Source of the DNA: Bradyrhizobium erythrophlei
GTDB taxonomy: Bacteria > Pseudomonadota > Alphaproteobacteria > Rhizobiales > Xanthobacteraceae
DNA: 64,000 nt
Direction: 5' to 3'
NCBI RefSeq assembly: GCF_900142985.1
Contig: NZ_LT670849.1
Coordinates: forward strand, 4,852,501-4,916,500
Every line of letters begins with the position of its first letter. Within the stretch, counting starts at the first letter, position 1. Both the position numbers and the translations under genes were made by a program. Positions 1 through 64,000 of the stretch are shown here, in pieces. Under the pieces are notes generated by a model, which was not told where the DNA came from, made no database searches, and worked only from the letters and a program-made list of their open reading frames with translations.

Positions 1-328
1 GCGCCTTGTGACGCCGCTGGCCGGCGGAGTTGAAGATCACTTTGAGCGGGGCGCGCAGCACGTCGCGCAACACAAGCCCTGCGATCATCTCGTTGTTGCG
101 GCGGCAATGATAGATGCGGAAGGGACGGCTGGCCGGCCGGCGAAACAGTCTTGGCACGTCGCGCCAGCGCATGCGCGGCACCCGCTCCGGCAGATCGAAA
201 CCGAGGGCTGCGATCTTCAGGGTCTTGGCCTGCTCGGGCACGAGCTGCACGACCGCGGTCGTGCCGCCGGACTGGCGCCAGTTGAAATTCGTGGCCACCA
301 CCTCGATTTCCGAGAAATTGTCAGTCAA
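1..328 (-). CDS. Glycosyltransferase, LPS-core mannosyltransferase-like (partial, C-terminus off window)
   Basis: The frame runs off the left edge, so only the first 109 residues are visible. They begin LTDNFSEIEVVATNFNWRQS and continue with RVPRMRWRDVPRLFRRP and a segment about making a proton-poor GT4 N-terminal lobe (FRIYHCRRNNEMIAGLVLRD). I recognise this pattern from LpcC-like LPS core mannosyltransferases of rhizobia, which transfer mannose to Kdo at the inner membrane. An in-frame stop lies 33 bases upstream of the TTG at 328 and no ATG occurs between them; an AGGGA sits about 10 bases before the TTG, so TTG is the likely start. The family call is from memory and the catalytic half is not visible. 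Confidence 0.6.
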   Translation of the reverse strand, partial: MTDNFSEIEVVATNFNWRQSGGTTAVVQLVPEQAKTLKIAALGFDLPERVPRMRWRDVPRLFRRPASRPFRIYHCRRNNEMIAGLVLRDVLRAPLKVIFNSAGQRRHKA

Positions 329-583
329 CGCGGTCGATCCCTGGCGGAACGGGCTACCCCTCATTCCCGATCACGGCGTAGCAGCGCCGATGGGCGCTCG
401 CAAGGTGGCACGGCCGGTATCAAGGCTCTTCTTGTCGGCCAGCGGCAAGCGATAATTCCTCAGAAAAAGCAGATACCTAGGCCAGTCTGAGAACGCGCCG
501 TGAAAGACTGTCCGAAAGCGTTTCCAAAACGGCCCCGCGGTGCCAGTATCCATCGCTGCGGACGCGAGCCGGGGACGTGCGAG

Positions 584-1438
584 ATGTCAGCAGCCCAGTT
601 CAACGTGGACGCCTGGCTCGATCGCATCGGATATCGGGGGCCGACGTCGCCGACCCTTGAAACATTGAACAGGCTGATCTTTGCCCACGCCCATGCCGTT
701 TCCTACGAAACGCTGGACATCATGCTTGGACGCCCGCCCAAGCTCGACATCGCGACGCTTCAGGCCAAGATGATCGATGGCGGGCGGGGCGGGTACTGCT
801 TCGAGCAGAACATGCTCTTCCGTGCCGCGCTGCGGGCTCTCGGTTATCGGATTACGAGCCTGCAAGGCCGCGTGGTCCGGGGATTGGCCATCGATGCGCC
901 GCGCCCCGCCATTCATATGCTGCAGCAAGTGGAACTGCCTGAAGGTTCGTACCTTGCAGATGTTGGATTCGGCAATCTTGCTCCGACCTGCGCGCTATCG
1001 CTAAAGCCTTTGGCCGAACAGGAAACGCCACACGAAACGATGCGGTTCATTGACGTTGAGGGCGAATTGACCCTGCAAGCGCTGCTCAGGCATGGGTGGG
1101 AGCACATTTACCGCGTCATTCCATATCCGCGATACGACGCGGAATACGACATCACCAACTGGTACACGGCAACGCATCCGCAGACGCCGTACCAAGGCAA
1201 CATCATTGCCGCGAGGCCGGGACCGAACCGGACACGGGTCACCATGTACAACGCGCGTGTCACGGTGCGCGACGCGGAAGGGCGCGCCGAAAAACGGTGG
1301 CTTTCGAACGACCAAGAATATCACGACGTGCTACGCGGGGAGTTCGGCCTGAACATCTCCGATCAGGAGATCGACCAGTGCGTAACTGTGATGAAGGCGA
1401 AAGGTACGGGTGACGCGCCGCACCCATTTTTTGGGTAA
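584..1438 (+). CDS. nat: Arylamine N-acetyltransferase
   Basis: A cytosolic enzyme that moves acetyl from acetyl-CoA to arylamines, hydrazines or hydroxylamines. The 284-residue protein has the NAT triad: Cys72 in GGRGGYCFEQN, His111 in PAIHMLQQVEL and Asp126 in LADVGFG, the right spacing for the family, whose members are about 270-290 residues. The reading frame is open further upstream, to 500, but those 28 residues are of low quality and family proteins begin near MSAAQFNVDAWLDRIGY, so I start at 584. It stands alone between a divergent glycosyltransferase and a gene-poor stretch, so its physiological substrate cannot be read from context. All catalytic residues are present. Confidence 0.92.
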   Translation: MSAAQFNVDAWLDRIGYRGPTSPTLETLNRLIFAHAHAVSYETLDIMLGRPPKLDIATLQAKMIDGGRGGYCFEQNMLFRAALRALGYRITSLQGRVVRGLAIDAPRPAIHMLQQVELPEGSYLADVGFGNLAPTCALSLKPLAEQETPHETMRFIDVEGELTLQALLRHGWEHIYRVIPYPRYDAEYDITNWYTATHPQTPYQGNIIAARPGPNRTRVTMYNARVTVRDAEGRAEKRWLSNDQEYHDVLRGEFGLNISDQEIDQCVTVMKAKGTGDAPHPFFG

Positions 1439-1738
1439 TGTTAGCGCGTAGCGGGCGTCGTCCCGCGCAAGTTCCCCAAGGACAGCAGATAGATAGAGAT
1501 GCATTCATTCGGCTCGCTTCCAGACGAGTTCTTAAAGTTGTTGAATGCGGGAATTCGGCCTCCCGAACGGGTTACCGATCGTGCCAAGAATGCGCCGCTG
1601 ACGTGACTCCGTCTAAACAAAAATCTTTCACCGTGAAGCCATTCACAGACGGTATTGTCGCCATAGCTCAAAATAGAGCAGGCCTACGTATTTTGACGTT
1701 TTTGAACGAATTTCAGGCGCGGCTTTTTAGAGGCAGAT
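1439..1738. other. Gene-poor stretch
   Basis: No convincing gene, repeat or RNA is seen. The frames open here are short and have neither recognisable protein content nor a ribosome binding site. The stretch is slightly more AT-rich than its surroundings, especially at 1610-1740. Confidence 0.5.
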
Positions 1739-1903
1739 ATGGCACTCGAAATCATTATTCGAAGGCGCCGCAATACTAGTCCTCCGCCGGGTACGGATGC
1801 GCCTGAAAAGTCCGAGTCCCCCGAGGGCACGAAGAAAGACGACCAGCCCGCCAACGACAATGAGGGGACGTGGCCGTTCATTCCGTTTCCAGACGGCTGG
1901 TAG
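1739..1903 (+). CDS. Small hypothetical protein, 54 residues
   Basis: A short frame starting at ATG 1739 with AGAGG six bases upstream. The product starts MALEIIIRRRRNTSPPPGTD, continues as a charged, Pro/Asp/Glu/Lys-rich linker, and ends WPFIPFPDGW. The composition suggests a disordered, soluble peptide with no signal or membrane segment. Codon choice is consistent with the neighbours. I do not recognise a family, although similar short acidic proteins are common in Bradyrhizobium genomes. It could be a chance frame. Confidence 0.45.
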   Translation: MALEIIIRRRRNTSPPPGTDAPEKSESPEGTKKDDQPANDNEGTWPFIPFPDGW

Positions 1904-1949
1904 GGGTTCATCAGTCGCGCTGCGTGTCGCCGCGCCAATTCGCAGACGG

Positions 1950-2144
1950 CTAATCGTCCGACTCGCGCGCTTCGCGAGCCAGTCTTTCCGCCCTCAGGCG
2001 TTCGCGATTTTCATAAAAGGCCTTTTGCGCGGCTTCGTGGTCGCGCATCGCCTGCTCGGCGTCGGCACGCCGTTCGGCATTTCGGGCCGCTCGCTGTTCA
2101 GATGTGAGCACTCGAGCCGGGCGAGCTGAAAAAGTATCCGTCAT
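1950..2144 (-). CDS. Small charged coiled-coil protein, 64 residues, stress-promoter driven
   Basis: The product is highly charged (LTSEQRAARNAERRADAEQ, then AFYENRERLRAERLAREA) and looks like a single long amphipathic helix or short coiled coil. No signal peptide or membrane segment is seen. A near-perfect EcfG-type promoter lies at 2153-2177 on the same strand, so close to the ATG that the transcript would be leaderless or nearly so; no Shine-Dalgarno is visible, which fits. Proteins of this type recur in Bradyrhizobium, but no function is known to me. A gene of the general stress regulon is my inference from the promoter. Confidence 0.65.
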   Translation of the reverse strand: MTDTFSARPARVLTSEQRAARNAERRADAEQAMRDHEAAQKAFYENRERLRAERLAREARESDD

Positions 2145-2152
2145 AAGGACAC

Positions 2153-2177
2153 AACGTCCAGGCGGCCCGAAAGTTCC
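2153..2177 (-). promoter_or_regulatory. EcfG-type (PhyR-controlled) general stress promoter
   Basis: On the minus strand the sequence reads GGAAC, 16 bases, CGTT, matching the alphaproteobacterial EcfG/RpoE2 consensus (GGAAC-N16/17-CGTT). The -10 half ends 8 bases before the ATG of the 64-residue protein, which implies a leaderless or near-leaderless mRNA. The GGAAC half is also part of a small hairpin (AAGTTCC/GGAACTT, 2171-2189). Confidence 0.65.
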
Positions 2178-2321
2178 GCGCGGGAACTTCCCTGATGGCG
2201 CGGGAGAAAGAAGAATCCCTTCCTCCCAGCCTAATATGTGGTCCGCAACCGTCTTGCTTCAAGACCCGCACCATCCCGTAGAACGGCGCGCCTTACGCGG
2301 CCATCTACAGGGGGTCTTGAA

Positions 2322-3803
2322 ATGAATGCAGTGTCGTCGAATGCGGATGCCGATCATGCGGTGGTGATTGCCGGCGGAGGTCCGACCGGGCTGATGCTGG
2401 CGGGCGAGCTGGCGCTAGCGGGCATCGATGTCGCCATCGTCGAGCAGCGTGTGAACCAGGATCTCATCGGGCCGCGCGCCAGGGGCTTGCACGCGCGCAC
2501 CATCGAGGTGTTCGACCAGCGCGGCATCGCCGATCTGGCGCAAGGGCAGGTGGCGCAGGTTGCGGGCTTTGCCTGGGTCCGTCTCGACATCAGCGATTTT
2601 CCGACGCGCCATCCTTACGAGCTCGCGCTGTTGCAGCACCGGATCGAGCGCATTCTTGAGGAATGGGTCCGCGAATTCGACGTGCCGATCTATCGCGGGC
2701 GCGAGGTCAGCGATGTCGCGCAAGATGATACGGGCGTGGATGTGATCCTCGCCGATGGTCATCGTCTGAGGGCGGAATATCTTATCGGCTGCGACGGCGG
2801 ACGAAGTGTGGTGCGAAAATCCTGTCGCATCGACTTTCCGGGCTGGGATGCGACCACCAGCAGTCTCATTGCCGAAGTCGAGATGACGGACGAGCCGGAA
2901 TGCGGCATCCGCCGCGACGCGCTCGGCGTTCATTCCATCAGCCGGCCGCAGAATGGCGGGCCTGTGCAGGTGCTGGTTTCCGAACCGCGTTACGACCGCG
3001 CAGGCGAACCCACGCTGCATGATCTCAGCGCAGCACTGATGGCGGTCTACGGCACTGATTATGGCGTGCACAGTCCGACCTCGATTTCGAGATTCACCGA
3101 CGCGGCGCGGCAGGCGGAGTTCTATCGCAAGGGACGCGTGCTGCTCGCGGGAGACGCCGCCCACGTGCATCCACCGATCGGCGGCCAGGGGCTTCAGATC
3201 GGCGTGCAGGATGCGGTCAATCTTGGATGGAAGCTGGCGCAGGTCGTGAAGGGAATGTCGCCGCCAATGCTGCTCGATACGTATCACAGCGAGCGCCATC
3301 CCATCGCGGCGCTCGTCTTGCGTAACACGATGGCGCAGATGGTGCTCCTGCGCGTCGACGATCGCATCAGGGCTTTACGCGATTGCGTGGCCGACCTTCT
3401 GAGCCTGGACGAGGCCCGCCAACGCTTCGCCGCAATGATGTCGGGCCTCGATGTCAGGTACGATCTTGGCCAAGGACATCCGTTGCTCGGGCGCCGCATG
3501 CCCGATCTCGATATCACCACGGCGAACGGCCCGCGGCGCGTCTTCACGCTGCTGCACCGGGCAAGGCCGCTGTTGCTGAACCTCAGTGAGGCCAACCGCA
3601 TCGACATCACGTCTTGGGCAGATCGCGTCGCGATGGTCGACGCCAGATGCGATGGCCCGTGGCAGTTGCCGGTGATCGGCGCGGTTATCGCGCCAGATGC
3701 GGTTCTGATCCGTCCTGACGGCTATGTCGCCTGGGTGGGTGAGGGGACGCAGGGAGGACTCGCCGACGCGCTCACCACCTGGTTCGGAGAGCCCGCGGCG
3801 TAG
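2322..3803 (+). CDS. FAD-dependent aromatic hydroxylase (PheA/TfdB-type monooxygenase)
   Basis: A single-component NAD(P)H flavin monooxygenase that would hydroxylate a phenolic or polyketide-like aromatic ring. The 493-residue protein has the Rossmann dinucleotide motif GGGPTGLMLA near residue 20, the middle FAD/NADPH motif around LIGCDGGRSVVRK, and the second FAD motif RVLLAGDAAHVHPPIGGQGL, followed by NLGWKLA, then a C-terminal thioredoxin-like domain. That architecture fits PheA/TfdB and rifampin-monooxygenase-like enzymes. The frame is open to 2238, but ATG 2322 follows a GGGGG ribosome site and matches family starts. It converges with the formamidase gene with a 4-base gap. The substrate is unknown. 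Confidence 0.88.
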   Translation: MNAVSSNADADHAVVIAGGGPTGLMLAGELALAGIDVAIVEQRVNQDLIGPRARGLHARTIEVFDQRGIADLAQGQVAQVAGFAWVRLDISDFPTRHPYELALLQHRIERILEEWVREFDVPIYRGREVSDVAQDDTGVDVILADGHRLRAEYLIGCDGGRSVVRKSCRIDFPGWDATTSSLIAEVEMTDEPECGIRRDALGVHSISRPQNGGPVQVLVSEPRYDRAGEPTLHDLSAALMAVYGTDYGVHSPTSISRFTDAARQAEFYRKGRVLLAGDAAHVHPPIGGQGLQIGVQDAVNLGWKLAQVVKGMSPPMLLDTYHSERHPIAALVLRNTMAQMVLLRVDDRIRALRDCVADLLSLDEARQRFAAMMSGLDVRYDLGQGHPLLGRRMPDLDITTANGPRRVFTLLHRARPLLLNLSEANRIDITSWADRVAMVDARCDGPWQLPVIGAVIAPDAVLIRPDGYVAWVGEGTQGGLADALTTWFGEPAA

Positions 3804-3807
3804 CGTG

Positions 3808-4755
3808 TCACAGGCGCTTCGGCAGGCGCGCCTTCGGCAGCACGCAATGGATGCCCTTGTTGAGGTCGACCATCTGTGTGACGCGCAAATCCGCCGCCAG
3901 CGAGCACAGCGTGTAGGCATCCTGTTTGGAAATGCCGGAATGATCGCAGATCAGCGTGATCATGTCGCGCAGCGCCTGCTTCACGGCATCGTCGAGATCC
4001 TCGTCGAAGCCCATGGTGATCCAGGCGTCTGGCTTCTCAGCCCGCGGCGTCGTCAGCTTCATGTCCTTGCGCACATGGAATTCGAAAGTGCCGGTCAGTG
4101 GCAGCTCGATCGCGGTGAGACAAACCTCGCCATCGCCCTGCACGCCATGACCGTCGCCGGCCGAGAACAGCGCGCCGGGAACGAAAACCGGGAAATAGGT
4201 TGACGTGCCGACGCCGAGCTCCTTGTTGTCCATGTTGCCGCCGAACACCCGCGGCTGGGTCGAAGACAGCCGGCCCCAGCTGGCTGCGGGCGCGACGCCG
4301 AAATTGCCGAAGAACGGTGCTAAGGGCAGCTCCTGTCCCCACGGCATCTTGGCGACGTTGCGCGTCCGGTCGAGCGGAATATGAATCCTTCGCAATTCCG
4401 GGAAATCTTCCGGCAGCGTGCCCCAGAACGGCAACTGGAGATTCCAGCCCCAGTCGGTACGCAGCTGGATGTCGAGCAGGCGCACTTCCAGCACGTCGCC
4501 CGGCTCCGCGCCCTCGACGTAAATCGGCCCGGTGAGCAGATGCGGACCCGGTCCGCGAAACGTGCGCGTCAGGACCTCTTCATGATCCGGCAACACCGCA
4601 AAGCCGGAACCCGGCTCCGGCAAGTCTTCGGGCTCGCCGGACAGCGTCTCGATGGTGACGCGGTCGCCCGAGGCGATCCTGAGTACCGGCGGCAGCGTGG
4701 CGTCCCACAGGCCCCAATGCACATTGCCGGGTGTCGAACGAAGCGTGTGGTCCAT
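3808..4755 (-). CDS. Acetamidase/formamidase family protein
   Basis: Predicted to hydrolyse formamide or short aliphatic amides to ammonium and the acid in the cytosol. The 315-residue protein starts MDHTLRSTPGNVHWGLWDAT and shows the family pattern: GPIYVEGAEPGDVLEVRLLD near residue 75, FGGNMDNKELGVGTSTYFPV in the middle, then GALFSAGDGHGVQGDGEVC and TAIELPLTG. These are the hallmark motifs of FmdA/AmdA-like beta proteins. GGGAGG lies just before ATG 4755, so the longer frame to 4824 is rejected. No urea- or amide-transport genes adjoin it, so its nitrogen source is not indicated. Confidence 0.9.
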   Translation of the reverse strand: MDHTLRSTPGNVHWGLWDATLPPVLRIASGDRVTIETLSGEPEDLPEPGSGFAVLPDHEEVLTRTFRGPGPHLLTGPIYVEGAEPGDVLEVRLLDIQLRTDWGWNLQLPFWGTLPEDFPELRRIHIPLDRTRNVAKMPWGQELPLAPFFGNFGVAPAASWGRLSSTQPRVFGGNMDNKELGVGTSTYFPVFVPGALFSAGDGHGVQGDGEVCLTAIELPLTGTFEFHVRKDMKLTTPRAEKPDAWITMGFDEDLDDAVKQALRDMITLICDHSGISKQDAYTLCSLAADLRVTQMVDLNKGIHCVLPKARLPKRL

Positions 4756-4862
4756 TGGTTGCCTCCCTTGCCGCGGCCTCCGTATCAGGCCCGCGGAAGG
4801 GAGACATTGCAATATGGATGCCATTCAGTTTTGAGTGGCTTGCTCCCAAAAAATCCGCGCCC

Positions 4863-5789
4863 TCAATAAACCTTCGGCACGAACATCTCTTCCGGGATGT
4901 GATCGCGGCGATAGGCCGGATCGTGAATGCGGTCCGGCAGCGTGACGCTCGGATGCGTGACGTCGCCATAGGGAATCTGCGTCAACAGATGCGAGATGCA
5001 GTTCAGCCGCGCGCGTTTCTTGTCGACGGCCTCGACCACCCACCACGGCGCTTCCGGAATATGGGTCCGGTGCAGCATGTCTTCCTTGGCCTTGGTGTAT
5101 TGCTCCCAGCGCGCGCGGGACTGCACGTCCATGGGCGACAGCTTCCATTGCTTGAGCGGATCGTGGATGCGCATCATGAAGCGGAACTGCTGCTCTTCAT
5201 CGGTGATCGAGAACCAGTATTTGACGAGGATGATGCCGGAACGCACCAGCATGCGCTCGAACTCCGGCACGGTACGGAAGAACTCTTCGACCTGGTCTTC
5301 GGTGCAAAAGCCCATCACGCGTTCGACGCCGGCGCGGTTGTACCAGGAGCGGTCGAACAGCACGATCTCGCCGCCGGCCGGCAGGTGCGTGGCGTAGCGC
5401 TGGAAGTACCATTGCGTGCGCTCGCGCTCGTTGGGCGCGGGCAGCGCCGCGACACGGCAGATCCGCGGATTGAGGCGCTGGGTGATGCGTTTGATCACGC
5501 CGCCCTTGCCGGCGGAGTCGCGGCCCTCGAAGATCACGACCACTTTCAGCTTCTGATGCTGCACCCAGTCCTGCAACTTCACGAGCTCGCCTTGCAGCCG
5601 CAACAGCTCCTGGAAGTACTGCTGGCGGTCCATCCCCTCATCGGCGTCGCGGGCATTGGTTTCGCCTTGAAGCGTCTGGAGCCGGTGGTCGTCGAGCTCC
5701 ATCTCGATCTCTTCGTCGAGCGTGTCCTGAAGGTCGGCGTCGATCAGCTTGCGCATATTGGCGCCGTCGGCCGCAATCGTCTCGGTCAT
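4863..5789 (-). CDS. ppk2: Polyphosphate kinase 2
   Basis: Transfers phosphate between polyphosphate and nucleoside diphosphates, mostly making GTP or ATP from polyphosphate. The 308-residue protein has one PPK2 domain from about residue 55, with Walker A GRDSAGKGG, the lid region with AALPAPNERERTQWYFQRY, Walker B FDRSWYNRAGVE and the conserved KYWFSITDEEQ and WKLSPMD segments. About 50 acidic N-terminal residues precede it, which is typical of class I enzymes. It is divergent from the LCIB-like gene, with 168 bases between them. A GGGG lies before the ATG. Confidence 0.95.
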   Translation of the reverse strand: MTETIAADGANMRKLIDADLQDTLDEEIEMELDDHRLQTLQGETNARDADEGMDRQQYFQELLRLQGELVKLQDWVQHQKLKVVVIFEGRDSAGKGGVIKRITQRLNPRICRVAALPAPNERERTQWYFQRYATHLPAGGEIVLFDRSWYNRAGVERVMGFCTEDQVEEFFRTVPEFERMLVRSGIILVKYWFSITDEEQQFRFMMRIHDPLKQWKLSPMDVQSRARWEQYTKAKEDMLHRTHIPEAPWWVVEAVDKKRARLNCISHLLTQIPYGDVTHPSVTLPDRIHDPAYRRDHIPEEMFVPKVY

Positions 5790-5957
5790 CGAAATCCCCT
5801 ATTGTCCCGCGTTGCCCCTAAAATTCCCTCGTCCTTTGACGGGGTTATGACAGTTGCCGGATGTAGCGCCCAACCCCGCCGCAGGAGCCGGTTACCGGTA
5901 GCCTTCATATCACCGTCAAGGACGGCCTCTACCACGGATTCCAAAGGGGGCGCGTCG

Positions 5958-7013
5958 ATGCAGCGGATGATCGAGAATTTGCGGATCGGTCCCTATGCGA
6001 TGCGCTACAGCGTGTTTGTCCCCCGCCTTTATAACCTTTGCCGTTCCCTTGGCTTTGAGCGCCACCGCATGCTGCCGTCGCGGGCGTTTTGTTCGGACGA
6101 AGGCCAGGGTTATCCGGTCATCCTGATTGCCCAGCATTTCGGCACCTTTCCATTCGACCACGGCCGCGTCGGCGGCAAGGTATCCATCAACCGCCACGGT
6201 CCTTACGCGAACCATGGCGAGGACCTCGTCATCATCCAGGCGAGCCATGTCGGCTATGACGCCGATTCCGGCCGCTTCGGCGTCTATATGCGCGAGCGCA
6301 CCGACGGCTGTGGTTTCGGCTCCAATTGCGGCAAGCTGGCTGCGGTGCTGCACTGGTATCACGACGAATACAAAGCTGCGCGCGAGCTCATTCGTTTTGG
6401 CCGTCTCGACGGCGAACAGGTCGTCTATCTCGACAATCAATATCTCGACGACAAACGTTCGGAAGGCCTGTTTCCGAAACTCGATCTCCTGGTCGAGGGC
6501 TCTTCCGATCCCGTGCGCGCGCTCGCGACCTCAAAGGCGTTTCGCGCCTCGAAGAATTTGCGCGAGCACCTCGGCGCCGACCAGTGGCGGGATGAATCGC
6601 AGGCCTTGGGAGAACACCTCAACGCCGATCTCTTCACCTTCCAGCGGCAACTGTCCCGCGACCCCGAAGAGCATGACATCCTGGAGCAGGAGCTGCTGCC
6701 GGCGATGCCGGCGCTGGTGACCTCGGCGAATCCCGCGCTCGATGCGGCGCGCTTCGTGACGCAAGTCGAATTCGATCGCTGCTACCGCAGCATTCTGCGC
6801 GAGCCGGCCTATTACGGAAAGAATCTTTTGTTCATTTCCGGCGTCAATATCGATGTCTCGCCGCGCTCGAGCTTTCCGTTTCCGCTGATCAAGTTCGTGC
6901 CGTGGGCCGCCTATGCTGCCTTGCGCGACGGCCGCAAGTTCCTGCTCGAACAGGCTGAACGAACAACTGCGAAGTCAGCCGGCGGAAAATCCGGATCGGT
7001 TGTCGTTCGATGA
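5958..7013 (+). CDS. LCIB/LCIC-like carbonic anhydrase family protein (putative)
   Basis: A 352-residue soluble protein. I see the pattern of the limiting-CO2-inducible B/C family, whose enzymes hold zinc with Cys, Asp, His and Cys like type II beta-carbonic anhydrases. Here Cys45-x-Asp47-Glu48 sits in RAFCSDEGQG; glycines follow in GRVGGK; His80, His86 and His97 lie in NRHGPYANHG and QASHVGYD; then GRFGVYMRER and Cys118/Cys124 in TDGCGFGSNCGK. The C-terminal half (from about 180) is helical and unfamiliar. The start at ATG 5958 has GGGGG upstream; the open frame reaching 4731 is antisense to ppk2 and is not used. Family assignment is by motif memory only, and catalysis is inference. Confidence 0.55.
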   Translation: MQRMIENLRIGPYAMRYSVFVPRLYNLCRSLGFERHRMLPSRAFCSDEGQGYPVILIAQHFGTFPFDHGRVGGKVSINRHGPYANHGEDLVIIQASHVGYDADSGRFGVYMRERTDGCGFGSNCGKLAAVLHWYHDEYKAARELIRFGRLDGEQVVYLDNQYLDDKRSEGLFPKLDLLVEGSSDPVRALATSKAFRASKNLREHLGADQWRDESQALGEHLNADLFTFQRQLSRDPEEHDILEQELLPAMPALVTSANPALDAARFVTQVEFDRCYRSILREPAYYGKNLLFISGVNIDVSPRSSFPFPLIKFVPWAAYAALRDGRKFLLEQAERTTAKSAGGKSGSVVVR

Positions 7014-7071
7014 TTCGATCCGGCGCATGGCGGACGCCGAGGAAATTCGTTTAGACGTTTGAATACTTCTT

Positions 7072-7250
7072 CCTCATCCTGAGGAGCCGCAAAGCGGCGT
7101 CTCGAAGGATGAAGCCAATATCGGGGCCTCATGGTTCTCCTGGCGATGCGAAGCATCGTCCAGTGGCGGCGCGTTAATCTTGTGCCATTCGCTAACGGCC
7201 TCGCTTGCGCTTGGCCTGCTCGGGCACGCGCGCCTCCTCACCATGAGGGT
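7072..7250. repeat. Long intergenic palindromic repeat, family R1
   Basis: Begins CCTCATCCTGAGGAG and ends CTCCTCACCATGAGG, with inner segments such as CGTCTCGAAGGATG and GGCCTCATGG and an optional inner module (GCTAACGGCCTCGC...GGCCTGCTCGGGC). Other copies or fragments lie near 10624, 17434, 25051, 35137, 38944, 42508, 45434 and 62183. This copy follows the LCIB-like gene. Confidence 0.9.
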
Positions 7251-7282
7251 TTTAGCGCAGTAAGAACATAAAGGAGTCTATT

Positions 7283-7393
7283 GTGGATCGACGTTCATTT
7301 CTGGTGTGTTTCCGCGGTCTCATCGCGGTGAAGGCAGCGCGGACGGCGCGTGCGCTCTGGACCCGGCCGCTGTTTCGACTGCGGGCGTACTGA
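7283..7393 (+). CDS. Possible 36-residue peptide with Tat-like N-terminus, or gene remnant
   Basis: GTG 7283 is preceded by AAAGGAGT at good spacing. The product begins VDRRSFLVCFRGLIAVKA and is strongly basic, ending FRLRAY. The start resembles a twin-arginine signal (RRSFL), but the frame stops after 36 residues without a mature domain. It may be a leader peptide for the hydrolase gene downstream or the stub of a degraded Tat substrate. Only the ribosome site and composition support it. Confidence 0.3.
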   Translation: MDRRSFLVCFRGLIAVKAARTARALWTRPLFRLRAY

Positions 7394-7564
7394 GCGACGT
7401 GACGCGGCGTCGTGGCGGCTTTTGTCAAGTGCGCGCGAACTGACGCAGCGCGCGAAAGCGATGGCCGGATTCTGCAAGCCGGCGCACCGACACTGGACAA
7501 TTTCACGAAGACGCACTTAGATCGACCCGTCTGTGCTGCAATGGAAAAAGATCGGGGGACGTTG

Positions 7565-8479
7565 GTGCGCGCAAGATGCTTTGCAATTCTTCTCATGCTG
7601 CTCGGTCCTGTAGCAGCCCGCGCCGACATCGAATCCTTCCCGTCCGGTTTTAAAACCAGGACCATCGCGGCCAATGGCACCCAGATCTATGTTCGTACTG
7701 GCGGTCAGGGTCCCGCGGTGATCCTGATCCACGGCTTTGGCGATACTGGCGACATGTGGGCCAGGCTTGCGGCGGAGCTGGCGCGCGATCACACCGTGGT
7801 CGTGCCGGATTTGCGCGGCATGGGCCTCTCCGGCAAGCCCGATAATGGCTACGATAAATGGACCCAGGCGGCCGACATGCGCGGCGTCTTGCAGGCGCTC
7901 GGCATCGAAAAAGCCGATGTCGTCGGACACGATATCGGAACCATGGTGGCTTATGCTTACGCGGCGCGATATCGCGACATGACCGAAAAGCTGGTCGTCA
8001 TGGATGCTCCCGTGCCTGGTGTGCCGCCGTGGGACGAGATTGTTCGCAGCCAGCAGCTTTGGCACTTTGACCTCGGCGGCAGCGACATGGAGCGGTTGGT
8101 CAAGGGCCGCGAACGCATCTATCTGGACCGCTTCTGGAATGATTTCGCGGGCACGCCGTCAAAAATCAGCGAAGCGACGCGTCACCACTATACAACACTC
8201 TATGCGAGACCCGGCGCCATGCATGCCGCATTCGCCCAGTTCAGGTCGATCCGCAAAGATGCCGAAGACAACAAGAAAGCGATCGCAACGAAGTTGACCG
8301 TTCCTGTGCTGGCGATCGGTGGCGAGAAATCCTTCGGCGCGATGGAAGCCGTTGTGATGCGGAATGCGGCCACTGACGTAACCGAGGTGGTCATTCCTGA
8401 CGCCGGCCATTGGTTGATGGAAGAACAGCCCGTGGCGACCATCAAGGCGATACGCCAGTTTCTCGACGGCAAGAAATAG
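7565..8479 (+). CDS. Exported alpha/beta hydrolase, epoxide-hydrolase/dehalogenase-like
   Basis: An alpha/beta-fold hydrolase with an Asp nucleophile in VVGHDIGTMVAY, the oxyanion segment LIHGFGDTGDMW, a second acidic region near VLAIGGEKSFG and the catalytic His in DAGHWLMEEQP. The Asp nucleophile points to epoxide hydrolases or haloalkane/haloacid dehalogenases rather than esterases. The N-terminus RARCFAILLMLLGPVAARA is a Sec signal peptide. GTG 7565 lies six bases after GGGGG and gives a clean signal sequence; ATG 7541 is an alternative that adds eight residues but has no ribosome site. About 304 residues. The substrate is unknown. Confidence 0.85.
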   Translation: MRARCFAILLMLLGPVAARADIESFPSGFKTRTIAANGTQIYVRTGGQGPAVILIHGFGDTGDMWARLAAELARDHTVVVPDLRGMGLSGKPDNGYDKWTQAADMRGVLQALGIEKADVVGHDIGTMVAYAYAARYRDMTEKLVVMDAPVPGVPPWDEIVRSQQLWHFDLGGSDMERLVKGRERIYLDRFWNDFAGTPSKISEATRHHYTTLYARPGAMHAAFAQFRSIRKDAEDNKKAIATKLTVPVLAIGGEKSFGAMEAVVMRNAATDVTEVVIPDAGHWLMEEQPVATIKAIRQFLDGKK

Positions 8480-8500
8480 GATCAGCTGTCAAAAAAGCCT

Positions 8501-8543
8501 CGTCATTGCAAGAGAAGCGGGCGCGCCATCACTTGCAATGACG
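8501..8543. repeat. Palindrome CGTCATTGCAAG...CTTGCAATGACG
   Basis: Inverted repeat with arms CGTCATTGCAAG and CTTGCAATGACG around a 19-base loop, between the ends of the hydrolase gene and a convergent gene. It could act as a bidirectional terminator and has the look of a dispersed repeat. Confidence 0.7.
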
Positions 8544-8604
8544 TGGATGGATATTCCCGCCACGCGGACCGCGCGCCGGTCGAATACATTCCAGCAACTC
8601 GAAA

Positions 8605-8880
8605 TCAGCTGCCGGCAGGGCGCCGTGTGATGTCTTCGCCGCCCGTGATCTGCGGGTCCCTATCAACGTTGCCGGAATTCTCCGGAGACCAGCGGTCCCG
8701 TATCCGGTTGGCATTGTAGGACGGCTCGTTCGCCTGATTATACGCTCCGCGCGGGCTGGACTGGGACACCAGGTTGTAGCCGTTTGCCGGCCCGCGCTTG
8801 CCGGCGTCCTGAGCCAGCACTGGCGTGGCAACAGTGGCGAAGAGAATCATCACTCCACTTAGCATTTTGGCTTTGGTCAT
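8605..8880 (-). CDS. Small exported hypothetical protein, 91 residues
   Basis: The N-terminus MTKAKMLSGVMILFATVATP ending VLAQ is a Sec signal peptide with cleavage after ALA-like VLAQ. The mature part is about 65 residues, polar and rich in Asn, Arg and Pro (NGYNLVSQSSPRGAYNQANE), probably disordered. GGAAAC precedes ATG 8880; the frame open to 8976 lacks a better start. No family is recognised. It is convergent with the alpha/beta hydrolase gene. Confidence 0.7.
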   Translation of the reverse strand: MTKAKMLSGVMILFATVATPVLAQDAGKRGPANGYNLVSQSSPRGAYNQANEPSYNANRIRDRWSPENSGNVDRDPQITGGEDITRRPAGS

Positions 8881-9287
8881 TTTGGCGTTTCCATCTCTCT
8901 TGTGAGCGCTGATGCGCGCGATGCTGATGTAGCTCGCTGCAATCAGACCGGCCGGAGCGGCCTGAAATTCCCTCACCGTCTTTCCTGTCCGGATCGCGTC
9001 CGGAGAATGATCGTCGACATATCAAGGCAAACTTGAACGCTCGCCTGGCTGATTTGTCTGGCCCGGCACGCCACAGGCGTCAGCGAAAGTGAAGGGTGTG
9101 ACGTTCGGACTGCGGTTTTTCCGGCAAAACCGTCAACATGGCTTGCGACGATGAGGCGGGGCAGTCGGTTAACGACCGGCCGAATGTCGAGCTCGAACGC
9201 GCTTATACGTCGTTTGTCGCGCACGTTATGTTGATGGTTTGTGAGCCCCTCGTCATCAGCGCGACACGTCTCTACCGCATCGCGGAA
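8881..9287. other. Gene-free stretch
   Basis: About 400 bases between the small exported protein gene and the end of the DUF445 gene. The open frames have no ribosome site or plausible protein content. It must hold the promoter of the small exported protein gene, but I could not pick one out with confidence. Confidence 0.5.
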
Positions 9288-10598
9288 CTACTCGAACAGC
9301 TGCGTCACCGCAAAGATGATCAGCCCGACCAGGCCGCCGACGAGCGTGCCGTTGATGCGGATATATTGCAGGTCGCGCCCCACAGTGAGCTCGATACGCT
9401 CGGTCAGCGTCTCCGTGTCCCAATTCTCGACCACCTTGCGGATGAATTCGGCGATTTCCTTGCGCCGCGGCGCCACCGTGCGCAGCACCGCGACGCGAAG
9501 CCAGCGGTTGATGCCGGTGCGGAAGTTGTCGTCGTTCTGAATTCGCGTCCCCAAGCCGGTCAGCAGACGCTCGATGACTCTTGTCAATTGTGCCTGCGTC
9601 TCCGGCGCTTCGAGGCGGTTTTCGATCGACACCCAGAGCCCGTCGATCTGCCCGATCACCGCGGGCGTTGCGAGCAGTTTGGCTTTCAGCTCTTCGCCCT
9701 TTTCGATCATTTCGGGTTTGGTGGCGAGATCACCGATCAACTCCTCGATGGTTGTCGTCATCTCGATCCGCCAGGGGTGGCTCGGCTCGCGCATTTCTTC
9801 GAGAATCCGCAACACGCCGTCGATGATCTTGTCGGCCACGATGCCGTCGATCCATTTCGGGATCAGACGCGAGGTGCGCCTGGATACCTTGTCGCGGAGC
9901 GTCTCGCGGTTATTCGCCAGCGTCGTAGAGGCCCAGTCGAGAAGTCTTTCGGCGAGCGCCTGCATTTCGCCGTGGGCCCACAGAAGCGACAGCACCTTTG
10001 AGGCGAAAGCAGAGGCCGGAATGCGCTCGATGCCGCCGCGCACCGCGCTGCTCAAAAAAGCATTAAGGTCCTCGCGCGGCAGCGCCGACAGCGCCTGGTT
10101 GAGGGACGAGGTCGCGCGCTGCGCCACGTTCTTGGCGTTGTCGCCGCGCATCAGCCAGCGCCCGACCCAGCCACCGATGTCGACGTCGCGGATGCGCTCG
10201 GCCAGCACCCGCGGCGAAAGGAAATTGTTGGCCATGAAACGGCCGATCGCGACCCCAATGCGCTCCTTGCTGTTGGCGACGATTGCGGTATGAGGAATCG
10301 GAATGCCGAGCGGATGGCGAAACAGCGCCACCACGGCAAACCAGTCGGCGCTGGCGCCGATCATGCCGGCCTCGGCAAACGCCCTGACATAAGCGAGCCA
10401 CGGCCAGTCCTTCATCCAGACCGAGGTCGCGACAAAGATCACCAGCATCAGGACGAGCAGCGAGGTCGCAAAGGTGCGCGCCTGGCGCAGCGCCTGCCGG
10501 CGCTCTTCCATGCTGCCGCCCGCGACCGCGATCCGGCTCGGCCGCGGTTTCGCTTCGGGCGGTTTCGTTTCAGGAGGTGCTAGATCAGGAGACCGCAT
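9288..10598 (-). CDS. DUF445 family membrane protein (YjiN-like)
   Basis: A 436-residue protein. After a Pro-rich cytosolic start (PETKPPEAKPRPS) it has a transmembrane helix around residues 44-64 (ATSLLVLMLVIFVATSVWM), then the DUF445 signature AEAGMIGASADWFAVVALFR followed by HPLGIPIPHTAIV. A long helical region follows, and a C-terminal membrane anchor is formed by NGTLVGGLVGLIIFAVTQLF. Family members have two anchors with a large helical domain between them, of unknown function. The gene is single; its 5' side holds an R1 repeat. There is no clear Shine-Dalgarno at ATG 10598, so an internal ATG (MEERRQ) is possible. Confidence 0.88.
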   Translation of the reverse strand: MRSPDLAPPETKPPEAKPRPSRIAVAGGSMEERRQALRQARTFATSLLVLMLVIFVATSVWMKDWPWLAYVRAFAEAGMIGASADWFAVVALFRHPLGIPIPHTAIVANSKERIGVAIGRFMANNFLSPRVLAERIRDVDIGGWVGRWLMRGDNAKNVAQRATSSLNQALSALPREDLNAFLSSAVRGGIERIPASAFASKVLSLLWAHGEMQALAERLLDWASTTLANNRETLRDKVSRRTSRLIPKWIDGIVADKIIDGVLRILEEMREPSHPWRIEMTTTIEELIGDLATKPEMIEKGEELKAKLLATPAVIGQIDGLWVSIENRLEAPETQAQLTRVIERLLTGLGTRIQNDDNFRTGINRWLRVAVLRTVAPRRKEIAEFIRKVVENWDTETLTERIELTVGRDLQYIRINGTLVGGLVGLIIFAVTQLFE

Positions 10599-10623
10599 TG
10601 GGTTTTGGGGCTAGTGTCAAAGC

Positions 10624-10725
10624 CCTCATCCTGAGGAGCGCGCGTTGCGCGCGTCTCGAAGGATGTAGGCCCGTCTGAGGCCTCAGGGTTCGAGACGCCG
10701 CTTCGCGGCTCCTCACCATGAGGGT
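10624..10725. repeat. R1 palindromic repeat, short form
   Basis: Starts CCTCATCCTGAGGAGCGCG and ends GGCTCCTCACCATGAGG, with GTCTCGAAGGATG and GGTTCGAGACG inside. It fills most of the gap between the DUF445 and EcsC-like genes and lacks the longer inner module. Confidence 0.9.
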
Positions 10726-10764
10726 TGGGACATAGTAAGGCTGGCGAATGTCAAATCTACTCCA

Positions 10765-11574
10765 CTAGGGGGCAGAGAGTTCAGCATATCGCTGCTTAAT
10801 ATGGGAGCTGCCATAGATACGTTCCAGTCGCCGCAGCGTAAAGTGGGCGTGGGCGACCCGCTGGAAATGGTCCATGAACACGATATTGACCGTGGCGCCA
10901 CCGACCGCGCCGATGATCGGCAGCGCGCCGGCGGCGACCTTGTCGGAAACCACGAGACCAAAGCGCGAGACGATTTCGCTGACGAGGCTTGCGACCACCG
11001 GCGCCGACGCGTCGATCGCGCCGCGTTCCAGCGCCAGCGCTGCGATATCGTGGGTGTATTTGCTGATCAGCGCGCGCGCTGCGTAGTAGCCGACGTCGAG
11101 ATTGTCCTCGTTGCGCTTGGCGCCGTAGGCAAACACTTCGAGACAGGCGAGGCGCGCTTCCAAGGTGGAGAGGTCTTCGCCCTGGTGCTGGGCGATTTCG
11201 GCAATCGCGCGCAGCATCAAGGTCGTGGTCAGCGGCAGTTCGACCGCGAGCGCGCCGAAGCCGAACAATCCGCTGACGCCGCCTGTGACGCCGGCGAGGA
11301 ATGACGAAAATCCCGTCGAAGGCGAGCGCGGCGGTTTCTCGTCGAGCGTATCGACGGCGACTTCGAGCCCCTTCAGCACCGCCGTGCGCACCGCGCCGGA
11401 GAGCTGCTTGTTCAGCGCCTTGGGCAGAAAGCCGAGCACGCGATGGATGGGCACGCCGGCATAGTCGGCGAGGCGGGCGGCGAAGTTCCGCCCCTCCAGG
11501 TATTTGACCGCCTTTTGCAAGGCGGCGTGGTCGGCCGTGGAGATCGTGGTGGCGAGGGCGGCCGGGCCGTTCAT
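10765..11574 (-). CDS. EcsC family protein, last gene of metal/membrane cluster
   Basis: A 269-residue protein matching the EcsC family: FLAGVTGGVSGLFGFGALAV followed by ELPLTTTLMLRAIAEIA, then LEVFAYG, and a glycine-rich LPIIGAVGGATVNIVFMDHF. It has amphipathic or partly membrane-embedded helices. EcsC-like proteins are little understood. The ATG overlaps the TGA of the P-type ATPase gene (ATGA), so the two are translationally coupled and probably act together. The longer frame open to 12003 is antisense-frame noise over the ATPase gene. Its job in metal handling or membrane remodelling is inference from the coupling. Confidence 0.85.
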   Translation of the reverse strand: MNGPAALATTISTADHAALQKAVKYLEGRNFAARLADYAGVPIHRVLGFLPKALNKQLSGAVRTAVLKGLEVAVDTLDEKPPRSPSTGFSSFLAGVTGGVSGLFGFGALAVELPLTTTLMLRAIAEIAQHQGEDLSTLEARLACLEVFAYGAKRNEDNLDVGYYAARALISKYTHDIAALALERGAIDASAPVVASLVSEIVSRFGLVVSDKVAAGALPIIGAVGGATVNIVFMDHFQRVAHAHFTLRRLERIYGSSHIKQRYAELSAP

Positions 11575-13685
11575 TGGTACCGTAGCATCGGCCGGACGCC
11601 GTTGGCGCTTGCCAGGATCGCCGAACCGTTGGAGATGAGCGCGGTGACTTCCGGTGTGATCAATCCGCCCGGCAGCGCCAGCCCGAGCGCGATGGCGTTG
11701 AGCGTGGCGACGATCGCATAGTTCTGCCTGATCAGAGAGACCGCGCCGCGCGAAATCTCGACCGCCTGCACGAGCTTCCACAGCGAATCTTCCATCAGCA
11801 CGACGTCGGCGGATTCGTGCGTGACTTCGGCGCCGTGCTTCATGGCGATGCCGACATCGGCAAAACTCAGGGCCGGCGAGTCGTTGATGCCGTCGCCGAC
11901 CATGGCGACGCGGCGGCCTTGACGCTGCAAATCCTGGATCACGCTCGCCTTGTCCGCGGGCAGCATGTCCGCAAAGTGCCGCGTCAGCCCGATGTCGTTG
12001 CACACCGCACGCGCGACCACGGCGTTGTCGCCGGTCAGCATGATGGTGTTCTTGATGCCCATCTCGTGCAGCTTCCGGATCACCTGCCGGCTCTCGTCGC
12101 GAATCTTGTCGGAATAGGGAACAAGCCCGGCAAGGTCGCCGTCGACCGCGATATAGAGGCTCGAAAAGCCCTTTTCATCGAGGCCGGCGCGGTCGATCAC
12201 GGATTTATCGGTCGAGATGTTGCATTGGCGCATGAAGCGCTCGTTGCCGACATGGACGTCATAGCCGTTGACCTGGCCCTCGACCCCGAGCCCAAGCCGG
12301 TATTGCGTCTCGTGGCAGGGCGGGACATTGACGCCAAGTTCGCGCGCCCGGCTGCGCAGCGCTTCGGCAACCGGGTGCTGAAGCTTGGTTTCGGCGGCGG
12401 CCGCCAGTCCGAGCAGATGGTTCGGCGTGATGTGGTTCTGATAGGACAGCACATCGATGACGGCGGGCGTGCCGTGCGTCAGCGTGCCGGTCTTGTCGAA
12501 GACCACGGTGTCGATGTCGGCGAGCTTTTCCATGTGGCCGCCGCTCTTGATGATCATGCCGGAGCGCGCCGCATGCGTCATCGAGGCCAGCACCGATGTC
12601 GGCGCCGCGACGCGGATGCCGGTGCCGAAGTCGACGATCACAAGCGACAGGAAGCGGTTGAAGTCGCCGGTCACGGCCGCGGTGCCGGCGGCGAGCGCCA
12701 GTGTCGGCGCCACCAGGCCATCGGCAAAACGCTCGGCATGGTTCTGCATGCGGGTGTCGCCGATCGGCGCGCTTTCGACCAGACGAACGATTTGCCCGGC
12801 GGTGGTGGCAGTGCCGACGCGCAAGCTGCGGATGGTGATCTGGCCTTCGCGGATCACGGTCGCGGCAAAGGCGGCTTCGCCTTTGGAACGCGAGACCGGC
12901 AGGCCTTCGCCGGTGATGGTCTTCTGGTCGATGGTGGCCTGGCCGTCGATGATCTCGCCATCGACCGGGATCATCTCGCCCGGATAGACGACGACGAGAT
13001 CGTCGACCTTCAACTCGGTTGCCGGGATCTGCACCACCTGGCCGTCGCACAACAGCCAGGCGGTCCTGGTCTGGAATTCCAGGAGTTCGCTGATCGCGCG
13101 TTTCTGGCCCGCCGCGGTCAGATCGCGGATCCAGTCGCCGAGCTTGATCAGCCAGGTGACGATGCACCCCGCAAGCGGATTGCCTTGCAGCATCGAGGCT
13201 GAGATCGCGAGCGTGTCGAGCACGTCGATATTGAGCCGGCTCTCGTTCGACCACACCTTCCAGGCGCGTCTGGCGATCGGGATCGCATTCCACAGCATCA
13301 ACGGCGTGTTGATGGCCATGACGACGGGATTGGCGGAAAACGCCATCAGCAGCGAAAGCGTGGGCAGCGCCAGCGGCGCGTCCTTGGAAATCACCGGCGT
13401 CGTCGGCTTCGATGACGCTTCGGGCGGAGCTTGCGTGGCGCAGAGCGCCTTGATCTCGGCAAGGCTCAAGCTCTTGAAGCGTTCGAGCTGCGCCATCAGC
13501 AGCGGCTCATGAACGGGATCGTACTCGATCACGAGGCTTGCGCAGTCGTAATTGATGCGTGCGGTGCGAACGCCCGACTGCCCGCCGAGCCAGCCGAGAA
13601 ATTTTCCGCCGAGACGCCGATCGCGAAGCGCCGGAACGGTGAGTCTCGCCCGTCCCCTCATCAGATGTCGGATCGAACATTCCAT
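11571..13685 (-). CDS. P1B-type heavy-metal ATPase lacking the CPC motif (ferrosome FezB-like candidate)
   Basis: A 704-residue P-type ATPase. Intact core motifs are TGE (258-260), DKTGTLT with phospho-Asp397, the HP locus at 437-438 and GDGINDSPAL (597-606). Residues 1-57 look like an HMA-type fold without CxxC, carrying H-x3-GR-x-RL-x-VP. The membrane metal site is unusual: where most P1B pumps have CPC before the phosphorylation domain, this one reads VDFGTGIRVAAPTS (351-364), so Cys-Pro-Cys becomes Phe-Gly-Thr. It therefore probably does not move Cu(I) or Zn by the usual thiol route. The gene order with HMA2-like, DUF5132-like and EcsC-like proteins recalls iron-loading P1B-6 pumps of ferrosomes; that is inference. 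Confidence 0.92.
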   Translation of the reverse strand: MECSIRHLMRGRARLTVPALRDRRLGGKFLGWLGGQSGVRTARINYDCASLVIEYDPVHEPLLMAQLERFKSLSLAEIKALCATQAPPEASSKPTTPVISKDAPLALPTLSLLMAFSANPVVMAINTPLMLWNAIPIARRAWKVWSNESRLNIDVLDTLAISASMLQGNPLAGCIVTWLIKLGDWIRDLTAAGQKRAISELLEFQTRTAWLLCDGQVVQIPATELKVDDLVVVYPGEMIPVDGEIIDGQATIDQKTITGEGLPVSRSKGEAAFAATVIREGQITIRSLRVGTATTAGQIVRLVESAPIGDTRMQNHAERFADGLVAPTLALAAGTAAVTGDFNRFLSLVIVDFGTGIRVAAPTSVLASMTHAARSGMIIKSGGHMEKLADIDTVVFDKTGTLTHGTPAVIDVLSYQNHITPNHLLGLAAAAETKLQHPVAEALRSRARELGVNVPPCHETQYRLGLGVEGQVNGYDVHVGNERFMRQCNISTDKSVIDRAGLDEKGFSSLYIAVDGDLAGLVPYSDKIRDESRQVIRKLHEMGIKNTIMLTGDNAVVARAVCNDIGLTRHFADMLPADKASVIQDLQRQGRRVAMVGDGINDSPALSFADVGIAMKHGAEVTHESADVVLMEDSLWKLVQAVEISRGAVSLIRQNYAIVATLNAIALGLALPGGLITPEVTALISNGSAILASANGVRPMLRYQ

Positions 13686-13709
13686 GGAGTCGTGATCTCG
13701 CCGCCCACC

Positions 13710-13788
13710 CTAGTACCGCCTATTAGAAGTTCCTGCACCACAAGCGGCAAATTCGATCCAGGAACTTCAAATAGGGAAGCGGTACTAG
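13710..13788. repeat. CTAG-ended palindromic element A
   Basis: Imperfect inverted repeat of 79 bases. The left arm is CTAGTACCGCC..GAAGTTCCTG; the right arm, read on the other strand, is CTAGTACCGCTTCCC..GAAGTTCCTG. It lies directly beside element B, between the HMA2-like and ATPase genes. Confidence 0.85.
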
Positions 13789-13802
13789 AATCAATAAGTT
13801 TG

Positions 13803-13878
13803 CTAGTGCCCATGACTTTCCGAAGTTCGTGACGGTGGGTGCTGCAAGGGAGCACGAACTTCGGAAAGTGGGCACTAG
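13803..13878. repeat. CTAG-ended palindromic element B
   Basis: Imperfect inverted repeat of 76 bases with arms CTAGTGCCCA..CTTTCCGAAGTTCGTG on both strands; the left arm has three extra bases. It shares the plan CTAGTRCC...GAAGTTCSTG with element A. A degenerate relative lies at 51517-51578. Confidence 0.85.
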
Positions 13879-13895
13879 TCGATCAGTCAATGCGA

Positions 13896-14483
13896 TCAGG
13901 CGGGTGCGAGAATCTCCTCTTCTTCTTCCGGATCTTCATCGGCCGCACGCGCGGCCTCGGCCATACCGGCTTGAATCATATGGTTGAGCGCAAAGATCGA
14001 AATCGTGACCCACACGGGCGTTGCGGCGCTGGCGCCGACCTCGAAAATGGTGAAACCGGCAATGCCCAAAGCGAGCACGATCTTCAGATCGACGACGTTT
14101 CCGGTCGCAAGTTTAATGCCTTCATCGAAATGCCTGAAGTAATCGACGATGACGCGGGCGGTGTGGGAATGCTCGGCGAGATATTCGGCTTCCTGCTCGA
14201 TCTTGCTGGCGAGCGCGTCGATCTCGTTGGTCGGGGGCCGCTCGTGGCCGCCGGTGTGATGCTTCTCGAGGTGGCCGTGGAAGGCGTCGTGATGATCGGT
14301 GTCGTAGCGCAGCACCACGCTGCCGGTGGTCGGGTTGACCGTGACTTCCTCGATGCCCGGGATCGCATTGAACATCTGCTTGATCTGGTCGACCAGCTCC
14401 GGGCTCTCTTTCACGCCGGGCACTTTGAGCCGAACGCGGCCAGGGACCTGATGGGCAACTTGCACGTTCATGGTCGTCGGCAT
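13896..14483 (-). CDS. HMA2-like domain membrane protein
   Basis: A 195-residue protein. Residues 5-65 form a ferredoxin-like HMA2 domain starting HQVPGRVRLKVPGV and ending TGSVVLRYD; there is no CxxC, and His residues cluster just after (DTDHHDAFHGHLEKHHTGGH), a possible metal site. Two hydrophobic segments near 130-172 (VVDLKIVLALGIAGFTIFEV, TPVWVTISIFALNHMI) suggest a membrane hairpin, and the tail is acidic (DEDPEEEEEI). The H-x3-GR-x-RL-x-VP motif is shared with the ATPase N-terminus. It lies upstream of the ATPase gene and downstream of the DUF5132-like gene on the same strand. A role in delivering metal to the pump is inference. Confidence 0.82.
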   Translation of the reverse strand: MPTTMNVQVAHQVPGRVRLKVPGVKESPELVDQIKQMFNAIPGIEEVTVNPTTGSVVLRYDTDHHDAFHGHLEKHHTGGHERPPTNEIDALASKIEQEAEYLAEHSHTARVIVDYFRHFDEGIKLATGNVVDLKIVLALGIAGFTIFEVGASAATPVWVTISIFALNHMIQAGMAEAARAADEDPEEEEEILAPA

Positions 14484-14532
14484 GGCTCAAGCTCTCATCC
14501 GGGAAAGCCCGAAGGCAGGTCCAAAGCCCCGA

Positions 14533-14898
14533 TCAGGCCGTGTGACGATCCGCGTCCTTTGCGGCGGTCTCGGCCTCGGCCTTCGCTTCGGCCACGGCGT
14601 CATGCACGTGCTCGCGCGCCTCGTGGAACATTTCCTTGGACTTCTGGGCGAGCTTGTAGGTGCCGCGAACCGTCGACTTGAACAGCGGGTTCAGCGCGCC
14701 GCCGAGTTTCGGAAGGTATTTCGGGGCGGCGACAGCGGCGGCGCCGAGCGCAATGCCCGGCAAAAGGGCAACCTCGAACAATGCAGCGCCCACAGCGACC
14801 ACGGCTACCGCGGCAACCGCCTTGCCGACCACGCCATCTTCGTGGGCCTGCGACGGGGTCTCTTCGGAAAACGAAGCGTGCCCATTACCAGCCGTCAT
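14533..14898 (-). CDS. DUF5132-like hydrophobic protein, first gene of metal cluster
   Basis: A 121-residue protein starting MTAGNGHASFSEETPSQAHE; GGAAGGA precedes ATG 14898, which is preferred over the longer frame to 14955. Residues 25-65 are a Gly/Ala/Val membrane stretch (VGKAVAAVAVVAVGAALFEV, then LLPGIALGAAAVAAP), followed by PKYLPKLGGALNPLFKSTVR and a charged helical tail rich in Ala, Glu and His. That plan matches DUF5132 proteins found beside HMA2 proteins and P-type ATPases, and recalls hydrophobic Ala/Gly proteins of ferrosome or magnetosome loci. The exact family is uncertain. No metal-binding motif beyond scattered His. Confidence 0.72.
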   Translation of the reverse strand: MTAGNGHASFSEETPSQAHEDGVVGKAVAAVAVVAVGAALFEVALLPGIALGAAAVAAPKYLPKLGGALNPLFKSTVRGTYKLAQKSKEMFHEAREHVHDAVAEAKAEAETAAKDADRHTA

Positions 14899-15126
14899 TG
14901 TACCAGTCCTTCCATGTTGGACCACATAAGCAATGTCCATTGCATAAAAGCTCAATTAGAAGGGTAAGTGACAGTTTCATGACACCTCTAAAACGGCGTG
15001 CGCGCTTCGCTCGCCAAACTTTTGATTTGTTTCAAAAAATGACGATGCTGCCGCCGGCACGGAGCAGCCATACGGCTGGCGGATTTGCCGCTCGCGACAT
15101 CCGGATCTGAAACTTGAGGCCGGCTT

Positions 15127-16035
15127 TCAGTCCCGGCAGACCGCCAGCAACAGGCCGCGAAGCCATCGATGCGCCGGGTCGGCATCTAGGCGCGGGTGCC
15201 AGATCTGGGACACCGTGACCGGGTCGGTTTGCACCGGCAAGGGAAAGGCACGTGTGCGCCGGCGGGCGGTCTTGGGCTGATCGCCATGCGCCGTTTTGTG
15301 AAACGAAGCCGTGACGAGGGCCACGAGGTCGGACGTGCTCGCAATCGCCAGCGCTTCGGCAAAGCCGGGCACGACGGCGACAACGTTGCGCTCAAGTCCG
15401 AGGTCGGCGAGCGCGGAATCGACCGGGCCGCTCGCGCTGCCGCGGCGCGAGACCACGACATGATCGCAGGCCGCGTAGCGCTCGGGCGTGATCTTGCCCC
15501 CTGCCAGGATGCCCTACGCGCACCGCGCCGACGAAGTGATCGCGGAACAGCGCCTGAAGGCGCACCTCCGGTCCCGACTGGCCGAGAACGCCAATCTCGA
15601 GGTCGACCCTTCCCGCAACGCCCGCACGTCCTTGTCCGGCTTCGGTGCAAAACGCAGGCGCACGCCGGGCGCCGCGTCCTTTATCGCGCCAAGGATGCGC
15701 GCGCCGAAAGCCTGGACAAAACCGTCATTGGCCCGGATCGTAAATGTCCGTTCCAATCCGGAAAGGTCGGGCGTCACGGCAGCGGGCCGCAGCATCGCGA
15801 CCGCATCCGTTGCCGTCTGTCGCACGCGATCGCGAAGTTCCTCGGCATAGGGCGTCGGCACGAGGTCGCGGCGGGCGCGAACGAGCAGCGGGTCGCCGGT
15901 CGCAGTACGCAGCCGCACCAGCGTACGGCTCATTGCGGAAGCGCTCAGGCCCAGCCGGCGCGCCGCGCCCGCCACGCTGCCCTCGGCGAGCAGCGCATCC
16001 AGCGCGGTGAGAAGATTGAGGTCCACGGCGGTCAT
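15127..16035 (-). pseudogene. LysR-family regulator, broken by two frameshifts
   Basis: The N-terminus (MTAVDLNLLTALDALLAEGS, then AARRLGLSASAMSRTLVRLR) is a good LysR helix-turn-helix, followed by an effector domain. Near 15607 the frame must shift: LREGS should continue as VDLEIGVLGQSGPEVRLQAL, which is read in another frame. Near 15507 it must shift back, to AGGKITPERYAACDHVVVSR. The first frame otherwise stops at 15514-15516. The two shifts cancel, so the C-terminal segment is again in the starting frame. Either two small deletions inactivated the gene or the sequence has two errors. It is divergent from the MFS gene it presumably controlled. Ends GLLLAVCRD at 15127. Confidence 0.8.
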
Positions 16036-16175
16036 CGCGGGATAAATAACATGGTGGGGTAGCGGATTTCATCCGAATTGCGTTTGGCGCAGTAATACAC
16101 TGCGTCCGATGCCCCTTCCGCGTCCTGTGCCGAAGCTGCTATCCCGCTGGGGGGCTTGGAAGGAATCTTTCTTCA

Positions 16176-17426
16176 ATGGATGACACAACAACAGGGGTTA
16201 AACCCCCGGCGCCGAGAATGCGGTCCTTCGCGGCGATGCGCCACCCAGGATTCCGCGCGCAATTCTCGACCTTCGTGCTCGCGATGATGGCCGACAATAT
16301 CGAGCACGTGATCAGCTACTGGGTCGTGTTCCAGAAATTTCATTCGCCCGCGCTCGGCGGTTTTGCCGTGGTCTCGCACTGGCTGCCGTTCCTGATGTTC
16401 TCGGTCGCCTCCGGCGCGCTCGCCGAGCGCTTCGATCCGCGCCGCGTCATCCAGTGCGGCATGGCGCTCTTCATCATCGCCTCGCTCGCCTGGGCCTATT
16501 TCTTCTTCACCGATAGCTTGCAGATGTGGCAGGCGATGGCGATCCTCGTCGTCCACGGCTGCGCCGGTGTCCTGTGGCAAACGCCAAATCAAATGTTGCT
16601 CTACGACATCGTCGGCCCCGCCGAACTGGAAAGCGCGGTGCGGCTGAATGCGATGGCGCGCTATCTCGCGGTGCTCGCGGGGCCTGCGGTGGGCGCGGCC
16701 ATTCTGCTTGCCTTCGGGCCTGCCTACGGCATTGCGCTCAACACGGTGTTCTATCTGCCGCTGGTGCTGTGGCTGATCTCGGCGCCCTATGGGCCGAAGT
16801 TCCGCAAGGCTGCTGCCGCCGCACCCCGGCGCGCGGTGCGCGGGCTCAACGACATCCTCACGACCATCCAAGACATCAAGGGACATCCAACCATCGTTTC
16901 CATGGTGCTGCTGGCCGGTGCGGCGTCGTTCTTTGTCGGCAATGCCTATAGCTCGCAGATGCCGAATTTTGCCGCCGACCTCAGGCACGGCGATCCCGGC
17001 ATCGCCTACAGCATGCTGCTGGCGGCGGATGCCGCCGGCGGGCTGCTGGCGGGCCTGATTCTTGAAGGCGGCGGGTTGCTGGCGCCGAAGCCACGCACCG
17101 CGATGATCCTGGCGCTGTTATGGGGCGGGGCGCTGGCGGTGTTTTCGCTCGCCAATACCTATTGGCTTGCGCTCGGTTTCCTGCTCGCCGCCGGATTCCT
17201 TGAACTCTCCTTCAACGCCATGGCGCAGAGCCTCGTGCAGCTCGACGCGCCGCTCGACAAGCGCGGGCGCGTCATCGGCCTGTTCAACATGGCAAGCCTC
17301 GGCTTGAAGACCTTCAGCGGCATCTCGGTCGGCTTGCTCGGAAGCCTGATCGGGATTCACTGGTCGCTCGGACTGTCGGCGATTGCCGCCATGCTGGTCG
17401 CCGGCGTTCTGCTGGTGTTGCCTTGA
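16176..17426 (+). CDS. MFS transporter (MFS_3/exporter type)
   Basis: A 416-residue inner-membrane carrier with about 12 hydrophobic helices. It starts with a soluble tail and then MRHPGFRAQFSTFVLAMMAD. The loop between helices 2 and 3 has ALAERFDPRRVI in the place of the MFS motif A. The middle shows PAELESAVRLNAMARYLAVL, which is characteristic of the EntS/MFS_3 group of exporters; LDKRGRVIGLFNMASLGLKT near the end also fits. It stands divergent from the broken LysR gene with 140 bases between, so regulation by that protein may be lost. The substrate is unknown; siderophore or drug export is typical of the group. Confidence 0.87.
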   Translation: MDDTTTGVKPPAPRMRSFAAMRHPGFRAQFSTFVLAMMADNIEHVISYWVVFQKFHSPALGGFAVVSHWLPFLMFSVASGALAERFDPRRVIQCGMALFIIASLAWAYFFFTDSLQMWQAMAILVVHGCAGVLWQTPNQMLLYDIVGPAELESAVRLNAMARYLAVLAGPAVGAAILLAFGPAYGIALNTVFYLPLVLWLISAPYGPKFRKAAAAAPRRAVRGLNDILTTIQDIKGHPTIVSMVLLAGAASFFVGNAYSSQMPNFAADLRHGDPGIAYSMLLAADAAGGLLAGLILEGGGLLAPKPRTAMILALLWGGALAVFSLANTYWLALGFLLAAGFLELSFNAMAQSLVQLDAPLDKRGRVIGLFNMASLGLKTFSGISVGLLGSLIGIHWSLGLSAIAAMLVAGVLLVLP

Positions 17427-17433
17427 ACGCCGC

Positions 17434-17474
17434 CGTTCGCTAACGGCCTCGCGCTCGCTCGGCCTGCTCGGGCG
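17434..17474. repeat. R1 inner-module fragment overlapping the tetR 3' end
   Basis: The segment CGTTCGCTAACGGCCTCGCG and the following CTCGGCCTGCTCGGGC match the inner module of the long R1 repeats (compare 7187-7235 and 35200-35235). It encodes the last residues and the stop codon of the neighbouring TetR gene. Confidence 0.75.
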
Positions 17475-18084
17475 GGCCTGGCCACATCGACATCATTTGT
17501 TCGACGACCTTGCGCAGGCTGGCGCGTGAGGCGCCGTCGCGGGCCTTGATCGAAAGACCGTACAAGGTCGTGACGATCATGCCCGCCAACGCGTCGACAT
17601 CGGCGCCGGAGGGGATTTCGCCGGCGTCGCGACCGGCGGCAACGCGATCGCGAACCAGGCGCTCGGCCATGCGCCGGCGGCCGGCGAGTTCGTCGAGGAT
17701 GTCGCTGGAGTCGGTGGTGCAGTTGGTCGCGGCGAGCACCACCATGCAGCCCTTCGGATTGCCCGGCTCAAAGAACGACTCGATCGTATCCATCAAGAGA
17801 CGGCGCATCGCGCGCTCGGCGGTCGGCTCGTTGAAGGCGGCTTGCGCAAAACTTCCGGGACCGCTCTGATAACGATCGACCGCCTCGAGAAAGAGACGCT
17901 TCTTGTCGCCGAAGGCCGCATAGAGTGACGGCGGCGTGATGCCCATCGTCTCCGTCAGGTCGCTCACCGACGTCGCGTCATAACCTCGCCGCCAGAACAG
18001 ATGCATCGCGCGATCGAGCGCATCGTCGCGATCGAACGCCCGTGGCCGTCCGCGTGGCCGTGAGGAAGGCGCCGCCTTATTCAT
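17440..18084 (-). CDS. TetR-family transcriptional regulator
   Basis: A 214-residue repressor. The N-terminal DNA-binding domain reads ALDRAMHLFWRRGYDATSVS, then DLTETMGITPPSLYAAFGDK, the pattern of TetR proteins such as the AcrR/YxaF-like group; the C-terminal helices should bind a small ligand and dimerise. ATG 18084 gives MNKAAPSSRPRGRPRAFDR, a usual TetR start with basic tail; the frame open to 18120 overlaps the divergent promoter and is not used. It is divergent from the SDR-SDR-DUF4383 operon, which it very likely controls. The C-terminus (PPEQAERARGR) is encoded by a repeat fragment, so the original end may be lost. Confidence 0.9.
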   Translation of the reverse strand: MNKAAPSSRPRGRPRAFDRDDALDRAMHLFWRRGYDATSVSDLTETMGITPPSLYAAFGDKKRLFLEAVDRYQSGPGSFAQAAFNEPTAERAMRRLLMDTIESFFEPGNPKGCMVVLAATNCTTDSSDILDELAGRRRMAERLVRDRVAAGRDAGEIPSGADVDALAGMIVTTLYGLSIKARDGASRASLRKVVEQMMSMWPGPPEQAERARGR

Positions 18085-18103
18085 AGCGATCGATATATAT
18101 CTC

Positions 18104-18133
18104 TTGACGCTGTGTCGCAACCATGCGTAATAA
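18104..18133 (+). promoter_or_regulatory. Probable sigma-70 promoter of the SDR operon
   Basis: TTGACG at 18104-18109 and TAATAA at 18128-18133 with an 18-base spacer. They lie between the divergent tetR and SDR starts. Nearby are a GATATATATC palindrome (18092-18101) and two ATCGAT boxes that could hold the TetR dimer. The promoter puts transcription start after 18138, which excludes the ATG at 18123 as the SDR start. Confidence 0.5.
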
Positions 18134-18152
18134 CGTATCGATCACTACAAAA

Positions 18153-18938
18153 ATGATGGACCACATGAAAAGCGCCGGCAGACTAGCGGGGAAGGTTGCG
18201 ATCGTTACCGGGGCCAGCTCCGGAATCGGCGAGGCGACGGCGAAACTGTTCGCTGAAGAGGGCGCGCAGGTCGTGGTTGGCGCAAGGCGCGCGGCCGAAC
18301 TCAACCACCTGGTTGACGAGATCGAGGCTTGCGGCGGCAAGGCGGTGGCGCTGCCCGGCGATGTCTGCGACGAGGCTTACGCGCGGGCGCTGGTCCATCT
18401 CGCCGAGACGACGTTCGGCGGGCTCGATATCGCCTTCAACAATGCCGGCACGATTGGCGGGATGGGGCCGACGATCGAGGTTTCCGCCGCGTCCTTTGTC
18501 GAGACCGTCACCACCAACCTGGTCGCGGCGTTTCTCGGCGCGAAATGCCAGCTTCCGGCGATGCTCCGCCGCGGCGCGGGTTCGCTGATCTTCACCTCGA
18601 GCATCGCGGGCCACACCGTCGGATTTCCCGGTGTTGCGAGCTACAGCGCCAGCAAGTCCGGCCTCATCGGGCTGACGCAGTCGCTCGCGGCGGAATTTGG
18701 CCCGAGAAATATCCGCGTCAACGCGATCCTGCCCGGCGCCGTCGATACGCCGATGTACCGGCAAATGAATGCGACGGCGGAAGCGCAGGGTTTCATCGCC
18801 AATCTACATGCGCTCAAGCGCGTCTCTTCGCCGGAGGAGCTTGCGCGCGCGGTGCTCTATCTCGCCTCCGACGACGCCTCGTTCATGACGGGGGCTGCGA
18901 TGATCGTCGACGGCGGCACCTCGATCAACCGCACCTGA
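18153..18938 (+). CDS. Short-chain dehydrogenase/reductase (classical SDR)
   Basis: A 261-residue NAD(P)-dependent oxidoreductase. It has the cofactor motif VTGASSGIGEATA near residue 16, NNAGTIGG, the catalytic Ser in FTSSIAGHT and the active-site YSASKSG (Tyr-x3-Lys), and ends in the common GAAMIVDGGTSINRT. The substrate is not deducible. I start at ATG 18153 because the upstream promoter would exclude the more distal ATG at 18123; ATG 18165 is also possible, and none has a strong ribosome site. It is first in a three-gene operon with a second SDR (30-base gap) and a DUF4383 protein, divergent from tetR. Confidence 0.9.
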   Translation: MMDHMKSAGRLAGKVAIVTGASSGIGEATAKLFAEEGAQVVVGARRAAELNHLVDEIEACGGKAVALPGDVCDEAYARALVHLAETTFGGLDIAFNNAGTIGGMGPTIEVSAASFVETVTTNLVAAFLGAKCQLPAMLRRGAGSLIFTSSIAGHTVGFPGVASYSASKSGLIGLTQSLAAEFGPRNIRVNAILPGAVDTPMYRQMNATAEAQGFIANLHALKRVSSPEELARAVLYLASDDASFMTGAAMIVDGGTSINRT

Positions 18939-18968
18939 AGCAAAACTCTTCGAAGCGAGAGATCATCG

Positions 18969-19817
18969 ATGCAGAAGCCGATCTGCCTGATCACGGGCGC
19001 GACCGAAGGCATCGGCCGCGCCACGGCCATCGAACTCGCTAGCCGCGGATTTTCGGTCGTCATCGCCGCGCGCGACGCAGCACGGGCTGAGGCCGCGAAA
19101 AACGAGATCGCGGCCGAAACCGATAATCCTGACATCGACACCATCGTCGCCGATCTGAGATCGTTCGCGCAGGTGCGTCAGCTTTGCGAAACGTTTCACC
19201 GGCGTTATCCCCGGCTCGACGTGCTCGTCAACAATGCCGGCATTCTGGCCTCCGAAAACGATCTCACCGAAGACGGGTTTGAAGCGACGCTCCTGGTCAA
19301 TTACCTCTCGGCCTTCTATCTGACGCAGCTCATGCTCGATGCGCTGAAGAGAGCCGGGCAGGGCCGGATCATCAACCTTTCTTCCAGCGTCCATGCGATC
19401 GGCAAATTCGATTCCGAACATCTGCAACGGGGGCGACGTTTTCCGGCCTTCAGCGCCTACGCGAATTCCAAGCTGTTGATGCTGCTGTTTTCGATCGAGC
19501 TTGCCGAGCGGCTGAAGAATACACCGGTTACGGCCAACGCGGTCCATCCAGGCATCGTCAAGACGCCGATGATGCTCAATGCGCGCGGCTTCTTCCGTGC
19601 GGTCGCCTGGCTCGCACTGCCATTTGCGATCTCGCCGCAACAGGGCGCGGCGACGTCGGTGTATCTGGCGACGTCGCCCGAGGTGGCGGAAGTGAGCGGG
19701 AAATATTTCACGCGGAGCAGGGAGACGAAATTCAAGACCGCGTTCAACACGACGGAAAGTCGCGAGCACTTGTGGAATCTCAGCATGCAGTCCGTGGGGC
19801 TGGCCGGGACCAAGTGA
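18969..19817 (+). CDS. Short-chain dehydrogenase, retinol-dehydrogenase-like
   Basis: A 282-residue SDR. The cofactor motif is LITGATEGIGRATAIELASR, followed by VLVNNAGILASENDLTEDGF, NYLSAFYLTQLML, the catalytic Ser in INLSSSVHAIG, and AFSAYANSKLLMLLFSIELA with Tyr-x3-Lys (YANSK). The segment HPGIVKTPMM then follows. This layout is that of retinol dehydrogenase/WWOX-like SDRs that act on hydrophobic alcohols. Second gene of the TetR-controlled operon. Confidence 0.9.
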   Translation: MQKPICLITGATEGIGRATAIELASRGFSVVIAARDAARAEAAKNEIAAETDNPDIDTIVADLRSFAQVRQLCETFHRRYPRLDVLVNNAGILASENDLTEDGFEATLLVNYLSAFYLTQLMLDALKRAGQGRIINLSSSVHAIGKFDSEHLQRGRRFPAFSAYANSKLLMLLFSIELAERLKNTPVTANAVHPGIVKTPMMLNARGFFRAVAWLALPFAISPQQGAATSVYLATSPEVAEVSGKYFTRSRETKFKTAFNTTESREHLWNLSMQSVGLAGTK

Positions 19818-19833
19818 GCGAAGGGAAGTGACG

Positions 19834-20214
19834 ATGCTCAGACGACTCGGATATTTCTACGGCGGGGCTTTCATCACCGGCGGCGTGCTCGGTTTCGTCC
19901 CGGGCGTGACCGTCGACGATATGTTCCTCGGTATCTTCATGGTGAACCCGCTGCACAGCGCCATGCACGCCGCCTCCGGCGTGATTTTCCTGCTGGCCTC
20001 GACCCTGGGCGCAGGCGCCGCGCGGCTGTGGTTTCAGATTTTTGGCGCGGTCTACGCGGCGCTGGCCGCAATGGGCTTCTGGGTCGGCAATGGCATGATC
20101 CTCAATTGTATCACCAACAACTGGAACGACAGCTGGGGGCATGCCGGGCTTGCGCTGTCGATGCTGGTGATCGGTTTCGCCACGGCAAAGCCGGCGGCAT
20201 TGGCGCGGGCCTAA
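19834..20214 (+). CDS. DUF4383 family four-helix membrane protein
   Basis: A 126-residue integral membrane protein with four hydrophobic helices. Its MVNPLHSAMHAASGVIFLLA segment is the DUF4383 signature (an Asn/His-containing start to helix 2). The end is AGLALSMLVIGFATAKP. AAGGGA stands seven bases before ATG 19834, which I prefer to the GTG at 19828. It is the third gene after two SDRs and probably shares their TetR control. Function unknown; the residues NNWNDSWGHAG face one side of the membrane. Confidence 0.8.
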   Translation: MLRRLGYFYGGAFITGGVLGFVPGVTVDDMFLGIFMVNPLHSAMHAASGVIFLLASTLGAGAARLWFQIFGAVYAALAAMGFWVGNGMILNCITNNWNDSWGHAGLALSMLVIGFATAKPAALARA

Positions 20215-20236
20215 CAGCAACAGCAACACGGTCGTA

Positions 20237-20260
20237 CCCCGAGGCCGTTTGGCCTCGGGG
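20237..20260. terminator. Bidirectional hairpin terminator
   Basis: Perfect stem CCCCGAGGCC / GGCCTCGGGG with a four-base loop (GTTT), between the DUF4383 gene and the convergent small exported protein gene. It lacks a clean T-run, but its position fits a shared terminator. Confidence 0.75.
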
Positions 20261-20290
20261 CGCTGCACTCTTTACACAACGCTTACGTTA

Positions 20291-20575
20291 TTATTCGGCG
20301 GCGGGCTTGCGCGAGATCGCTTCGCCGCCAGGGCGCGTGCGGTTCGTCGACGAGCTCATGCCGGTCGTCGTGCCAGCGCGGAAATAATGATGGGTTTTCA
20401 TATGATGCACCATGGCTTGATGGTGCAGCTTGTGCGGCGCCGTCGATTTGGGCGCCATCGGCTTGGCTTCGCTGGTCGCAGGCGGCGACGCCGTATCCGA
20501 CTGTGCGACGGCGATGGTCGGCGCTGCGAGCAGGGAAGCCGCCAGAAGCGTCGAAGCGAGCAGTTTCGTGGTCAT
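20291..20575 (-). CDS. Small exported His/Lys-rich protein, EcfG-controlled
   Basis: A 94-residue protein with a Sec signal peptide (MTTKLLASTLLAASLLAAPT, then IAVAQ) and a polar mature part with HKLHHQAMVHHMKTHHYFRA; seven His lie in about 20 residues, a possible metal- or acid-buffering patch. The C-terminus GMSSSTNRTRPGGEAISRKP recurs in small rhizobial periplasmic proteins. GAGGTTTCC is before ATG 20575. An exact EcfG-type promoter lies 33 bases upstream, so it should be induced by general stress. The function is unknown. Confidence 0.75.
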   Translation of the reverse strand: MTTKLLASTLLAASLLAAPTIAVAQSDTASPPATSEAKPMAPKSTAPHKLHHQAMVHHMKTHHYFRAGTTTGMSSSTNRTRPGGEAISRKPAAE

Positions 20576-20607
20576 GGAAACCTCCTCGATAAGTGACGTG
20601 AGGAGCA

Positions 20608-20632
20608 AACGGGTAGTCAAAGCTTGTGTTCC
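20608..20632 (-). promoter_or_regulatory. EcfG-type general stress promoter
   Basis: Read on the minus strand: GGAAC, 16 bases, CGTT, exactly the EcfG/RpoE2 consensus. The predicted start of transcription is near 20602, giving a leader of about 27 bases before ATG 20575. Confidence 0.75.
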
Positions 20633-20782
20633 CTGTTTTCGGATCTGCAATCAGCGGAACTTGCGGGAATGCGGGGAAGGCCCGGCACAACCTTCGGCCT
20701 CGCCGCGGGATCACCGCGATCGTTGGCATTCAATTCGCGAGCACCTATAGTTGTTCCGGGGTTTTTGAGGCAGGGGCGCGTT

Positions 20783-21538
20783 TTGCGGGTTGCGATCATT
20801 ACGGGGGCGGGGTCGGGCATCGGCGCTGCGGTGGCGCGGCGTCTCGCCAAACCGGACGCGCGCCTCATGCTGCACGGTCAGGGCAGCGATGCCGCCGGGC
20901 TCTCACGGTTGCAAACCATCGCGGGCGAATGCGAAAAGGCCGGTGCGAAGGTTGGCACTTCGACCGGCGACCTGGCGAAAGCCGGAACAGCCTCTGCGCT
21001 CGTTAGCGCGGCGCGCGAAAAATTCGGTTCCATCGATTGGGTCGTGCATGCGGCGGGTTTTGCCGACCGCCGTGGTTTTGGCGAGTTGCCGCGCGAGGGC
21101 CTCGAACGCGCCTTTGCGGTCATGGCCGCAAGCTTCCATGAAATGACCAGCGCGGCGCTTTCCGATCTGAAGCGGCCGCAGGCCAGAGTCGTCGCCGTCT
21201 CCAGTTTTGCCGCGCATCGCTTCACGCCGGACTCGACCTATCCCGGCTCCGGCTCGGCCAAGGCCGCGCTCGAAGTGCTGGTGAAGTGTCTTGCGATCGA
21301 GCTCGCCGACACCGGCGCCACCGCAAACGTCGTCGTGCCCGGCTTCACGCGCAAGGATCAGGGCCTGACCGGTGCGCTCGACGCCGCAGCCTGGCAGAAG
21401 GTCGCGAGCGCCAATCCGCTGTCGCGCCTTGCCGAGTCGGACGAGGTTGCCGCGGTGATCGCATTCCTGTTGTCGGCGGAAGCCTCGCATGTGACCGGCG
21501 TGTCGCTGCCGGTCGATGGCGGGCTCACTTTAATTTAG
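20783..21538 (+). CDS. SDR-fold oxidoreductase without the canonical catalytic Tyr
   Basis: A 251-residue Rossmann protein: VAIITGAGSGIGAAVARRLA, then DWVVHAAGFADRRGFGELPR, VVAVSSFAAHRF and the C-terminal HVTGVSLPVDGGLTLI. Instead of Tyr-x3-Lys it has TYPGSGSAKAAL: the residue four before the Lys is Ser, and the nearest Tyr is seven before it. The protein may be a divergent SDR using another acid, or a non-catalytic one. A TTG at 20783 with AGGGG six bases upstream gives a family-like start (LRVAIITG); the frame is open to 20624, but that sequence is poor. It lies 12 bases before the amino-acid oxidase gene, in the same operon. Confidence 0.82.
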   Translation: MRVAIITGAGSGIGAAVARRLAKPDARLMLHGQGSDAAGLSRLQTIAGECEKAGAKVGTSTGDLAKAGTASALVSAAREKFGSIDWVVHAAGFADRRGFGELPREGLERAFAVMAASFHEMTSAALSDLKRPQARVVAVSSFAAHRFTPDSTYPGSGSAKAALEVLVKCLAIELADTGATANVVVPGFTRKDQGLTGALDAAAWQKVASANPLSRLAESDEVAAVIAFLLSAEASHVTGVSLPVDGGLTLI

Positions 21539-21550
21539 AGGTTGAACTGA

Positions 21551-22810
21551 ATGTCGGACGGTATCGCGGGCAAGCAAGTGGATGTCGCCGTGCTCGGCGC
21601 GGGTATCGTCGGTGTCTCGGCCGGCATCGCCGCCCGGCAACGCGGGCTCTCGGTGGTCGTGATCGACCGCCGTGAACCCGGCAGCGAGACGTCCTACGGC
21701 AATGCCGGCATTCTCTCGAGCGGCTCGATCCTGCCGCTCAACCGGCCGTCATTGTGGAGCGCGCTGCCTTCCTATCTCGGCAACACCAGCGCCGCGTTGC
21801 GCTGGGATCCTCTGTGGGTGATGCGCAATCTCGACTGGGTCGCGCGCTTTCTCGGCAACGCCGCCATGCCGTCGCGCACAAGGCCGCGCGCCGCCGCACT
21901 TCATGGCCTGATCGGCGCATCGCTGAAACTGCACCGCGACTGGATCGTGAAGGCCAATGCCGGAAATCGTATCCGCGAGACGGGCTGGCTCAAGGCGTGG
22001 CGCAATGAAGCGACGGAATCCGCCAAACAAGAGCAGGCGTTTCTCGCCGAGTTCGGCATCAAGAGCGAACTGCTCGACCGCCAGGCGATCTCGGCGCTCG
22101 AGCCGAACATCCTGCCGGTCTACAAGACCGGATTGCTGCACACCCAGACCGCATCGGTGGATTCGCCGGGCGCGGTGACCAAGGCCTATGCGCGGATGCT
22201 GGCCGGCAATGGCGGCGAAGTTCGCCAATCCGATATCAAGGCGATTGAGGTAACGGATAACGGCTGGCGCGTCGTGCTCGGCGATGGCGCGATTTCCGCG
22301 CGCCACGTCGTGGTCGCGCTCGGACCGTGGTCGGCTGACATCTTGAGGCCGCTGGGTTATCGCGTGCCGCTCGCAGTCGAGCGCGGCTATCACCAGGAGT
22401 TCGCGCCCAATCCGGCACGCAGCTTGCAACGACCGATCCATGATGCCGACGGAGGTTTCCTGATGACGCCGATGGAGAATGGCATTCGCGTCACCTCCGG
22501 CGTCGAACTGACCGACCGCGACGCGCCATCGTCGTTGGCGCAGCTCGACATGGTAGTGCCGCTGGCGCGCGGCGTCGTCGAATTTGGCTCGGCCGTGGCC
22601 GAGCCCTGGCGCGGAGCGCGGCCGACCTTGCCGGACAGTCTGCCGATGATCGGCAAGGCGCCGCGACATCAGGGCCTCTGGCTTGCCTTCGGCAACCAGC
22701 ATATCGGTTTCACCACCGGGCCCGCGACGGGCTCCGCGGTGGCCGCGATGATCGCGGGCGAGGCGCCGTCATTCGACGTCGCGGCATTTTCGCCGGCCCG
22801 TTACATCTGA
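21551..22810 (+). CDS. FAD-dependent D-amino-acid dehydrogenase-like oxidoreductase
   Basis: A 419-residue DAO-fold flavoprotein. It begins with DVAVLGAGIVGVSAGIAARQ (FAD Rossmann motif), then DRREPGSETSYGNAGILSSG, and near the C-terminus LPDSLPMIGKAPRHQGLWLA followed by FGNQHIGFTTGPATGSAVA. That is the DadA pattern: oxidation of D-amino acids or related amines to oxo acids, with electrons passed to the respiratory chain. It stands between the atypical SDR and an amino-acid ABC permease, with a RidA-like protein nearby, so uptake and deamination of an amino acid is a coherent inference. Confidence 0.88.
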   Translation: MSDGIAGKQVDVAVLGAGIVGVSAGIAARQRGLSVVVIDRREPGSETSYGNAGILSSGSILPLNRPSLWSALPSYLGNTSAALRWDPLWVMRNLDWVARFLGNAAMPSRTRPRAAALHGLIGASLKLHRDWIVKANAGNRIRETGWLKAWRNEATESAKQEQAFLAEFGIKSELLDRQAISALEPNILPVYKTGLLHTQTASVDSPGAVTKAYARMLAGNGGEVRQSDIKAIEVTDNGWRVVLGDGAISARHVVVALGPWSADILRPLGYRVPLAVERGYHQEFAPNPARSLQRPIHDADGGFLMTPMENGIRVTSGVELTDRDAPSSLAQLDMVVPLARGVVEFGSAVAEPWRGARPTLPDSLPMIGKAPRHQGLWLAFGNQHIGFTTGPATGSAVAAMIAGEAPSFDVAAFSPARYI

Positions 22811-22857
22811 TGAGGGGGCGGTTGATCCATGCATGAGGTGGGGCGACAGGGGCCGGG

Positions 22858-23526
22858 ATGAATTACGTCTGGGATTTCGGCATCCTTTCGAAATACAGCC
22901 ATTTGTTCTGGCTCGGGATCGGCTGGACGATGATCTACACCGTCGCCACCATCTTGCTTGGAAGTTTGATCGGCCTTGTCGTCGGCATTATTCGCCTGCG
23001 GCGTTATCCGGTGATTGACTGGCTCCTGATCGCCTATATCGAACTGTTTCGCTGCACGCCGCTGCTCGTTCAAATCATCTGGTTCTATTACGCGTTTCCC
23101 GTCGTCATCGGCGTCAACATCCCAGCCCATGTCGCGGCGATGACGGTGCTGTCGCTCTATGGTGGCGCGTTCTATGCCGAGATCGTGCGTGGCTCGATCG
23201 AGAGCGTGGCGCGCGGGCAGTGGGACGCAGCCCGCGCGCTGGGCTTGCGGCCCTGGCGTTTGCTGCGGCTCGTGATCATGCCGCAGGCGCTGAAACCGAT
23301 GCTTGCTCCGTACGTCAACCAGTCGGTCACGCAGTTGAAGAACACCTCGCTGGTGTCGGTGATCGCGGTGCCTGATCTGGTCTACAATGCCACGCTGATC
23401 AACGCCGACACCTACCGGCCGCTCGAGGTCTATACCGTCGTCGCGCTGATTTACTTCGCGATCCTGTTTCCGTCGACGCTAGTCGCGCGCCGGCTCGAAC
23501 GCGGCATGACGTACGACAAGGCGTGA
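22858..23526 (+). CDS. Amino-acid ABC transporter permease (HisM/GlnP type)
   Basis: A 222-residue inner-membrane permease. It has the polar amino-acid uptake signature: WTMIYTVATILLGSLIGLVV, then YIELFRCTPLLVQIIWFYYA near residue 60, and the ATPase-contacting EAA loop GQWDAARALGLRPWRLLRLV followed by IMPQALKPMLAPYVNQ. About five membrane helices. The start at ATG 22858 is preceded by GGGGCCGGG. Its ATPase gene is not in view; the substrate-binding protein at 25166-26044 on the opposite strand is the probable partner. The importer may use an ATPase encoded elsewhere. Confidence 0.92.
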   Translation: MNYVWDFGILSKYSHLFWLGIGWTMIYTVATILLGSLIGLVVGIIRLRRYPVIDWLLIAYIELFRCTPLLVQIIWFYYAFPVVIGVNIPAHVAAMTVLSLYGGAFYAEIVRGSIESVARGQWDAARALGLRPWRLLRLVIMPQALKPMLAPYVNQSVTQLKNTSLVSVIAVPDLVYNATLINADTYRPLEVYTVVALIYFAILFPSTLVARRLERGMTYDKA

Positions 23527-23576
23527 GGCCTGGACAGACGCTACGGCCCGTGTCCGCTTCCGGAAGCCGGCCTCCC

Positions 23577-24863
23577 TCAGGCGTCGTTCCAGCGTCTGAA
23601 AATCACACTGGCGTTGACCCCGCCGAAGCCGAAACCGTTCGAGATTGCGTGTTCGAAGCTGGCGGGCCTTGCGGCCGGACCGACGATATCAAGGCCGCCA
23701 CAATGTTCGTCTGGCTGTTCGAAGTTCAGGGTCGGCGGCGCCAGCTGATCCTGAAGCGCCTTGATGGTAAAAATCGCCTCGATCCCGCCGGCGGCGCCCA
23801 GCGTGTGGCCTGTTGCCGACTTGGTCGCGCTGATCGCGAGCGACGGCTCGGTGCCGAACACTGATTTGATGGCCGCCAACTCACCACGGTCGCCGACCGG
23901 GGTCGAAGTGGCGTGCGCGTTCAGGTGGCCGATGTCGGACGGCGACAAGCGCGCCTGAGCGAGCGCCGCGTGCATCGCTCGCGCGGCTCCTGCTCCGTCC
24001 TCAGGACCGGCGGTGACGTGATGGGCATCGGCCGTTGTTCCGTATCCGACGAGTTCGGCAATTGGCGCCGCGCCGCGTGATCGGGCATGATCGAGCGACT
24101 CGATCACGAGGATGCCTGCGCCTTCCGACATGACGAAACCGTCGCGCGCGGTGTCGAAGGGGCGCGACGCGGATTCGGGACGGTCGTTGAATCTCGTGGA
24201 AAGAGCACGCGCGGCGCCGAAGCCGCCGAGGCTGACACGATTGATCGTGGCTTCCGACCCGCCACACACGGCGATATCCGCCTCGCCGGCCCTGATCAGA
24301 CGCGCGGCATCGCCGATAGCCTGTACACTTGCTGCACACGCCGTCACAGGCGTGCCAATTGGACCCTTGTAGCCGTGGAGGATCGATATCCAGCCTGCGG
24401 CCAGATTTGAAAGAAACGACGGAACCGTGAACGGAGACAGCCGCCGCGGTCCCCGCGCATCCGTTAGTCGCACGGCTTCGGTAATGGAATGAAATCCGCC
24501 GATACCAGATGCGACGACGGTCGCGGTTCTCGCGCTTTCCGAGTCTGTTTTCGGCCTCCAATTCGCCTGGCTGATCGCTTCTTGCGCCGCGGCGAGCGCC
24601 AACTGGATGAAGCGATCCATCTTTTTCTGATCTTTTGGCGGCACGAACCGATCAGGATTAAAACCGTGCTCTTCATCGACAGATGGAACAAATCCCGCAA
24701 CCTGGCACGCGATATCTTCTGCAACGCCTTGCGGAATACGCCGAATTCCCGAGATGCCTTTAATAAGCCTGGACCAGGCGTTCGCGACGCTGCAGCCCAA
24801 CGGCGACACCAGCCCCATGCCTGTGACGACAATCCTGTCCCGCGCACTAAACGGCATGTTCAT
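23577..24863 (-). CDS. fabF: Beta-ketoacyl-ACP synthase II
   Basis: Condenses malonyl-ACP with acyl-ACP in fatty acid elongation. The 428-residue protein has a thiolase fold with Cys in TPVTACAASVQAIGDA, His in HLNAHATSTPVGDRG and the second His in SATKSATGHTLGAAGG, the intact Cys-His-His set, and starts DRIVVTGMGLVSPLGCSVA. Unlike housekeeping fabF genes it is not next to acpP or other fab genes; it sits alone between parts of an amino-acid transport system, so it is probably a second, specialised copy. The gap downstream to the permease is 50 bases, convergent. No strong ribosome site is seen; ATG 24857 is an alternative start. Confidence 0.93.
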   Translation of the reverse strand: MNMPFSARDRIVVTGMGLVSPLGCSVANAWSRLIKGISGIRRIPQGVAEDIACQVAGFVPSVDEEHGFNPDRFVPPKDQKKMDRFIQLALAAAQEAISQANWRPKTDSESARTATVVASGIGGFHSITEAVRLTDARGPRRLSPFTVPSFLSNLAAGWISILHGYKGPIGTPVTACAASVQAIGDAARLIRAGEADIAVCGGSEATINRVSLGGFGAARALSTRFNDRPESASRPFDTARDGFVMSEGAGILVIESLDHARSRGAAPIAELVGYGTTADAHHVTAGPEDGAGAARAMHAALAQARLSPSDIGHLNAHATSTPVGDRGELAAIKSVFGTEPSLAISATKSATGHTLGAAGGIEAIFTIKALQDQLAPPTLNFEQPDEHCGGLDIVGPAARPASFEHAISNGFGFGGVNASVIFRRWNDA

Positions 24864-25050
24864 CTTCGAGGTCTTTTCGTTGCAACGGGCGACAGTCTCT
24901 TATTTTATTATGATCATCATTTTATAACTAGCAGGGCGTATGGCAGGACGCAATGGTCCGGCTGCGGAATATTGGAAGAGCCGGTAAGGAGGCGGGGTTT
25001 CACGGCGCCGGCGGGGCGCGGCATGACGTGTGACAAGGCGAGAGCTAACG
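24864..25050. other. Intergenic AT-rich segment upstream of fabF
   Basis: Contains an AT-rich run at 24899-24930 (TTATTTTATTATGATCATCA), unusual in this GC-rich window and a likely promoter zone for fabF on the minus strand. No gene is seen. Confidence 0.4.
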
Positions 25051-25145
25051 GCCTCATGGTTCGAGACGCCGCAAATGCGGCTCCTCACCATGAGGATCGA
25101 AGTCCTCATCCCGAGGAGGCGCGTAAGCGCCGTCTCGAGGGATGG
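25051..25145. repeat. R1 palindromic repeat, halves in opposite order
   Basis: Begins GCCTCATGGTTCGAGACGCC and CTCCTCACCATGAGG, then continues CCTCATCCCGAGGAGGCGCG and CGTCTCGAGGGATGG. The two palindromic halves are in opposite order to the copy at 10624. Confidence 0.85.
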
Positions 25146-25165
25146 TACCGGAAGAAGCGCTTAGA

Positions 25166-26044
25166 TCAGATACTCAACTCGACCGGCACGTCCTCAGGCT
25201 TCACGCCGGACAGCGCCAGTCCCTTGACGAACCACTCGCGCATCTGGCCGATGCCGCGATTGTAGTCGATCCATACCGAGAGGAAATCGCGCCAGCGCTT
25301 GTCAGGTTCGCGGCGAACCGCGCAGCCGCTCGCAACCGTCACCGACGGCGATGCCAGGATCTTGTAGGTGCCAAGGCTCGGGTTCTTGGCGATCGCGGTC
25401 AGTCCCAGCACCAGCGCGTTGACCACGCAGTCGACGCGGCCAGACGCCATCTCCAGCATCACCTCGTCGCGCGACTTCATGGATTTGATGGTGGCATTCG
25501 GCGCAAAGCGCCGCGCTACGGCTTCGTTCGCCGAGCCGACGTCGACCGCAATCCTCACCTCGGGCTTGTTGACATCGGCCCAGGTCCTGGCTTCGAGGCC
25601 CTTTTTCAGCATCGCGCCGAAGGGATGCGGAAAAACGAGATTGGTGAAATCGACCACCAGCGCGCGCTGCGGCGTCGGATTGAGCGCAAAGCCGAGATCG
25701 ATCTTGTTGGCCTGCAAATCCAGAATCGAGTTGCCGTAGGTCGATTCGACATATTCGAGCTTGACGTCGAGCAGCTTCGCAATGTCGTTCGCCATCTCGA
25801 TCGAGAAGCCGGACCAGGTGCCGGTGGCGAGATCCTTGTTGAAGTAGGGCAGTTCGCCCGGCAGCACCGCGATCCGCATCACCTTCGTGGAGCGAATGCG
25901 GTCGAGCGTGTTGTCGGCGGCGCTTTGCGCGTGAGCCGGCGTGACCAGCGAGGACGCGATCGCGGCACCGGAGCCGATCGCCAGCGCATAGCGCAGCGCC
26001 TCGCGGCGGTCCTCGGAAATCCTGCTCTCGTCTGATGTCGTCAC
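25166..26044 (-). CDS. Periplasmic amino-acid-binding protein of an ABC transporter
   Basis: A type II periplasmic binding protein of 292 residues. After a basic, Tat-like start (EDRREALRYALAIGSGAAIA) it has a cleavable signal ending PAHAQ, then VMRIAVLPGELPYFNKDLAT, TWSGFSIEMANDIAKLLDVK, YGNSILDLQANKIDLGF and AVDVGSANEAVARRFAP, the pattern of polar amino-acid binding proteins (SBP_bac_3). The GTG at 26044 follows AGGAGG at ideal spacing and is preferred to the upstream frame start at 26068. Likely partner of the permease at 22858-23526, divergent from the RidA-like gene. Confidence 0.9.
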   Translation of the reverse strand: MTTSDESRISEDRREALRYALAIGSGAAIASSLVTPAHAQSAADNTLDRIRSTKVMRIAVLPGELPYFNKDLATGTWSGFSIEMANDIAKLLDVKLEYVESTYGNSILDLQANKIDLGFALNPTPQRALVVDFTNLVFPHPFGAMLKKGLEARTWADVNKPEVRIAVDVGSANEAVARRFAPNATIKSMKSRDEVMLEMASGRVDCVVNALVLGLTAIAKNPSLGTYKILASPSVTVASGCAVRREPDKRWRDFLSVWIDYNRGIGQMREWFVKGLALSGVKPEDVPVELSI

Positions 26045-26187
26045 GCCACCCTCCTGCCAAATGCCCACCGAACCCTAGCGCGCACCTCGCATGGCAGCAA
26101 TAGCGCGGGCATCTACCCTTTTGCCGCGCTGGCGTCTAATCCTATGGCGGGCCGCACTTCGTTCAGGCCATCACTTGCGAGGAATTC

Positions 26188-26598
26188 ATGTCAGCAGAAC
26201 TCAACATCTATAATCCGGACGAACTCGGCCCCCCGATGGGACAGTACACCCATGTGACGCGGGTGAAGGCGAACGAATTCCTGTTCATCGCCGGCATGCT
26301 GTCGGGCGATTCCAAGGGCAACGTGATCGGCGACGGCGATTTCGACGCCCAGACCGCCCAGGTGTTTCGTAATGTCGAGGCGGCGCTGAGGTCGGCCGGC
26401 GCGAGCTGGGCCAATGTCGTTCAGTTCACGACGTATCTGGTTCATTCGCAGGACATTCCGAAGTTCATGGCTTTTCGCTTGCGGGAATTCCCGAAGATGT
26501 TTCCGAACGGGAAATATCCGCCGAACACGCTGCTCATCGTCGACCGCCTGGTGAAGGAGCAGTTTCTGGTCGAGGTGCAGACCATCGCGGCGGTGTGA
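26188..26598 (+). CDS. RidA/YjgF family protein without the canonical active-site Arg
   Basis: A 136-residue chorismate-mutase-like-fold protein, probably a trimer. It shows NEFLFIAGMLSGDSKGNVIG, DFDAQTAQVFRNVEAALRSA and WANVVQFTTYLVHSQDI, followed by FPNGKYPPNTLLIVDRLVKE and FLVEVQTIAAV. RidA proteins deaminate enamines or imines made by PLP enzymes and amino-acid oxidases, using an Arg just before the VDRL-like strand; here that position is in PPNTLLIV with no Arg. It may belong to a subgroup with another reaction. Placed next to the amino-acid binding protein and near the DadA-like gene, which fits a role in handling imines. Confidence 0.88.
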   Translation: MSAELNIYNPDELGPPMGQYTHVTRVKANEFLFIAGMLSGDSKGNVIGDGDFDAQTAQVFRNVEAALRSAGASWANVVQFTTYLVHSQDIPKFMAFRLREFPKMFPNGKYPPNTLLIVDRLVKEQFLVEVQTIAAV

Positions 26599-26606
26599 GG
26601 TTATTT

Positions 26607-26738
26607 CACCTCGCCCCGCTTGCGGGGAGAGGTCGCAGTGCATCGTTAGATGCGCTGCGGGTGAGGGGGACTCCCCACATTTTCCCTTGCGGAGACTCCC
26701 CCTCACCCCAACCCTCTCCCCGCAAGCGGGGCGAGGGA
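26607..26738. repeat. Palindromic repeat family R2 (CTCGCCCCGCTTGCGGGGAG)
   Basis: Inverted repeat with arms CCTCGCCCCGCTTGCGGGGA and its complement near CCCCGCAAGCGGGGCGAGG, with inner pairs GTGAGGGGGACTCCC and GACTCCCCCTCACCCC. Other members lie at 31674, 39342 and, as a simple hairpin, 53900. Confidence 0.9.
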
Positions 26739-26742
26739 GCGA

Positions 26743-27675
26743 TCACCCAAAACTCAGATCGCAATATTTATCCGGGTCGGTCAAAAGCTTCCTGGGAAGG
26801 GCGTAGCGGCTGCGCAGTTCGAGCACACAGTCGAATCCGGAACGGATGATCTCGCAGGTCCTGAAAAAGCCGCGCGCGGAATCGAGCAGCTCACTGTAGC
26901 TCGCCTCCGCCATCGCTTCCGTCATTTGCGGCAGATGGCCGCGCAGGATCGCAATCGCCTCGTCGCGGGGTCTGGGCTCGTAGAGCCACGCGATCGATTT
27001 GCGGTAGGCGGCGATATAGGCCTCGACCTTGCCGCGGTTGTCTTTGGCCCAGCTCCGGCGGACGGCAGCGACATTGCCCTGATAGGGGCCGATGACGTCG
27101 GTCGCTTTGACGAATTCGGTGAAGCCCGCATTCTTCGCGACGATATTATACGGCGCCGACAACAATGTCGCGGCGTGCTTGCCCTCGCGCAGGGCGTTCC
27201 AGCGCTGCACCATGCCGCCGGCGCGGGCGATCTCGTAATCGCCTTTGTCCTTGTCGAGGCCGTGGCGGCGCAGGATCTCGTACAGCACGAAGGCGTAGCC
27301 CGTCGTGGCGGCATCGACCGATACTGTCTTGCCCCTGAGATCCTCGATTCTCGCAATCGAGGGCGAAGCCACCAGGCTGAGGAAACTGCTGTCGCTGCCC
27401 ATCACCGCGACAAACTCGGGTTGCGGCCCGATCGGCGCTTCGCCCTGGCCCTCGACATAGGCGACGATGTTGTCGACCGCGGTCATCGCGATATCGAACT
27501 TGGCCAGCGAGAAGTCCGTCATCTGGGTGACGGAGTTCGGCGTGTCCTGGATTTCGACGGCAATGCCGGCCTCGGTGAAGAAACCCTTGTCCTGGCCGAC
27601 ATAGACGCCCCAGTTGAAGCCGCCGGGAAAGACGTTGACGGTGACGGTGGAGAGATCGCTGCGCGCCATCGACAT
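26743..27675 (-). CDS. NMT1/SsuA-like substrate-binding protein without signal peptide
   Basis: A 310-residue periplasmic-binding-protein fold: TVNVFPGGFNWGVYVGQDKG, FFTEAGIAVEIQDTPNSVTQ, FDIAMTAVDNIVAYVEGQG, then IEDLRGKTVSVDAATTGYAF. This is the THI5/NMT1 or SsuA/TauA type. No signal peptide is visible: the protein starts MSMARSDLSTVTVN and goes straight into the first strand. The ATG at 27675 overlaps the stop of the upstream MFS gene (TAATG), so the two are translationally coupled. A cytosolic ligand-binding or sensing role beside an MFS carrier is inference. Confidence 0.85.
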   Translation of the reverse strand: MSMARSDLSTVTVNVFPGGFNWGVYVGQDKGFFTEAGIAVEIQDTPNSVTQMTDFSLAKFDIAMTAVDNIVAYVEGQGEAPIGPQPEFVAVMGSDSSFLSLVASPSIARIEDLRGKTVSVDAATTGYAFVLYEILRRHGLDKDKGDYEIARAGGMVQRWNALREGKHAATLLSAPYNIVAKNAGFTEFVKATDVIGPYQGNVAAVRRSWAKDNRGKVEAYIAAYRKSIAWLYEPRPRDEAIAILRGHLPQMTEAMAEASYSELLDSARGFFRTCEIIRSGFDCVLELRSRYALPRKLLTDPDKYCDLSFG

Positions 27676-28925
27676 TATCCTGCCTGCTTGATTTGCCGCG
27701 ACATGTCCTGTGGCCGCAGCAACAGCGCGATGACGGCGCCGACAAGACACAACGCCACGAGCTGGATATTGCCGGCAATGGTCCAGCCCGAAAGCCCCGC
27801 GATCCAGCCGATGAGATAGCCCGCCACGGTGGCCGAGCCATAGACACAGGTGACGAACAGGCCCGAGACGCGACCGGCGAGGCTTGCGGCGACCGCTTTG
27901 ACGTGACAGGCCGCGAGATTGACGAAGATCGTGCCGCTGAAGGTCGCCCCTAACACGAGGGACAATGTGGCTTGCGTCGCAAAATCGGCCGGGCCGTTGA
28001 ACAAGAGCGCTGCGATTGCGCTTGCGACCAGAAAGCTCAAGCCCAGCACGAGCCGCGGCGAGAAGCGGTCGCCGAGCCATCCCGTGAACAGCGAGACCAG
28101 GACGCCGAGCCCGTAAATACTCATCACCTTGCCGGCATCGGCGGGCGCGTAATGAAGCTGCTCGCGCAGGAAGGTCGGATACATGCCGAGATAGCCGTAG
28201 AGCGCGAGCCCAAACAGCACGCTTAAGGTCGCGAGCACGATGGTGTTGCGATTGTTGAGCGAGGCCGCGCCGCCCGAGACGCGGCTCGCGTTTTCCTCGC
28301 CTTTGGTTTCGCTTAGGGCAGGCCGCACGACGGCTGCGATCAGCACCATCATCGCAAGGCCGATGACGCCATAGATGATCATGGGCGCGCGCCAGGTGCC
28401 GTAATCGACGAGCAGCTTCGCTCCCAGCCACGGCCCGATCGCGGCGCCTCCGGCATAGGCATAATTCAGCAGGCCGACGCCGGCCGCACGGCTGCGCGCG
28501 AAATAGCTGGAGAACACCGCCAGCAAGGCGGTGAGCTGCATCGCTTCGCCGATGCCGGTGATCGCGCGATAGAACAGCATGTCGGCAAAGCCCGTCGCGA
28601 TCACCGTGATCACGGTCGCCACGGAATAGATGAGAATGCCGATCTGGATCACGGTCTTGCGCTGATAGCGCGACATCAGATAGCCGGTCGGAATGCCCGC
28701 CAGCGTCATGCCCAAGGTGAAGATCGTCGAGAGCAGGCCGCCCTGCGGCAGGCTGAATCCGTATTCACGGCGCACGTCGGTCAGCATCAGCGGAAACAGG
28801 GTGCGGTCCATCGCATTGACGGCATAGGAAGCGATCAGCACGGCGATGGCGGCAATGGCGATCGCACTATCCGTCGTACGTGACGTCGCCTCGATGCTCG
28901 GAGGCGTTGTGGTCCGATCCGTCAT
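27675..28925 (-). CDS. MFS transporter (ACS/anion:cation type)
   Basis: A 416-residue carrier with 12 predicted helices. Motif A is seen as PTGYLMSRYQRKTVIQIGIL; the helix 4-5 region has RAITGIGEAMQLTALLAVFS, and the second half repeats with FTGWLGDRFSPRLVLGLSFL. It starts after a Thr/Ser-rich cytosolic tail. GGGGCAAG precedes the ATG. The downstream gene encodes a signal-less NMT1-like binding protein overlapping by a TAATG junction. The substrate is unknown, possibly an organic acid or heterocyclic compound. Confidence 0.9.
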   Translation of the reverse strand: MTDRTTTPPSIEATSRTTDSAIAIAAIAVLIASYAVNAMDRTLFPLMLTDVRREYGFSLPQGGLLSTIFTLGMTLAGIPTGYLMSRYQRKTVIQIGILIYSVATVITVIATGFADMLFYRAITGIGEAMQLTALLAVFSSYFARSRAAGVGLLNYAYAGGAAIGPWLGAKLLVDYGTWRAPMIIYGVIGLAMMVLIAAVVRPALSETKGEENASRVSGGAASLNNRNTIVLATLSVLFGLALYGYLGMYPTFLREQLHYAPADAGKVMSIYGLGVLVSLFTGWLGDRFSPRLVLGLSFLVASAIAALLFNGPADFATQATLSLVLGATFSGTIFVNLAACHVKAVAASLAGRVSGLFVTCVYGSATVAGYLIGWIAGLSGWTIAGNIQLVALCLVGAVIALLLRPQDMSRQIKQAG

Positions 28926-29193
28926 CTTGCCCCAAATTCCCGCTTTTTGGCCGGTTTTCGCGCGATTTTGGCGCGCAAGCCCGCAGCTTCTGCATTCGAG
29001 AAAGGAGGTAAGCGATCGGTAAACGCAATGTCAAATGCGCTCCTCCGGCGTGGCCGTGTCTCGCCGATTTTTGTTGCACGATCAGCGCGTCGCGGGGCGG
29101 CGAGCCGCGTGGCATATCCAGCGTTAATGAAGGGTCACCGCGGTTTGCGAAAACCGAGGGAATGCGAATCCTCACCATTAAAAATTTGGCTCT
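28926..29193. other. Intergenic stretch between divergent MFS and DUF2336 genes
   Basis: 268 bases with no supported gene. The segment just before 29194 (CATTAAAAATTTGGCTCTAT) is AT-rich and likely contains promoter elements for the DUF2336 gene, but no clean -35/-10 pair can be fixed. Confidence 0.4.
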
Positions 29194-30423
29194 ATGGCTA
29201 TGGCTTTAGAAAATTCGATTGCCCTATCGCCAGGATATTCGATGGCCGAAGTCGCTTACGCCTTGCAGGATCTTAACGATGCGATTGGACGCGGCACCGC
29301 AGAGAGCCGCGCCAAGGCGTTGTGGCATGCGACCGACGTTCTCGTCGAAGGCGAATTCGGCGAAGAGCAGATCCGTATTTTCGGCGAGGTGATCGCGCGC
29401 CTTGCCGACGAAATCGAGGAGACGGCGCGCGCCGAGCTGTCGCGGCGGCTTGCGCATTCCAGCAACGCGCCGGTCAAGGTCGTGCAGATGCTCGCCTTCG
29501 ACGACTCGATCGATGTCGCCGGTCCGGTCCTGCAGTTTTCCCCGCGTCTCGACGCGAAAGCGCTGATTGCCAATATCCGTTGCAAGGGCCAGCCGCACCT
29601 GCTTGCGATCTCGCGCCGGCCCTCGGTGCCGGTCGAGGTGACGGACGAACTCGTCACCCGCGGCAACCAGGAGGTGGTGCAATCAGTCGCCGCGAATGCC
29701 GGTGCGTGTTTCTCCGATTTTGCCTTCCGCCAGATGATCAAGCGATCGGAGACCGATGCCGTGCTCGCCGAGCGCGTCGGCATGCGCAAGGAAATTCCGC
29801 CGCAGATGTTCCGCGTGCTGATTGCCAAGGCCTCCGGCGAGGTGCGGCGCAAGCTCGAGCGCGAACGCCCGGACCTGACCAAGGTCATTCAGGCCTCGGT
29901 GGGCCAGGCCGCCGGCAAGCTCTATTCGAAATTCGGTCCGGGCCAGGAGAGCTATCTGGCGCTCAAGCAGTCCGTGGTCGAAGCGCACAAGGCCGGCCGG
30001 CTGACCGAAAAGAGTATCGCGAATTACGCGATTGCGCACAAGTTCGAGGAAGCGGTCATCGCGCTGTCGCTGCTCTCCTCGCTGCCGGTCGACGTCGTCG
30101 AGCAGATGCTGCTCGTCAACAACCGCGATCTGATCCTGGTGCTGTCGAAGGCGCTGGAGTTTTCGTGGGAAACCGCGATGGGGCTGTTGTTCCTGGGCGC
30201 GGAAAATCATCGCATGGCTTCCCGTGAGCTCGACGACCTCAGGTGCGAGTTCAAGCGCGCCGATATCAGGATGTCGCGCGGCATCCTGGAAGTCTACCAG
30301 TCGCACTGGCGCGCCGGGCAGGGCGACGTCAGGGACGAAGGCAGGTCGGACGGCAAGTCGGAAGCCAAGTCGGAAGCCAAGTCCGACACCAAGTCCGACG
30401 GCAAGACAGAAGCGTTGCACTAG
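29194..30423 (+). CDS. DUF2336 domain protein
   Basis: A 409-residue, mostly helical cytosolic protein of the alphaproteobacterial DUF2336 family, HEAT-like repeats of unknown function. Typical segments: DVLVEGEFGEEQIRIFGEVI, ARAELSRRLAHSSNAPVKVV, LAFDDSIDVAGPVLQFSPRL and VTDELVTRGNQEVVQSVAAN. The C-terminal 30 residues are a low-complexity tail of repeated Ser-Asp/Glu-Gly/Ala-Lys units, encoded by tandem near-identical 12-base blocks at 30344-30412 that could vary by slippage. No clear Shine-Dalgarno at ATG 29194; ATG 29200 is an alternative start. No operon partner. Confidence 0.85.
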   Translation: MAMALENSIALSPGYSMAEVAYALQDLNDAIGRGTAESRAKALWHATDVLVEGEFGEEQIRIFGEVIARLADEIEETARAELSRRLAHSSNAPVKVVQMLAFDDSIDVAGPVLQFSPRLDAKALIANIRCKGQPHLLAISRRPSVPVEVTDELVTRGNQEVVQSVAANAGACFSDFAFRQMIKRSETDAVLAERVGMRKEIPPQMFRVLIAKASGEVRRKLERERPDLTKVIQASVGQAAGKLYSKFGPGQESYLALKQSVVEAHKAGRLTEKSIANYAIAHKFEEAVIALSLLSSLPVDVVEQMLLVNNRDLILVLSKALEFSWETAMGLLFLGAENHRMASRELDDLRCEFKRADIRMSRGILEVYQSHWRAGQGDVRDEGRSDGKSEAKSEAKSDTKSDGKTEALH

Positions 30424-30505
30424 CTCCTGACGCCATTGCGCTCAAAGGGGTGGTGACTGCGATCTCCGGCGGTTAAGCTTTCACGCTTTCCGACGAGAGA
30501 TTCAC

Positions 30506-31651
30506 ATGCTGGCCTCACAGCGCAGCCTGTTCTCAGTGCCGCGCGACATCTGCTACCTGAATTCGGCCTCCTATAGCCCGCTGCCGTTGCGCACCCAGGA
30601 GGCCGCGCGCGAAGCGGTCGGCCGCAAGGGCGCGCCGTGGACAGTGGATGGGTCGTTCGCCAACCGTCAGCACGAACGCGCCAGAAGCGCCGCCGCCCGG
30701 CTGATCAACGCCGACGCCAGCGATATCGCGCTGATTTCCTCGGTGAGCTACGGCGTGGCGACCGCCGGCAAGATCCTGGCGATCCCCGCCGGCATGCGGG
30801 TGCTGGTGCTGGAAAACGACCATTCTTCTCCGATCCTGGAATGGCAGAGCCGGTCGGCGGCGGCCGGTTTCACCATCGAGACCGTGCGCCAGCCGCTCGA
30901 CGGCGACTGGACGTCGGCCGTGCTGGCGGCCATCGAGCGGCCGGGCGCAGCAAGGCTGGCGCTGGCCTCGATCTCTTCGGTGCACTGGTCGGACGGCGGC
31001 ATGATCGACATCGACAAGGTCGCTGCCGCGCTCAAGCGCCAAGGCGCGCTGTTTCTGATCGATGCGACGCATGCGGTCGGCGTGATCGCGATGGATGTCG
31101 CCAGGCTCGATCCGGATTTCGTGATCTTCCCGACCTATAAATGGCTGCTCGGGCCCTATGGCCGCGCCTTTATCTACATCGCCAAGCGTCACCAGAACGG
31201 CATTCCGCTGGAACAGACCGGCTTCGGCCGCCGCGAAATCCGCTCCGACGCCGAAATCTATTTTGCCGATGTGAGCTATGTTGCGGGCGCCCGGCGCTTC
31301 GACATGGGCGAGCGCGACCATTTCATCGCGATGGAAATGGCCGCGATCGGCATGGAGATGATGGCCGAGTGGGGCGCGGACGCGGTGGCCGGACGCCTCA
31401 AGATGCTCACGGACCGGATCGCGGAGGGCCTGGCCGGCACCAAACTCCGCTTGATGGATACGAATTTTCGTAGCCCCCACATCCTGAGCCTGGGTTTTGC
31501 CGGCGGCCTGCCGGCTGGCCTGGTCGACAGCCTCGCGGGACAGGGCGTTCATGTTGCAGCGCGGTTGGCGCGCATGCGCCTTTCGCCCCATGTCTTCAAC
31601 GACGAGGAAGACGCCGACCGCTTCGTTGCGGCGCTGAAGCAGCGGATTTGA
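30506..31651 (+). CDS. Class V aminotransferase family PLP enzyme (kynureninase/cysteine-desulfurase-like)
   Basis: A 381-residue fold-type-I PLP enzyme. It begins LFSVPRDICYLNSASYSPLP, a class V signature; SVSYGVATAGKIL binds the cofactor phosphate, VLVLENDHSSPILEW follows, LFLIDATHAVGVIAMDV supplies the PLP-contacting Asp and His, and the Schiff-base Lys is in FPTYKWLLGPYG. The C-terminus ends with the usual HVAARLARMRLSPHVFNDEE. It could be an aminotransferase, a lyase or an epimerase; the exact reaction is unclear. It stands alone between DUF2336 and an R2 repeat. Confidence 0.9.
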   Translation: MLASQRSLFSVPRDICYLNSASYSPLPLRTQEAAREAVGRKGAPWTVDGSFANRQHERARSAAARLINADASDIALISSVSYGVATAGKILAIPAGMRVLVLENDHSSPILEWQSRSAAAGFTIETVRQPLDGDWTSAVLAAIERPGAARLALASISSVHWSDGGMIDIDKVAAALKRQGALFLIDATHAVGVIAMDVARLDPDFVIFPTYKWLLGPYGRAFIYIAKRHQNGIPLEQTGFGRREIRSDAEIYFADVSYVAGARRFDMGERDHFIAMEMAAIGMEMMAEWGADAVAGRLKMLTDRIAEGLAGTKLRLMDTNFRSPHILSLGFAGGLPAGLVDSLAGQGVHVAARLARMRLSPHVFNDEEDADRFVAALKQRI

Positions 31652-31673
31652 AATAGCGGACACGGGCGGTTCG

Positions 31674-31813
31674 CTCCCTCTCCCGCTTGCGGGGAGGGTT
31701 GGGGTGGGGGCGTCCCGGCGCTTGGCTGAGTGGGTAGACATTGCCCCACCCGCTGCGCGCCGGCGCGCAATTGCGCTGCCGAGCGCGTCGACCTCCCCGC
31801 GAGCGGGAGAGGT
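31674..31813. repeat. R2 palindromic repeat
   Basis: Inverted repeat starting CTCCCTCTCCCGCTTGCGGG and ending CCCCGCGAGCGGGAGAGG, with GGTTGGGGTGGGGG and CCCCACCCGCTGCGCGCC inside. Located after the aminotransferase gene. Confidence 0.88.
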
Positions 31814-31933
31814 GAAGAAGGTGGAACCCAACCGCACCCCTCTGAATTGATTCTCCAAATTGAACCTTGCGCCTTCAGGCGCGACCTATTTCTAAGAGGC
31901 ACGTCACAAGAGGCAGCCTTCAGGGAGGCTCTC

Positions 31934-32059
31934 ATGACCGACTGGCGCGATTCCATGGTGGACAGGCCCACCGAAGAGGGAGCTTACACCGCAGGTTGGA
32001 CCGTTTCCGGTCTTGCGGTTCTCGGTGCGATCGTCGCGATCTGGGTGTTCGGTATCTAG
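31934..32059 (+). CDS. Small single-span membrane protein, 41 residues
   Basis: ATG 31934 has GGGAGG six bases upstream. The product MTDWRDSMVDRPTEEGAYTA is polar, and the second half, GWTVSGLAVLGAIVAIWVFG, is a single transmembrane helix ending at the C-terminus. Such short one-helix proteins often act as subunits or regulators of larger membrane complexes, but none is adjacent. A good ribosome site and clear helix support it. Function unknown. Confidence 0.65.
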   Translation: MTDWRDSMVDRPTEEGAYTAGWTVSGLAVLGAIVAIWVFGI

Positions 32060-32222
32060 GGTCGAAAATTCGATTTTCGGGCGTGGGCCCTTCAGGCAAC
32101 GCGCTTCTCGCTTTGTGCTAAGCTCATCACCGCTTCAGCCTGACCGTCGTGTCCACAAGACGGTGGGCGAAAGCTGCTTATTTTCCAAAAAAACATCTGA
32201 ATTGTTTTGAGGAGGATTTGTG

Positions 32223-32393
32223 ATGCTTCGATTTTCAATTGCGCTTGTTGCTGTACTGGCCCTGATCGGGGCAACGACCGTCGCCGTTTCGCCTGCATCG
32301 GCTTACACCGGTGCGGCATTTAACAAATGCATGGCGAAATGCCAGGCGCAAGGCAGCAGGAGGTGCGACTGGTGGTGCGACAAAAAGCACTGA
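32223..32393 (+). CDS. Small secreted Cys-rich peptide, 56 residues (C-x3-C-x7-C-x3-C)
   Basis: ATG 32223 lies seven bases after GGAGG. Residues 1-27 form a signal peptide (MLRFSIALVAVLALIGATTV, ending SPASA), leaving a mature peptide of about 29 residues beginning YTGAAFNKCMAKC. Cys36, Cys40, Cys48 and Cys52 are spaced C-x3-C-x7-C-x3-C, the arrangement of alpha-hairpin peptides with two disulfides. The mature part is strongly basic (several Lys and Arg). A Rho-independent terminator follows, so this is a monocistronic unit. Its role could be signalling, envelope or antimicrobial; I know no exact family. Confidence 0.7.
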   Translation: MLRFSIALVAVLALIGATTVAVSPASAYTGAAFNKCMAKCQAQGSRRCDWWCDKKH

Positions 32394-32437
32394 TCCCGCC
32401 GCACCAACGACTTGCTTGAGAAGGTCTGAATGCGATG

Positions 32438-32468
32438 ACGCGCCCTCGCGGGGGCGCGTTATTTGTTT
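32438..32468 (+). terminator. Rho-independent terminator of the Cys-rich peptide gene
   Basis: Stem ACGCGCCC / GGGCGCGT with loop TCGCGG, followed by TATTTGTTT, 45 bases after the stop codon. Confidence 0.8.
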
Positions 32469-32489
32469 GACGGGCCCCTTTTAGACCAC

Positions 32490-32538
32490 TGGACGGGGCG
32501 CCCACGGCTGGCTTATATAGAAGCTTAGGAGACTAAGC
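32490..32538 (+). promoter_or_regulatory. Promoter of the Rieske oxygenase gene with MarR-type operator
   Basis: TGGACG (32490-32495) and TATATA (32514-32519), spacer 18, form a plausible sigma-70 promoter. Immediately downstream, at 32523-32538, is the inverted repeat GCTTAG-GAGA-CTAAGC, which would overlap the transcription start. The same CTTAG-N4-CTAAG is found at 41816-41829 beside the marR gene, so it is a likely repressor site. Confidence 0.7.
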
Positions 32539-32558
32539 ATTTTCGGGAGAGAGCGGCT

Positions 32559-33896
32559 ATGCTCACGCAGGCGGAAAACGAGTTGCTGTGTCGCGTCGAG
32601 GGCGATGCGCCGATGGGGCAGTTGATGCGCCGCCACTGGGTGCCGGCGGTGCTGTCCGAACAGGTCACGTCCGACGGCGCGCCGGTCAGGGTTCAGCTCT
32701 TCGGTGAAAAGCTGGTCGCGTTTCGTGACTCGAACGGCAAGATCGGGCTGCTCGGCGAATCCTGTCCGCACCGCAAGGCCTCGCTCGCGTTCGGCCGCAA
32801 CGAGGAATGCGGCTTGCGCTGCCTCTATCACGGCTGGAAGTTCGACGCCGACGGCAACGTCGTCGACATGCCGTCAGAGCCGAAAGCGAGCGCGCTACCG
32901 GAGAAAGCAAAACATCTTTCCTACCCGACGCGCGAGGCCGGCGGCTTCGTCTGGGCCTATATGGGACCGCCGGACACGATGCCGGAATTCGAAGCCCCAC
33001 CCTGGGCGCCGCATGCGGACACCCGCGTTGCGATTGCCAAGATCGAACTGCCCTGCAACTGGGCGCAGATCATGGAGGGCCAGATCGACTCGGCGCATTC
33101 CTCCACGCTGCATTCCTCCGACATGCGCCCCGCCAAGGGCGATGCGCAGGCCAAGGGCGATCACTGGGTGCGGCCGTCCACCGACAAGAATCCGCGCATT
33201 CAGGTCCAGCTCACCAATTACGGCATGCGCTATGCGGCGATCCGCCGCCCGATCGCGAACGCCAACACGCACGATTATGTGCGCATCACGACCTATGTCG
33301 CGCCGTTCACCGCGCTGATCCCGCCGAACAGCACCTATAACGTCACGAGCGTGATCGTGCCGCGCAGCGACACGTCGAGCAGCTTTCACTTCATCGCCTG
33401 GGCGGAAGGCGAGCAGGCCGGCATCGGCCTCGATGCCTGGCGGAAGTTCTGCGTGCTCGAGGTCGGCGTTGATGTCGATGCGCAATTCAAGCCCATCCGG
33501 CGCCACGCGCATAACGACTATTTGCAGGATCGCGCGGCGATGGCCGGCGGCGACAGCTTTACCGGCATTCCCGGCATTCCCAACCAGGACATCGCGATGT
33601 GGGAATCGATGGGCCCGATCGCCGACCGCACGCAGGAGCGCCTTGGCGCCAGCGACATCGCGATCGTGCAGTTCCGCCGGCTGATGATCGATGCGGCGAA
33701 GGCCTTCACCGAGGAGGCGCGGGTGATCGGTCACATCGCGCCAAAGCTGCCCCAAGCAAAACTTCGCTCCTATCAGGGCGTGGTGGAGAAGACTGTTCCC
33801 TGGCGCACGCTCGGCGCCTCCGACGACGAGGTGAAGGTTCTCTCGGGCCTCGAGGAGGACGAAACAGACAAGGAAATGGCGGGCGCGGCGGCGTAG
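32559..33896 (+). CDS. Rieske non-haem iron oxygenase, phthalate/aromatic oxygenase alpha subunit
   Basis: Oxygenase component that hydroxylates or O-demethylates an aromatic acid, fed by an FMN/2Fe-2S reductase. The 445-residue protein has a Rieske cluster site C69-x-H71-x16-C88-x2-H91 (SCPHRKAS, CLYHGWKFD) and a mononuclear iron site DxxHxxxxH in QIDSAHSSTLHSS, both complete. It resembles phthalate 4,5-dioxygenase and vanillate demethylase-like oxygenases. GGGAGAG lies before ATG 32559. It heads an operon continuing with an ABC importer and shares an operator with the reductase/MarR pair nine kilobases downstream. The substrate is unknown. Confidence 0.93.
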   Translation: MLTQAENELLCRVEGDAPMGQLMRRHWVPAVLSEQVTSDGAPVRVQLFGEKLVAFRDSNGKIGLLGESCPHRKASLAFGRNEECGLRCLYHGWKFDADGNVVDMPSEPKASALPEKAKHLSYPTREAGGFVWAYMGPPDTMPEFEAPPWAPHADTRVAIAKIELPCNWAQIMEGQIDSAHSSTLHSSDMRPAKGDAQAKGDHWVRPSTDKNPRIQVQLTNYGMRYAAIRRPIANANTHDYVRITTYVAPFTALIPPNSTYNVTSVIVPRSDTSSSFHFIAWAEGEQAGIGLDAWRKFCVLEVGVDVDAQFKPIRRHAHNDYLQDRAAMAGGDSFTGIPGIPNQDIAMWESMGPIADRTQERLGASDIAIVQFRRLMIDAAKAFTEEARVIGHIAPKLPQAKLRSYQGVVEKTVPWRTLGASDDEVKVLSGLEEDETDKEMAGAAA

Positions 33897-33954
33897 CGCG
33901 GATATCGAGAAGCCGCTACAACGGACAAAACGCCAAAAGTCTTGGGAGGATCGA

Positions 33955-35115
33955 TTGCGCGTCCGTGTTACTATTGTTGCCGCCACCTTGCTCTGCGGCC
34001 TCTCTTTTGCGCATGCGGCTGACCGTGAGATCAACGTCATCCTGCCGCTCACCGGCGGCGGCGCGTTCCTCGGCAAGGCGGAACAGCAGGCGCTCCAGCA
34101 ATTCGAGAAGGCGGCCAATGCCGATGGCGGCATTCATAGCCAGCCGTTGAAGTTCGTGTTCCATGACGATCAGTCGAGCCCGCAGGTTGCAGTCCAGCTC
34201 GCCAACCAGGTGAAGGCTTCCAATCCGCCGGTCATCCTCGGCTCGGGGCTAGTCGCGCTCTGCAACGCGATGGCGCCGCTGATGAAGGATGGCCCGCTGC
34301 TTTATTGCTTCTCGCCCGGCATCCATCCGGTGAGCGGCGGCTTCGTCTACAGTTCGAGCATCTCGACCAAGGAGCTCGCCGCGGCGCTGCTTCGCTACTT
34401 CGGCGCCAAGGGCTGGAAAAAGGTCGCACTGATCACCTCCACCGACGCCAGCGGACAGGACGCCTACAAGAACCTGAAGTCGCTGTTCGGCAGCGACGGC
34501 CATAAGGATGTCGAACTTGTCGCCGAGGCGCAGCTCAATCCGACCGATGTCAGCGCCGCGGCGCAGATCCAGCGGCTGAAGGGCGCCAACCCCGATGTGC
34601 TGATCGCGTGGTCGACGGGCGGGCCGATCGGCACCGTGTTCAAGGCGATTCACGATGCCGGAATCGAACTGCCGGTCGCCACCACCAACGGCAACCAGAC
34701 CTACGCGCAGATGGCGCAATATGCCGCCTTCCTGCCGAAAGAGCTTTACATTCCGGCCGCGGATTTTCTGAAATCCTCGCAACCGCCGAAGGCGGACGAA
34801 GCGGGCGCGGCGAAGCAGGCCTTCTACAAGGCGTTCGAGGGCACAGACATCAAGCCCGACGGTTCCTCGACCTATGCCTGGGACCCGGCGCTCTTGGTCG
34901 TCAATGCCTTGCGCAAATTGAAGCCGGACGCGACCGCGGCGGACCTGCGCGGCTATTTCAACGACCTCAAGGGCGTTGCCGGCATCAACGGCTTCTACGA
35001 TTTCAAGGCCGTGCCCAACCGCGGGCTGGATGAATCGAATGTGGTCGTGACGCGCTGGGACCCTGCCGCGCAAACCTGGGCGGTGGTCTCAGATCCCCTC
35101 GGCATTCCGAAGTAA
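33955..35115 (+). CDS. Branched-chain-type ABC transporter binding protein (LivK-like)
   Basis: A periplasmic type I binding protein of 386 residues: signal peptide (RVRVTIVAATLLCGLSFAHA), then DREINVILPLTGGGAFLGKA, NADGGIHSQPLKFVFHDDQS and a second lobe with KKVALITSTDASGQDAYKNL. The start is TTG 33955 with GGGAGG six bases before it. It follows the Rieske oxygenase gene by 58 bases and precedes fused permease and ATPase genes. Members of this family in aromatic catabolic loci bind aromatic acids rather than Leu/Ile/Val; given the oxygenase, an aromatic acid is the probable ligand. That is inference. Confidence 0.93.
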   Translation: MRVRVTIVAATLLCGLSFAHAADREINVILPLTGGGAFLGKAEQQALQQFEKAANADGGIHSQPLKFVFHDDQSSPQVAVQLANQVKASNPPVILGSGLVALCNAMAPLMKDGPLLYCFSPGIHPVSGGFVYSSSISTKELAAALLRYFGAKGWKKVALITSTDASGQDAYKNLKSLFGSDGHKDVELVAEAQLNPTDVSAAAQIQRLKGANPDVLIAWSTGGPIGTVFKAIHDAGIELPVATTNGNQTYAQMAQYAAFLPKELYIPAADFLKSSQPPKADEAGAAKQAFYKAFEGTDIKPDGSSTYAWDPALLVVNALRKLKPDATAADLRGYFNDLKGVAGINGFYDFKAVPNRGLDESNVVVTRWDPAAQTWAVVSDPLGIPK

Positions 35116-35136
35116 CGCGCATGATTCTTCGATCAA

Positions 35137-35380
35137 GGCCCCATGGTTCTCCTGGCGATGCGAAGCATCGTCCAGAACGCCACGTTCTCTTGGCGCCGTT
35201 CGCTAACGGCCCTGCAAGGGCAGGGCCTGCTCGGGCGCGCGTGGCTCCTCACCATGAGGGTCTTAATTTTCTCAGCGCATTCGGACCTCATCCTGAGGAG
35301 GCGCGAGCACCCGAGCAGGCCGAGCTACGGCGAGGCCGTCGCGAATGGTGCAAGATCGATAAGCGCCGTCTCGAAGGATG
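35137..35380. repeat. R1 palindromic repeat, long form, inside the importer operon
   Basis: Has CCATGGTTCTCCTGGCGATG, the inner module CCGTTCGCTAACGGCC..GGCCTGCTCGGGC and CTCCTCACCATGAGG, then a second half CCTCATCCTGAGGAGGCGCG..CGTCTCGAAGGATGG. It separates the binding protein gene from the permease gene. Confidence 0.88.
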
Positions 35381-35397
35381 GCAAGTGAGCTTGCCAC

Positions 35398-37350
35398 GTG
35401 CTTGAGTTCATCCAGATCGCGATCGGAGGGCTCGTCGTCGGCAGCATCTATGCTGCGATCGCGCTCGGCTTCTCGCTGGTCTACCGCGTCACCGGCGCGA
35501 TCAATCTCTCGCAAGGCGGCTTCGCGCTCGTCTCCGCGATGATCGGCTACACCTTTGCGGTCGCCTGGGGCTGGCCGCTGGTGTTCGCGATCCCCGCCGC
35601 GGTAGCGACGACCGTGATCGCGGGCGTGGCGCTGGCGCGCTTTACCTTCGTGCCGGCCTTGAGCCGGCTTTCCAACGCCAATGTGCTGATGCTGACCGCC
35701 GGCATCCTCACCATGATCGAGGGATTTTCGCTCGTAGTCTGGGGCAGCCAGCCCTATGCGACGCCGCCGTTCTCCGGCGAAAAGCCGCTTGTCTTCGGCG
35801 CGATCCTGATTCCGACGCAGGCGTTCTGGGTATTTGGCGCCACCGCGCTTTCGATTTTCGCGCTGTGGTTTCTGATCGCCAGAACGAAACTCGGTAAAGG
35901 CTTAAGGGCCTGTGCGGAGAATCCCGCCGCCGCGAGCCTGATGGGCATCGACGTGCCGAGAATGACGCTGTTGAGTTTTGGCCTTGCAACGCTGATCGCG
36001 GCGATTTCGGGCGTGATCGTCGCACCAACCACCTCGCTGCAATTCGACACCGGGCGTCTCTTCACGATTTCCGGATTCGTGGCGGCCGCCATCGGCGGCA
36101 TCGCCTCGTTTCCCGGTGCGGTCATCGGCGGGCTTTTTCTCGGTCTCGTCACGCAGCTCTCGACTGCCTATATCTCCTCGCTGTTTTCGAGCGCGATCTC
36201 GCTGCTCATTCTGCTGGTGGTGCTGATCTGGCGGCCGCAAGGCCTGATCCAGGCCGGCGTCCCGCGCCGGCAGGATACGCGCGATGAAGTGAAGGCCGCA
36301 GGCCACGCCGCGAAACTCCCCGCCCATCTCGGCTGGCCGCTCGCGGCGCTCGCCGTCATCGTGGCCGCGCTCATTCCCTTCGTCGTCACCGACAACGGCA
36401 TCCTCAGCGGGCTCGTGATTGCCGCGATCCTGTTCATGGCGCTGATGGGGCTCGATGTGCTGATGGGCTATGCCGGGCAGGTCAGCCTCGGACAGGCCGG
36501 CTTCATGGCGATCGGCGGTTATACCTCCGGCTATCTCGCGATCAACTATGACACCGCGCCGGTGCTTTCGATCCTGGCCGGCATCGGCGTGTCGCTGGCT
36601 TGTGCATTGGTGCTTTCGGTGGTGACGCTGCGGCTACGCGGGCTTTATCTGGCGCTGGCCACGCTCGCCTTCGGGCTTCTGGTCGATTCCTGCGCCGTCG
36701 GCTTCCTCGACATCACTGGCGGGCCGTCGGGCCTCGTCGGTATTCCCTCGTTTTCGGTGGCGGGCTTCACCTTCGCCTCGCCACGGGCGATGTATTATCT
36801 CGTGCTCGCGCTGGACGTGATTATCCTGGTCGGGCTGGTTGGCGCGATGCGCTCGGGCTTTGGCCGCGCGCTGAAGGCGATCCGCTCCGACCAGATGGCC
36901 GCCGCCGCGCTCGGCGTCAACGTCGTGCGCTATAAGCTCGCGGCGTTCCTGATCAGCGTGGCCTTGGCCTCGCTCGCCGGCAGTCTTTACGCGTTCTTCT
37001 TCAACTTTCTCAGCCCCGAGATGGTCGGCACTTCGCGCTCGCTTGAACTGGTGGCGATGCTGATCATCGGCGGCGAAAGCACGCTGGTCGGCGGTCTGTT
37101 CGGCGCGCTGCTCCTGACGCTGCTGCCGGTGATTTTCGCGCCGCTCGCGATCTACAAGACCTTTGCTTCGGGCGCGCTACTCGTCATCAGCTTCCTGCAT
37201 CTGCCGCAAGGGATTTACGGCGCGCTGATCGAGATCATCACGCGGCTTGGCCGTTCGCGCGACGTTTCCGCGGCGAAGGCCAGCGCAGCGGATAACAAGG
37301 CCAGCGCCTCCGATAACAAGGTCAGTGCCAATCAGGTGCAGGCGTCATGA
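35398..37350 (+). CDS. Fused branched-chain ABC permease (LivH-LivM in one chain)
   Basis: A 650-residue inner-membrane protein. The N-terminal half (1-290) is LivH-like: FIQIAIGGLVVGSIYAAIAL, then RVTGAINLSQGGFALVSAMI, AENPAAASLMGIDVPR. The C-terminal half (about 310-620) is LivM-like: LMGYAGQVSLGQAGFMAIGG, LALATLAFGLLVDS and IRSDQMAAAALGVNVVRYK. Normally these are two proteins; here they are one chain, joined by a charged linker near 285-305. The tail has repeats of Ala-Ser-Asp-Asn-Lys units. The start is GTG 35398, 18 bases after the repeat; no good ribosome site is seen, so the exact start is uncertain. Confidence 0.92.
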   Translation: MLEFIQIAIGGLVVGSIYAAIALGFSLVYRVTGAINLSQGGFALVSAMIGYTFAVAWGWPLVFAIPAAVATTVIAGVALARFTFVPALSRLSNANVLMLTAGILTMIEGFSLVVWGSQPYATPPFSGEKPLVFGAILIPTQAFWVFGATALSIFALWFLIARTKLGKGLRACAENPAAASLMGIDVPRMTLLSFGLATLIAAISGVIVAPTTSLQFDTGRLFTISGFVAAAIGGIASFPGAVIGGLFLGLVTQLSTAYISSLFSSAISLLILLVVLIWRPQGLIQAGVPRRQDTRDEVKAAGHAAKLPAHLGWPLAALAVIVAALIPFVVTDNGILSGLVIAAILFMALMGLDVLMGYAGQVSLGQAGFMAIGGYTSGYLAINYDTAPVLSILAGIGVSLACALVLSVVTLRLRGLYLALATLAFGLLVDSCAVGFLDITGGPSGLVGIPSFSVAGFTFASPRAMYYLVLALDVIILVGLVGAMRSGFGRALKAIRSDQMAAAALGVNVVRYKLAAFLISVALASLAGSLYAFFFNFLSPEMVGTSRSLELVAMLIIGGESTLVGGLFGALLLTLLPVIFAPLAIYKTFASGALLVISFLHLPQGIYGALIEIITRLGRSRDVSAAKASAADNKASASDNKVSANQVQAS

Positions 37351-38162
37351 GCGCGACCGACACACAAGCGCAAGCAAGTGAAAGCGCGATCCTGAGTGTA
37401 CGCAACCTCGCCAAGAGCTTTGGCGGGTTGAAAGCCATCAACGACGTGTCGTTCGACGCGCAAGCGGGCGAAGTGACCGCGCTGATCGGGCCTAATGGAG
37501 CGGGCAAGACCACCGTCTTCAATCTCGTCACCAACATCATGTCGCGCGATGCGGGGAGGGTGATGTTTGCGGGCCGCGATCTGGCTAATCTGTCGCCGGT
37601 GAAGATCGCTAGTCTGGGCCTGATCCGCACTTTCCAGTCGGCGCGGGTGTTTCCCGGCATGACGGCGATCGAGAACGTGATGGTCGGCGGCCATCGCCTT
37701 GGCCGTCATTCGTTGCCGAGCCAGTCGCTGTGGCTCCCCGGTGCGCGCGATGAGGAACGGACGTTGCGCCTGCGCGCCGAGGAGATGCTCGAGCTCGTCG
37801 GTCTCGCGCCCTTTGCCGACATGCATGCGACCGAATTGCCGATGGGCGCGCAGAAGCTGCTGGAGGTGGTGCGCGCGCTGATGGCGCAGCCGAAACTGCT
37901 TTGTCTCGATGAGCCGGCAGCGGGCCTCAACGACACCGAAACCCAGGAGCTCGCCAATCTGTTGCGTGCGATCCGAAAGCTCGGCATTCCCGTACTTGTC
38001 GTCGAGCACAACATGTCGCTGGTGATGAATGTCGCCGGCCGTATCGTGGTGCTCGATTCCGGCGCGATCATCGCGACCGGCACGCCGGCGGAAGTGCAGA
38101 GCAACAGCCGCGTGATCGAGGCGTATCTGGGGCGAGAGGGGCAGGGCCATGCCGCTACTTGA
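37347..38162 (+). CDS. ABC transporter ATP-binding protein, LivG-like
   Basis: A 271-residue ATPase subunit: Walker A GPNGAGKTT, the LivG-specific insert SVYG-like region LRAEEMLELVGLAPFADMHA, a divergent signature ELPMGAQKLLEVVRALM in the place of LSGGQ, and Walker B LLCLDEPAAGL. ATGA overlap with the permease gene shows translational coupling. With LivF (next gene) it forms the ATPase heterodimer of the importer. Confidence 0.94.
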   Translation: MSATDTQAQASESAILSVRNLAKSFGGLKAINDVSFDAQAGEVTALIGPNGAGKTTVFNLVTNIMSRDAGRVMFAGRDLANLSPVKIASLGLIRTFQSARVFPGMTAIENVMVGGHRLGRHSLPSQSLWLPGARDEERTLRLRAEEMLELVGLAPFADMHATELPMGAQKLLEVVRALMAQPKLLCLDEPAAGLNDTETQELANLLRAIRKLGIPVLVVEHNMSLVMNVAGRIVVLDSGAIIATGTPAEVQSNSRVIEAYLGREGQGHAAT

Positions 38163-38934
38163 GCTCAAGTCACTGGCGATCGGCTATGGCCATCATCGCG
38201 TGCTGGAAGATATCAACCTCACGCTGCAACGCGGCGAGATCGTCACGCTATTGGGCGCGAACGGCGCCGGCAAGTCGACGCTCGCCAAAGCCGTCTCCGG
38301 CCTGTTGCGCCCGCAGGCGGGGTCCATCCTGCTCGAAGGCGAAGCGATCGAGACGCTGTCGCCTGCGATGCGGCTACAACGCGGCATCGCGCACGTGCCG
38401 GAGGGCCGGCAGATCTTTGCCGGCATGACGGTTGCGGAAAACCTTGCGCTCGGTGGCTATGCGGTCTCCAAGGCGGACGCCGCCGCGCAACTGGAAACCG
38501 TGGGCTCGCTATTCCCGGTGCTGCGTGAGCGCATGAACGATATCGCCGGCAATTTCTCCGGCGGGCAGCAGCAGATGCTGGCCATCGCACGTGGCCTGAT
38601 GGCGAAGCCGAAAATCCTCCTGCTCGATGAGCCCTCGCTCGGTGTCGCGCCGCTATTGGTCGCTGAAATCTTCCGCCTGATCGTGGCGTTGCGCCAACAA
38701 GGCATCACCATCCTGCTGGCCGAGCAGAATGCGAAGGCTGCGCTGTCGATCGCCGATCGCGGCTATGTGTTCGAGAACGGCCGCATCACGCTGTCCGGCG
38801 TGGCGAAGGACTTGTTGGAGTCGAAGGAAATCGCCGAACGCTATCTCGGCATGAGCGGCACGACGGAAGCCTCCGACGCGGCGGGCGCGGCGCTGGCGGC
38901 GAAATTGCGCGGTGTGATGTTTGGGGCAGAATGA
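38149..38934 (+). CDS. ABC transporter ATP-binding protein, LivF-like
   Basis: A 261-residue ATPase subunit: Walker A GANGAGKST, the LivF motif IAHVPEGRQIFAGMTVAENL, signature NFSGGQQQMLAIARGLM and Walker B ILLLDEPSLGVAPLL. It starts 14 bases inside the end of the LivG gene, a coupled arrangement. Last gene of the importer operon before an R1 repeat. Confidence 0.94.
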   Translation: MPLLELKSLAIGYGHHRVLEDINLTLQRGEIVTLLGANGAGKSTLAKAVSGLLRPQAGSILLEGEAIETLSPAMRLQRGIAHVPEGRQIFAGMTVAENLALGGYAVSKADAAAQLETVGSLFPVLRERMNDIAGNFSGGQQQMLAIARGLMAKPKILLLDEPSLGVAPLLVAEIFRLIVALRQQGITILLAEQNAKAALSIADRGYVFENGRITLSGVAKDLLESKEIAERYLGMSGTTEASDAAGAALAAKLRGVMFGAE

Positions 38935-38943
38935 GCGGCTAAC

Positions 38944-39116
38944 CCTCATGGTGAGGAGGCGCGGCACCCGAGCAGGCCGAGCTATAGCGAGGCCGTCGCG
39001 AATGGTGCAAAATGAAACGAGCCGTCTCCGGACGATGCTTTGCATCGCCGGGAGAACCATGAGGCCGATACCCCTCCTTCGAGACGCGGCCGTTCGGCCG
39101 CTCCTCAGGATGAGGC
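38944..39116. repeat. R1 palindromic repeat, long form
   Basis: Begins CCTCATGGTGAGGAGGCGCG, continues with CCGAGCAGGCCGAGCTATAG and CGAGGCCGTCGCGAATGGTG, and ends CTCCTCAGGATGAGG. Sits between livF and a small gene. Confidence 0.88.
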
Positions 39117-39139
39117 CTGAGCAAGCGGGTAAAACAACC

Positions 39140-39325
39140 ATGGCACTGATCCGCATCGAGCCGAAACTGGACGCCTCATCCGGTCTTTATTGCGTCGAGA
39201 TCTTCCATCCGGCCGAGGCCGAGCAGCCGTTCGTCACCACCGAGCCGCGCTACAAGACCGCCGCCGCCGCCGAGAACGACGTGATCGCAATCATTGCGTC
39301 GCGGGCGAATAGTGCGAAGGCGTGA
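39140..39325 (+). CDS. Small soluble hypothetical protein, 61 residues
   Basis: ATG 39140 follows directly after the R1 repeat. The product MALIRIEPKLDASSGLYCVE, then IFHPAEAEQPFVTTEPRYKT and a helical end with NDVIAIIASRANS, looks like a compact alpha/beta fold with no signal or membrane segment. Codon use is normal. The ribosome site is weak (CGGGTA). Similar short proteins exist in Bradyrhizobium to my recollection, without known function. The longer frame upstream (to 38921) lies in the repeat and is not used. Confidence 0.6.
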   Translation: MALIRIEPKLDASSGLYCVEIFHPAEAEQPFVTTEPRYKTAAAAENDVIAIIASRANSAKA

Positions 39326-39341
39326 CGCAGATGCCTCCTTA

Positions 39342-39448
39342 ACCTCTCCCCTTGTGGGAGAGGTCGGCTGCGAAGCACCCGGGAGAGGGGTAATCTTATT
39401 CAGACTGCAACCCCTCTCCCCAACCCTCTCCCACAAGGGGAGAGGGAG
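39342..39448. repeat. R2-type palindromic repeat (CTCTCCCCTTGTGGGAGAGG)
   Basis: Arms CCTCTCCCCTTGTGGGAGAG and CCCTCTCCCACAAGGGGAGA form a long hairpin with an inner CCCGGGAGAGGGGT/ACCCCTCTCC pair. It lies between the 61-residue gene and the convergent Gfo/Idh gene. Confidence 0.88.
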
Positions 39449-39477
39449 CTCACTGCCGTTACGGCGACGAGCAGCGA

Positions 39478-40656
39478 TCAAACTTGATTGTTTAACTCCA
39501 CCTCTTGCCCCGTCTTCGCCGCCTCCAGGATCGCGAGACAAATCTCCAGTGTCGCCAGTCCCCATTCGCCGGAATGCAGCGGCGGCGTGCCTGATATGGC
39601 AGCGGCATAGAGTTCGTCGACGACCTCGGCGCGCGGAATCTTCGGCGCGGGGAGCTCGTCGAGATGGCGCGCCTTGTCGCCATAGACCATGACGCCGTGC
39701 GGCAACGGGCGGAGGTCGGCGTGCTCGCAGCTTGCGACAACGAGCCCGAAATGGTTGTGCGCGATCTCGCCATCGATGCGAAACGCGTCGCTCCCCGAGG
39801 TGCCATAGGCGCGGGCGTTCTTCAGCGCGATCTCCTCCGTCACGCTGGAGGCTTTGAGCAGGTTTTGCCGGGCGCGGCCGTAGGACGCCTCGCCGTCGCG
39901 GCCTTGCCCGAGTTCGCCCCACCAGCCCATGAACTCGTCAGTGTCGAAATGCGCGTAGCCGCTATAGGTCAGCGACGCAAAGCTGCCGTCGGCGAACTTG
40001 ATCTGCGCGGAATATGCCCCTTCGGTGCTGCGCGCGGCGTCCCAGTTGCCGGTGAAGGCGCGAATCGACGTCGCCTTGGCCTGCGCCAGCAGGCGGACGA
40101 TATCGACCTGGTGCGCGGCCTGGCTGAACACCACGCCCCCGCCCTGGCTGGTGTCGAGTTCTTCCGGCCGGCGCGGGCGATAGAGGAAGTCCGTGAAGTT
40201 CAACGCATTGATCATGCGGACATGGCCGTAGGCGCCGCTCCGGATCATCGCGCGCGCCCTTAAGTAAGGCAGGTCGAAGCTGTGGCTGTGGCCGACCAGA
40301 AGCGTGATGTTGGCTTCACGCGCCGCCGCGATCATTTCCTGACATTCCGCGACCGACAGCGCCATCGGTTTCTCGACCAGCGCGTGCTTGCCGTACTTGG
40401 CGGCAAGTTTCACATGCGCGACGTGAAACTGATGCGGCGAGGCGATGTAGACGGCGCTCAGGTCGGGATCGGCGCACAGCGCTTCGGCGTCTTCAAAGCT
40501 CTTGGCGTTGAATTCATGCGCAAAGCGCTCGCGGGCGTCTGCGCGGGGATCGCTGGCGGCGGTGAGTTGAATGCGCGGGTCGGCCGTAAAGGTCGGCAGC
40601 ATCAGGGTGAAGGCGCGGCCGAGACCGATGACGCCGAGTTTTAAGGGTTCGATCAT
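39478..40656 (-). CDS. Gfo/Idh/MocA family NAD(P)-dependent oxidoreductase
   Basis: A 392-residue two-domain dehydrogenase. The Rossmann start is LKLGVIGLGRAFTLMLPTFT; AVYIASPHQFHVAHVKLAAK and HALVEKPMALSVAECQEMIA follow, with the family Glu-Lys-Pro. The C-terminal beta domain would bind a sugar, inositol or a cyclohexadiene-diol-like compound. In phthalate and related pathways a Gfo/Idh member acts as cis-dihydrodiol dehydrogenase, which would fit the oxygenase here; that is inference. ATG 40656 is preferred to the frame start 40668. It lies downstream of the reductase gene on the same strand, separated by a repeat. Confidence 0.9.
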   Translation of the reverse strand: MIEPLKLGVIGLGRAFTLMLPTFTADPRIQLTAASDPRADARERFAHEFNAKSFEDAEALCADPDLSAVYIASPHQFHVAHVKLAAKYGKHALVEKPMALSVAECQEMIAAAREANITLLVGHSHSFDLPYLRARAMIRSGAYGHVRMINALNFTDFLYRPRRPEELDTSQGGGVVFSQAAHQVDIVRLLAQAKATSIRAFTGNWDAARSTEGAYSAQIKFADGSFASLTYSGYAHFDTDEFMGWWGELGQGRDGEASYGRARQNLLKASSVTEEIALKNARAYGTSGSDAFRIDGEIAHNHFGLVVASCEHADLRPLPHGVMVYGDKARHLDELPAPKIPRAEVVDELYAAAISGTPPLHSGEWGLATLEICLAILEAAKTGQEVELNNQV

Positions 40657-40670
40657 GATCACCCCCAACT

Positions 40671-40793
40671 CGTCATGCCCGGCCTTGTGCGGGCATCCAC
40701 GTCTTTTTCACCATCCGCAAGGAAGACGTGGATGGCCGGGCATAGGCGAGCGGAAGCGACGCCGTTCTTCGAACGGCTATGCCCGGCCATGAC
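40671..40793. repeat. Palindromic repeat family R3 (CATGCCCGGCC)
   Basis: Arms GTCATGCCCGGCC and GGCCGGGCATAG / CTATGCCCGGCCATGAC, with a CCACGTC..GACGTGG pair inside. It occupies the gap between the reductase and Gfo/Idh genes and could attenuate read-through. Confidence 0.85.
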
Positions 40794-40818
40794 TGAAAAT
40801 AGGTTTCCCCGCTCATCC

Positions 40819-41787
40819 CTAAATCTCCAGCGTCAGTGTCGATGATTTCGCGCGGCTGACGCAAATCATGATGTCGCGCTTCTTCTCATCGTCCGAGAGC
40901 ACGAGGTCGCGATGGTCCGGTTCGCCCTCGGTAAAGCGGCAGCGGCACGTGCCGCAGGTGCCGCTCTCGCAGGAACTCGGCAAAACATGGCCATGTTGCC
41001 GCAGCGTATCGAGGATCGAGATATGGGCTGCGACCTCGTAGGTCGCGCCGCTCTTCGAAAGCCTGACCTCGAACTTGACGTCATCGGCATGGGGCGCCGA
41101 GGCGCCGACAAAATCCTCGAAATGCACCGCCGAGTCCGGCCAGTGGCCGGTCATGTCGCGCACCGCGTCCATCAACCCGCGCGGGCCGCAGCAATAAAGA
41201 TGCGCGCCGTGCTGTTGTTCCAATACCGGCCACAGATCATAGGCCTGGCCGGGATCGCCGTCGTCGTGATGCAGCACGACCTTTCCTTCAAACGTGGGCT
41301 GCGCAAACTCCTCGCGAAACGCCATCATCGAGGGGGTTCGCGTGAAGTAATAGAGCATGAAATTCGATGTGCCGTGCCGCAGGCAGTGCAGGATCATGGC
41401 GCGGATCGGCGTGATGCCGATGCCGCCGGCAATGAAGATCAGCCGCTTCGGCTCGGCCGCCGCCATCTCGAATTCGTTTTCCGGCGGCTCGGCGGTAACC
41501 GTATCGCCTTCGTTGACGTCGCGGGTAAAACTCAGCGAACCGCCGCGGCCGGTGGTCTCCTGCTTCACCGCGATCAGGTAGCGGTCGCGCTCAGCAGGGT
41601 CGTTGCAGAGCGAGTAGCGCCGCTTCTGTCCGGAAGGGGCGGTCACGGTGATATGCGAGCCCGGCGCGAATGCGGGCAACTCGCCGCCGTCGCCTGCGCG
41701 CAGTTCGAACAGGAACACGCCGTCGGCGATTTCCGACTTGTGGCGGACTTTCAGGGTCAGTTCCCGCGTCTCGGGATCGGTCGTCAT
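40819..41787 (-). CDS. Oxygenase reductase: FMN/NADH domain plus plant-type 2Fe-2S ferredoxin
   Basis: Electron-transfer partner of a Rieske oxygenase. The 322-residue protein starts with a flavin-binding barrel (FAPGSHITVTAPSGQKRRYS, then LCND), an NAD domain (LIFIAGGIGITPIRAMILHC and HLYCCGPRGLMDAV), and a C-terminal ferredoxin with C-x4-C-x2-C and a distant Cys (SCESGTCGTCRC, MICVSRAKS), in the order typical of phthalate dioxygenase/vanillate demethylase reductases. GAGGA precedes ATG 41787; the longer frame to 41841 crosses the operator and is rejected. Its natural partner is the oxygenase at 32559-33896. Confidence 0.95.
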   Translation of the reverse strand: MTTDPETRELTLKVRHKSEIADGVFLFELRAGDGGELPAFAPGSHITVTAPSGQKRRYSLCNDPAERDRYLIAVKQETTGRGGSLSFTRDVNEGDTVTAEPPENEFEMAAAEPKRLIFIAGGIGITPIRAMILHCLRHGTSNFMLYYFTRTPSMMAFREEFAQPTFEGKVVLHHDDGDPGQAYDLWPVLEQQHGAHLYCCGPRGLMDAVRDMTGHWPDSAVHFEDFVGASAPHADDVKFEVRLSKSGATYEVAAHISILDTLRQHGHVLPSSCESGTCGTCRCRFTEGEPDHRDLVLSDDEKKRDIMICVSRAKSSTLTLEI

Positions 41788-41814
41788 GGCGTCCTCGGGG
41801 GCTCCTGACCGAAT

Positions 41815-41830
41815 ACTTAGCTTGCTAAGC
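41815..41830. promoter_or_regulatory. MarR-type operator between reductase and marR genes
   Basis: Inverted repeat CTTAGC-TT-GCTAAG at 41816-41829, i.e. CTTAG-N4-CTAAG, 28 bases upstream of the reductase ATG on the minus strand. A possible minus-strand promoter (TTGCAG, AGTATT) would have it in its spacer. Same half-sites and spacing as at 32524-32537. Confidence 0.7.
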
Positions 41831-41915
41831 AAATTCTGCAACCCCTGATGCAGGGACGAGAGGTGCCATTTGCCTGTCGTTGACGAATGTGCAATCTGGG
41901 GTGAGACGGAGCATC

Positions 41916-42479
41916 GTGACCAGCTTGAAGAAATCCACCGCCAGGAAGAAAGCCAGCAAGGCCAGCCTGACCAAGGCCAGCCCCGCCAAGCGGCGTGCGG
42001 TCGCCGAGGCCGAGCTGCCGTTTGCCGACAGCGTCGGCTACCAGGTCCGCGCCACCCATCGTGCGCTGCAACGCTTCCTGCAGTTCAAGATCGAGCCGCA
42101 CGGCATCACCACCGGCATGTGGTACTTCCTGCGCGCGCTCTGGCATGAGGATGGCCTGACCCAGCGGGAGCTTTCGAATCGCGTCGGCACCATGGAGCCG
42201 ACCACGCTGAGCGCCATTCTGGTGATGGAAAAGAAGGGGCTGGTCCGCCGGGTTCGCAACGCGGACGATCGCCGGAAATGGCACATCCATCTGACACCAA
42301 AGGGGCGCGCGGCGAAGGCGAGGCTGCTGCCGCTGGCGCGGGAGGTGGTCGATACCGCAGTGCAAAATCTCTCCCGCAGCGAGGTCGCGCAACTCTTGAA
42401 GAACCTCGCCGACGTGCAGAACAGCCTGAACACGACGCTCGCCCGGCTCGATGGCGCAAATAACGCTACGGTCGAATAG
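41916..42479 (+). CDS. MarR-family transcriptional regulator with basic N-terminal tail
   Basis: A 187-residue dimeric winged-helix regulator. The core has ITTGMWYFLRALWHEDGLTQ, RELSNRVGTMEPTTLSAILV and MEKKGLVRRVRNADDRRKWH, then IHLTPKGRAAKARLLPLARE, the complete MarR motif set. About 25 residues before it are Lys/Ala/Ser-rich (SLKKSTARKKASKASLTKAS), resembling a histone-tail-like DNA-binding arm. GTG 41916 follows GGAG at good spacing; the frame open to 41880 has no better start. Divergent from the reductase; probably represses both it and the oxygenase through the shared inverted repeat. Confidence 0.92.
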   Translation: MTSLKKSTARKKASKASLTKASPAKRRAVAEAELPFADSVGYQVRATHRALQRFLQFKIEPHGITTGMWYFLRALWHEDGLTQRELSNRVGTMEPTTLSAILVMEKKGLVRRVRNADDRRKWHIHLTPKGRAAKARLLPLAREVVDTAVQNLSRSEVAQLLKNLADVQNSLNTTLARLDGANNATVE

Positions 42480-42507
42480 CCCAACGGCGCAATAGGTCTC
42501 CCTCTCC

Positions 42508-42604
42508 CCTCATCCTGAGGAGCCGCGGAGCGGCGTCTCGAAGGATGAGGTCGATACCGGGGCCTCATGGTTCGAGACGCGCCAGGGGCGCTCCTCACCA
42601 GAGG
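42508..42604. repeat. R1 palindromic repeat, short form
   Basis: CCTCATCCTGAGGAGCCGCG, then GTCTCGAAGGATGAGG, and a second half GGCCTCATGGTTCGAGACGC..CTCCTCACCAGAGG. Lies between marR and the iorA-like gene. Confidence 0.9.
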
Positions 42605-42741
42605 GGCAAGAGCAGCTTATGATGCTATGAAAATAAGCCGCAAGTTCGCGCCGGCTCTCAGGCCTGATCTGCGCCCAAAGCCTATGGGCAAGAAACGGAC
42701 GCGCCAGTATGCTCCGCCCGCCTGATTTGGGAGGAATGCAT

Positions 42742-43215
42742 ATGGCAAAACTCAATATCAACGGCACAGTCAGAGAAGTTTCGGCGGAGGCCGATACACC
42801 CTTGCTGTGGGTTATCCGGGAACATGTCGGTCTCACCGGCACCAAGTATGGTTGCGGCATCGCCCAGTGCGGCGCCTGTTCGGTTCACTTCAACGGCGAA
42901 GTTCAGCGCTCCTGCCAGATCCCGCTCGGACAGATCACCGAAAGCGACGTGATCGTCACGATCGAAGGATTGTCGTCCAACACCTCGCATCCGGTGCAGA
43001 AGGCGTGGGCTGCGGTCGACGTGCCGCAATGCGGCTACTGCCAGTCCGGCCAGATCATGGCCGCCGCGGCGCTCCTGAAGAAGAATCCGAAGCCGACCGA
43101 CAAGGACATCGACGAAGCGATGACCAATATCTGCCGCTGCGGCACCTATCAGCGCATCCGCGAGGCCGTGCACATGGCGGCCAATGGCGGCGGCACCACC
43201 GGGCAGGGAGGTTAG
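42742..43215 (+). CDS. iorA: Small [2Fe-2S] subunit of a molybdenum hydroxylase (IorA-like)
   Basis: A 157-residue electron-transfer subunit with two [2Fe-2S] clusters. The N-terminal plant-type cluster uses C-x4-C-G-x-C in YGCGIAQCGACSVHF and a distant Cys in VQRSCQIP; the C-terminal helical cluster uses QCGYCQSGQI and NICRCGTYQRIREA. It pairs with the Mo-cofactor subunit encoded two bases downstream. GGGAGG precedes ATG 42742; an ATG six bases earlier is less well spaced. Isoquinoline 1-oxidoreductase or another aldehyde/heterocycle oxidase are the likely types. Confidence 0.93.
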   Translation: MAKLNINGTVREVSAEADTPLLWVIREHVGLTGTKYGCGIAQCGACSVHFNGEVQRSCQIPLGQITESDVIVTIEGLSSNTSHPVQKAWAAVDVPQCGYCQSGQIMAAAALLKKNPKPTDKDIDEAMTNICRCGTYQRIREAVHMAANGGGTTGQGG

Positions 43216-43217
43216 TC

Positions 43218-45413
43218 ATGAATCGTCCTGTCACGGAAAAGCATCTCAAACTTTCGCGCCGCGATTTCATCATCGGGTCGGCGGCGATCGCAGGCGGCGG
43301 ATTGGCGCTCGGCATGAACGTGCCGTTCGCCTATGCCGAAGGCACGCCGGCGGGCGCGACGCAAGTCAACCTCTGGGTCGCGATCAAGCCGGATGATACC
43401 TGCGTGATTCGCGTCGCGCGCTCCGAAATGGGGCAGGGCACGCTCACGGGTCTCGCGCAGCTCGTTGCCGAAGAACTCGAATGCGACTGGGCCAAGGTGA
43501 CGACGCAAGGCGTCACGCCGGGCGAAAATCTCGCCTCCAAGCGCGCCTGGGGTGAAATGGGCACCGGCGGTAGCCGCGGCATCCGTACCTCGCAGGATTA
43601 TGTTCGCAAGGGTGGCGCCGCTGCGCGCATGATGCTTGTTCAGGCCGCGGCTACTCAGTTGAACGTCCCGGTCGGCGAACTCACCGTGTCGAAGGGCGTC
43701 ATTGCGCACGGTGCGAGCCAACGCAGCTTGCGTTACGGCGAAGTCGCAGCCGCGGCCGGCAAATTGACGCCGCCCGACACCAAGGACATCAAGCTCAAGG
43801 ACCCCAAGACCTGGACGATTGCCGGCCGAGCGTTGAAGCGGCTCGATACCGCCGACAAGCTCGACGGCAGCAAGATCTTTGCGATCGACTTGAAGCTGCC
43901 CGGCATGCTCTGCGCCGCGATCAAGGATTGCCCGGTGTTCGGCGGCAAGCTCAAAAGCTACGACGAGAGCAAGGTGCTGGGAATGCCCGGCGTCAAGAAG
44001 GTGGTCAAGGTCAAGGACACCGGCGTTGCCGTCGTCGCCGACACCTGGTGGCGCGCCAAGAAGGCGCTCGATGCGCTGCCGATCGTCTGGGACGAAGGCG
44101 AGAACGCCACCAAGTCCTCGGCGACGATCGCGGAGATGATGAAAGAGGGCCTCACCGCGACCGCGACCAATGGCGAACGGCAGAACGGCGATGCCTTGAA
44201 GGCGATTGCCGAAGCGCCGAAGAAGCTCGAGGCGACGTACTCCACGCCGTTCCTCGCGCATGCGCCGCTGGAAATGATGAACTGCACGGTAAAACTCTCG
44301 GCAGACCGGGCGGACGCCTGGGTGCCGACGCAGAACCTCGAAGCGTCGCTTGCGGCGCTGTCGGAATCATCAGGCGTTCCGCTCGCGAATTGCGAAATCC
44401 ATCGCCACGACCTCGGCGGCGGTTTCGGACGGCGCGGCGGCACGCAGGACTATGTCCACCAGGCCGCCGAGATCGCAAAGTCCTTCCCGGATACGCCGAT
44501 CAAGATGATCTGGACCCGTGAGGAAGATCAGGCGCACGATTTCTACCGCCCGATCTCCCAGTGCAAGCTGTCCGCCGGTCTCGATAACGACGGCAAACTG
44601 GTCGGCCTGCATGTTCGCGTGTCCGGCCAGTCGATCAACGCGATCGCCAATCCCAACGCGATCGTCAACGGCAAGGACATGCGGCAGTTGCAGGGCTATT
44701 ACGACACGCCCGGCGACGCGCAGCTCGGCTACGACGTGCCGAACCTCCTGATCGAGTACGCCATGCGCAACAGCCATGTGCCGGTCGGTCCGTGGCGCGG
44801 CGTCAACACCAACCAGAACGCCGTCTACATGGAATGCTTCATGGAGGAGTTGGCGCGGGCGGCGGGCAAGGATTCGCTCGAATTCCGCCGTGCGCTGATG
44901 AAGGAGCATCCCAAGCATCTCGCCGTGCTCGAGGCGGTGGCGGAGAAGGCCGGGTGGGGCACGCCATTGCCTGCGGGCGTTCATCGCGGCCTCGCCCAGT
45001 TCATGGGCTATGGCAGCTACTCGGCAGCGGTCGCCGAAGTATCAGTGAGCCCGCAAGGCAAGCTGAAAGTTCATCGCATGGTGCTCGGCGTCAATTCCGG
45101 CCATGCGGTCAACCCCGGCCAGATCGAGGCGCAGGTGCAGGGCTCGGTGGCGTTTGGTTTGACGGCGACCCTCTACGGCGAAATGCCGGTCGAGAAAGGC
45201 CGCATGACCAGCCTCAACTTCGACTCATACGAGATCATGCGCCTTGCCGAAATGCCGAAGGTCGAAACCGTGATCGTGCCGACCTACGATTTCTGGGGCG
45301 GCATCGGCGAGCCGACCATCTGCGTGGTCGCGCCATCGGTGATGAACGCGATCTATGCGGCGACGGGCAAGCCGGTGCGCAGCCTGCCGCTGAAGAACGT
45401 CAAGCTGGTGTGA
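43218..45413 (+). CDS. iorB: Molybdopterin-binding subunit, isoquinoline 1-oxidoreductase beta-like
   Basis: A 731-residue large subunit that binds molybdopterin cytosine dinucleotide and the substrate. The N-terminus has a Tat signal (LSRRDFIIGSAAIAGGGLAL), as is usual for IorB-type proteins exported folded to the periplasm. Hallmarks: RSEMGQGTLTGLAQLVAEEL, HDLGGGFGRRGGTQDYVHQA, SHVPVGPWRGVNTNQNAV and the Glu-containing end GGIGEPTICVVAPSVMNAIY. The gene starts two bases after the small subunit stop and a strong terminator follows. The FAD-less two-subunit type passes electrons to a c-type cytochrome or azurin; none is adjacent. Confidence 0.93.
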   Translation: MNRPVTEKHLKLSRRDFIIGSAAIAGGGLALGMNVPFAYAEGTPAGATQVNLWVAIKPDDTCVIRVARSEMGQGTLTGLAQLVAEELECDWAKVTTQGVTPGENLASKRAWGEMGTGGSRGIRTSQDYVRKGGAAARMMLVQAAATQLNVPVGELTVSKGVIAHGASQRSLRYGEVAAAAGKLTPPDTKDIKLKDPKTWTIAGRALKRLDTADKLDGSKIFAIDLKLPGMLCAAIKDCPVFGGKLKSYDESKVLGMPGVKKVVKVKDTGVAVVADTWWRAKKALDALPIVWDEGENATKSSATIAEMMKEGLTATATNGERQNGDALKAIAEAPKKLEATYSTPFLAHAPLEMMNCTVKLSADRADAWVPTQNLEASLAALSESSGVPLANCEIHRHDLGGGFGRRGGTQDYVHQAAEIAKSFPDTPIKMIWTREEDQAHDFYRPISQCKLSAGLDNDGKLVGLHVRVSGQSINAIANPNAIVNGKDMRQLQGYYDTPGDAQLGYDVPNLLIEYAMRNSHVPVGPWRGVNTNQNAVYMECFMEELARAAGKDSLEFRRALMKEHPKHLAVLEAVAEKAGWGTPLPAGVHRGLAQFMGYGSYSAAVAEVSVSPQGKLKVHRMVLGVNSGHAVNPGQIEAQVQGSVAFGLTATLYGEMPVEKGRMTSLNFDSYEIMRLAEMPKVETVIVPTYDFWGGIGEPTICVVAPSVMNAIYAATGKPVRSLPLKNVKLV

Positions 45414-45433
45414 GGCGCAAGGTAGTTGTCAAA

Positions 45434-45532
45434 CCCTCGTGGTGAGGAGCGCGAAGCGCGTCTCGAACCATGAGGCCCAGATGTCGGCCTCATCCTTCGA
45501 GACGCCGCTTTGGCGGCTCCTCAGGATGAGGG
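45434..45532. repeat. R1 palindromic repeat, short form
   Basis: CCTCGTGGTGAGGAGCGCGA, then GTCTCGAACCATGAGG, followed by GGCCTCATCCTTCGAGACGC and GGCTCCTCAGGATGAGG. Follows the iorB-like gene. Confidence 0.9.
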
Positions 45533-45547
45533 GAGATAGTAGACAAC

Positions 45548-45592
45548 CGCCCGCGTGCTTCCGATCGAGGAAGCCCGCGGGCGAAGTTTTTT
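45548..45592 (+). terminator. Strong Rho-independent terminator after the iorAB-like operon
   Basis: Stem CGCCCGCG(t)GCTTCC / GGAAGC(c)CGCGGGCG, loop GATCGA, followed by AAGTTTTTTG. The T-run is on the plus strand and so serves the iorAB-like genes. Confidence 0.85.
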
Positions 45593-45617
45593 GACGTCGT
45601 CTCTTAAATTCCAGACT

Positions 45618-45860
45618 TTAGTCGTTGTGATGAATGACGGTTTTGCTGCGGTTGCCGTCACTGTCTTCCTTCTTGATCACCGTGGTGCGATCGCGGTCGG
45701 GCTCATCCCGCTTGATCACGGTCTTTTCCTCGACACGGTCGCGGTGCTCGCCAACGGTCACGCCGGCGCCGACAGGGCCGACCCGAACGCCGACATCGTC
45801 GGCCAGGGCCGGCGCGGCCAAAGCGCAGGTCGCGGCGGCCGTCAATAGAATCTTCCTCAT
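45618..45860 (-). CDS. Small exported charged protein, 80 residues
   Basis: The signal peptide MRKILLTAAATCALAAPALA is followed by DDVGVRVGPVGAGVTVGEHR and a run of charged residues (DRVEEKTVIKRDEPDRDRTT and similar units Lys-Thr-Val-Ile-Lys/His). The repeats of [K/T]TVI[K/H] suggest short beta segments. GGAGG lies five bases before ATG 45860; the longer frame to 45983 has no such site. Similar Bradyrhizobium periplasmic proteins of unknown function exist, to my recollection. A GGAAC-N16-GGTT promoter-like element lies upstream at 45890. Confidence 0.75.
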   Translation of the reverse strand: MRKILLTAAATCALAAPALADDVGVRVGPVGAGVTVGEHRDRVEEKTVIKRDEPDRDRTTVIKKEDSDGNRSKTVIHHND

Positions 45861-45889
45861 TGCATCCTCCTTCTGTCCAATGGAGGTCC

Positions 45890-45914
45890 AACCGTTGGGC
45901 CTAGGCGCCGTTCC
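45890..45914 (-). promoter_or_regulatory. Possible EcfG-type promoter (one mismatch)
   Basis: Minus strand GGAAC-N16-GGTT; the consensus -10 is CGTT, so one base differs, but the GGAAC-N18-TT spacing is right. It lies 30 bases upstream of the 80-residue exported protein gene. Confidence 0.4.
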
Positions 45915-46070
45915 GGGAACGCGCGCACAAAAATTTCGCATTTTTGCAAAATCGGTGGGATCATTTGTCTGTTCCATCGCCACACTTGAACCATCAGCCT
46001 ATGGAACAGGAGCAGCCGCCCGACGATTCTCGGGCTATTGTCTTGTTGAAAGTCGTGGGGCGCGCGTCGC

Positions 46071-46421
46071 ATGTCAGGCCAGGTCGAACTTGTCTTGAAG
46101 AAGATTGGTCAATTCCTGCGCCCGATCAGCGAGGCGCCAAAGGACGGCCGCTGGATTCTGGCCAAGTCCGCCGACGGCTTCAAAGTCTGCCACTGGGATC
46201 GCAATCCGCCCGGCCTTGCGGGTCCGACTTGGACCGAAGCCAATGACGCCTCGCGCGGCTACCTCGACGATTATTTCGAAGGCTGGATCGATCCGGCCGA
46301 GCTGAAATTGTGGGACTACGCCACGCTCGCCGATCTCCTGATCGCCTTTGTCGACGATGCCAACGCGCATGGCGACGAGCGGGCGCTTCGAATTCTCAAG
46401 ACGCGCGTCGCCAAAGCCTGA
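46071..46421 (+). CDS. Conserved hypothetical protein, 116 residues
   Basis: A soluble acidic protein starting MSGQVELVLKKIGQFLRPIS, then EAPKDGRWILAKSADGFKVC and a Trp-rich part (HWDRNPPGLAGPTWTEANDA, FEGWIDPAELKLWDY), ending in a helix. The phrase PISEAPKDGRWILA resembles the start of short DUF551-like proteins that recur in phage and rhizobial genomes. No signal peptide. Function not recognised. ATG 46071 lacks a strong ribosome site. Confidence 0.65.
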   Translation: MSGQVELVLKKIGQFLRPISEAPKDGRWILAKSADGFKVCHWDRNPPGLAGPTWTEANDASRGYLDDYFEGWIDPAELKLWDYATLADLLIAFVDDANAHGDERALRILKTRVAKA

Positions 46422-46473
46422 CGGTCAAGGGTCTGATCGGGGTGCGACAGGATCTGATCGATGGCGCCAGGCC

Positions 46474-46758
46474 CTATTCCGGCGCGCGAACAAACGGCGG
46501 CTTGGTACTCGTTCGTGGCAGCCTGTATTTCACCTTCAGTAGCGATTCTTTCATATCGTCGAAAATAATTTCATCCAGAGTTGCCATTTCGGCCCGCATC
46601 GCATTACAGCAGAACACCATCAATCGGTTGGAAACGGGGAGGTTGCTGGCAGACCGGTAGAGCTCCTCACACTCGATCGTCAGGTGTCGCCCACCTTTCG
46701 CGCTCGCCAGTGCCAGCCGCGATCGAATCTCTTGCCGGAAATGATCCGTCGAAACCAT
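46474..46758 (-). CDS. Conserved hypothetical protein, 94 residues
   Basis: MVSTDHFRQEIRSRLALASA is followed by KGGRHLTIECEELYRSASNL, a Cys pair in MVFCCNAMRAEM and a C-terminal strand with KVKYRLPR. I recall a Bradyrhizobium family with the plan FRREIRxxIxxAxxQGRPHxxI...CCNVMREEM...IRYRLPR, which this matches. It may be a small DNA- or nucleotide-associated protein, but no function is known to me. The frame open to 46779 would start with TTG; ATG 46758 is used. It lies downstream of the GH130 gene on the same strand with a 51-base gap, so it could be co-transcribed. Confidence 0.65.
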   Translation of the reverse strand: MVSTDHFRQEIRSRLALASAKGGRHLTIECEELYRSASNLPVSNRLMVFCCNAMRAEMATLDEIIFDDMKESLLKVKYRLPRTSTKPPFVRAPE

Positions 46759-46809
46759 GTTGCATCCAATGCCTGGCAAGAAATGATCACGGCAGGACAG
46801 ATTTGAGAT

Positions 46810-48105
46810 TCAGGACATCGCGCGCATGAGGGCTGCGATCTCGATCGTCGCAAAGTTCGAGTAGCTGTCGGATACGGCGTACGGCAAAATGATCTGATCG
46901 TTGTGCCGCATCGCCCCGCAGGTATAGACGACGTTGGGGACGTAGCCTTCGCGCTCCGACGGCTCGGGATGCAGCAGCGGGTCGACCGAACGCGCCAGCA
47001 CCTTGGCGGGATCGTTCCTGTCGAGCAGAGCCGCGCCGATCGAATATTTTCGCAGCGGGCCGACACCGTGCGTGAGCAACAACCAGCCTTCGTCGAGTTC
47101 GATCGGTGAACCGCAGTTCCCGATCTGCACGAATTCCCAGGGGAATTGCGGCTTCAGGATCGCGCGACCGCCATCCCACCGGTACAGATCGTTCGAATAG
47201 ATCAGATAGAGGTTCTCATTGTCCTGGCGCGCGATCATGGCGTATTTGCCGTCGATCCGGCGCGGGAACAATGCCATGCCCTTGTTGCGCGCGGCGTTGC
47301 CTTGCAGCGGCGTCATTCGAAACGACCGGAAGTCGTTCGTCTCGAGCAACTCCGATCGGATCGCCCTGCCCGTATAGGCGGTATAGGTCGCGTAATAGGT
47401 CGTCCGGCCGCCATCGCTGAATTGGACGAAGCGAGCGTCTTCGATGCCCTGCGACTGATACTCCGTGACCGGGAAGATGACGCGCTCGCTGATGTCCATG
47501 TCTTCTTCGAAGGTGACCCCAACCTCGTCGCCGAGGGGGCCGGGTATTCGATGACTGATCCGGGGACTCGAGGCGAGCCGGGTGGGCGGATCGACCGCCA
47601 GGCTGCCGTCGGCTGCGATGGTACCGGTGCGGAACGTCAGCGAAGATACGTGCCCCTCGCCAACGGCACGAAGGCTGAGAATGAAGCGCAAGCCGCCTTC
47701 CGGCGCGCCGGACTGGTCGGGGTGTGCGACGATGCTGGGATTGAACAGCGCCGAGGCTTCGAAAGAATATTCGTTCAGAAAATAGGCGCCGAGAAGCTGG
47801 CGCTGGGTTTCGGAAAAGACGTCGTGTGCCGCGAGCGCATCTTCCATTTCGTCGGCGCGAAGCTCGAAGGTCTCCACCAAATTGCGATGCCGGCCTTGAA
47901 AGTTTTCCAGCACGTCCGCCAACAGACTGGCCGCGACCTTCGGGTCGAGTGCGAGAAGGCGTTCGACGATATGGTTCGCACGCGTCTTGTCGGTCGGGTT
48001 GAGATCGCGGGGCTCGGTTGCCGGCTTGAAAGGGCGCACGATCACGCGCGCGGGGTCGGGACGAAGGTGAAGTGCCTGCCGATGCAGGAAAGAGGCTTGC
48101 GACAA
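46810..48105 (-). CDS. GH130-family mannoside phosphorylase/glycosidase
   Basis: A 431-residue protein whose C-terminal 300 residues form a five-bladed propeller of family GH130, enzymes that phosphorolyse or hydrolyse beta-mannosides. The family segments are ALFNPSIVAHPDQSG, SQGIEDARFVQFSDG (catalytic Asp), NKGMALFPRRIDGKYAMIAR (phosphate and substrate contacts) and GNCGSPIELDEGWLLLTHGV. About 130 extra helical residues precede the propeller. The start is TTG 48105 with GAGGG upstream, 33 bases after the glycosyltransferase stop; the frame open to 48378 overlaps that gene. It is third in the manA-GT4-GH130 operon, which makes a mannose-containing product likely. Confidence 0.9.
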   Translation of the reverse strand: MSQASFLHRQALHLRPDPARVIVRPFKPATEPRDLNPTDKTRANHIVERLLALDPKVAASLLADVLENFQGRHRNLVETFELRADEMEDALAAHDVFSETQRQLLGAYFLNEYSFEASALFNPSIVAHPDQSGAPEGGLRFILSLRAVGEGHVSSLTFRTGTIAADGSLAVDPPTRLASSPRISHRIPGPLGDEVGVTFEEDMDISERVIFPVTEYQSQGIEDARFVQFSDGGRTTYYATYTAYTGRAIRSELLETNDFRSFRMTPLQGNAARNKGMALFPRRIDGKYAMIARQDNENLYLIYSNDLYRWDGGRAILKPQFPWEFVQIGNCGSPIELDEGWLLLTHGVGPLRKYSIGAALLDRNDPAKVLARSVDPLLHPEPSEREGYVPNVVYTCGAMRHNDQIILPYAVSDSYSNFATIEIAALMRAMS

Positions 48106-48137
48106 GTTGCCCTCGGTTCGCTGGAGTGGGGGTAAAA

Positions 48138-50420
48138 TCAGGCGCCGATGGAACGAAGCGCCGCAGGAGCAGCGACGCCGACATTGACGCGCGCAAGCTG
48201 ACGAATATCGGCAAGCCCGAGCAGATATGAGACGACGGATTCGCCGCCGCGATTTTCGTTGGCGCGATCGGGATGCAATCCGTCGCGGCAACTGCCGGTC
48301 TCGGGATCGACGAGCACGATCGACAAATCGTTGCGGCCGAGGAACCATGCGAAAACGTTGGTTGCGATCGCCTTCCATTCGACATCACCATCCGCCCGCC
48401 ACGCAGTCAGGCAGGCGGCGATGGTCGCCGTAGCCTCCACCGGCTGCTGATCGAACGCACGGGGCGGTTGGCGCAGTTCGCCGAACCCGGCCGTCCCAAC
48501 GGGGCGGAACTGACCTGTCGGCGTTGTCTGCTGTGTCATCAGCCAGCGCAGCGACCTCAATCCGGCATCAACATAGCCGGGCGTTTGCGTCGCGATGCCC
48601 GTCTGCATCAAGGCCTGCGGCAGCCGGGCGTTGTCATAGGCCAGACCTTCCTCGAACCACGACCAGTCCGGCGTCTCGACCGATGCGAGGCCGGACATCA
48701 ATCCGTCGGCAAGCGAATGCCTGATTTCCCGGGCGCGGAGATCGTCAGGCGCGACGGCGCAATAACCATCCAAACCCAGCAGCGTGAAAGCCGATGCCCG
48801 GGGCGATCGAAACGTCATCACGGTGGGCAGCGCTTCGGCAAACAGGGCGGCGGCCCATCGCTGACGCGAGGGGTTCGCATCCCTGCGAGCGCACTCACCC
48901 AGCGCCCAGAGGGTTCGCCCATGGCTGTCCTCGGACCCACGATCTTCAAGCCAGGTTCGATTGAAGCCCATGAAATTGCGAAATCGCCTGGTGTCGGGAT
49001 TCCACGCATGTTGGACGAATGCGGCAAACCGGGCCGTCAATACCTCGGACAGCCGTTTTTCGCCGGGATTGTTGAGAGCGCAGGCAAGCAGCAAGGCTCG
49101 CGCATTGTCATCCACGCAATAGCCGTGCGCCCGATCCGGCACCGAATGCACTGCGTGCTGGAACAGACCAGTATCGTCGCACATGGAAAGAAAATGGCCT
49201 AGTTGCATGTCCGACGCCGCAGGGCTATGCGCGATCGCAACCGGCCCGGTCCGCGCGACGACCTTGAGCCAGTCGCCATGGCGCGCATTCTCGAATACGG
49301 CGATGTAACGCTCCGCCGTGCGCTCCCACGTCATCGACCGGCTGGTGGCATAAGCGCGCTCGCGCATCGCCTGCCGGCGAGGCGCATCGGTGAGCAACAG
49401 CGCGATTTCCTTGCCGATCGCGGCCGCGTTGCCGAACGGCACGATCACACCGCGACCGTCGTCCAGCAGCTCCAATGCGTGCCAGTAGGGCGTCGAAACG
49501 ACCGGCTTGCCCAGCCCGAAGCTGTAGGCAAGCGTCCCCGACGTCATTTGCGCCTCATTGAGATAGGGCGTGACATAGACGTCGCACATCGAAATGAATT
49601 CAAGCAAGGTCGCCTGGTCTACGAACTGATCGAGAAATACGACGTGACTCTCGACCCCGAGTTCGCGCACGCGGGTCATCAGGCTCTCGCGATAGGCCTC
49701 GCCCTGGTCGCGCACCAGATTGGGATGCGTCGCGCCAAGCACGACGTAGACCGCGTCTGTCCGGCGTTGCAGGATCGAGGGCATGGCGTCGATCATGACC
49801 TCGATGCCCTTGCTCGGAGAGAGCAGGCCGAACGTCAGAATGACGGCACGACCGTCGAATCCGAGTTTGGCTTTTGCAGCGTCAGGCTCCGCAAACGGAA
49901 ATTCGGGGATGCCGTGGGCGATGACCTCGATCTTGTCATCCACCACGCCATAGCTGCTGCGCAGCATCTCCTTTCCCTTGATCGCCATCACGATGATTTT
50001 CGAAGATGTCTCGACGAGCCGTTCCATCACCGCGCGTTGGGCGGCGTTCGGCTTGGCCAGCACGGTGTGCAGCGTCGTCACGACCGGCATGTGCAGTCGT
50101 GAAAGCAGTTCGAGAATGTAGCCGCCGGCTTCGCCGCCAAATATTCCGAACTCGTGCTGCAGGCAGACGACGTCAAAACGGCCGGCGTTCAGGAAGGCCG
50201 CGGCGCGCACATAGTCTTCGACGACATCATCCCTGATCTGAAAAGCGACCGAAGCGGGATAGTCATAGGTTTGACCGTGGTCGTTCACCGCAACGATACA
50301 GGTTTCGATGTTTGGCCGTGAGTTCGCAATCGCCCGTTCCAGATCGGTCGTGAAGGTGGCGATACCGCAACGGCGAGGCAACGAATTGCCGATCACGGCG
50401 ATGCGACGATGCGGCGTCAT
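48138..50420 (-). CDS. GT4 glycosyltransferase fused to a helical glycosidase-like domain
   Basis: A 760-residue protein. Residues 1-375 are a GT4 family GT-B enzyme: VIGNSLPRRCGIATFTTDLE, VCLQHEFGIFGGEAGGYILE, TFGLLSPSKGIEVMIDAMPS and MTSGTLAYSFGLGKPVVSTP, the nucleotide-sugar-binding half. Residues about 400-740 form an alpha/alpha-barrel-like region (CVDDNARALLLACALNNPGE, SEDSHGRTLWALGECARRDA, FEEGLAYDNARLPQALMQTG) of the kind seen in long-chain GT4-glycosidase-like fusions. The ATG overlaps the stop of manA (ATGA) and GH130 follows. Mannose transfer from GDP-mannose, with the partner domain shaping or binding the product, is inference. Confidence 0.88.
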   Translation of the reverse strand: MTPHRRIAVIGNSLPRRCGIATFTTDLERAIANSRPNIETCIVAVNDHGQTYDYPASVAFQIRDDVVEDYVRAAAFLNAGRFDVVCLQHEFGIFGGEAGGYILELLSRLHMPVVTTLHTVLAKPNAAQRAVMERLVETSSKIIVMAIKGKEMLRSSYGVVDDKIEVIAHGIPEFPFAEPDAAKAKLGFDGRAVILTFGLLSPSKGIEVMIDAMPSILQRRTDAVYVVLGATHPNLVRDQGEAYRESLMTRVRELGVESHVVFLDQFVDQATLLEFISMCDVYVTPYLNEAQMTSGTLAYSFGLGKPVVSTPYWHALELLDDGRGVIVPFGNAAAIGKEIALLLTDAPRRQAMRERAYATSRSMTWERTAERYIAVFENARHGDWLKVVARTGPVAIAHSPAASDMQLGHFLSMCDDTGLFQHAVHSVPDRAHGYCVDDNARALLLACALNNPGEKRLSEVLTARFAAFVQHAWNPDTRRFRNFMGFNRTWLEDRGSEDSHGRTLWALGECARRDANPSRQRWAAALFAEALPTVMTFRSPRASAFTLLGLDGYCAVAPDDLRAREIRHSLADGLMSGLASVETPDWSWFEEGLAYDNARLPQALMQTGIATQTPGYVDAGLRSLRWLMTQQTTPTGQFRPVGTAGFGELRQPPRAFDQQPVEATATIAACLTAWRADGDVEWKAIATNVFAWFLGRNDLSIVLVDPETGSCRDGLHPDRANENRGGESVVSYLLGLADIRQLARVNVGVAAPAALRSIGA

Positions 50421-51388
50421 GCTTGAATCCTGGTGGGGCCTTGAGTCCTGGCGGGGCCTTGCGCCTCGGGTGGGTCCGCGAGTTCCGGAAGCGCGGGAGC
50501 CGCTGAACGCATTGGTGTTCCGGACTGCTCACCCAGCGCCAGCAATAGCGAATCGACCGGACGGCTTGCGGGATAGGCGATCAGCACGGTCAGTCCACCG
50601 GCGCCGACCTCGATGCTGGTGCGGCCGCCGCCAACAAAGACTGATTGTCCGATGGATACGGCAGACAATCCGATTGCCGCGTGACCATCGAGAACGAGGA
50701 TCCAGGTCTCAGGCTCGGCAAGCAGCGCCCAGCTTGAACCCTCAGGCAGCTCAGCCCGCTCCAGGACGAAATGCCGGCTCGCAATGAGCGCCGTTCGGAC
50801 CGGCGTCAGGCGGGCCGGATGGCAGGACGCCCGAAGCGGCCACGGGTGGGCGACCGCGACGCCGTTGTCTTCATGCAATTCGCGTTGCCTTCCAAAATCG
50901 AACAGGCGGAATGTCGCGTCGCTGCGCTGCTGAATTTCGGCAAGCACGATCCCGGCGCCGATGGCATGGATGGTGCCGGCCGGGATGTAGATCACGTCGT
51001 TCTTCGCGACCGGGCGCCAGTCGACCAGCTCGGTGATGGAACCGTTCCGGATTGATACACTTAGCTGCTGTGGCGTTATGCGGTGCGTCAGTCCCACGCC
51101 TATCCGCGCGCCGGGCTCGGCCGAAAGGATATACCATGCCTCGCTCTTGCCGTTCGGCATTCCCATTGCGCGGGCGAAAGTGTCGTCCGGATGAACCTGG
51201 ATCGATAGCGGTTCGCTGGTGAACAGGAGTTTGAGAAGCAAGGTCGGAGTGCGGGCATCCTTGCCGGCTCGTTCGAACCACAGTTCGCCGATGGCATCAT
51301 CCGAACCGTCAAGGCTGCTCCAGGGGTGCAGATCGCGGACCCCCCACGGCTTGTGGACGGCCCGTACGGCGGCAAGCTCGGTGGCCAT
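50417..51388 (-). CDS. manA: Class I mannose-6-phosphate isomerase
   Basis: Interconverts fructose-6-phosphate and mannose-6-phosphate, feeding GDP-mannose. The 323-residue cupin has KPWGVRDLHPWSSLDGSD, the zinc motif LSIQVHPDDTFA (Gln, His) and IYIPAGTIHAIGAGIVLAEI (second His), all in order. The C-terminal half is another cupin-like lobe, and the last 25 residues are Pro-rich. It is first in an operon in which its stop overlaps the GT start, so the mannose supply is coupled to the glycosyltransferase. No strong Shine-Dalgarno (CAGGACA). Confidence 0.9.
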   Translation of the reverse strand: MATELAAVRAVHKPWGVRDLHPWSSLDGSDDAIGELWFERAGKDARTPTLLLKLLFTSEPLSIQVHPDDTFARAMGMPNGKSEAWYILSAEPGARIGVGLTHRITPQQLSVSIRNGSITELVDWRPVAKNDVIYIPAGTIHAIGAGIVLAEIQQRSDATFRLFDFGRQRELHEDNGVAVAHPWPLRASCHPARLTPVRTALIASRHFVLERAELPEGSSWALLAEPETWILVLDGHAAIGLSAVSIGQSVFVGGGRTSIEVGAGGLTVLIAYPASRPVDSLLLALGEQSGTPMRSAAPALPELADPPEAQGPARTQGPTRIQA

Positions 51389-51739
51389 GAGTTGTCCTGA
51401 TCCATGACGCGCACGTCGGGGCGACGTGCCGTCGGCTGATACATCCGCAAGATTTGGCTTAGCTGAGGCGTCGCGTTTTCGAGCGGACTTCGCCGCAAGA
51501 ACTGATCACGCTATTGCCCGTTGCGAAGTTCGTGGAAGTGAGTGCTGCGACAGCGCACGAACCGCGGAAAGTGGGCGTTCCCTCGACATATAAGGACTGT
51601 TCCACCCGATAACAACCTTCGTTGACCGGTCCGAACGCGAAAGGCCCGATTACGGTGGCGTCGCGGACGCCGCAAGCCGTCCAGCGTTGACCTTTTCCTG
51701 AAGCTTTTCGGCCTCAAGCTGTCCGGACGGTCGCTCTCT
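51389..51739. other. Intergenic stretch with a degenerate palindromic element
   Basis: Upstream of manA. Apart from the element at 51517-51578 no gene, RNA or clear promoter is seen. The short open frames have no ribosome sites. Confidence 0.45.
51517..51578. repeat. Degenerate copy of palindromic element B
   Basis: GCGAAGTTCGTGGAAGTGAG, then TGCTGCGACAGCGCACGAAC and CGCGGAAAGTGGGC align with element B at 13803-13878, but the CTAG ends are lost and arms have diverged. Confidence 0.7.
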
Positions 51740-52216
51740 TCACTGTGGCTCGAAACGGGTCACTATCATGATCGGATAGTTGCGAGACCGGTCAGCCTGA
51801 ACCACGTAAGCTTGGACCACGGCATAAACTTCCACGGGACTGCCGAGCTTGGCGTCGGCACCTAGGCCGGGGACCAAAACATCCTCAACATAAGCCGCAA
51901 TTGTTCGCCCCGTGTTCGACGTGAATGTAAAACAATGGTTGATGCTGACCTGCTGAAGGAAATTTTCGGACCCTGTCAGTCGTAACGCCGTCTCGAGCGG
52001 TGCGTTGCTGCAGGACACAGGAAACGACCGCAAGGTCGCTACGAACCTGACCTTATCTAGCTCCGCCGTGTAGGAGACGCCTGGACCGTCCGCTTTGGTG
52101 ATGTCGTTCCATCTCTCGAATACTGCATCGAGCGTGGTTTCTCGGTAACCGCTGAAATTTTGCGCCAAGGCACAGGTGGCGAGGAAAAACAGAACAACAA
52201 GCGCGCGCCAGACCAA
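51740..52216 (-). CDS. Exported hypothetical protein, 158 residues
   Basis: The first residues VWRALVVLFFLATCALAQNF are a Sec signal peptide cleaved after ALA. The mature part (SGYRETTLDAVFERWNDITK, VRFVATLRSFPVSCSNAPLE, HCFTFTSNTGRTIAAYVEDV) has two Cys that may pair in the periplasm. No family is recognised; the C-terminal beta segments (VEVYAVVQAYVVQADRSRNY) resemble small beta proteins. The start is TTG 52216 with AGGAG six bases upstream. Alone in the region, no operon partner. Confidence 0.7.
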   Translation of the reverse strand: MVWRALVVLFFLATCALAQNFSGYRETTLDAVFERWNDITKADGPGVSYTAELDKVRFVATLRSFPVSCSNAPLETALRLTGSENFLQQVSINHCFTFTSNTGRTIAAYVEDVLVPGLGADAKLGSPVEVYAVVQAYVVQADRSRNYPIMIVTRFEPQ

Positions 52217-52402
52217 GCGAGTCTCCTGAAGAATACCACCTTAGATGTGCAACATTATTCTGCAGGTAAGATATTTTCAAGCAAAGCGTCGGAATGACCG
52301 GTTGGGTCATTTTTGCCGAGACGGCGGCGCCGAGCGGGCGCTTCGGACTTTGCAAAGCCGCGTCAAGCCGGGCGGATCGGGTGGGCGGTACTCAGCGCGC
52401 CG

Positions 52403-53257
52403 TTATTGCTGCTGCTGATTGGCTGCTGCCGCCGCGAGCAGTCCGGGATCGTCTCGCAGCTTTTCGGCTTCGACCTGTCCGGACGGCGTGTTGTCGTCGA
52501 GGAAGCGATCGAGAATCGACTGGATCGTGCTCTTGACGCCGTCCGGGCCGCGGTCGCTCAGCTCGTTATGCTGGTAGGGGGTCTTGACCACGGTGATGCC
52601 GGCCTTCTGGCACATCTCCTCGTCTGGTACGACGCCGGGATCAGCCTTGAACACCGGATCCTTGGAGCGGAACGACAGGATCTTGAACTTGCCGTCGGTG
52701 ATGAAGGGGACACGCAGGTTGTCGAGCGTCACCACCTTCTTGATCAGTTCGGGATGGCGCTTGGCGAAGTACATCGAGATATCGCCGCCATTGGAATGGC
52801 CGACCATGGTGAGCCGGTGATAGTCGGCGTTCGGATAGCTGTTCTTCAGCTCGTCCAGCACAAACATGATGTTGGCGATGCCTTTATTGTAATGCGGCCG
52901 GCGTCCGACATATTCCTCATCGGCCTGCGTCACCATCGCCCCGTCGGCCTCGATGTCGTGCTGAACGCTCACGACCAGATAGCCGCGCATCGCAAACACG
53001 TTCGACAGGAACGAGTATTCGGTGAATTTGACCGTGTTGCCGTGGTTGAGGATCGCCACCGGCAGCGTGATCATGTCGGCGATCGATTCCATTTCGCGGT
53101 CGCGTCGCACCGAAATATCGACCTCGACCGGGCGGTCGGTCCGCATCGGGTCGTACAGCGTCAGCGTCTTGTGACGGATCGCCCACTTGCTGGCCGTGAA
53201 ATAGCCAGCCGCGGCCAGCACGCAAATCGAAAGCAGAATGGTCATTCCGCGTTTCAT
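52403..53257 (-). CDS. Membrane-anchored alpha/beta hydrolase (chlorophyllase/acetylhydrolase-like)
   Basis: A 284-residue hydrolase with an N-terminal signal anchor (MKRGMTILLSICVLAAAGYF) so the domain faces the periplasm. The nucleophile elbow is MVGHSNGGDISMY (Ser), the oxyanion segment ITLPVAILNHGNTVKFTEYS, an Asp lies in SFRSKDPVFKADPGVVP and the His in TPYQHNELSDRGP. The tail is Gln-rich. GAGAGG precedes ATG 53257. The fold is like PAF-acetylhydrolase or secreted esterases; the substrate is unknown. Confidence 0.85.
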   Translation of the reverse strand: MKRGMTILLSICVLAAAGYFTASKWAIRHKTLTLYDPMRTDRPVEVDISVRRDREMESIADMITLPVAILNHGNTVKFTEYSFLSNVFAMRGYLVVSVQHDIEADGAMVTQADEEYVGRRPHYNKGIANIMFVLDELKNSYPNADYHRLTMVGHSNGGDISMYFAKRHPELIKKVVTLDNLRVPFITDGKFKILSFRSKDPVFKADPGVVPDEEMCQKAGITVVKTPYQHNELSDRGPDGVKSTIQSILDRFLDDNTPSGQVEAEKLRDDPGLLAAAAANQQQQ

Positions 53258-53503
53258 CGCCGCCTCTCTCGTCTGAAATTGTCGGTTGAAAAAGCCGAGA
53301 GCATTTTCTCGCCGTTTCGTCACAGCGGCGTGACAGCAGGATATTCGTCACAACGACGTGACATCCGTGCCAGAGCCTTGTGAATCAAGCACTTGGCTGC
53401 CGGCCGAGGATGATGCGCCCCTGTTTCCCACGGCTGGCTGGGCGCGCTATGGTAGTCGGCTATGGGGTCGGCCCATTTTGATGGCTAGGGGGAGTTTTCA
53501 TCG

Positions 53504-53890
53504 ATGTCACTTGATCGCGTCAGCAAATATGCGCCCGAAATACTCGGCATCGCCCGCGTGGTGATCGGACTTTTGTTTCTGGAGCACGGTACCTCGAAGC
53601 TGTTCGACTTTCCGCACGGACCGGTCCAGCCGGCCATGGGCTCGCTCATCTGGTTTCAGGGCATCATCGAACTGGTCGGCGGCGCGCTGTTTGCGGTCGG
53701 CTTTCTGACGCGCCCCGTGGCCTTCATTCTCGCCGGCGATATGGCAGTCGCCTATTTCATGGCCCATGCGTCGAAGGGTTTCTTCCCGATGCTCAATGGC
53801 GGCGACGCGGCCATTCTCTATTGCTTCGTCTTCCTGGTCTATTTCGTGACCGGGCCCGGCCGCTGGGCCGCGGACGCCTCGGCGAAGTGA
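53504..53890 (+). CDS. DoxX family membrane protein
   Basis: A 128-residue, four-helix protein: ILGIARVVIGLLFLEHGTSK, LIWFQGIIELVGGALFAVGF, LAGDMAVAYFMAHASKGFFP and ILYCFVFLVYFVTGPGRWAA. These match DoxX/SURF4-like proteins, some of which are quinone-linked or stress-linked; the His in LEHGTSK is the family's. GGGGGAG is before ATG 53504. The next gene in the same direction is a VOC protein, after a hairpin. Function undefined. Confidence 0.9.
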   Translation: MSLDRVSKYAPEILGIARVVIGLLFLEHGTSKLFDFPHGPVQPAMGSLIWFQGIIELVGGALFAVGFLTRPVAFILAGDMAVAYFMAHASKGFFPMLNGGDAAILYCFVFLVYFVTGPGRWAADASAK

Positions 53891-53899
53891 CGCCTCGTT

Positions 53900-53927
53900 C
53901 ACTTCTCCCCGCAAGCGGGGAGAAGTG
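53900..53927. terminator. R2-type hairpin after doxX gene
   Basis: Perfect stem CACTTCTCCCCGC / GCGGGGAGAAGTG with loop AA. It lies 10 bases after the DoxX stop codon. No T-run follows, so it may stabilise mRNA or terminate weakly. Confidence 0.7.
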
Positions 53928-54031
53928 AAGAATCAGCGGGTACCGCTTGCCGCTTTTCACGGCACGCCTTCAGTCGAACTTTTGTCATAACGACGAGGTA
54001 GAGCGCTGAAAAGCGATCGTGGAGCTTCGCC

Positions 54032-54406
54032 TTGGGTAATCTGGCAACCATCGAGGTCAAGGCTTTCGTGCCGGCGCGCGATTTCGACCTCTCCAAGCAA
54101 TTCTATCAGGACCTCGGCTTCGATATGGCGTGGTCCAGCGACGCGCTGGCGTATTTCTGCCACGGCGATTCGTCGTTTCTGCTCCAGAACTACTACGTCA
54201 AGGAACATGCCGACAACTTCATGATGCATCTGTTGGTCGAGGACGTGGACGCCTGGTGGAAGCATGTCGAGGCTCAGGGGATTGCCTCGAAATACGGCAT
54301 CAAGGCCGAGCCGCCTGAAGACCGGGACTGGGGCTTGCGCGACTTCATTCTGGTCGACCCCACCGGCGTCCTGTGGCGTATCGGCCAGGACATTCCTTCC
54401 AAGTAG
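54032..54406 (+). CDS. VOC (glyoxalase/bleomycin-resistance) family protein
   Basis: A 124-residue VOC-fold protein: LATIEVKAFVPARDFDLSKQ, FYQDLGFDMAWSSDALAYFC, then MMHLLVEDVDAWWKHVEAQG and GLRDFILVDPTGVLWRIGQD. Members bind a divalent metal or a small hydrophobic drug and act as isomerases, dioxygenases or sequestering proteins. The start is TTG 54032 with GGAG at correct spacing. Closest to the glyoxalase-like subgroup of unknown role; substrate not deducible. Confidence 0.88.
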   Translation: MGNLATIEVKAFVPARDFDLSKQFYQDLGFDMAWSSDALAYFCHGDSSFLLQNYYVKEHADNFMMHLLVEDVDAWWKHVEAQGIASKYGIKAEPPEDRDWGLRDFILVDPTGVLWRIGQDIPSK

Positions 54407-54722
54407 AGCCGACAAATAGAGCCGACGGATTCTGGAGCTTCGATTTCGAAGTTCGCAGACGATAGCCGTTGCATCGGGCCGTTGTATCGTCAGCAGACAA
54501 ACGACGGCGATGCGTGCCGTTTTCATTCATCACCATAAACACGCAGCGCCATGATGCATGGCGCTGCCGCATGTCAATGACATAACGCGCGTGCTGCGTT
54601 TTGCATTCAGCGGCAGTTCAGCGAGATGAATGCGTAGTGCGTGCCGAGCGATTGAATCACCACGTCTGCGGGTGAACGAAACGGCTCAAGTCCTGAAGCT
54701 CACTTTCCCGAAAGAGGCACTC
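54407..54722. other. Intergenic stretch with hairpin
   Basis: No gene seen. It contains a hairpin with arms CAGCGCCATG / CATGGCGCTG at 54544-54566, and a tandem duplication of AGAGCCGACAAATAG-like bases just after the VOC stop. Confidence 0.45.
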
Positions 54723-54986
54723 ATGAAATCACGCGGCTTTATTTCTGTTGTGGTCGGCGCAATGGTGCTGACACTTCCACTTGTTGGGTGCGCCACCTAC
54801 GCGCAGGCAGATGCGCTGTCAGTCCCTGCGGGACTGTTCGGTACATGCCCGCCCGGCTATTGGCTCGGCCGTGCAGGGCAGGCGTGTTGGATAAAGCAGG
54901 TGCGGCCGGGCCCGTATGGAGGGTGCCCGGCCGATTACCACCTCGGACCTCAAGGGGGCTGGTGCTGGGCGAACTACGTCGACTAG
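54723..54986 (+). CDS. Small lipoprotein with a duplicated Cys-Pro motif
   Basis: An 87-residue lipoprotein: MKSRGFISVVVGAMVLTLPL with lipobox LVGC (Cys23), then a mature domain holding two repeats, GTCPPGYWLGRAGQACW (Cys42, Cys55) and GGCPADYHLGPQGGWCW (Cys68, Cys81). Each repeat has Gly-x-Cys-Pro...Leu-Gly...Cys-Trp with Cys pairs 13 residues apart, suggesting two disulfide-stabilised loops. The ribosome site is GAAAGAGG before ATG 54723; the longer frame from 54630 lacks one. Such small lipoproteins are common in Bradyrhizobium; function unknown. Confidence 0.8.
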   Translation: MKSRGFISVVVGAMVLTLPLVGCATYAQADALSVPAGLFGTCPPGYWLGRAGQACWIKQVRPGPYGGCPADYHLGPQGGWCWANYVD

Positions 54987-55074
54987 GGCTTATCCGGCTT
55001 TGATGCGTCGAAGGATCGGTTGCTTTCGTGGCGGCGTGCATGTTGGCGCCGCCGCGCGGCAGTGCCGTCCGCCG

Positions 55075-55359
55075 TCAGATTCCATCGATGATCGCGAGGT
55101 TTCCGCTCGCACTGTTTAACCGCAATCCGATGATCTTCTGGTAATCTGCCGAGCGGTACCAACCTTCGGCTGCCGCGCGGTCGGGAAACTCGAGTATCAC
55201 TGTACGCGGTTGCCACTCGCCCTCGAGCACCGAGCACTTGCCGCCGCGGACGAGGAACTTGCCTTCGAACGGGACAAGTGTGGCGGCAACGACCTTGCCG
55301 TATTCGCTCATCATCGCCGCATCGTGGACCGTATCGGCCGCGATCACATAGGCTTTCAT
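55075..55359 (-). CDS. DUF1330 family protein
   Basis: A 94-residue dimeric alpha/beta barrel (ferredoxin-like) protein: MKAYVIAADTVHDAAMMSEY, GKFLVRGGKCSVLEGEWQPR and TVILEFPDRAAAEGWYRSAD, followed by YQKIIGLRLNSASG. These are the DUF1330 hallmarks (the Gly-rich strand and the FPDxxAAxxWYxSxxY pattern). GGAG lies before ATG 55359. The protein binds unknown small molecules. No operon partner. Confidence 0.9.
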   Translation of the reverse strand: MKAYVIAADTVHDAAMMSEYGKVVAATLVPFEGKFLVRGGKCSVLEGEWQPRTVILEFPDRAAAEGWYRSADYQKIIGLRLNSASGNLAIIDGI

Positions 55360-55427
55360 CCATTATTCTCCTGATGTCGCGATATCCTATCGAGCGCGGG
55401 AGGAAATGACGAGACGTTCATAGTTCG

Positions 55428-55551
55428 GTCGTCCCTGCGAAAGCAGGGCCCCATAACCACGGGCGTCTCGGTTTATCCGGGTGGCAGCCGGCCGTCTCAA
55501 CTTGGAGGCCGCGGCGTATGGGTCCCCGCGTGCGCGGGGACGACAGCGAGA
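55428..55551. repeat. Palindromic repeat family (GTCGTCCCTGCGAAAGCAGGG)
   Basis: Arms GGTCGTCCCTGC.. and ..GCGGGGACGACAGCGAG, with CCCATAACCACGGGC and CGGCGTATGGGTCCCCGCG between. It lies just after the CoA-transferase gene on the plus-strand side and is a common rhizobial-type repeat. Confidence 0.75.
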
Positions 55552-55557
55552 GAAATC

Positions 55558-57561
55558 CTAACGCCCGCCGCTTTCGTGCGCATCCCATCGCGCCTCATCC
55601 GCGCTTTCGAAGATGTGCGGGGCCAGCCCACGGCCCTCCAGGGCCTCACCGAGCTTGATGCGCAGGAAGCCCGAGGTCGTGTAGCGCGAGACGCCGGAAT
55701 AATAGCGGTCGGTGAGCGAGCGCACCATGGCGGAATATTCGTCGAGCAGGTCGGGCGGAATCGAGAAATTGTCGTAGTTGACGATGGCGTAGACGCGGCG
55801 GCCGAGCGGCGCGAGCTTGGCTTCGACCGCATTATGGATAGCCTCGATGTCCGCCTGGCTGCGCACCACGAAACGCTCGAGGTTGATGAAGAACAATTCC
55901 TGCTGGCGGTCATAGGTGAAGCGGTCGTCGAGCGGGATCGCGACCATGTCGCGGCGCAGATCCATCACGCCCTCGTGGAAAATGCGCGCATCCATCAGCG
56001 ACGGTTCGCGTGGGACATGCGGCTTGAAATCCATCAGCGCCAGAATATCGCGCTCGATATCGATGCCGGGCGCGACCTCGATCAATTCGAGTCCATCCGA
56101 GCCGAGCGTAAAGACGCAGCGCTCGGTGACGTACAACCCCGGCTGGCCGCGCGCGACCGCGTAAGCGCCCGAGAACGTCACATGCTCCACGGCCTCGACA
56201 AATTTTGGCGACCGCGCTTCGTCGATGATCGATAGCTTGCCCTCGGCGCAGTTGATGCGCAGTTTGCCGGCGCCGAAGGTGCCGACGAACACCACCTTCT
56301 TGGCGTTCTGGCTGATATTGATGAAGCCGCCGGCGCCTGCGAGCTTGGGACCGAACTTGGAGACATTGAGATTGCCGGACCGGTCGACCTGGGCGAGGCC
56401 GAGGAAGGCGGCGTCCAGCCCACCGCCGTCATAGAGGTCGAACTGATAGGGCTGGTCGATCACGGCCTGCGTGTTGATCGCCGCGCCAAAGTCGATGCCG
56501 CTGGCCGGAATGCCGCCGATCACGCCGGGCTCTGCGGTCAGCGTGATCAGGTCGATGATTTTCTCTTCGTTTGCCACCGCCGCAATGCCTTCGGGCATGC
56601 CGATGCCGAGATTGACGACGCTGTTGGCCTTCAGTTCGAAAGCGGCGCGGCGGGCGATGATCTTGCGCTCGCTCATGGGCAAGGCCGGCAGCGAGCCCGC
56701 GCGCACGCGAATTTCCGAGGAGAACGCCGGGTTATATTGCGTCCCAAAAGTCTGCCAGTGGTTTTCGGGCCTTGCGACCACGACGCAATCGACGAGGATG
56801 CCGGGGATTTTCACCTGGCGCGGGTTGAGCGTGCCGCTTTCGGCGACACGTTCGACCTGCGCGATCACTAGCCCGCCGGAATTATGCGCGGCCATCGCAA
56901 TCGCCAGCGCCTCCAGTGTCAGCGCTTCCTTCTCCATGGTGAGGTTCCCGTCAGGGTCGCCTGTCGTGGCGCGGATGATGCCGATGTTGATCGGGAAGGT
57001 CTTGTAGAGCAGGCAGTCCTCGCCGCCGATCCTGATCAACTCGACCAGGTCTTCCGACGTGCGCGCATTCAGCTTGCCGCCGCCGTTGCGCGGATCGACA
57101 AAGGTGCCAAGGCCGACGCGGCTGATATGGGCAGGGCGCCGCGCGGCGATGTCGCGAAACAGATGCGTGATCACGCCCTGCGGCAGGTTATAGGCTTCGA
57201 TCTGGTTCGATATCGCAAGCTGCTGCAATTTCGGCGCCAGGCCCCAATGGCCGCCGATCACGCGCTTGACGAGGCCATCATGCGCGAAGTGATTGAGCCC
57301 GCGTTCCTTGCCGTCGCCCTGGCCGGCGGCATAGACCAGCGTGAGGTTCTTCGGCTTGCCTTGCGTGTAGGGCGCGTCGGTTTCGTTTTCGAGATAGAGC
57401 GCTTCCAGGGCCAGTGCGATTTCCTCGGCAAAACCGATGCCGACGAAGCCGCCGGTCGCGACGGTGTCGCCGTCTCGGATCAGCCGCACGGCCTCCGCCG
57501 CGCTCACCACCTTGCCCTTTTCCGACAGCCGCAGGAATTGCAGGGCAGGGTGCTGGCTCAT
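55558..57561 (-). CDS. Fused acyl-CoA:acetate/3-ketoacid CoA-transferase with C-terminal extension
   Basis: Moves CoA between carboxylic acids. The 667-residue chain carries both halves of family I CoA-transferases: the alpha-like half (SAAEAVRLIRDGDTVATGGF, GIGFAEEIALALEALYLENE) and beta-like half (ANSVVNLGIGMPEGIAAVAN, LTAEPGVIGGIPASGIDFGA, which holds the candidate Glu). Propionate CoA-transferases of this single-chain type are about 520 residues; about 140 residues follow here (PSLMDARIFHEGVMDLRRDM, FINLERFVVRSQADIEAIHN), an acetate-linked appendix. AAGGAG precedes ATG 57561. It lies 29 bases after the GntP permease gene, in one operon. Confidence 0.88.
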   Translation of the reverse strand: MSQHPALQFLRLSEKGKVVSAAEAVRLIRDGDTVATGGFVGIGFAEEIALALEALYLENETDAPYTQGKPKNLTLVYAAGQGDGKERGLNHFAHDGLVKRVIGGHWGLAPKLQQLAISNQIEAYNLPQGVITHLFRDIAARRPAHISRVGLGTFVDPRNGGGKLNARTSEDLVELIRIGGEDCLLYKTFPINIGIIRATTGDPDGNLTMEKEALTLEALAIAMAAHNSGGLVIAQVERVAESGTLNPRQVKIPGILVDCVVVARPENHWQTFGTQYNPAFSSEIRVRAGSLPALPMSERKIIARRAAFELKANSVVNLGIGMPEGIAAVANEEKIIDLITLTAEPGVIGGIPASGIDFGAAINTQAVIDQPYQFDLYDGGGLDAAFLGLAQVDRSGNLNVSKFGPKLAGAGGFINISQNAKKVVFVGTFGAGKLRINCAEGKLSIIDEARSPKFVEAVEHVTFSGAYAVARGQPGLYVTERCVFTLGSDGLELIEVAPGIDIERDILALMDFKPHVPREPSLMDARIFHEGVMDLRRDMVAIPLDDRFTYDRQQELFFINLERFVVRSQADIEAIHNAVEAKLAPLGRRVYAIVNYDNFSIPPDLLDEYSAMVRSLTDRYYSGVSRYTTSGFLRIKLGEALEGRGLAPHIFESADEARWDAHESGGR

Positions 57562-57590
57562 GGCTGGCTCCTTGGGTGAAATCTACACGG

Positions 57591-59000
57591 CTAAACCAGT
57601 CCCGTGAGGTAGTAGACGGCGATCACGAAGAACACGCCGAGCGTCTTGAGACACGTGACGGCGAAGATGTCCTTGTAGGACTGCCGATGCGTCAGCCCGG
57701 TCACCGCGAGCAGCGTGATGACCGCGCCATTATGCGGCAGCGTATCCATGCCGCCGGACGCCATCGATGCGACGCGGTGCAGCACCTCCGGCGGGATATG
57801 CGCGGCTTCGGCCATGGCGATGAAGTCCTTGGCCATCGCCGCAAGCGCAATCGACATGCCGCCGGACGCCGAGCCCGTGATGCCCGCGAGCGAGGTGACG
57901 GTGATGGCCTCGTTGACCAGCGGATTCGGAATCGATTTCAGCGCGTCCTTGATGACGAGAAAGCCGGGCAGCGCCGCGATCACGCCGCCGAAGCCATATT
58001 CGGACGCGGTGTTCATGGCGGCGAGCAATGCGCCGGCGACGGCAGCCTTGCTGCCTTCCGCAAAAGTCGAGCGGAGTTTCGGGAAGGCAAAGATGAAGAC
58101 GGTGATGATGCCCGCCAGCAGCGCGCCTTCCACCGCCCAGATCGCCTTGATGCTGGCAATCGGCGTGGGGATCGCGAGGTCGAGCGCCAGCGTCAGGTCG
58201 TAACTGGCGCCATAGGCGCGATCGATCAGGCCGCCGAACAGGCCGGGAAAGCCGCCGAGCACGAGGTTGACGACAAAGACGACGATCAACGGCAGGAAGG
58301 CGATGAAGGCCGGCGCGAGATCTTTCGTATCGACCGGCGGCGGCTCGTTCAAGTGCCCCTCGCCATAGCCTTCGCCGGCCGCTGCCGCCACGCGGCGCCG
58401 CCATTCCAGATAAGTGAGGCCGAGCACCAGGATGAAGAGCCCGCCCAGCGTGCCGAGGATCGGCGCCGCGCCATTGGTGGTCTTGAAATAGGTGGTCGGA
58501 ATGATGTTCTGGATTTGCGGGCTGAACGGCAGCGAATCCATGGTGAAGGAAAACGCACCGAGCGCAATGGTGCCGGGGATCAGGCGCTTCGGGATATTGC
58601 CGGCGCGGAACATTTCCGCTGCAAAGGGGTAGGCGGCAAACACCACGACGAACAGCGACACGCCGCCATAGGTCAGCACGCCGCACACCAATACGATCGC
58701 GAGCATCGCGCGCTCGGAGCCGACCAGATCGATCACGGCCGCCACGATCGATTTGGAAAAGCCGGAGAGTTCGATGACCTTTCCGAACACCGCGCCCAAC
58801 AGGAAGACGGGAAAGTAGAGCTTCGCAAAACCCACCATCTTGTCCATGAACAGGCTGGTGAAAGCTGCGGGTACCGCGCCGGGATCGGTCAGAAGCACCG
58901 CGCCGAGCGCTGCGACCGGCGCAAACAGGATCACGCTGAAGCCGCGATAGGCGACGAACATCAGGAAAAACAGCGCGGCAAGCGCGATCAGAAAACTCAT
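57591..59000 (-). CDS. GntP family permease (gluconate/organic acid:H+ symporter)
   Basis: A 469-residue inner-membrane carrier with about 13 helices. It shows FILLGA-like VFLLGAVFGKVIELSGFSKS, VLTYGGVSLFVVVFAAYPFA, TMDSLPFSPQIQNIIPTTYF and SLAGITGSASGGMSIALAAM, then VASMASGGMDTLPHNGAVIT, the GntP family motifs. ATG 59000 is five bases after GGAGG; the frame start at 59003 (TTG) is not needed. Coupled to the CoA-transferase gene, so it probably imports a short hydroxy or keto acid that is then activated to a CoA ester. Specificity is inference. Confidence 0.9.
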   Translation of the reverse strand: MSFLIALAALFFLMFVAYRGFSVILFAPVAALGAVLLTDPGAVPAAFTSLFMDKMVGFAKLYFPVFLLGAVFGKVIELSGFSKSIVAAVIDLVGSERAMLAIVLVCGVLTYGGVSLFVVVFAAYPFAAEMFRAGNIPKRLIPGTIALGAFSFTMDSLPFSPQIQNIIPTTYFKTTNGAAPILGTLGGLFILVLGLTYLEWRRRVAAAAGEGYGEGHLNEPPPVDTKDLAPAFIAFLPLIVVFVVNLVLGGFPGLFGGLIDRAYGASYDLTLALDLAIPTPIASIKAIWAVEGALLAGIITVFIFAFPKLRSTFAEGSKAAVAGALLAAMNTASEYGFGGVIAALPGFLVIKDALKSIPNPLVNEAITVTSLAGITGSASGGMSIALAAMAKDFIAMAEAAHIPPEVLHRVASMASGGMDTLPHNGAVITLLAVTGLTHRQSYKDIFAVTCLKTLGVFFVIAVYYLTGLV

Positions 59001-59167
59001 CAAGGCCTCCCCTTGGAACGTCCCTCTGGAACGGCTCGCGTTGGTCTTGTGGTTGTTTTTGCGAACTACCCAAAGTGTGCGTCAGGTGGTCGCAGACGCG
59101 CAAGCAATTTTCAGCGACAGCGCATTGTGCGCGGGCCGCGGATAAAAATCTTGTCACAAAAGTAAAA

Positions 59168-59191
59168 GGCCGGCGGGAATTCCCGCCGGCC
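59168..59191. terminator. 24-base perfect palindrome, probable terminator
   Basis: GGCCGGCGGGAA / TTCCCGCCGGCC, a perfect stem that can end the minus-strand transcript of the CxxC protein/amidohydrolase genes before the GntP gene. Confidence 0.7.
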
Positions 59192-59258
59192 CGAAATACC
59201 AGATGCCAGGGAGCTGAAAGCTTAAGGCTCCAGTAAAAGCGTCAGCCGTGTCCTAATT

Positions 59259-59420
59259 TCAGCTTCGCCACCATCCGACGATGCGAGCTTTGAGACGCTG
59301 CAGATAATCGGTAAGCCAGAATTTCGAGCAATCGAAGCAGAGGTAAAACTCTTGGTTTGACGGGACATCGTCGAAGAACTTCTCTTTCCCGCACATCATG
59401 CAGTGAAGTTTATGACCCAT
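59259..59420 (-). CDS. Small zinc-ribbon-like protein, 53 residues
   Basis: A frame too short for standard cut-offs: MGHKLHCMMCGKEKFFDDVP, then YLCFDCSKFWLTDYLQ. Cys7, Cys10, Cys28 and Cys31 form CxxC-x17-CxxC, a zinc-ribbon pattern; the C-terminal part is basic and aromatic (LKARIVGWWRS). It lies 46 bases downstream of the amidohydrolase gene on the same strand and is followed by a perfect palindromic terminator, consistent with a co-transcribed unit. The ribosome site is only fair (GGGCGAAG). No exact family recognised. Confidence 0.5.
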   Translation of the reverse strand: MGHKLHCMMCGKEKFFDDVPSNQEFYLCFDCSKFWLTDYLQRLKARIVGWWRS

Positions 59421-59466
59421 TGCACTTCGCCCAAAGAAGGCCTCACTTCATTCAAGCGCTCAAGCC

Positions 59467-60597
59467 TTATGCATTCAGTCTTGGCAACAGCTTCAACGCA
59501 TTGCCGCGCTCGATGTCCATGATCTGTGCATCGGTGAAGACGCCGGATGAGCGCAAGCCCTTCACGTGGTCGATCGCGGTGCGATAGGGGAAGTCCGTCC
59601 CGAACAGGATCTGCGAGGTCGGGATCACGGCCGTCAGCGCCGACATCGACGCCTTGTTCGAGGTTTGCGCGGTGTCGTAATAGAAGCGCGTCAGTTCGGC
59701 GAGCGTGCCGTCCGGCACCGCCGGCTGGAATTGCTTGTCGATCAGCGGCTGGCGGACGAAGCGCTCGATGAGGAACGGCATGGTGCCGCCGGCATGCGAG
59801 AAGATCCATTTGATGTCGCGGAATTTCGCGGCATTGCCCGAGAACACGATGTCGCCGATCGTGCGCGTGGTGTCGGTGCCCCATTCCACCAGCGTCGGCG
59901 GTTCGGTCTTGAGAAGGTTGACGCAGCAATCGGCGGTCGAGGGATGGGTGTAGACCACACATTTGCGGCGGTTGAGTTCTTCCATCACCGGCAAGAACGA
60001 CGGATGGCCGAGCCACTTGTCGCGGTAGTTCGTCATCAGCCCGATGCCGTCGAGCTTGAGCGTATCGAGCGCGTATTCGATCTCCTTCAACGACGCGTCG
60101 ATATCGGCCAGCGGCAGCATCGCCCAGCCGCCGAAGCGGCCGGGATGGTCCGCAATCAACTTGGCGTTATATTCGTTGCACTCACGGACAAGTTTGCGCG
60201 CTGCCTCGCCGCTCGTGAAGTTCACGCCGGGCTGCGTCACCGAAAGCATCGAGACCACGACGCCGGCGGCGTCCATGTCGGCGAGCGATTTTTCGATGGT
60301 CCAGCCGCGCAGCAGGCCGTCGCCGAAATTGTTGGCGACCGCGGCCTGGATAAACGTCGGCGGCGATAAATGATGATGAACGTCGATCCGGTAAGGTTTT
60401 TCGCCCGTTTGCGCTGATGCCTTTCGGAACGGACCAAGGCCGGTTGCGAGCAGCGCCGCCGTGCCCGCCGCGCCCGCCACGAATTGACGTCGACCCAGGC
60501 CGCCCGCCGTCAACGATATCGTGTCTTCGCATCCGCAGGCGCAGCCGCGCATCGCGAGGCGCTTGTTGCCGTCGCCCGTTTCACCACTGTGACTCAT
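59467..60597 (-). CDS. Tat-exported amidohydrolase family protein (ACMSD-like)
   Basis: A 376-residue metal-dependent hydrolase or decarboxylase. The start (MSHSGETGDGNKRLAMRGCA) has a Cys-rich stretch, then a twin-arginine signal GGLGRRQFVAGAAGTAALLA. The amidohydrolase_2 fold follows: YRIDVHHHLSPPTFIQAA (His-x-His metal site), VVYTHPSTADC, KWIFSHAGGTMPFLIERFV and QILFGTDFPYRT, all present. These match ACMSD-type decarboxylases and 2-pyrone/phthalate-linked hydrolases. ATG 60597 follows GGGGAGAGAG; the longer frame to 60675 has no ribosome site. Substrate unknown. Confidence 0.9.
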   Translation of the reverse strand: MSHSGETGDGNKRLAMRGCACGCEDTISLTAGGLGRRQFVAGAAGTAALLATGLGPFRKASAQTGEKPYRIDVHHHLSPPTFIQAAVANNFGDGLLRGWTIEKSLADMDAAGVVVSMLSVTQPGVNFTSGEAARKLVRECNEYNAKLIADHPGRFGGWAMLPLADIDASLKEIEYALDTLKLDGIGLMTNYRDKWLGHPSFLPVMEELNRRKCVVYTHPSTADCCVNLLKTEPPTLVEWGTDTTRTIGDIVFSGNAAKFRDIKWIFSHAGGTMPFLIERFVRQPLIDKQFQPAVPDGTLAELTRFYYDTAQTSNKASMSALTAVIPTSQILFGTDFPYRTAIDHVKGLRSSGVFTDAQIMDIERGNALKLLPRLNA

Positions 60598-60919
60598 AAA
60601 AACTCTCTCCCCGTTGTTCCGATTCCGAAGTCGCGGTCGGTTCAGGATTTCTTGATTGAAGATTGAAGCGGCCACACCTTAGCGATGTTGCTGTGCGACA
60701 CAATAGGTCGCCGGTGTCCTACGCTCCGCGGCGAAATCGCCTTCAAAGCACGGGCTTTTGCATGCAAACGCGTCAGGCGTGCCGCCTTCTGCTGCATTGC
60801 AATGCGGCTTGTGTAAAAGAATGTTGATCTCTGTCGCAGCGACAAAACGAAACAGACCTCTGCCACGAAATCTGCTAGGTTTGGAGCGTTACTTGGCTTC
60901 ACCAAAGGGAGTGGAGTTC
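60598..60919. other. Intergenic stretch
   Basis: Between divergent genes. No gene is seen. Must contain the promoter of the amidohydrolase gene and of the 67-residue gene; I could not assign clear boxes. Confidence 0.4.
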
Positions 60920-61123
60920 ATGAACAGGCTCGTTGAAATTCGCCGCCAGGAGCATTTCTGCCGTGAGCGTGCGTTACATGATTCCGAGCGTAAGGTGTTT
61001 TGGCTTGCGGAGGCCGAAGTATGGGAGCAGCGCGCGCTCGACGAGATCGCGTTTCACTTCCGCGAGTGCAATACTGAAATTCCCGGTCAATCAGTTCACA
61101 GCCAGTCCCTGAACGCCGCGTAA
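60920..61123 (+). CDS. Small soluble helical protein, 67 residues
   Basis: ATG 60920 follows AAAGGGAGTGGAG. The product MNRLVEIRRQEHFCRERALH, then DSERKVFWLAEAEVWEQRAL and DEIAFHFRECNTEIP, is a mostly helical, charged peptide of the sort found many times in Bradyrhizobium genomes (short proteins with RRQE..CRERAxxDxERxxFWLAEAEVWxxRA). I recognise the recurrent pattern but no function. A good hairpin terminator follows at 61144, so it is monocistronic. Confidence 0.7.
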   Translation: MNRLVEIRRQEHFCRERALHDSERKVFWLAEAEVWEQRALDEIAFHFRECNTEIPGQSVHSQSLNAA

Positions 61124-61143
61124 GCGGGCACACATTTTTTTAC

Positions 61144-61180
61144 GCGCGGGCGGCCGAAAGGTCGCCCGCGTTGCGTTTGT
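61144..61180 (+). terminator. Rho-independent terminator
   Basis: Stem CGCGGGCGGCC / GGTCGCCCGCG with loop GAAA and T-rich tail TTGCGTTTGTTT, 21 bases after the 67-residue gene. Confidence 0.8.
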
Positions 61181-61227
61181 TTGGGCGGCGTCCTTGGGGC
61201 CTCGCGGATCGCCGGCTCGGCCTGCCG

Positions 61228-61277
61228 TTGCATGCCACCAATCCCTGTGCTAGATACTGAACCATATGGTTCAGTAT
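61228..61277 (+). promoter_or_regulatory. Leaderless promoter and ArsR operator palindrome
   Basis: TTGCAT (61228-61233) and TAGATA (61251-61256) with a 17-base spacer place transcription start a few bases before the arsR ATG at 61266. A perfect 24-base palindrome with half ATACTGAACCAT covers 61254-61277, from the -10 box across the start codon, an ideal site for an autorepressor. Confidence 0.7.
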
Positions 61278-61631
61278 AGCCAGACCCGCTTCGATGTCTC
61301 GTTCGCCGCGCTCTCGGACGCCACCCGGCGCGGCGTTCTGGAGCAGCTCGCGCGTGCGGACGCTTCGATCACCGACCTTGCCGGCAAGTTCCACATGACG
61401 CTGACGGGCATGAAGAAGCATGTCCGCGTCCTCGAACAAGCGGGGCTCGTCACCACGGAGAAGGTCGGGCGCGTGCGGACCTGCAAGCTCGGCCTGCGCC
61501 GGCTGGAGGAAGAGGCGGCATGGATCGAGAGGTACCGCCAACTCTGGGCCGCACGCTTCGACGAGCTGGACAAGGTTGTCGAGGAACTGAAACGGAGGGA
61601 GAAGTCCGATGGACGCAAGAGGAGAGGGTGA
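61266..61631 (+). CDS. ArsR-family winged-helix regulator, probably autoregulated
   Basis: A 121-residue regulator: MVQYSQTRFDVSFAALSDAT, RRGVLEQLARADASITDLAG and FHMTLTGMKKHVRVLEQAGL, then VTTEKVGRVRTCKLGLRRLE. The helix-turn-helix is complete; the metal-binding Cys motif of metal-sensing ArsR proteins is absent, so the ligand is not a metal or is unknown. No ribosome site exists before ATG 61266; the mRNA is probably leaderless. The start codon is inside a perfect palindrome. It overlaps the SRPBCC gene by 23 bases. Confidence 0.92.
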   Translation: MVQYSQTRFDVSFAALSDATRRGVLEQLARADASITDLAGKFHMTLTGMKKHVRVLEQAGLVTTEKVGRVRTCKLGLRRLEEEAAWIERYRQLWAARFDELDKVVEELKRREKSDGRKRRG

Positions 61632-62112
61632 GCCGACGCCTGCGAACAACCGCACCACGGTGGAGCGGAAGTCCGACCGTGAGCTCGTCGTGAGGCGAAC
61701 CTTCAACGCCCCGGCGCGCCTCGTGTTCGAGGCGTGGACCAGGCCCGAGCTGCTCAAGCGGTGGTGGGCGCCGAAGTCGAGCGGCATGTCCCTGCTTTCC
61801 TGCGAGGCCGATGTTCGTGCCGGGGGCCGGTACCGTTTCGAGTTCGGCCACGAGGCTTCGAAGCAGATGGCGTTCTTCGGCAGGTACCTCGAAGTGACGC
61901 CGTACTCGCGCCTCGTCTGGACCAATGAGGAAAGCGAGGACGGCGCCGTCACCACGCTGACCTTCGAGGAAAAAGCCGGCCAGACGCTGCTGGTCCTGCA
62001 CGAGCTCTATCCCTCGAAGGAAGCTCTCGACGCTGCCATCGCCGGGATGGAGGGCGGGATGCCCGAGACGTTCGAGCAACTGGACGAACTCCTCGTCACC
62101 TTACGCGGGTAA
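61609..62112 (+). CDS. SRPBCC (AHSA1-like) domain protein
   Basis: A 167-residue helix-grip protein. It contains LVVRRTFNAPARLVFEAWTR, PELLKRWWAPKSSGMSLLSC, EADVRAGGRYRFEFGHEASK and YLEVTPYSRLVWTNEESEDG, and ends with an amphipathic helix (GGMPETFEQLDELLVTL). These match the AHSA1/START-like family that binds hydrophobic ligands. The pairing of ArsR regulator plus SRPBCC, with overlapping ends, is a recurring bacterial two-gene unit in which both respond to the same signal. Ligand unknown. Confidence 0.92.
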   Translation: MDARGEGEPTPANNRTTVERKSDRELVVRRTFNAPARLVFEAWTRPELLKRWWAPKSSGMSLLSCEADVRAGGRYRFEFGHEASKQMAFFGRYLEVTPYSRLVWTNEESEDGAVTTLTFEEKAGQTLLVLHELYPSKEALDAAIAGMEGGMPETFEQLDELLVTLRG

Positions 62113-62182
62113 CAAGGACGCGGGTGCAGGCATCGCTTACGCAGTTTGCGCTAGGCAGGCTATTGTGGCCGGGCATGGCTTC

Positions 62183-62357
62183 CCCTCATGGTGAGGAGGC
62201 GCGAGCACCCGAGCAGGCCGAGCTACGCGAGGACGTCGCGAACGGTGCAAGTAAAGACGCGCCGCTGGACGACGCTTCGCGTCGCCAGGAGAACCATGAG
62301 GCCTCGGTATTGGCCTCATCCTTCGAGACGCCGCTAGCGCGGCTCCTCAGGATGAGG
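62183..62357. repeat. R1 palindromic repeat, long form
   Basis: CCTCATGGTGAGGAGGCGCG, then CCCGAGCAGGCCGAGCTACG, CGTCGCGAACGGTGCAAG and GCGTCGCCAGGAGAACCATG, ending GGCTCCTCAGGATGAGG. It fills the gap upstream of the last MFS gene. Confidence 0.88.
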
Positions 62358-62472
62358 GTTTGTCGCTTGAAGGGGACCCCCAACCCCTCCCCCTTTCAAG
62401 GGAAGGGTCCGGCTGCTAAGGCAAGTCTGTGAAGACAAACAATAAAAGCCAGCAGGGCGAGGACTAAGCGGG

Positions 62473-63792
62473 ATGACGGGTGTGGGTGAGGGCGTCTCCG
62501 GCGTGTCCAGTGCCAGCGCATCGATGGCGGAAGATGCCGCGCTGCACCGCGCGGTGCAGAAGGCCGCACTGCGCTTCGTGCCGCTGCTGACCATCGCCTA
62601 TCTCTTCAATTACCTCGACCGCACCAGCCTCAGCGTGGCCGCGCTGACGATGAATCAGCAATTGGGCCTGACCCCTGCCCAGTTCGGGCTCGCCGCCGGC
62701 ATCTTCTTCCTCAGCTATTCCACGTTCGAAATCCCGAGCAACCTCTTGCTCTATAAAGTGGGCGCGCGGCGCTGGATCGCGCGGATCATGATCAGTTGGG
62801 GCCTGGTCTCGGCGGCGATGGTCTTCGTCACCGGCCCGAACAGCTTTTATGGCTTGCGGTTTCTGCTCGGCATCATGGAAGCCGGCTTCTTTCCCGGCGT
62901 GACGTTCTTTCTCGCCGCCTGGTTTCCGACCCAATACCGCACACGGATGCTGGCCTGGTTCCTGGTCGGCATTCCCCTGTCTTCGCTGGTCGGCACCCCC
63001 ATTTGCAGCATGTTGCTTCAGATGGACGGCATCTGGGGCTTGCATGGCTGGCAATGGATGTTTCTGCTGGTGAGCCTGCCGTGCGTGCCGCTCGGCATTG
63101 CAACCCTCATTCTCCTTGCCGACCGGCCGCAGACGGCCCACTGGCTCACGAGCGAAGAGCGCGACGCGCTCGATCATGTGCTGGCTTCCGAAGTGCGGGA
63201 GCGGCCGCATTCTTCGCTTTGGGCCGCACTGAAGGACGCGCGCGTCTTGATCTGCACCGCGATCCAGTTCGGCTTCACGCTCGGCTCCTACGGCATCGGC
63301 GTCTGGCTGCCGTTGATGCTCAGGGAATATCACCTCTCCAACGCCGAGATCGGATGGATCGCGGCGATCCCGTATCTGTTTGCCACCGTCGGCATGATCC
63401 TGTGGGCGCGCTGGGTCGACCAGAAAGGCCAGCGTATCGCCAACCTCGCCATCGCCTGCACGTTAGGTGCGGTCGGCCTGTTGCTGCCGATCTTCTCCAA
63501 CTCGCTCGTTTCGGCCGTTGCCGGATTTAGCCTGGCGCTGATCGGCGTTACGGCTGCGCGCGCCATCTTCTGGACCATTCCGACGCGCTTCCTCACCGGC
63601 GTCGCGGCCGCCGGCGGGCTCGCCTTCATCAACTCGGTCGCCACCACCGGCGGCTTCTTCGGGCCGTCGTTGATGGGCGTGCTGAAACAGTATTCCGGCT
63701 CCTATGTCGTCGGCCTGCTCGCGGTTGCCGCCATCATCTTCGCATCCACGATCGCCTCGCTGTCGCTGAAGCTGTTTATTTCCCGCGAGTAA
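62473..63792 (+). CDS. MFS transporter, ACS family (phthalate/hydroxybenzoate-like permease)
   Basis: A 439-residue carrier with 12 helices. It begins RFVPLLTIAYLFNYLDRTSL and FGLAAGIFFLSYSTFEIPSN, then LLLYKVGARRWIARIMISWG (motif A loop), FLLGIMEAGFFPGVTFFLAA and WFPTQYRTRM, the ACS (anion:cation symporter) pattern. This family imports organic anions such as phthalate, hydroxyphenylacetate or tartrate. Start at ATG 62473 follows AAGCGGG. No operon partners in view, so the substrate is not fixed. Confidence 0.92.
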   Translation: MTGVGEGVSGVSSASASMAEDAALHRAVQKAALRFVPLLTIAYLFNYLDRTSLSVAALTMNQQLGLTPAQFGLAAGIFFLSYSTFEIPSNLLLYKVGARRWIARIMISWGLVSAAMVFVTGPNSFYGLRFLLGIMEAGFFPGVTFFLAAWFPTQYRTRMLAWFLVGIPLSSLVGTPICSMLLQMDGIWGLHGWQWMFLLVSLPCVPLGIATLILLADRPQTAHWLTSEERDALDHVLASEVRERPHSSLWAALKDARVLICTAIQFGFTLGSYGIGVWLPLMLREYHLSNAEIGWIAAIPYLFATVGMILWARWVDQKGQRIANLAIACTLGAVGLLLPIFSNSLVSAVAGFSLALIGVTAARAIFWTIPTRFLTGVAAAGGLAFINSVATTGGFFGPSLMGVLKQYSGSYVVGLLAVAAIIFASTIASLSLKLFISRE

Positions 63793-63967
63793 CAAACGCA
63801 GCGCGCCACCACGTCGCTCGCTGAATTTTTCGGGAAAAGCTGGAAAGATCGCAAAACTTTCGCATGCCTGTAACACAGCCTGCGCAAGTTGCGCCCGCTT
63901 GAATCTTTCGCATCCCTTCGCGCAATGTATCGCGTCGCGAAGCTTTTCATTCTGGGAAAAAATAGAA
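63793..63967. other. Intergenic stretch
   Basis: Between the MFS stop and a possible next gene. No supported gene, repeat or clear promoter. Confidence 0.35.
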
Positions 63968-64000
63968 ATGAACCTCACGGAAACGCGTTCGCTTCGCGGA
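63968..64000 (+). CDS. Possible start of a gene continuing off the right edge
   Basis: ATG 63968 follows GGGAAAAAATAGAA. The visible residues MNLTETRSLRG are too few for any call. Confidence 0.25.
   Translation, partial: MNLTETRSLRG

Follow-up and report, generated by a model that had tools for sequence, protein, structure and literature searches.

Two described systems in which a P1B-type ATPase is encoded with a small membrane protein offer the closest comparisons for the operon reported here. The first is the iron-storage (ferrosome) system of fez clusters. Rhodopseudomonas palustris CGA009 is described as having six fez genes, RPA2333-2338 (PMC12016538), which bears out the statement in the initial annotation of our locus that this species has ferrosome genes; FezC was described for Desulfovibrio as a DUF4405-like cytochrome (PMC10979944). 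The second is the PacL-CtpC effluxosome of mycobacteria, in which PacL, a protein with a transmembrane (TM) segment and Glu/Ala repeats, is reported to stabilise CtpC (PMC9374683; PMC13043812). According to the same work, CtpC carries CPC and HN, and HN in TM6 is a mark of P1B-6 pumps (PMC9374683).

The locus compared with these systems lies in a 64,000-nucleotide stretch of DNA analysed as a whole (the window). Its source, Bradyrhizobium erythrophlei, is a soil bacterium and kin of root-nodule symbionts.

Composition and conservation of the operon

The initial annotation had described a cluster of four minus-strand genes at 10765-14898, encoding a DUF5132 protein, an HMA_2 protein, a P1B-type ATPase and an EcsC-family protein, with the last two coupled through ATGA. 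All four are present with Pfam or TIGRFAM matches, and the stop/start overlap is seen here; the extent of the cluster had to be revised, since the downstream DUF445 gene had been missed. The features are as follows.

14968-14985, minus strand: Pho box (PhoB-type site) GTGTCATGAAACTGTCAC, 69 nt 5' of the DUF5132 gene
14533-14898, minus strand: DUF5132 gene, first gene of the operon (PF17195, E 9.7e-9)
13896-14483, minus strand: HMA_2 gene, Cys-free HMA-like domain and hydrophobic C-terminal part (PF19991, E 3.3e-17)
13710-13879, strand not assigned: dispersed ~170-bp repeat between the HMA_2 and ATPase genes, with copies across the genome
11571-13685, minus strand: P1B-type ATPase gene (PF00122, E 2.2e-36; TIGR01525, E 2.8e-151)
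10765-11574, minus strand: EcsC-family membrane protein gene, start overlapping the ATPase stop (ATGA) (PF12787, E 5.3e-26)
9288-10598, minus strand: DUF445 gene, fifth operon member (PF04286, E 5e-105)
5958-7013, plus strand: LCIB-type (theta) carbonic-anhydrase-like gene, convergent neighbour of the operon (PF18599, E 1.3e-4)

The genes of relatives were called with a home-made caller, and five-gene presence was recounted by tblastn. By this count 35 of 48 named relatives, drawn from the Alpha-, Beta- and Gammaproteobacteria, have the five genes complete and in order; the DUF445 gene was found in 38 and the EcsC gene in 45, so that EcsC, proposed earlier as an extra cluster member, proves to be a real and conserved one. 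Of the 48, 40 show ATGA at the stop of the ATPase gene. Since the gene set is kept across three proteobacterial classes, it is not due to chance. The composition of the predicted five-gene operon is thus well supported, and on this conservation the DUF445 gene is its fifth member.

The ~170-bp repeat, of which the genome has at least 40 copies, fills an intergenic gap that measures 26 nt in the related locus L075; it is an insertion and lies outside the system. Among the open-access literature matches listed, judged by titles and the starts of abstracts, no such operon was described. In the same literature we found no publication on DUF5132 and none on EcsC and phosphate starvation.

Motifs and phylogenetic position of the ATPase

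The ATPase reaches 505 bits against TIGR01525 (cut-off 346) and has the P1B-type core. The intact TGE, DKTGTLT and GDGIND motifs reported initially were confirmed, as were F353-G354-T355 at the place of CPC and an N-terminal fold without CxxC. TM4 reads D352-F-G-T-G-I-R358 and TM6 reads SNGSA. Among the matches listed, all 120 close homologues have a Cys-free D[YF]GTG[IL]RV[AS]AP in TM4, and 119 of the 120 have SNGSA in TM6, where none has HNG[TSA]; the latter is found in 118 of the 120 DYSCA-type (P1B-6-like) homologues listed. GTG versus SCA in TM4 and SNG versus HNG in TM6 therefore separate the two clades. The P1B-6 motif in TM4 is SPC, and the DYSCA clade of this analysis carries SC there; the operon ATPase has neither a Ser/Cys-containing TM4 nor HN in TM6. 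In the tested segments around the membrane helices of the operon ATPases no conserved Cys was found and H316 is the sole conserved His, while D352 and R358 are present in 41 of 41.

PF19991, a model that the initial annotation had proposed to search with, matches the HMA_2 protein at 3.3e-17 and the N-terminal HMA_2-like stretch of the ATPase at E 0.0042, below its cut-off. The two proteins do share H-x3-GR-x-RL-x-VP as first noted, but the motif is not specific to them. Among the homologues listed, 106 of 120 close ATPase homologues have H-x3-GR-x-R[LMI] within their first 40 residues, and 69 of 120 DYSCA-type ones have it within their first 60.

The tree was built from 52 of the 76 collected ATPases, including 21 of the 44 of the operon ATPase family, with one catalytically dead protein left out. 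The operon ATPase falls outside the Cu/Zn CPC clades, a point on which the initial annotation had wished its proposal checked, and the kinship with P1B-6 that it had suggested holds, P1B-6-like pumps being the nearest relatives of the ATPase clade. The operon clade is sister to GTGIRM-type ATPases (the M clade; support 99/98), and the fork joining these two with the P1B-6-like clade has support 100/99. The GTGIRM-type ATPases, from L038, L039 and L105, share D-x-GTGIR-x-AAP in TM4 but differ in a long N-terminal extension and another TM6. At L105 such a gene divergently adjoins the five-gene operon, whereas L038 and L039 have no DUF5132-EcsC-DUF445 match. The best reading of the operon ATPase is a P1B-6-derived putative cation pump.

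These data bear on the original proposal of a ferrosome-like system, in which the pump would fill a membrane compartment with Fe(II), and EcsC and DUF445 would be additional components. Its layout of small membrane protein, separate HMA_2 protein and pump is similar to that of P1B-6 systems and fez clusters (FezB), where the ATPase also has an HMA_2-like N-terminus bearing H-x3-GR-x-R. The P1B-6-like pumps form the sister clade, some of them occurring with HMA_2 partners, and elsewhere in the genome the operon ATPase matches a CPC pump and Kdp-type pieces, with no separate FezB-type pump seen among them. However, the ATPase lies outside the P1B-6-like clade, a clade defined by motifs with named FezB absent from the tree, and by motif and tree it is not of the FezB type as judged against that clade: YSC in TM4 is replaced by FGT or YGT (GTGIR versus SCALK in the P1B-6-like pumps), and HN in TM6 by SN. 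The seven proteins scanned at this locus include no FezC-like cytochrome, and when DUF5132 was compared with one small fez-cluster-like protein, no match was detectable. The EcsC and DUF445 partners and the Pho box are further differences. We therefore regard a ferrosome-like system as unlikely.

The Pho box upstream of the operon

The Pho box differs by one mismatch from CTGTCAY-N4-CTGTCAY, and its position is kept in many relatives from several genera. A similar box precedes pstS and phnC in this genome, genes that encode uptake and phosphonate functions rather than a pump platform. The genome has 12 sites with the motif, several of them 5' of genes without a known phosphate role.

Scoring was limited to operons whose called DUF5132 gene lies 150 nt or more from the end of the contig, which left 43 of 49 with the window's own operon counted. 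A site with no more than three mismatches in 14 stands 5' of 31 of these 43; among 400 control upstreams, many of them not true promoters, 30 have one. The motif had first been recognised in the same upstreams that were later scored, and the Bradyrhizobium loci are not independent of one another. Outside Bradyrhizobium, 10 of 22 operons pass this threshold (binomial P 1.6e-6), one of which, L108, has its site at an implausible distance. The 12 operons without such a site are all from outside Bradyrhizobium, and one, L104, was scored 5' of a downstream DUF5132 copy. At fez-cluster-like loci the count is 0 of 4. Pho genes also adjoin the operon in relatives: PhoU, PhnN and PhnM at L036 (same record as L094), and PstS at L091 and L105.

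The 12 operons without a good site would suit a reading of the operon as an ordinary metal-efflux system whose Pho box is incidental. Conservation of the site position in several genera, enrichment over the 400 controls and adjoining Pho genes in three lineages argue against this reading, and we give it a small chance. As expected of a Pho regulon member, a Pho box lies 5' of the operon and is conserved in relatives, 12 of 43 operons excepted. The promoter motif is well supported as a putative PhoB site, and the operon is apparently induced by phosphate starvation. No Fur/Irr iron box was found 5' of the operon by the simple patterns tried; a Pho box in place of an iron box speaks against ferrosome membership.

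Predicted carbonic anhydrase genes near the operon

Predicted carbonic anhydrase genes recur near the operon. The LCIB-like protein encoded here scores 21.7 bits against PF18599, below the cut-off of 25; the model matches 9 of 13 LCIB-like members at E up to 0.01 and is assigned to 22 of the 120 homologues listed. Of 265 Bradyrhizobium genomes, 25 carry the ATPase, and the 20 in which an LCIB-like gene was found are all among these. Beta carbonic anhydrases adjoin the operon at four other loci, and one of the two types lies near 9 of 28 non-Bradyrhizobium loci. Clustering of called genes for the LCIB-like and beta types, Pfam-checked on 1-3 members each, found none at 19 of the 28 (several incomplete) or in Bradyrhizobium sp. 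BTAi1 (L083).

Such neighbours could belong to an acidification module, in which carbonic anhydrase gives protons, the thiol-free P-type ATPase exports H+ and minerals release phosphate. The Pho box agrees with this idea, and so does the loss of the P1B-6 metal ligands in a pump that still has D352 and R358. But an Asp and a basic residue stand at the same places in P1B-6-like pumps, the HMA_2 domains and P1B descent indicate metals, and the loci lacking a carbonic anhydrase by clustering do not fit, making the module distinctly unlikely. Least probable of the readings, we think, is a ferrosome analogue serving in phosphate starvation, in which the thiol-free P1B-derived pump would accumulate a hard cation in a PhoB-induced membrane compartment or platform and carbonic anhydrase would supply bicarbonate or carbonate as counter-ion replacing scarce phosphate. 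Given the apparent phosphate-starvation link and the CO2-handling enzymes often encoded alongside, iron storage, as suspected at first, is probably not the operon's role.

Accessory proteins and proposed function

The DUF5132 protein consists of one hydrophobic segment and an Ala/Glu-rich helix, with AEA-x-E...DIVAEV-x-AE conserved in the alignment; PF17195 matches 20 of 20 aligned members. As described for PacL and CtpC, a small one-TM Glu/Ala-rich protein is encoded with a P1B-6-like pump. That system differs in the CPC and HN of CtpC and in its link to zinc, the operon here being linked to phosphate. In a Pfam scan (E up to 1) the 20 DUF5132 proteins matched neither DUF1490 nor DUF6110, domains that thus set the two systems apart, and a PacL role is therefore an analogy.

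Fold comparison of predicted EcsC and DUF445 models yielded nothing meaningful. With the phosphate-linked promoter motif, these two uncharacterised membrane proteins would allow for envelope remodelling, in which they and the ATPase would move or sort lipids during the phospholipid replacement that accompanies phosphate starvation. The ATPase, however, matches heavy-metal P1B models best, and a phospholipid-ATPase model only weakly; we consider this reading very unlikely.

Tentatively, and at somewhat below an even chance, we favour a PhoB-controlled five-gene operon encoding a pump platform in the membrane that would serve under phosphate starvation. DUF5132 may, like PacL, be a scaffold that gathers the pumps together and stabilises them, and the HMA_2 protein may be an adaptor that binds the HMA_2-like domain of the pump itself; EcsC and DUF445 would be membrane-shaping or accessory parts. 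For the ATPase we infer a transport role: it might export a hard (oxygen-liganded) cation, e.g. Mn2+, Fe2+, Mg2+ or Ca2+, candidates chosen solely by ligand chemistry, from the cytoplasm once the pools of phosphate, polyphosphate and nucleotides that usually bind the cation shrink.

Implications

The operon ATPases form a distinct clade of P1B-derived putative pumps, with an intact catalytic machinery but other residues in place of the Cys and His ligands of their P1B-6-like sister pumps. A conserved Pho box would tie this clade to the phosphate starvation response. EcsC, DUF445 and DUF5132 gain a shared, testable context, and a testable link opens between phosphate limitation, cation handling and carbonic anhydrase.

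Operon structure and distribution

The initial annotation had described a ferrosome-like cluster of four minus-strand genes that includes a P1B ATPase lacking CPC. We confirmed the four genes in place and with the domains assigned to them, and the window ATPase retains TGE, DKTGTLT and GDGIND as described. That observation was good; the operon is more interesting than its description, with a DUF445 gene following EcsC.

Features of the operon and its surroundings in the window
14968-14985, Pho box (PhoB-type site)
14533-14898, minus strand, DUF5132 protein
13896-14483, minus strand, HMA_2 protein
11571-13685, minus strand, ATPase
10765-11574, minus strand, EcsC protein
9288-10598, minus strand, DUF445 protein
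5958-7013, plus strand, LCIB-like (theta carbonic-anhydrase-like) protein, 351 aa

In the source genome, a single contig of 7.525 Mb whose homologues mark it as Bradyrhizobium-like, EcsC and DUF445 are separated by 166 nt owing to an intervening dispersed palindromic repeat (10623-10726, ~100 bp, tens of copies). Another dispersed repeat, with internal inverted repeats (13710-13879, ~170 bp), is inserted between HMA_2 and the ATPase; the genome holds at least 40 copies (one partial) with 77-93% identity to that in the window. In relatives, the two gaps are mostly short, their medians being about 15 and 30 nt.

Scanning species genomes gave 48 loci (these and the other pump loci compared carry L-numbers below): 20 in Bradyrhizobium, the others in further Alphaproteobacteria (e.g. 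Methylocapsa, Enhydrobacter, Acidisphaera), in Burkholderia and Paraburkholderia, and in one Nevskia MAG. By tblastn, the ATPase was present in 48, EcsC in 45, DUF5132 in 43, HMA_2 in 42 and DUF445 in 38, and 35 of the 48 carried the complete ordered five-gene set; several of those without it are interrupted by contig ends. DUF445 was absent by tblastn despite ample flanking room in L085, L105 and L108, among others. The ATPase is accessory within Bradyrhizobium (25/265 genomes), and it or a close relative occurred in 3/149 genomes of an even family sample (one partial) and in 2/385 of an even class sample, the source genome included. Two loci showed additional genes: a 261-aa DUF5132-like protein 3' of DUF445 (L104:3971-4756, the front part of the operon being lost at a contig end) and a Cas9-like protein of 835 aa (HNH_4, RuvC_III) 3' of EcsC in a Rhodospirillales MAG (L107:5888-8392).

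Phylogeny and conserved residues of the ATPase

In a tree of 52 pumps, a few on long branches, the window ATPase clade (21 rows) had another GTGIR clade, of 3 rows, as its sister (support 99/98). A third clade (19 rows, 100/100), P1B-6-like by its motifs, had mostly DYSCALK-like TM4 segments and HN in TM6, a P1B-6 feature according to excerpts of PMC9374683. The fork joining it with both GTGIR clades was supported at 100/99, and CPC pumps fell outside.

At the position of IACPCALGLATP in Cu pumps, the TM4 of the window ATPase reads V-D352-F-G-T-G-I-R358-V-A-A-P. Among the matches listed, D[YF]GTG[IL]RV[AS]AP was found in 120/120 of its homologues and SNGSA in 119/120; in the DYSCA-type pump search, D[YF]SCALKLATP was found in 110/120 of the listed homologues, the other 10 being off pattern, and HNG[TSA] in 118/120. 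Across 41 clade members longer than 680 aa, D352 and R358 were invariant, and the three membrane-helix segments examined (residues 95-190, 315-375 and 640-704) contained no conserved Cys and only one conserved His, H316.

Ferrosome membership is not supported: the ATPase clade lies outside the P1B-6-like clade and carries SNGSA instead of HN. The operon may still serve an iron compartment. A six-gene cluster at L040, in which an HMA_2 protein accompanies a pump of the DYSCALK kind, resembles in gene number the fez cluster of R. palustris CGA009 (RPA2333-2338, six genes in the portions consulted of PMC12016538); we regard this likeness as a lead.

Two M-clade (GTGIRM-type ATPase) loci had divergent arrangements. 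Divergent from the ATPase of L038 lies an 877-aa protein (L038:11005-13638) with an E1-E2_ATPase and a weak HMA_2 match, in which DKTGT, TGE[SA] and GDGxND are all absent; it appears to be a P-type ATPase-like partner that is catalytically dead. At L105 (3271-6178), a sister-clade GTGIR-type ATPase and a 110-aa gene are divergent from the operon, sharing one intergenic region with it.

A Pho box upstream of the operon

A repeated TGTCA element emerged from the aligned Bradyrhizobium upstreams, and its consensus, CTGTCAY-N4-CTGTCAY, matches that in the available parts of PMC3465305 and PMC3131613. We scored mismatches over its 14 positions in 400 nt upstream, with 400 upstreams of other genes from the same loci as controls. 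Since the motif was first spotted in these same data, the enrichment test is not blind: at most three mismatches were found in 31/43 operons versus 30/400 controls (~3% of shuffles), and at most two in 23/43 versus 7/400. All 21 Bradyrhizobium operons, including that of the window, passed at three mismatches, as did 10/22 others (P = 1.6e-6), one of which, L108, has its site at an implausible distance. The site was absent upstream in 4/4 fez-cluster-like loci and present in 1/3 M-clade loci.

The source genome contains 12 sites with at most one mismatch, versus 3 for the reversed pattern. Besides the operon, genes 3' of them include pstS and phnC (both above NCBIfam cut-offs), a phosphodiesterase-family gene and a phasin gene, and also a set of uncertain relation to phosphate, among them GGDEF, aminotransferase, MFS, HTH and alpha/beta-hydrolase genes. 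One such site (53319-53336, one mismatch) precedes a 284-aa alpha/beta-hydrolase-like gene in the window. In L036/L094, PhoU is convergent with the operon and PhnN and PhnM are close by; PstS is close to it in L091 and L105. A perfect FixK/Fnr-like palindrome, TTGAAACAAATCAA (15022-15035), also lies upstream of DUF5132 and is not kept in relatives.

Carbonic anhydrase genes near the operon

The LCIB-like gene lies 2.3 kb beyond DUF445 in the window. Its homologues were found downstream on the operon strand at 17 nt (L100) and 29 nt (L106). In L091 and L092 they lie upstream in divergent orientation, and in L105 one is nearby. Within Bradyrhizobium it occurred in 20/265 genomes, all 20 among the 25 bearing the ATPase (Fisher P = 9e-26, which ignores relatedness and linkage), and in the class sample in 1/385, the source genome only.

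At other loci a beta-CA was found, upstream on the operon strand at 82 nt (L095) and 113 nt (L111) or within ~2 kb (L090, L104). For the 28 non-Bradyrhizobium loci (351 kb), ~0.1 beta-CAs would be expected at the rate of the source genome, which has two Pro_CA genes, and 0.35 on the assumption of five per 5 Mb. Clustering of called genes revealed no locus with both types, and no carbonic anhydrase in 19 of these 28 loci or in Bradyrhizobium sp. BTAi1 (L083).

Proposed function

By analogy with PacL, which combines a TM with Glu/Ala repeats (excerpts of PMC9374683 and PMC13043812), DUF5132 would act as a scaffold, with docking through HMA_2. The operon may alternatively have a lipid role, and the ATPase may be a proton pump. 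We favor export of a hard cation on a chemical argument, because the conserved residues remaining in TM4/TM6 provide oxygen ligands together with a single basic group; the pump would perform this export during phosphate starvation.
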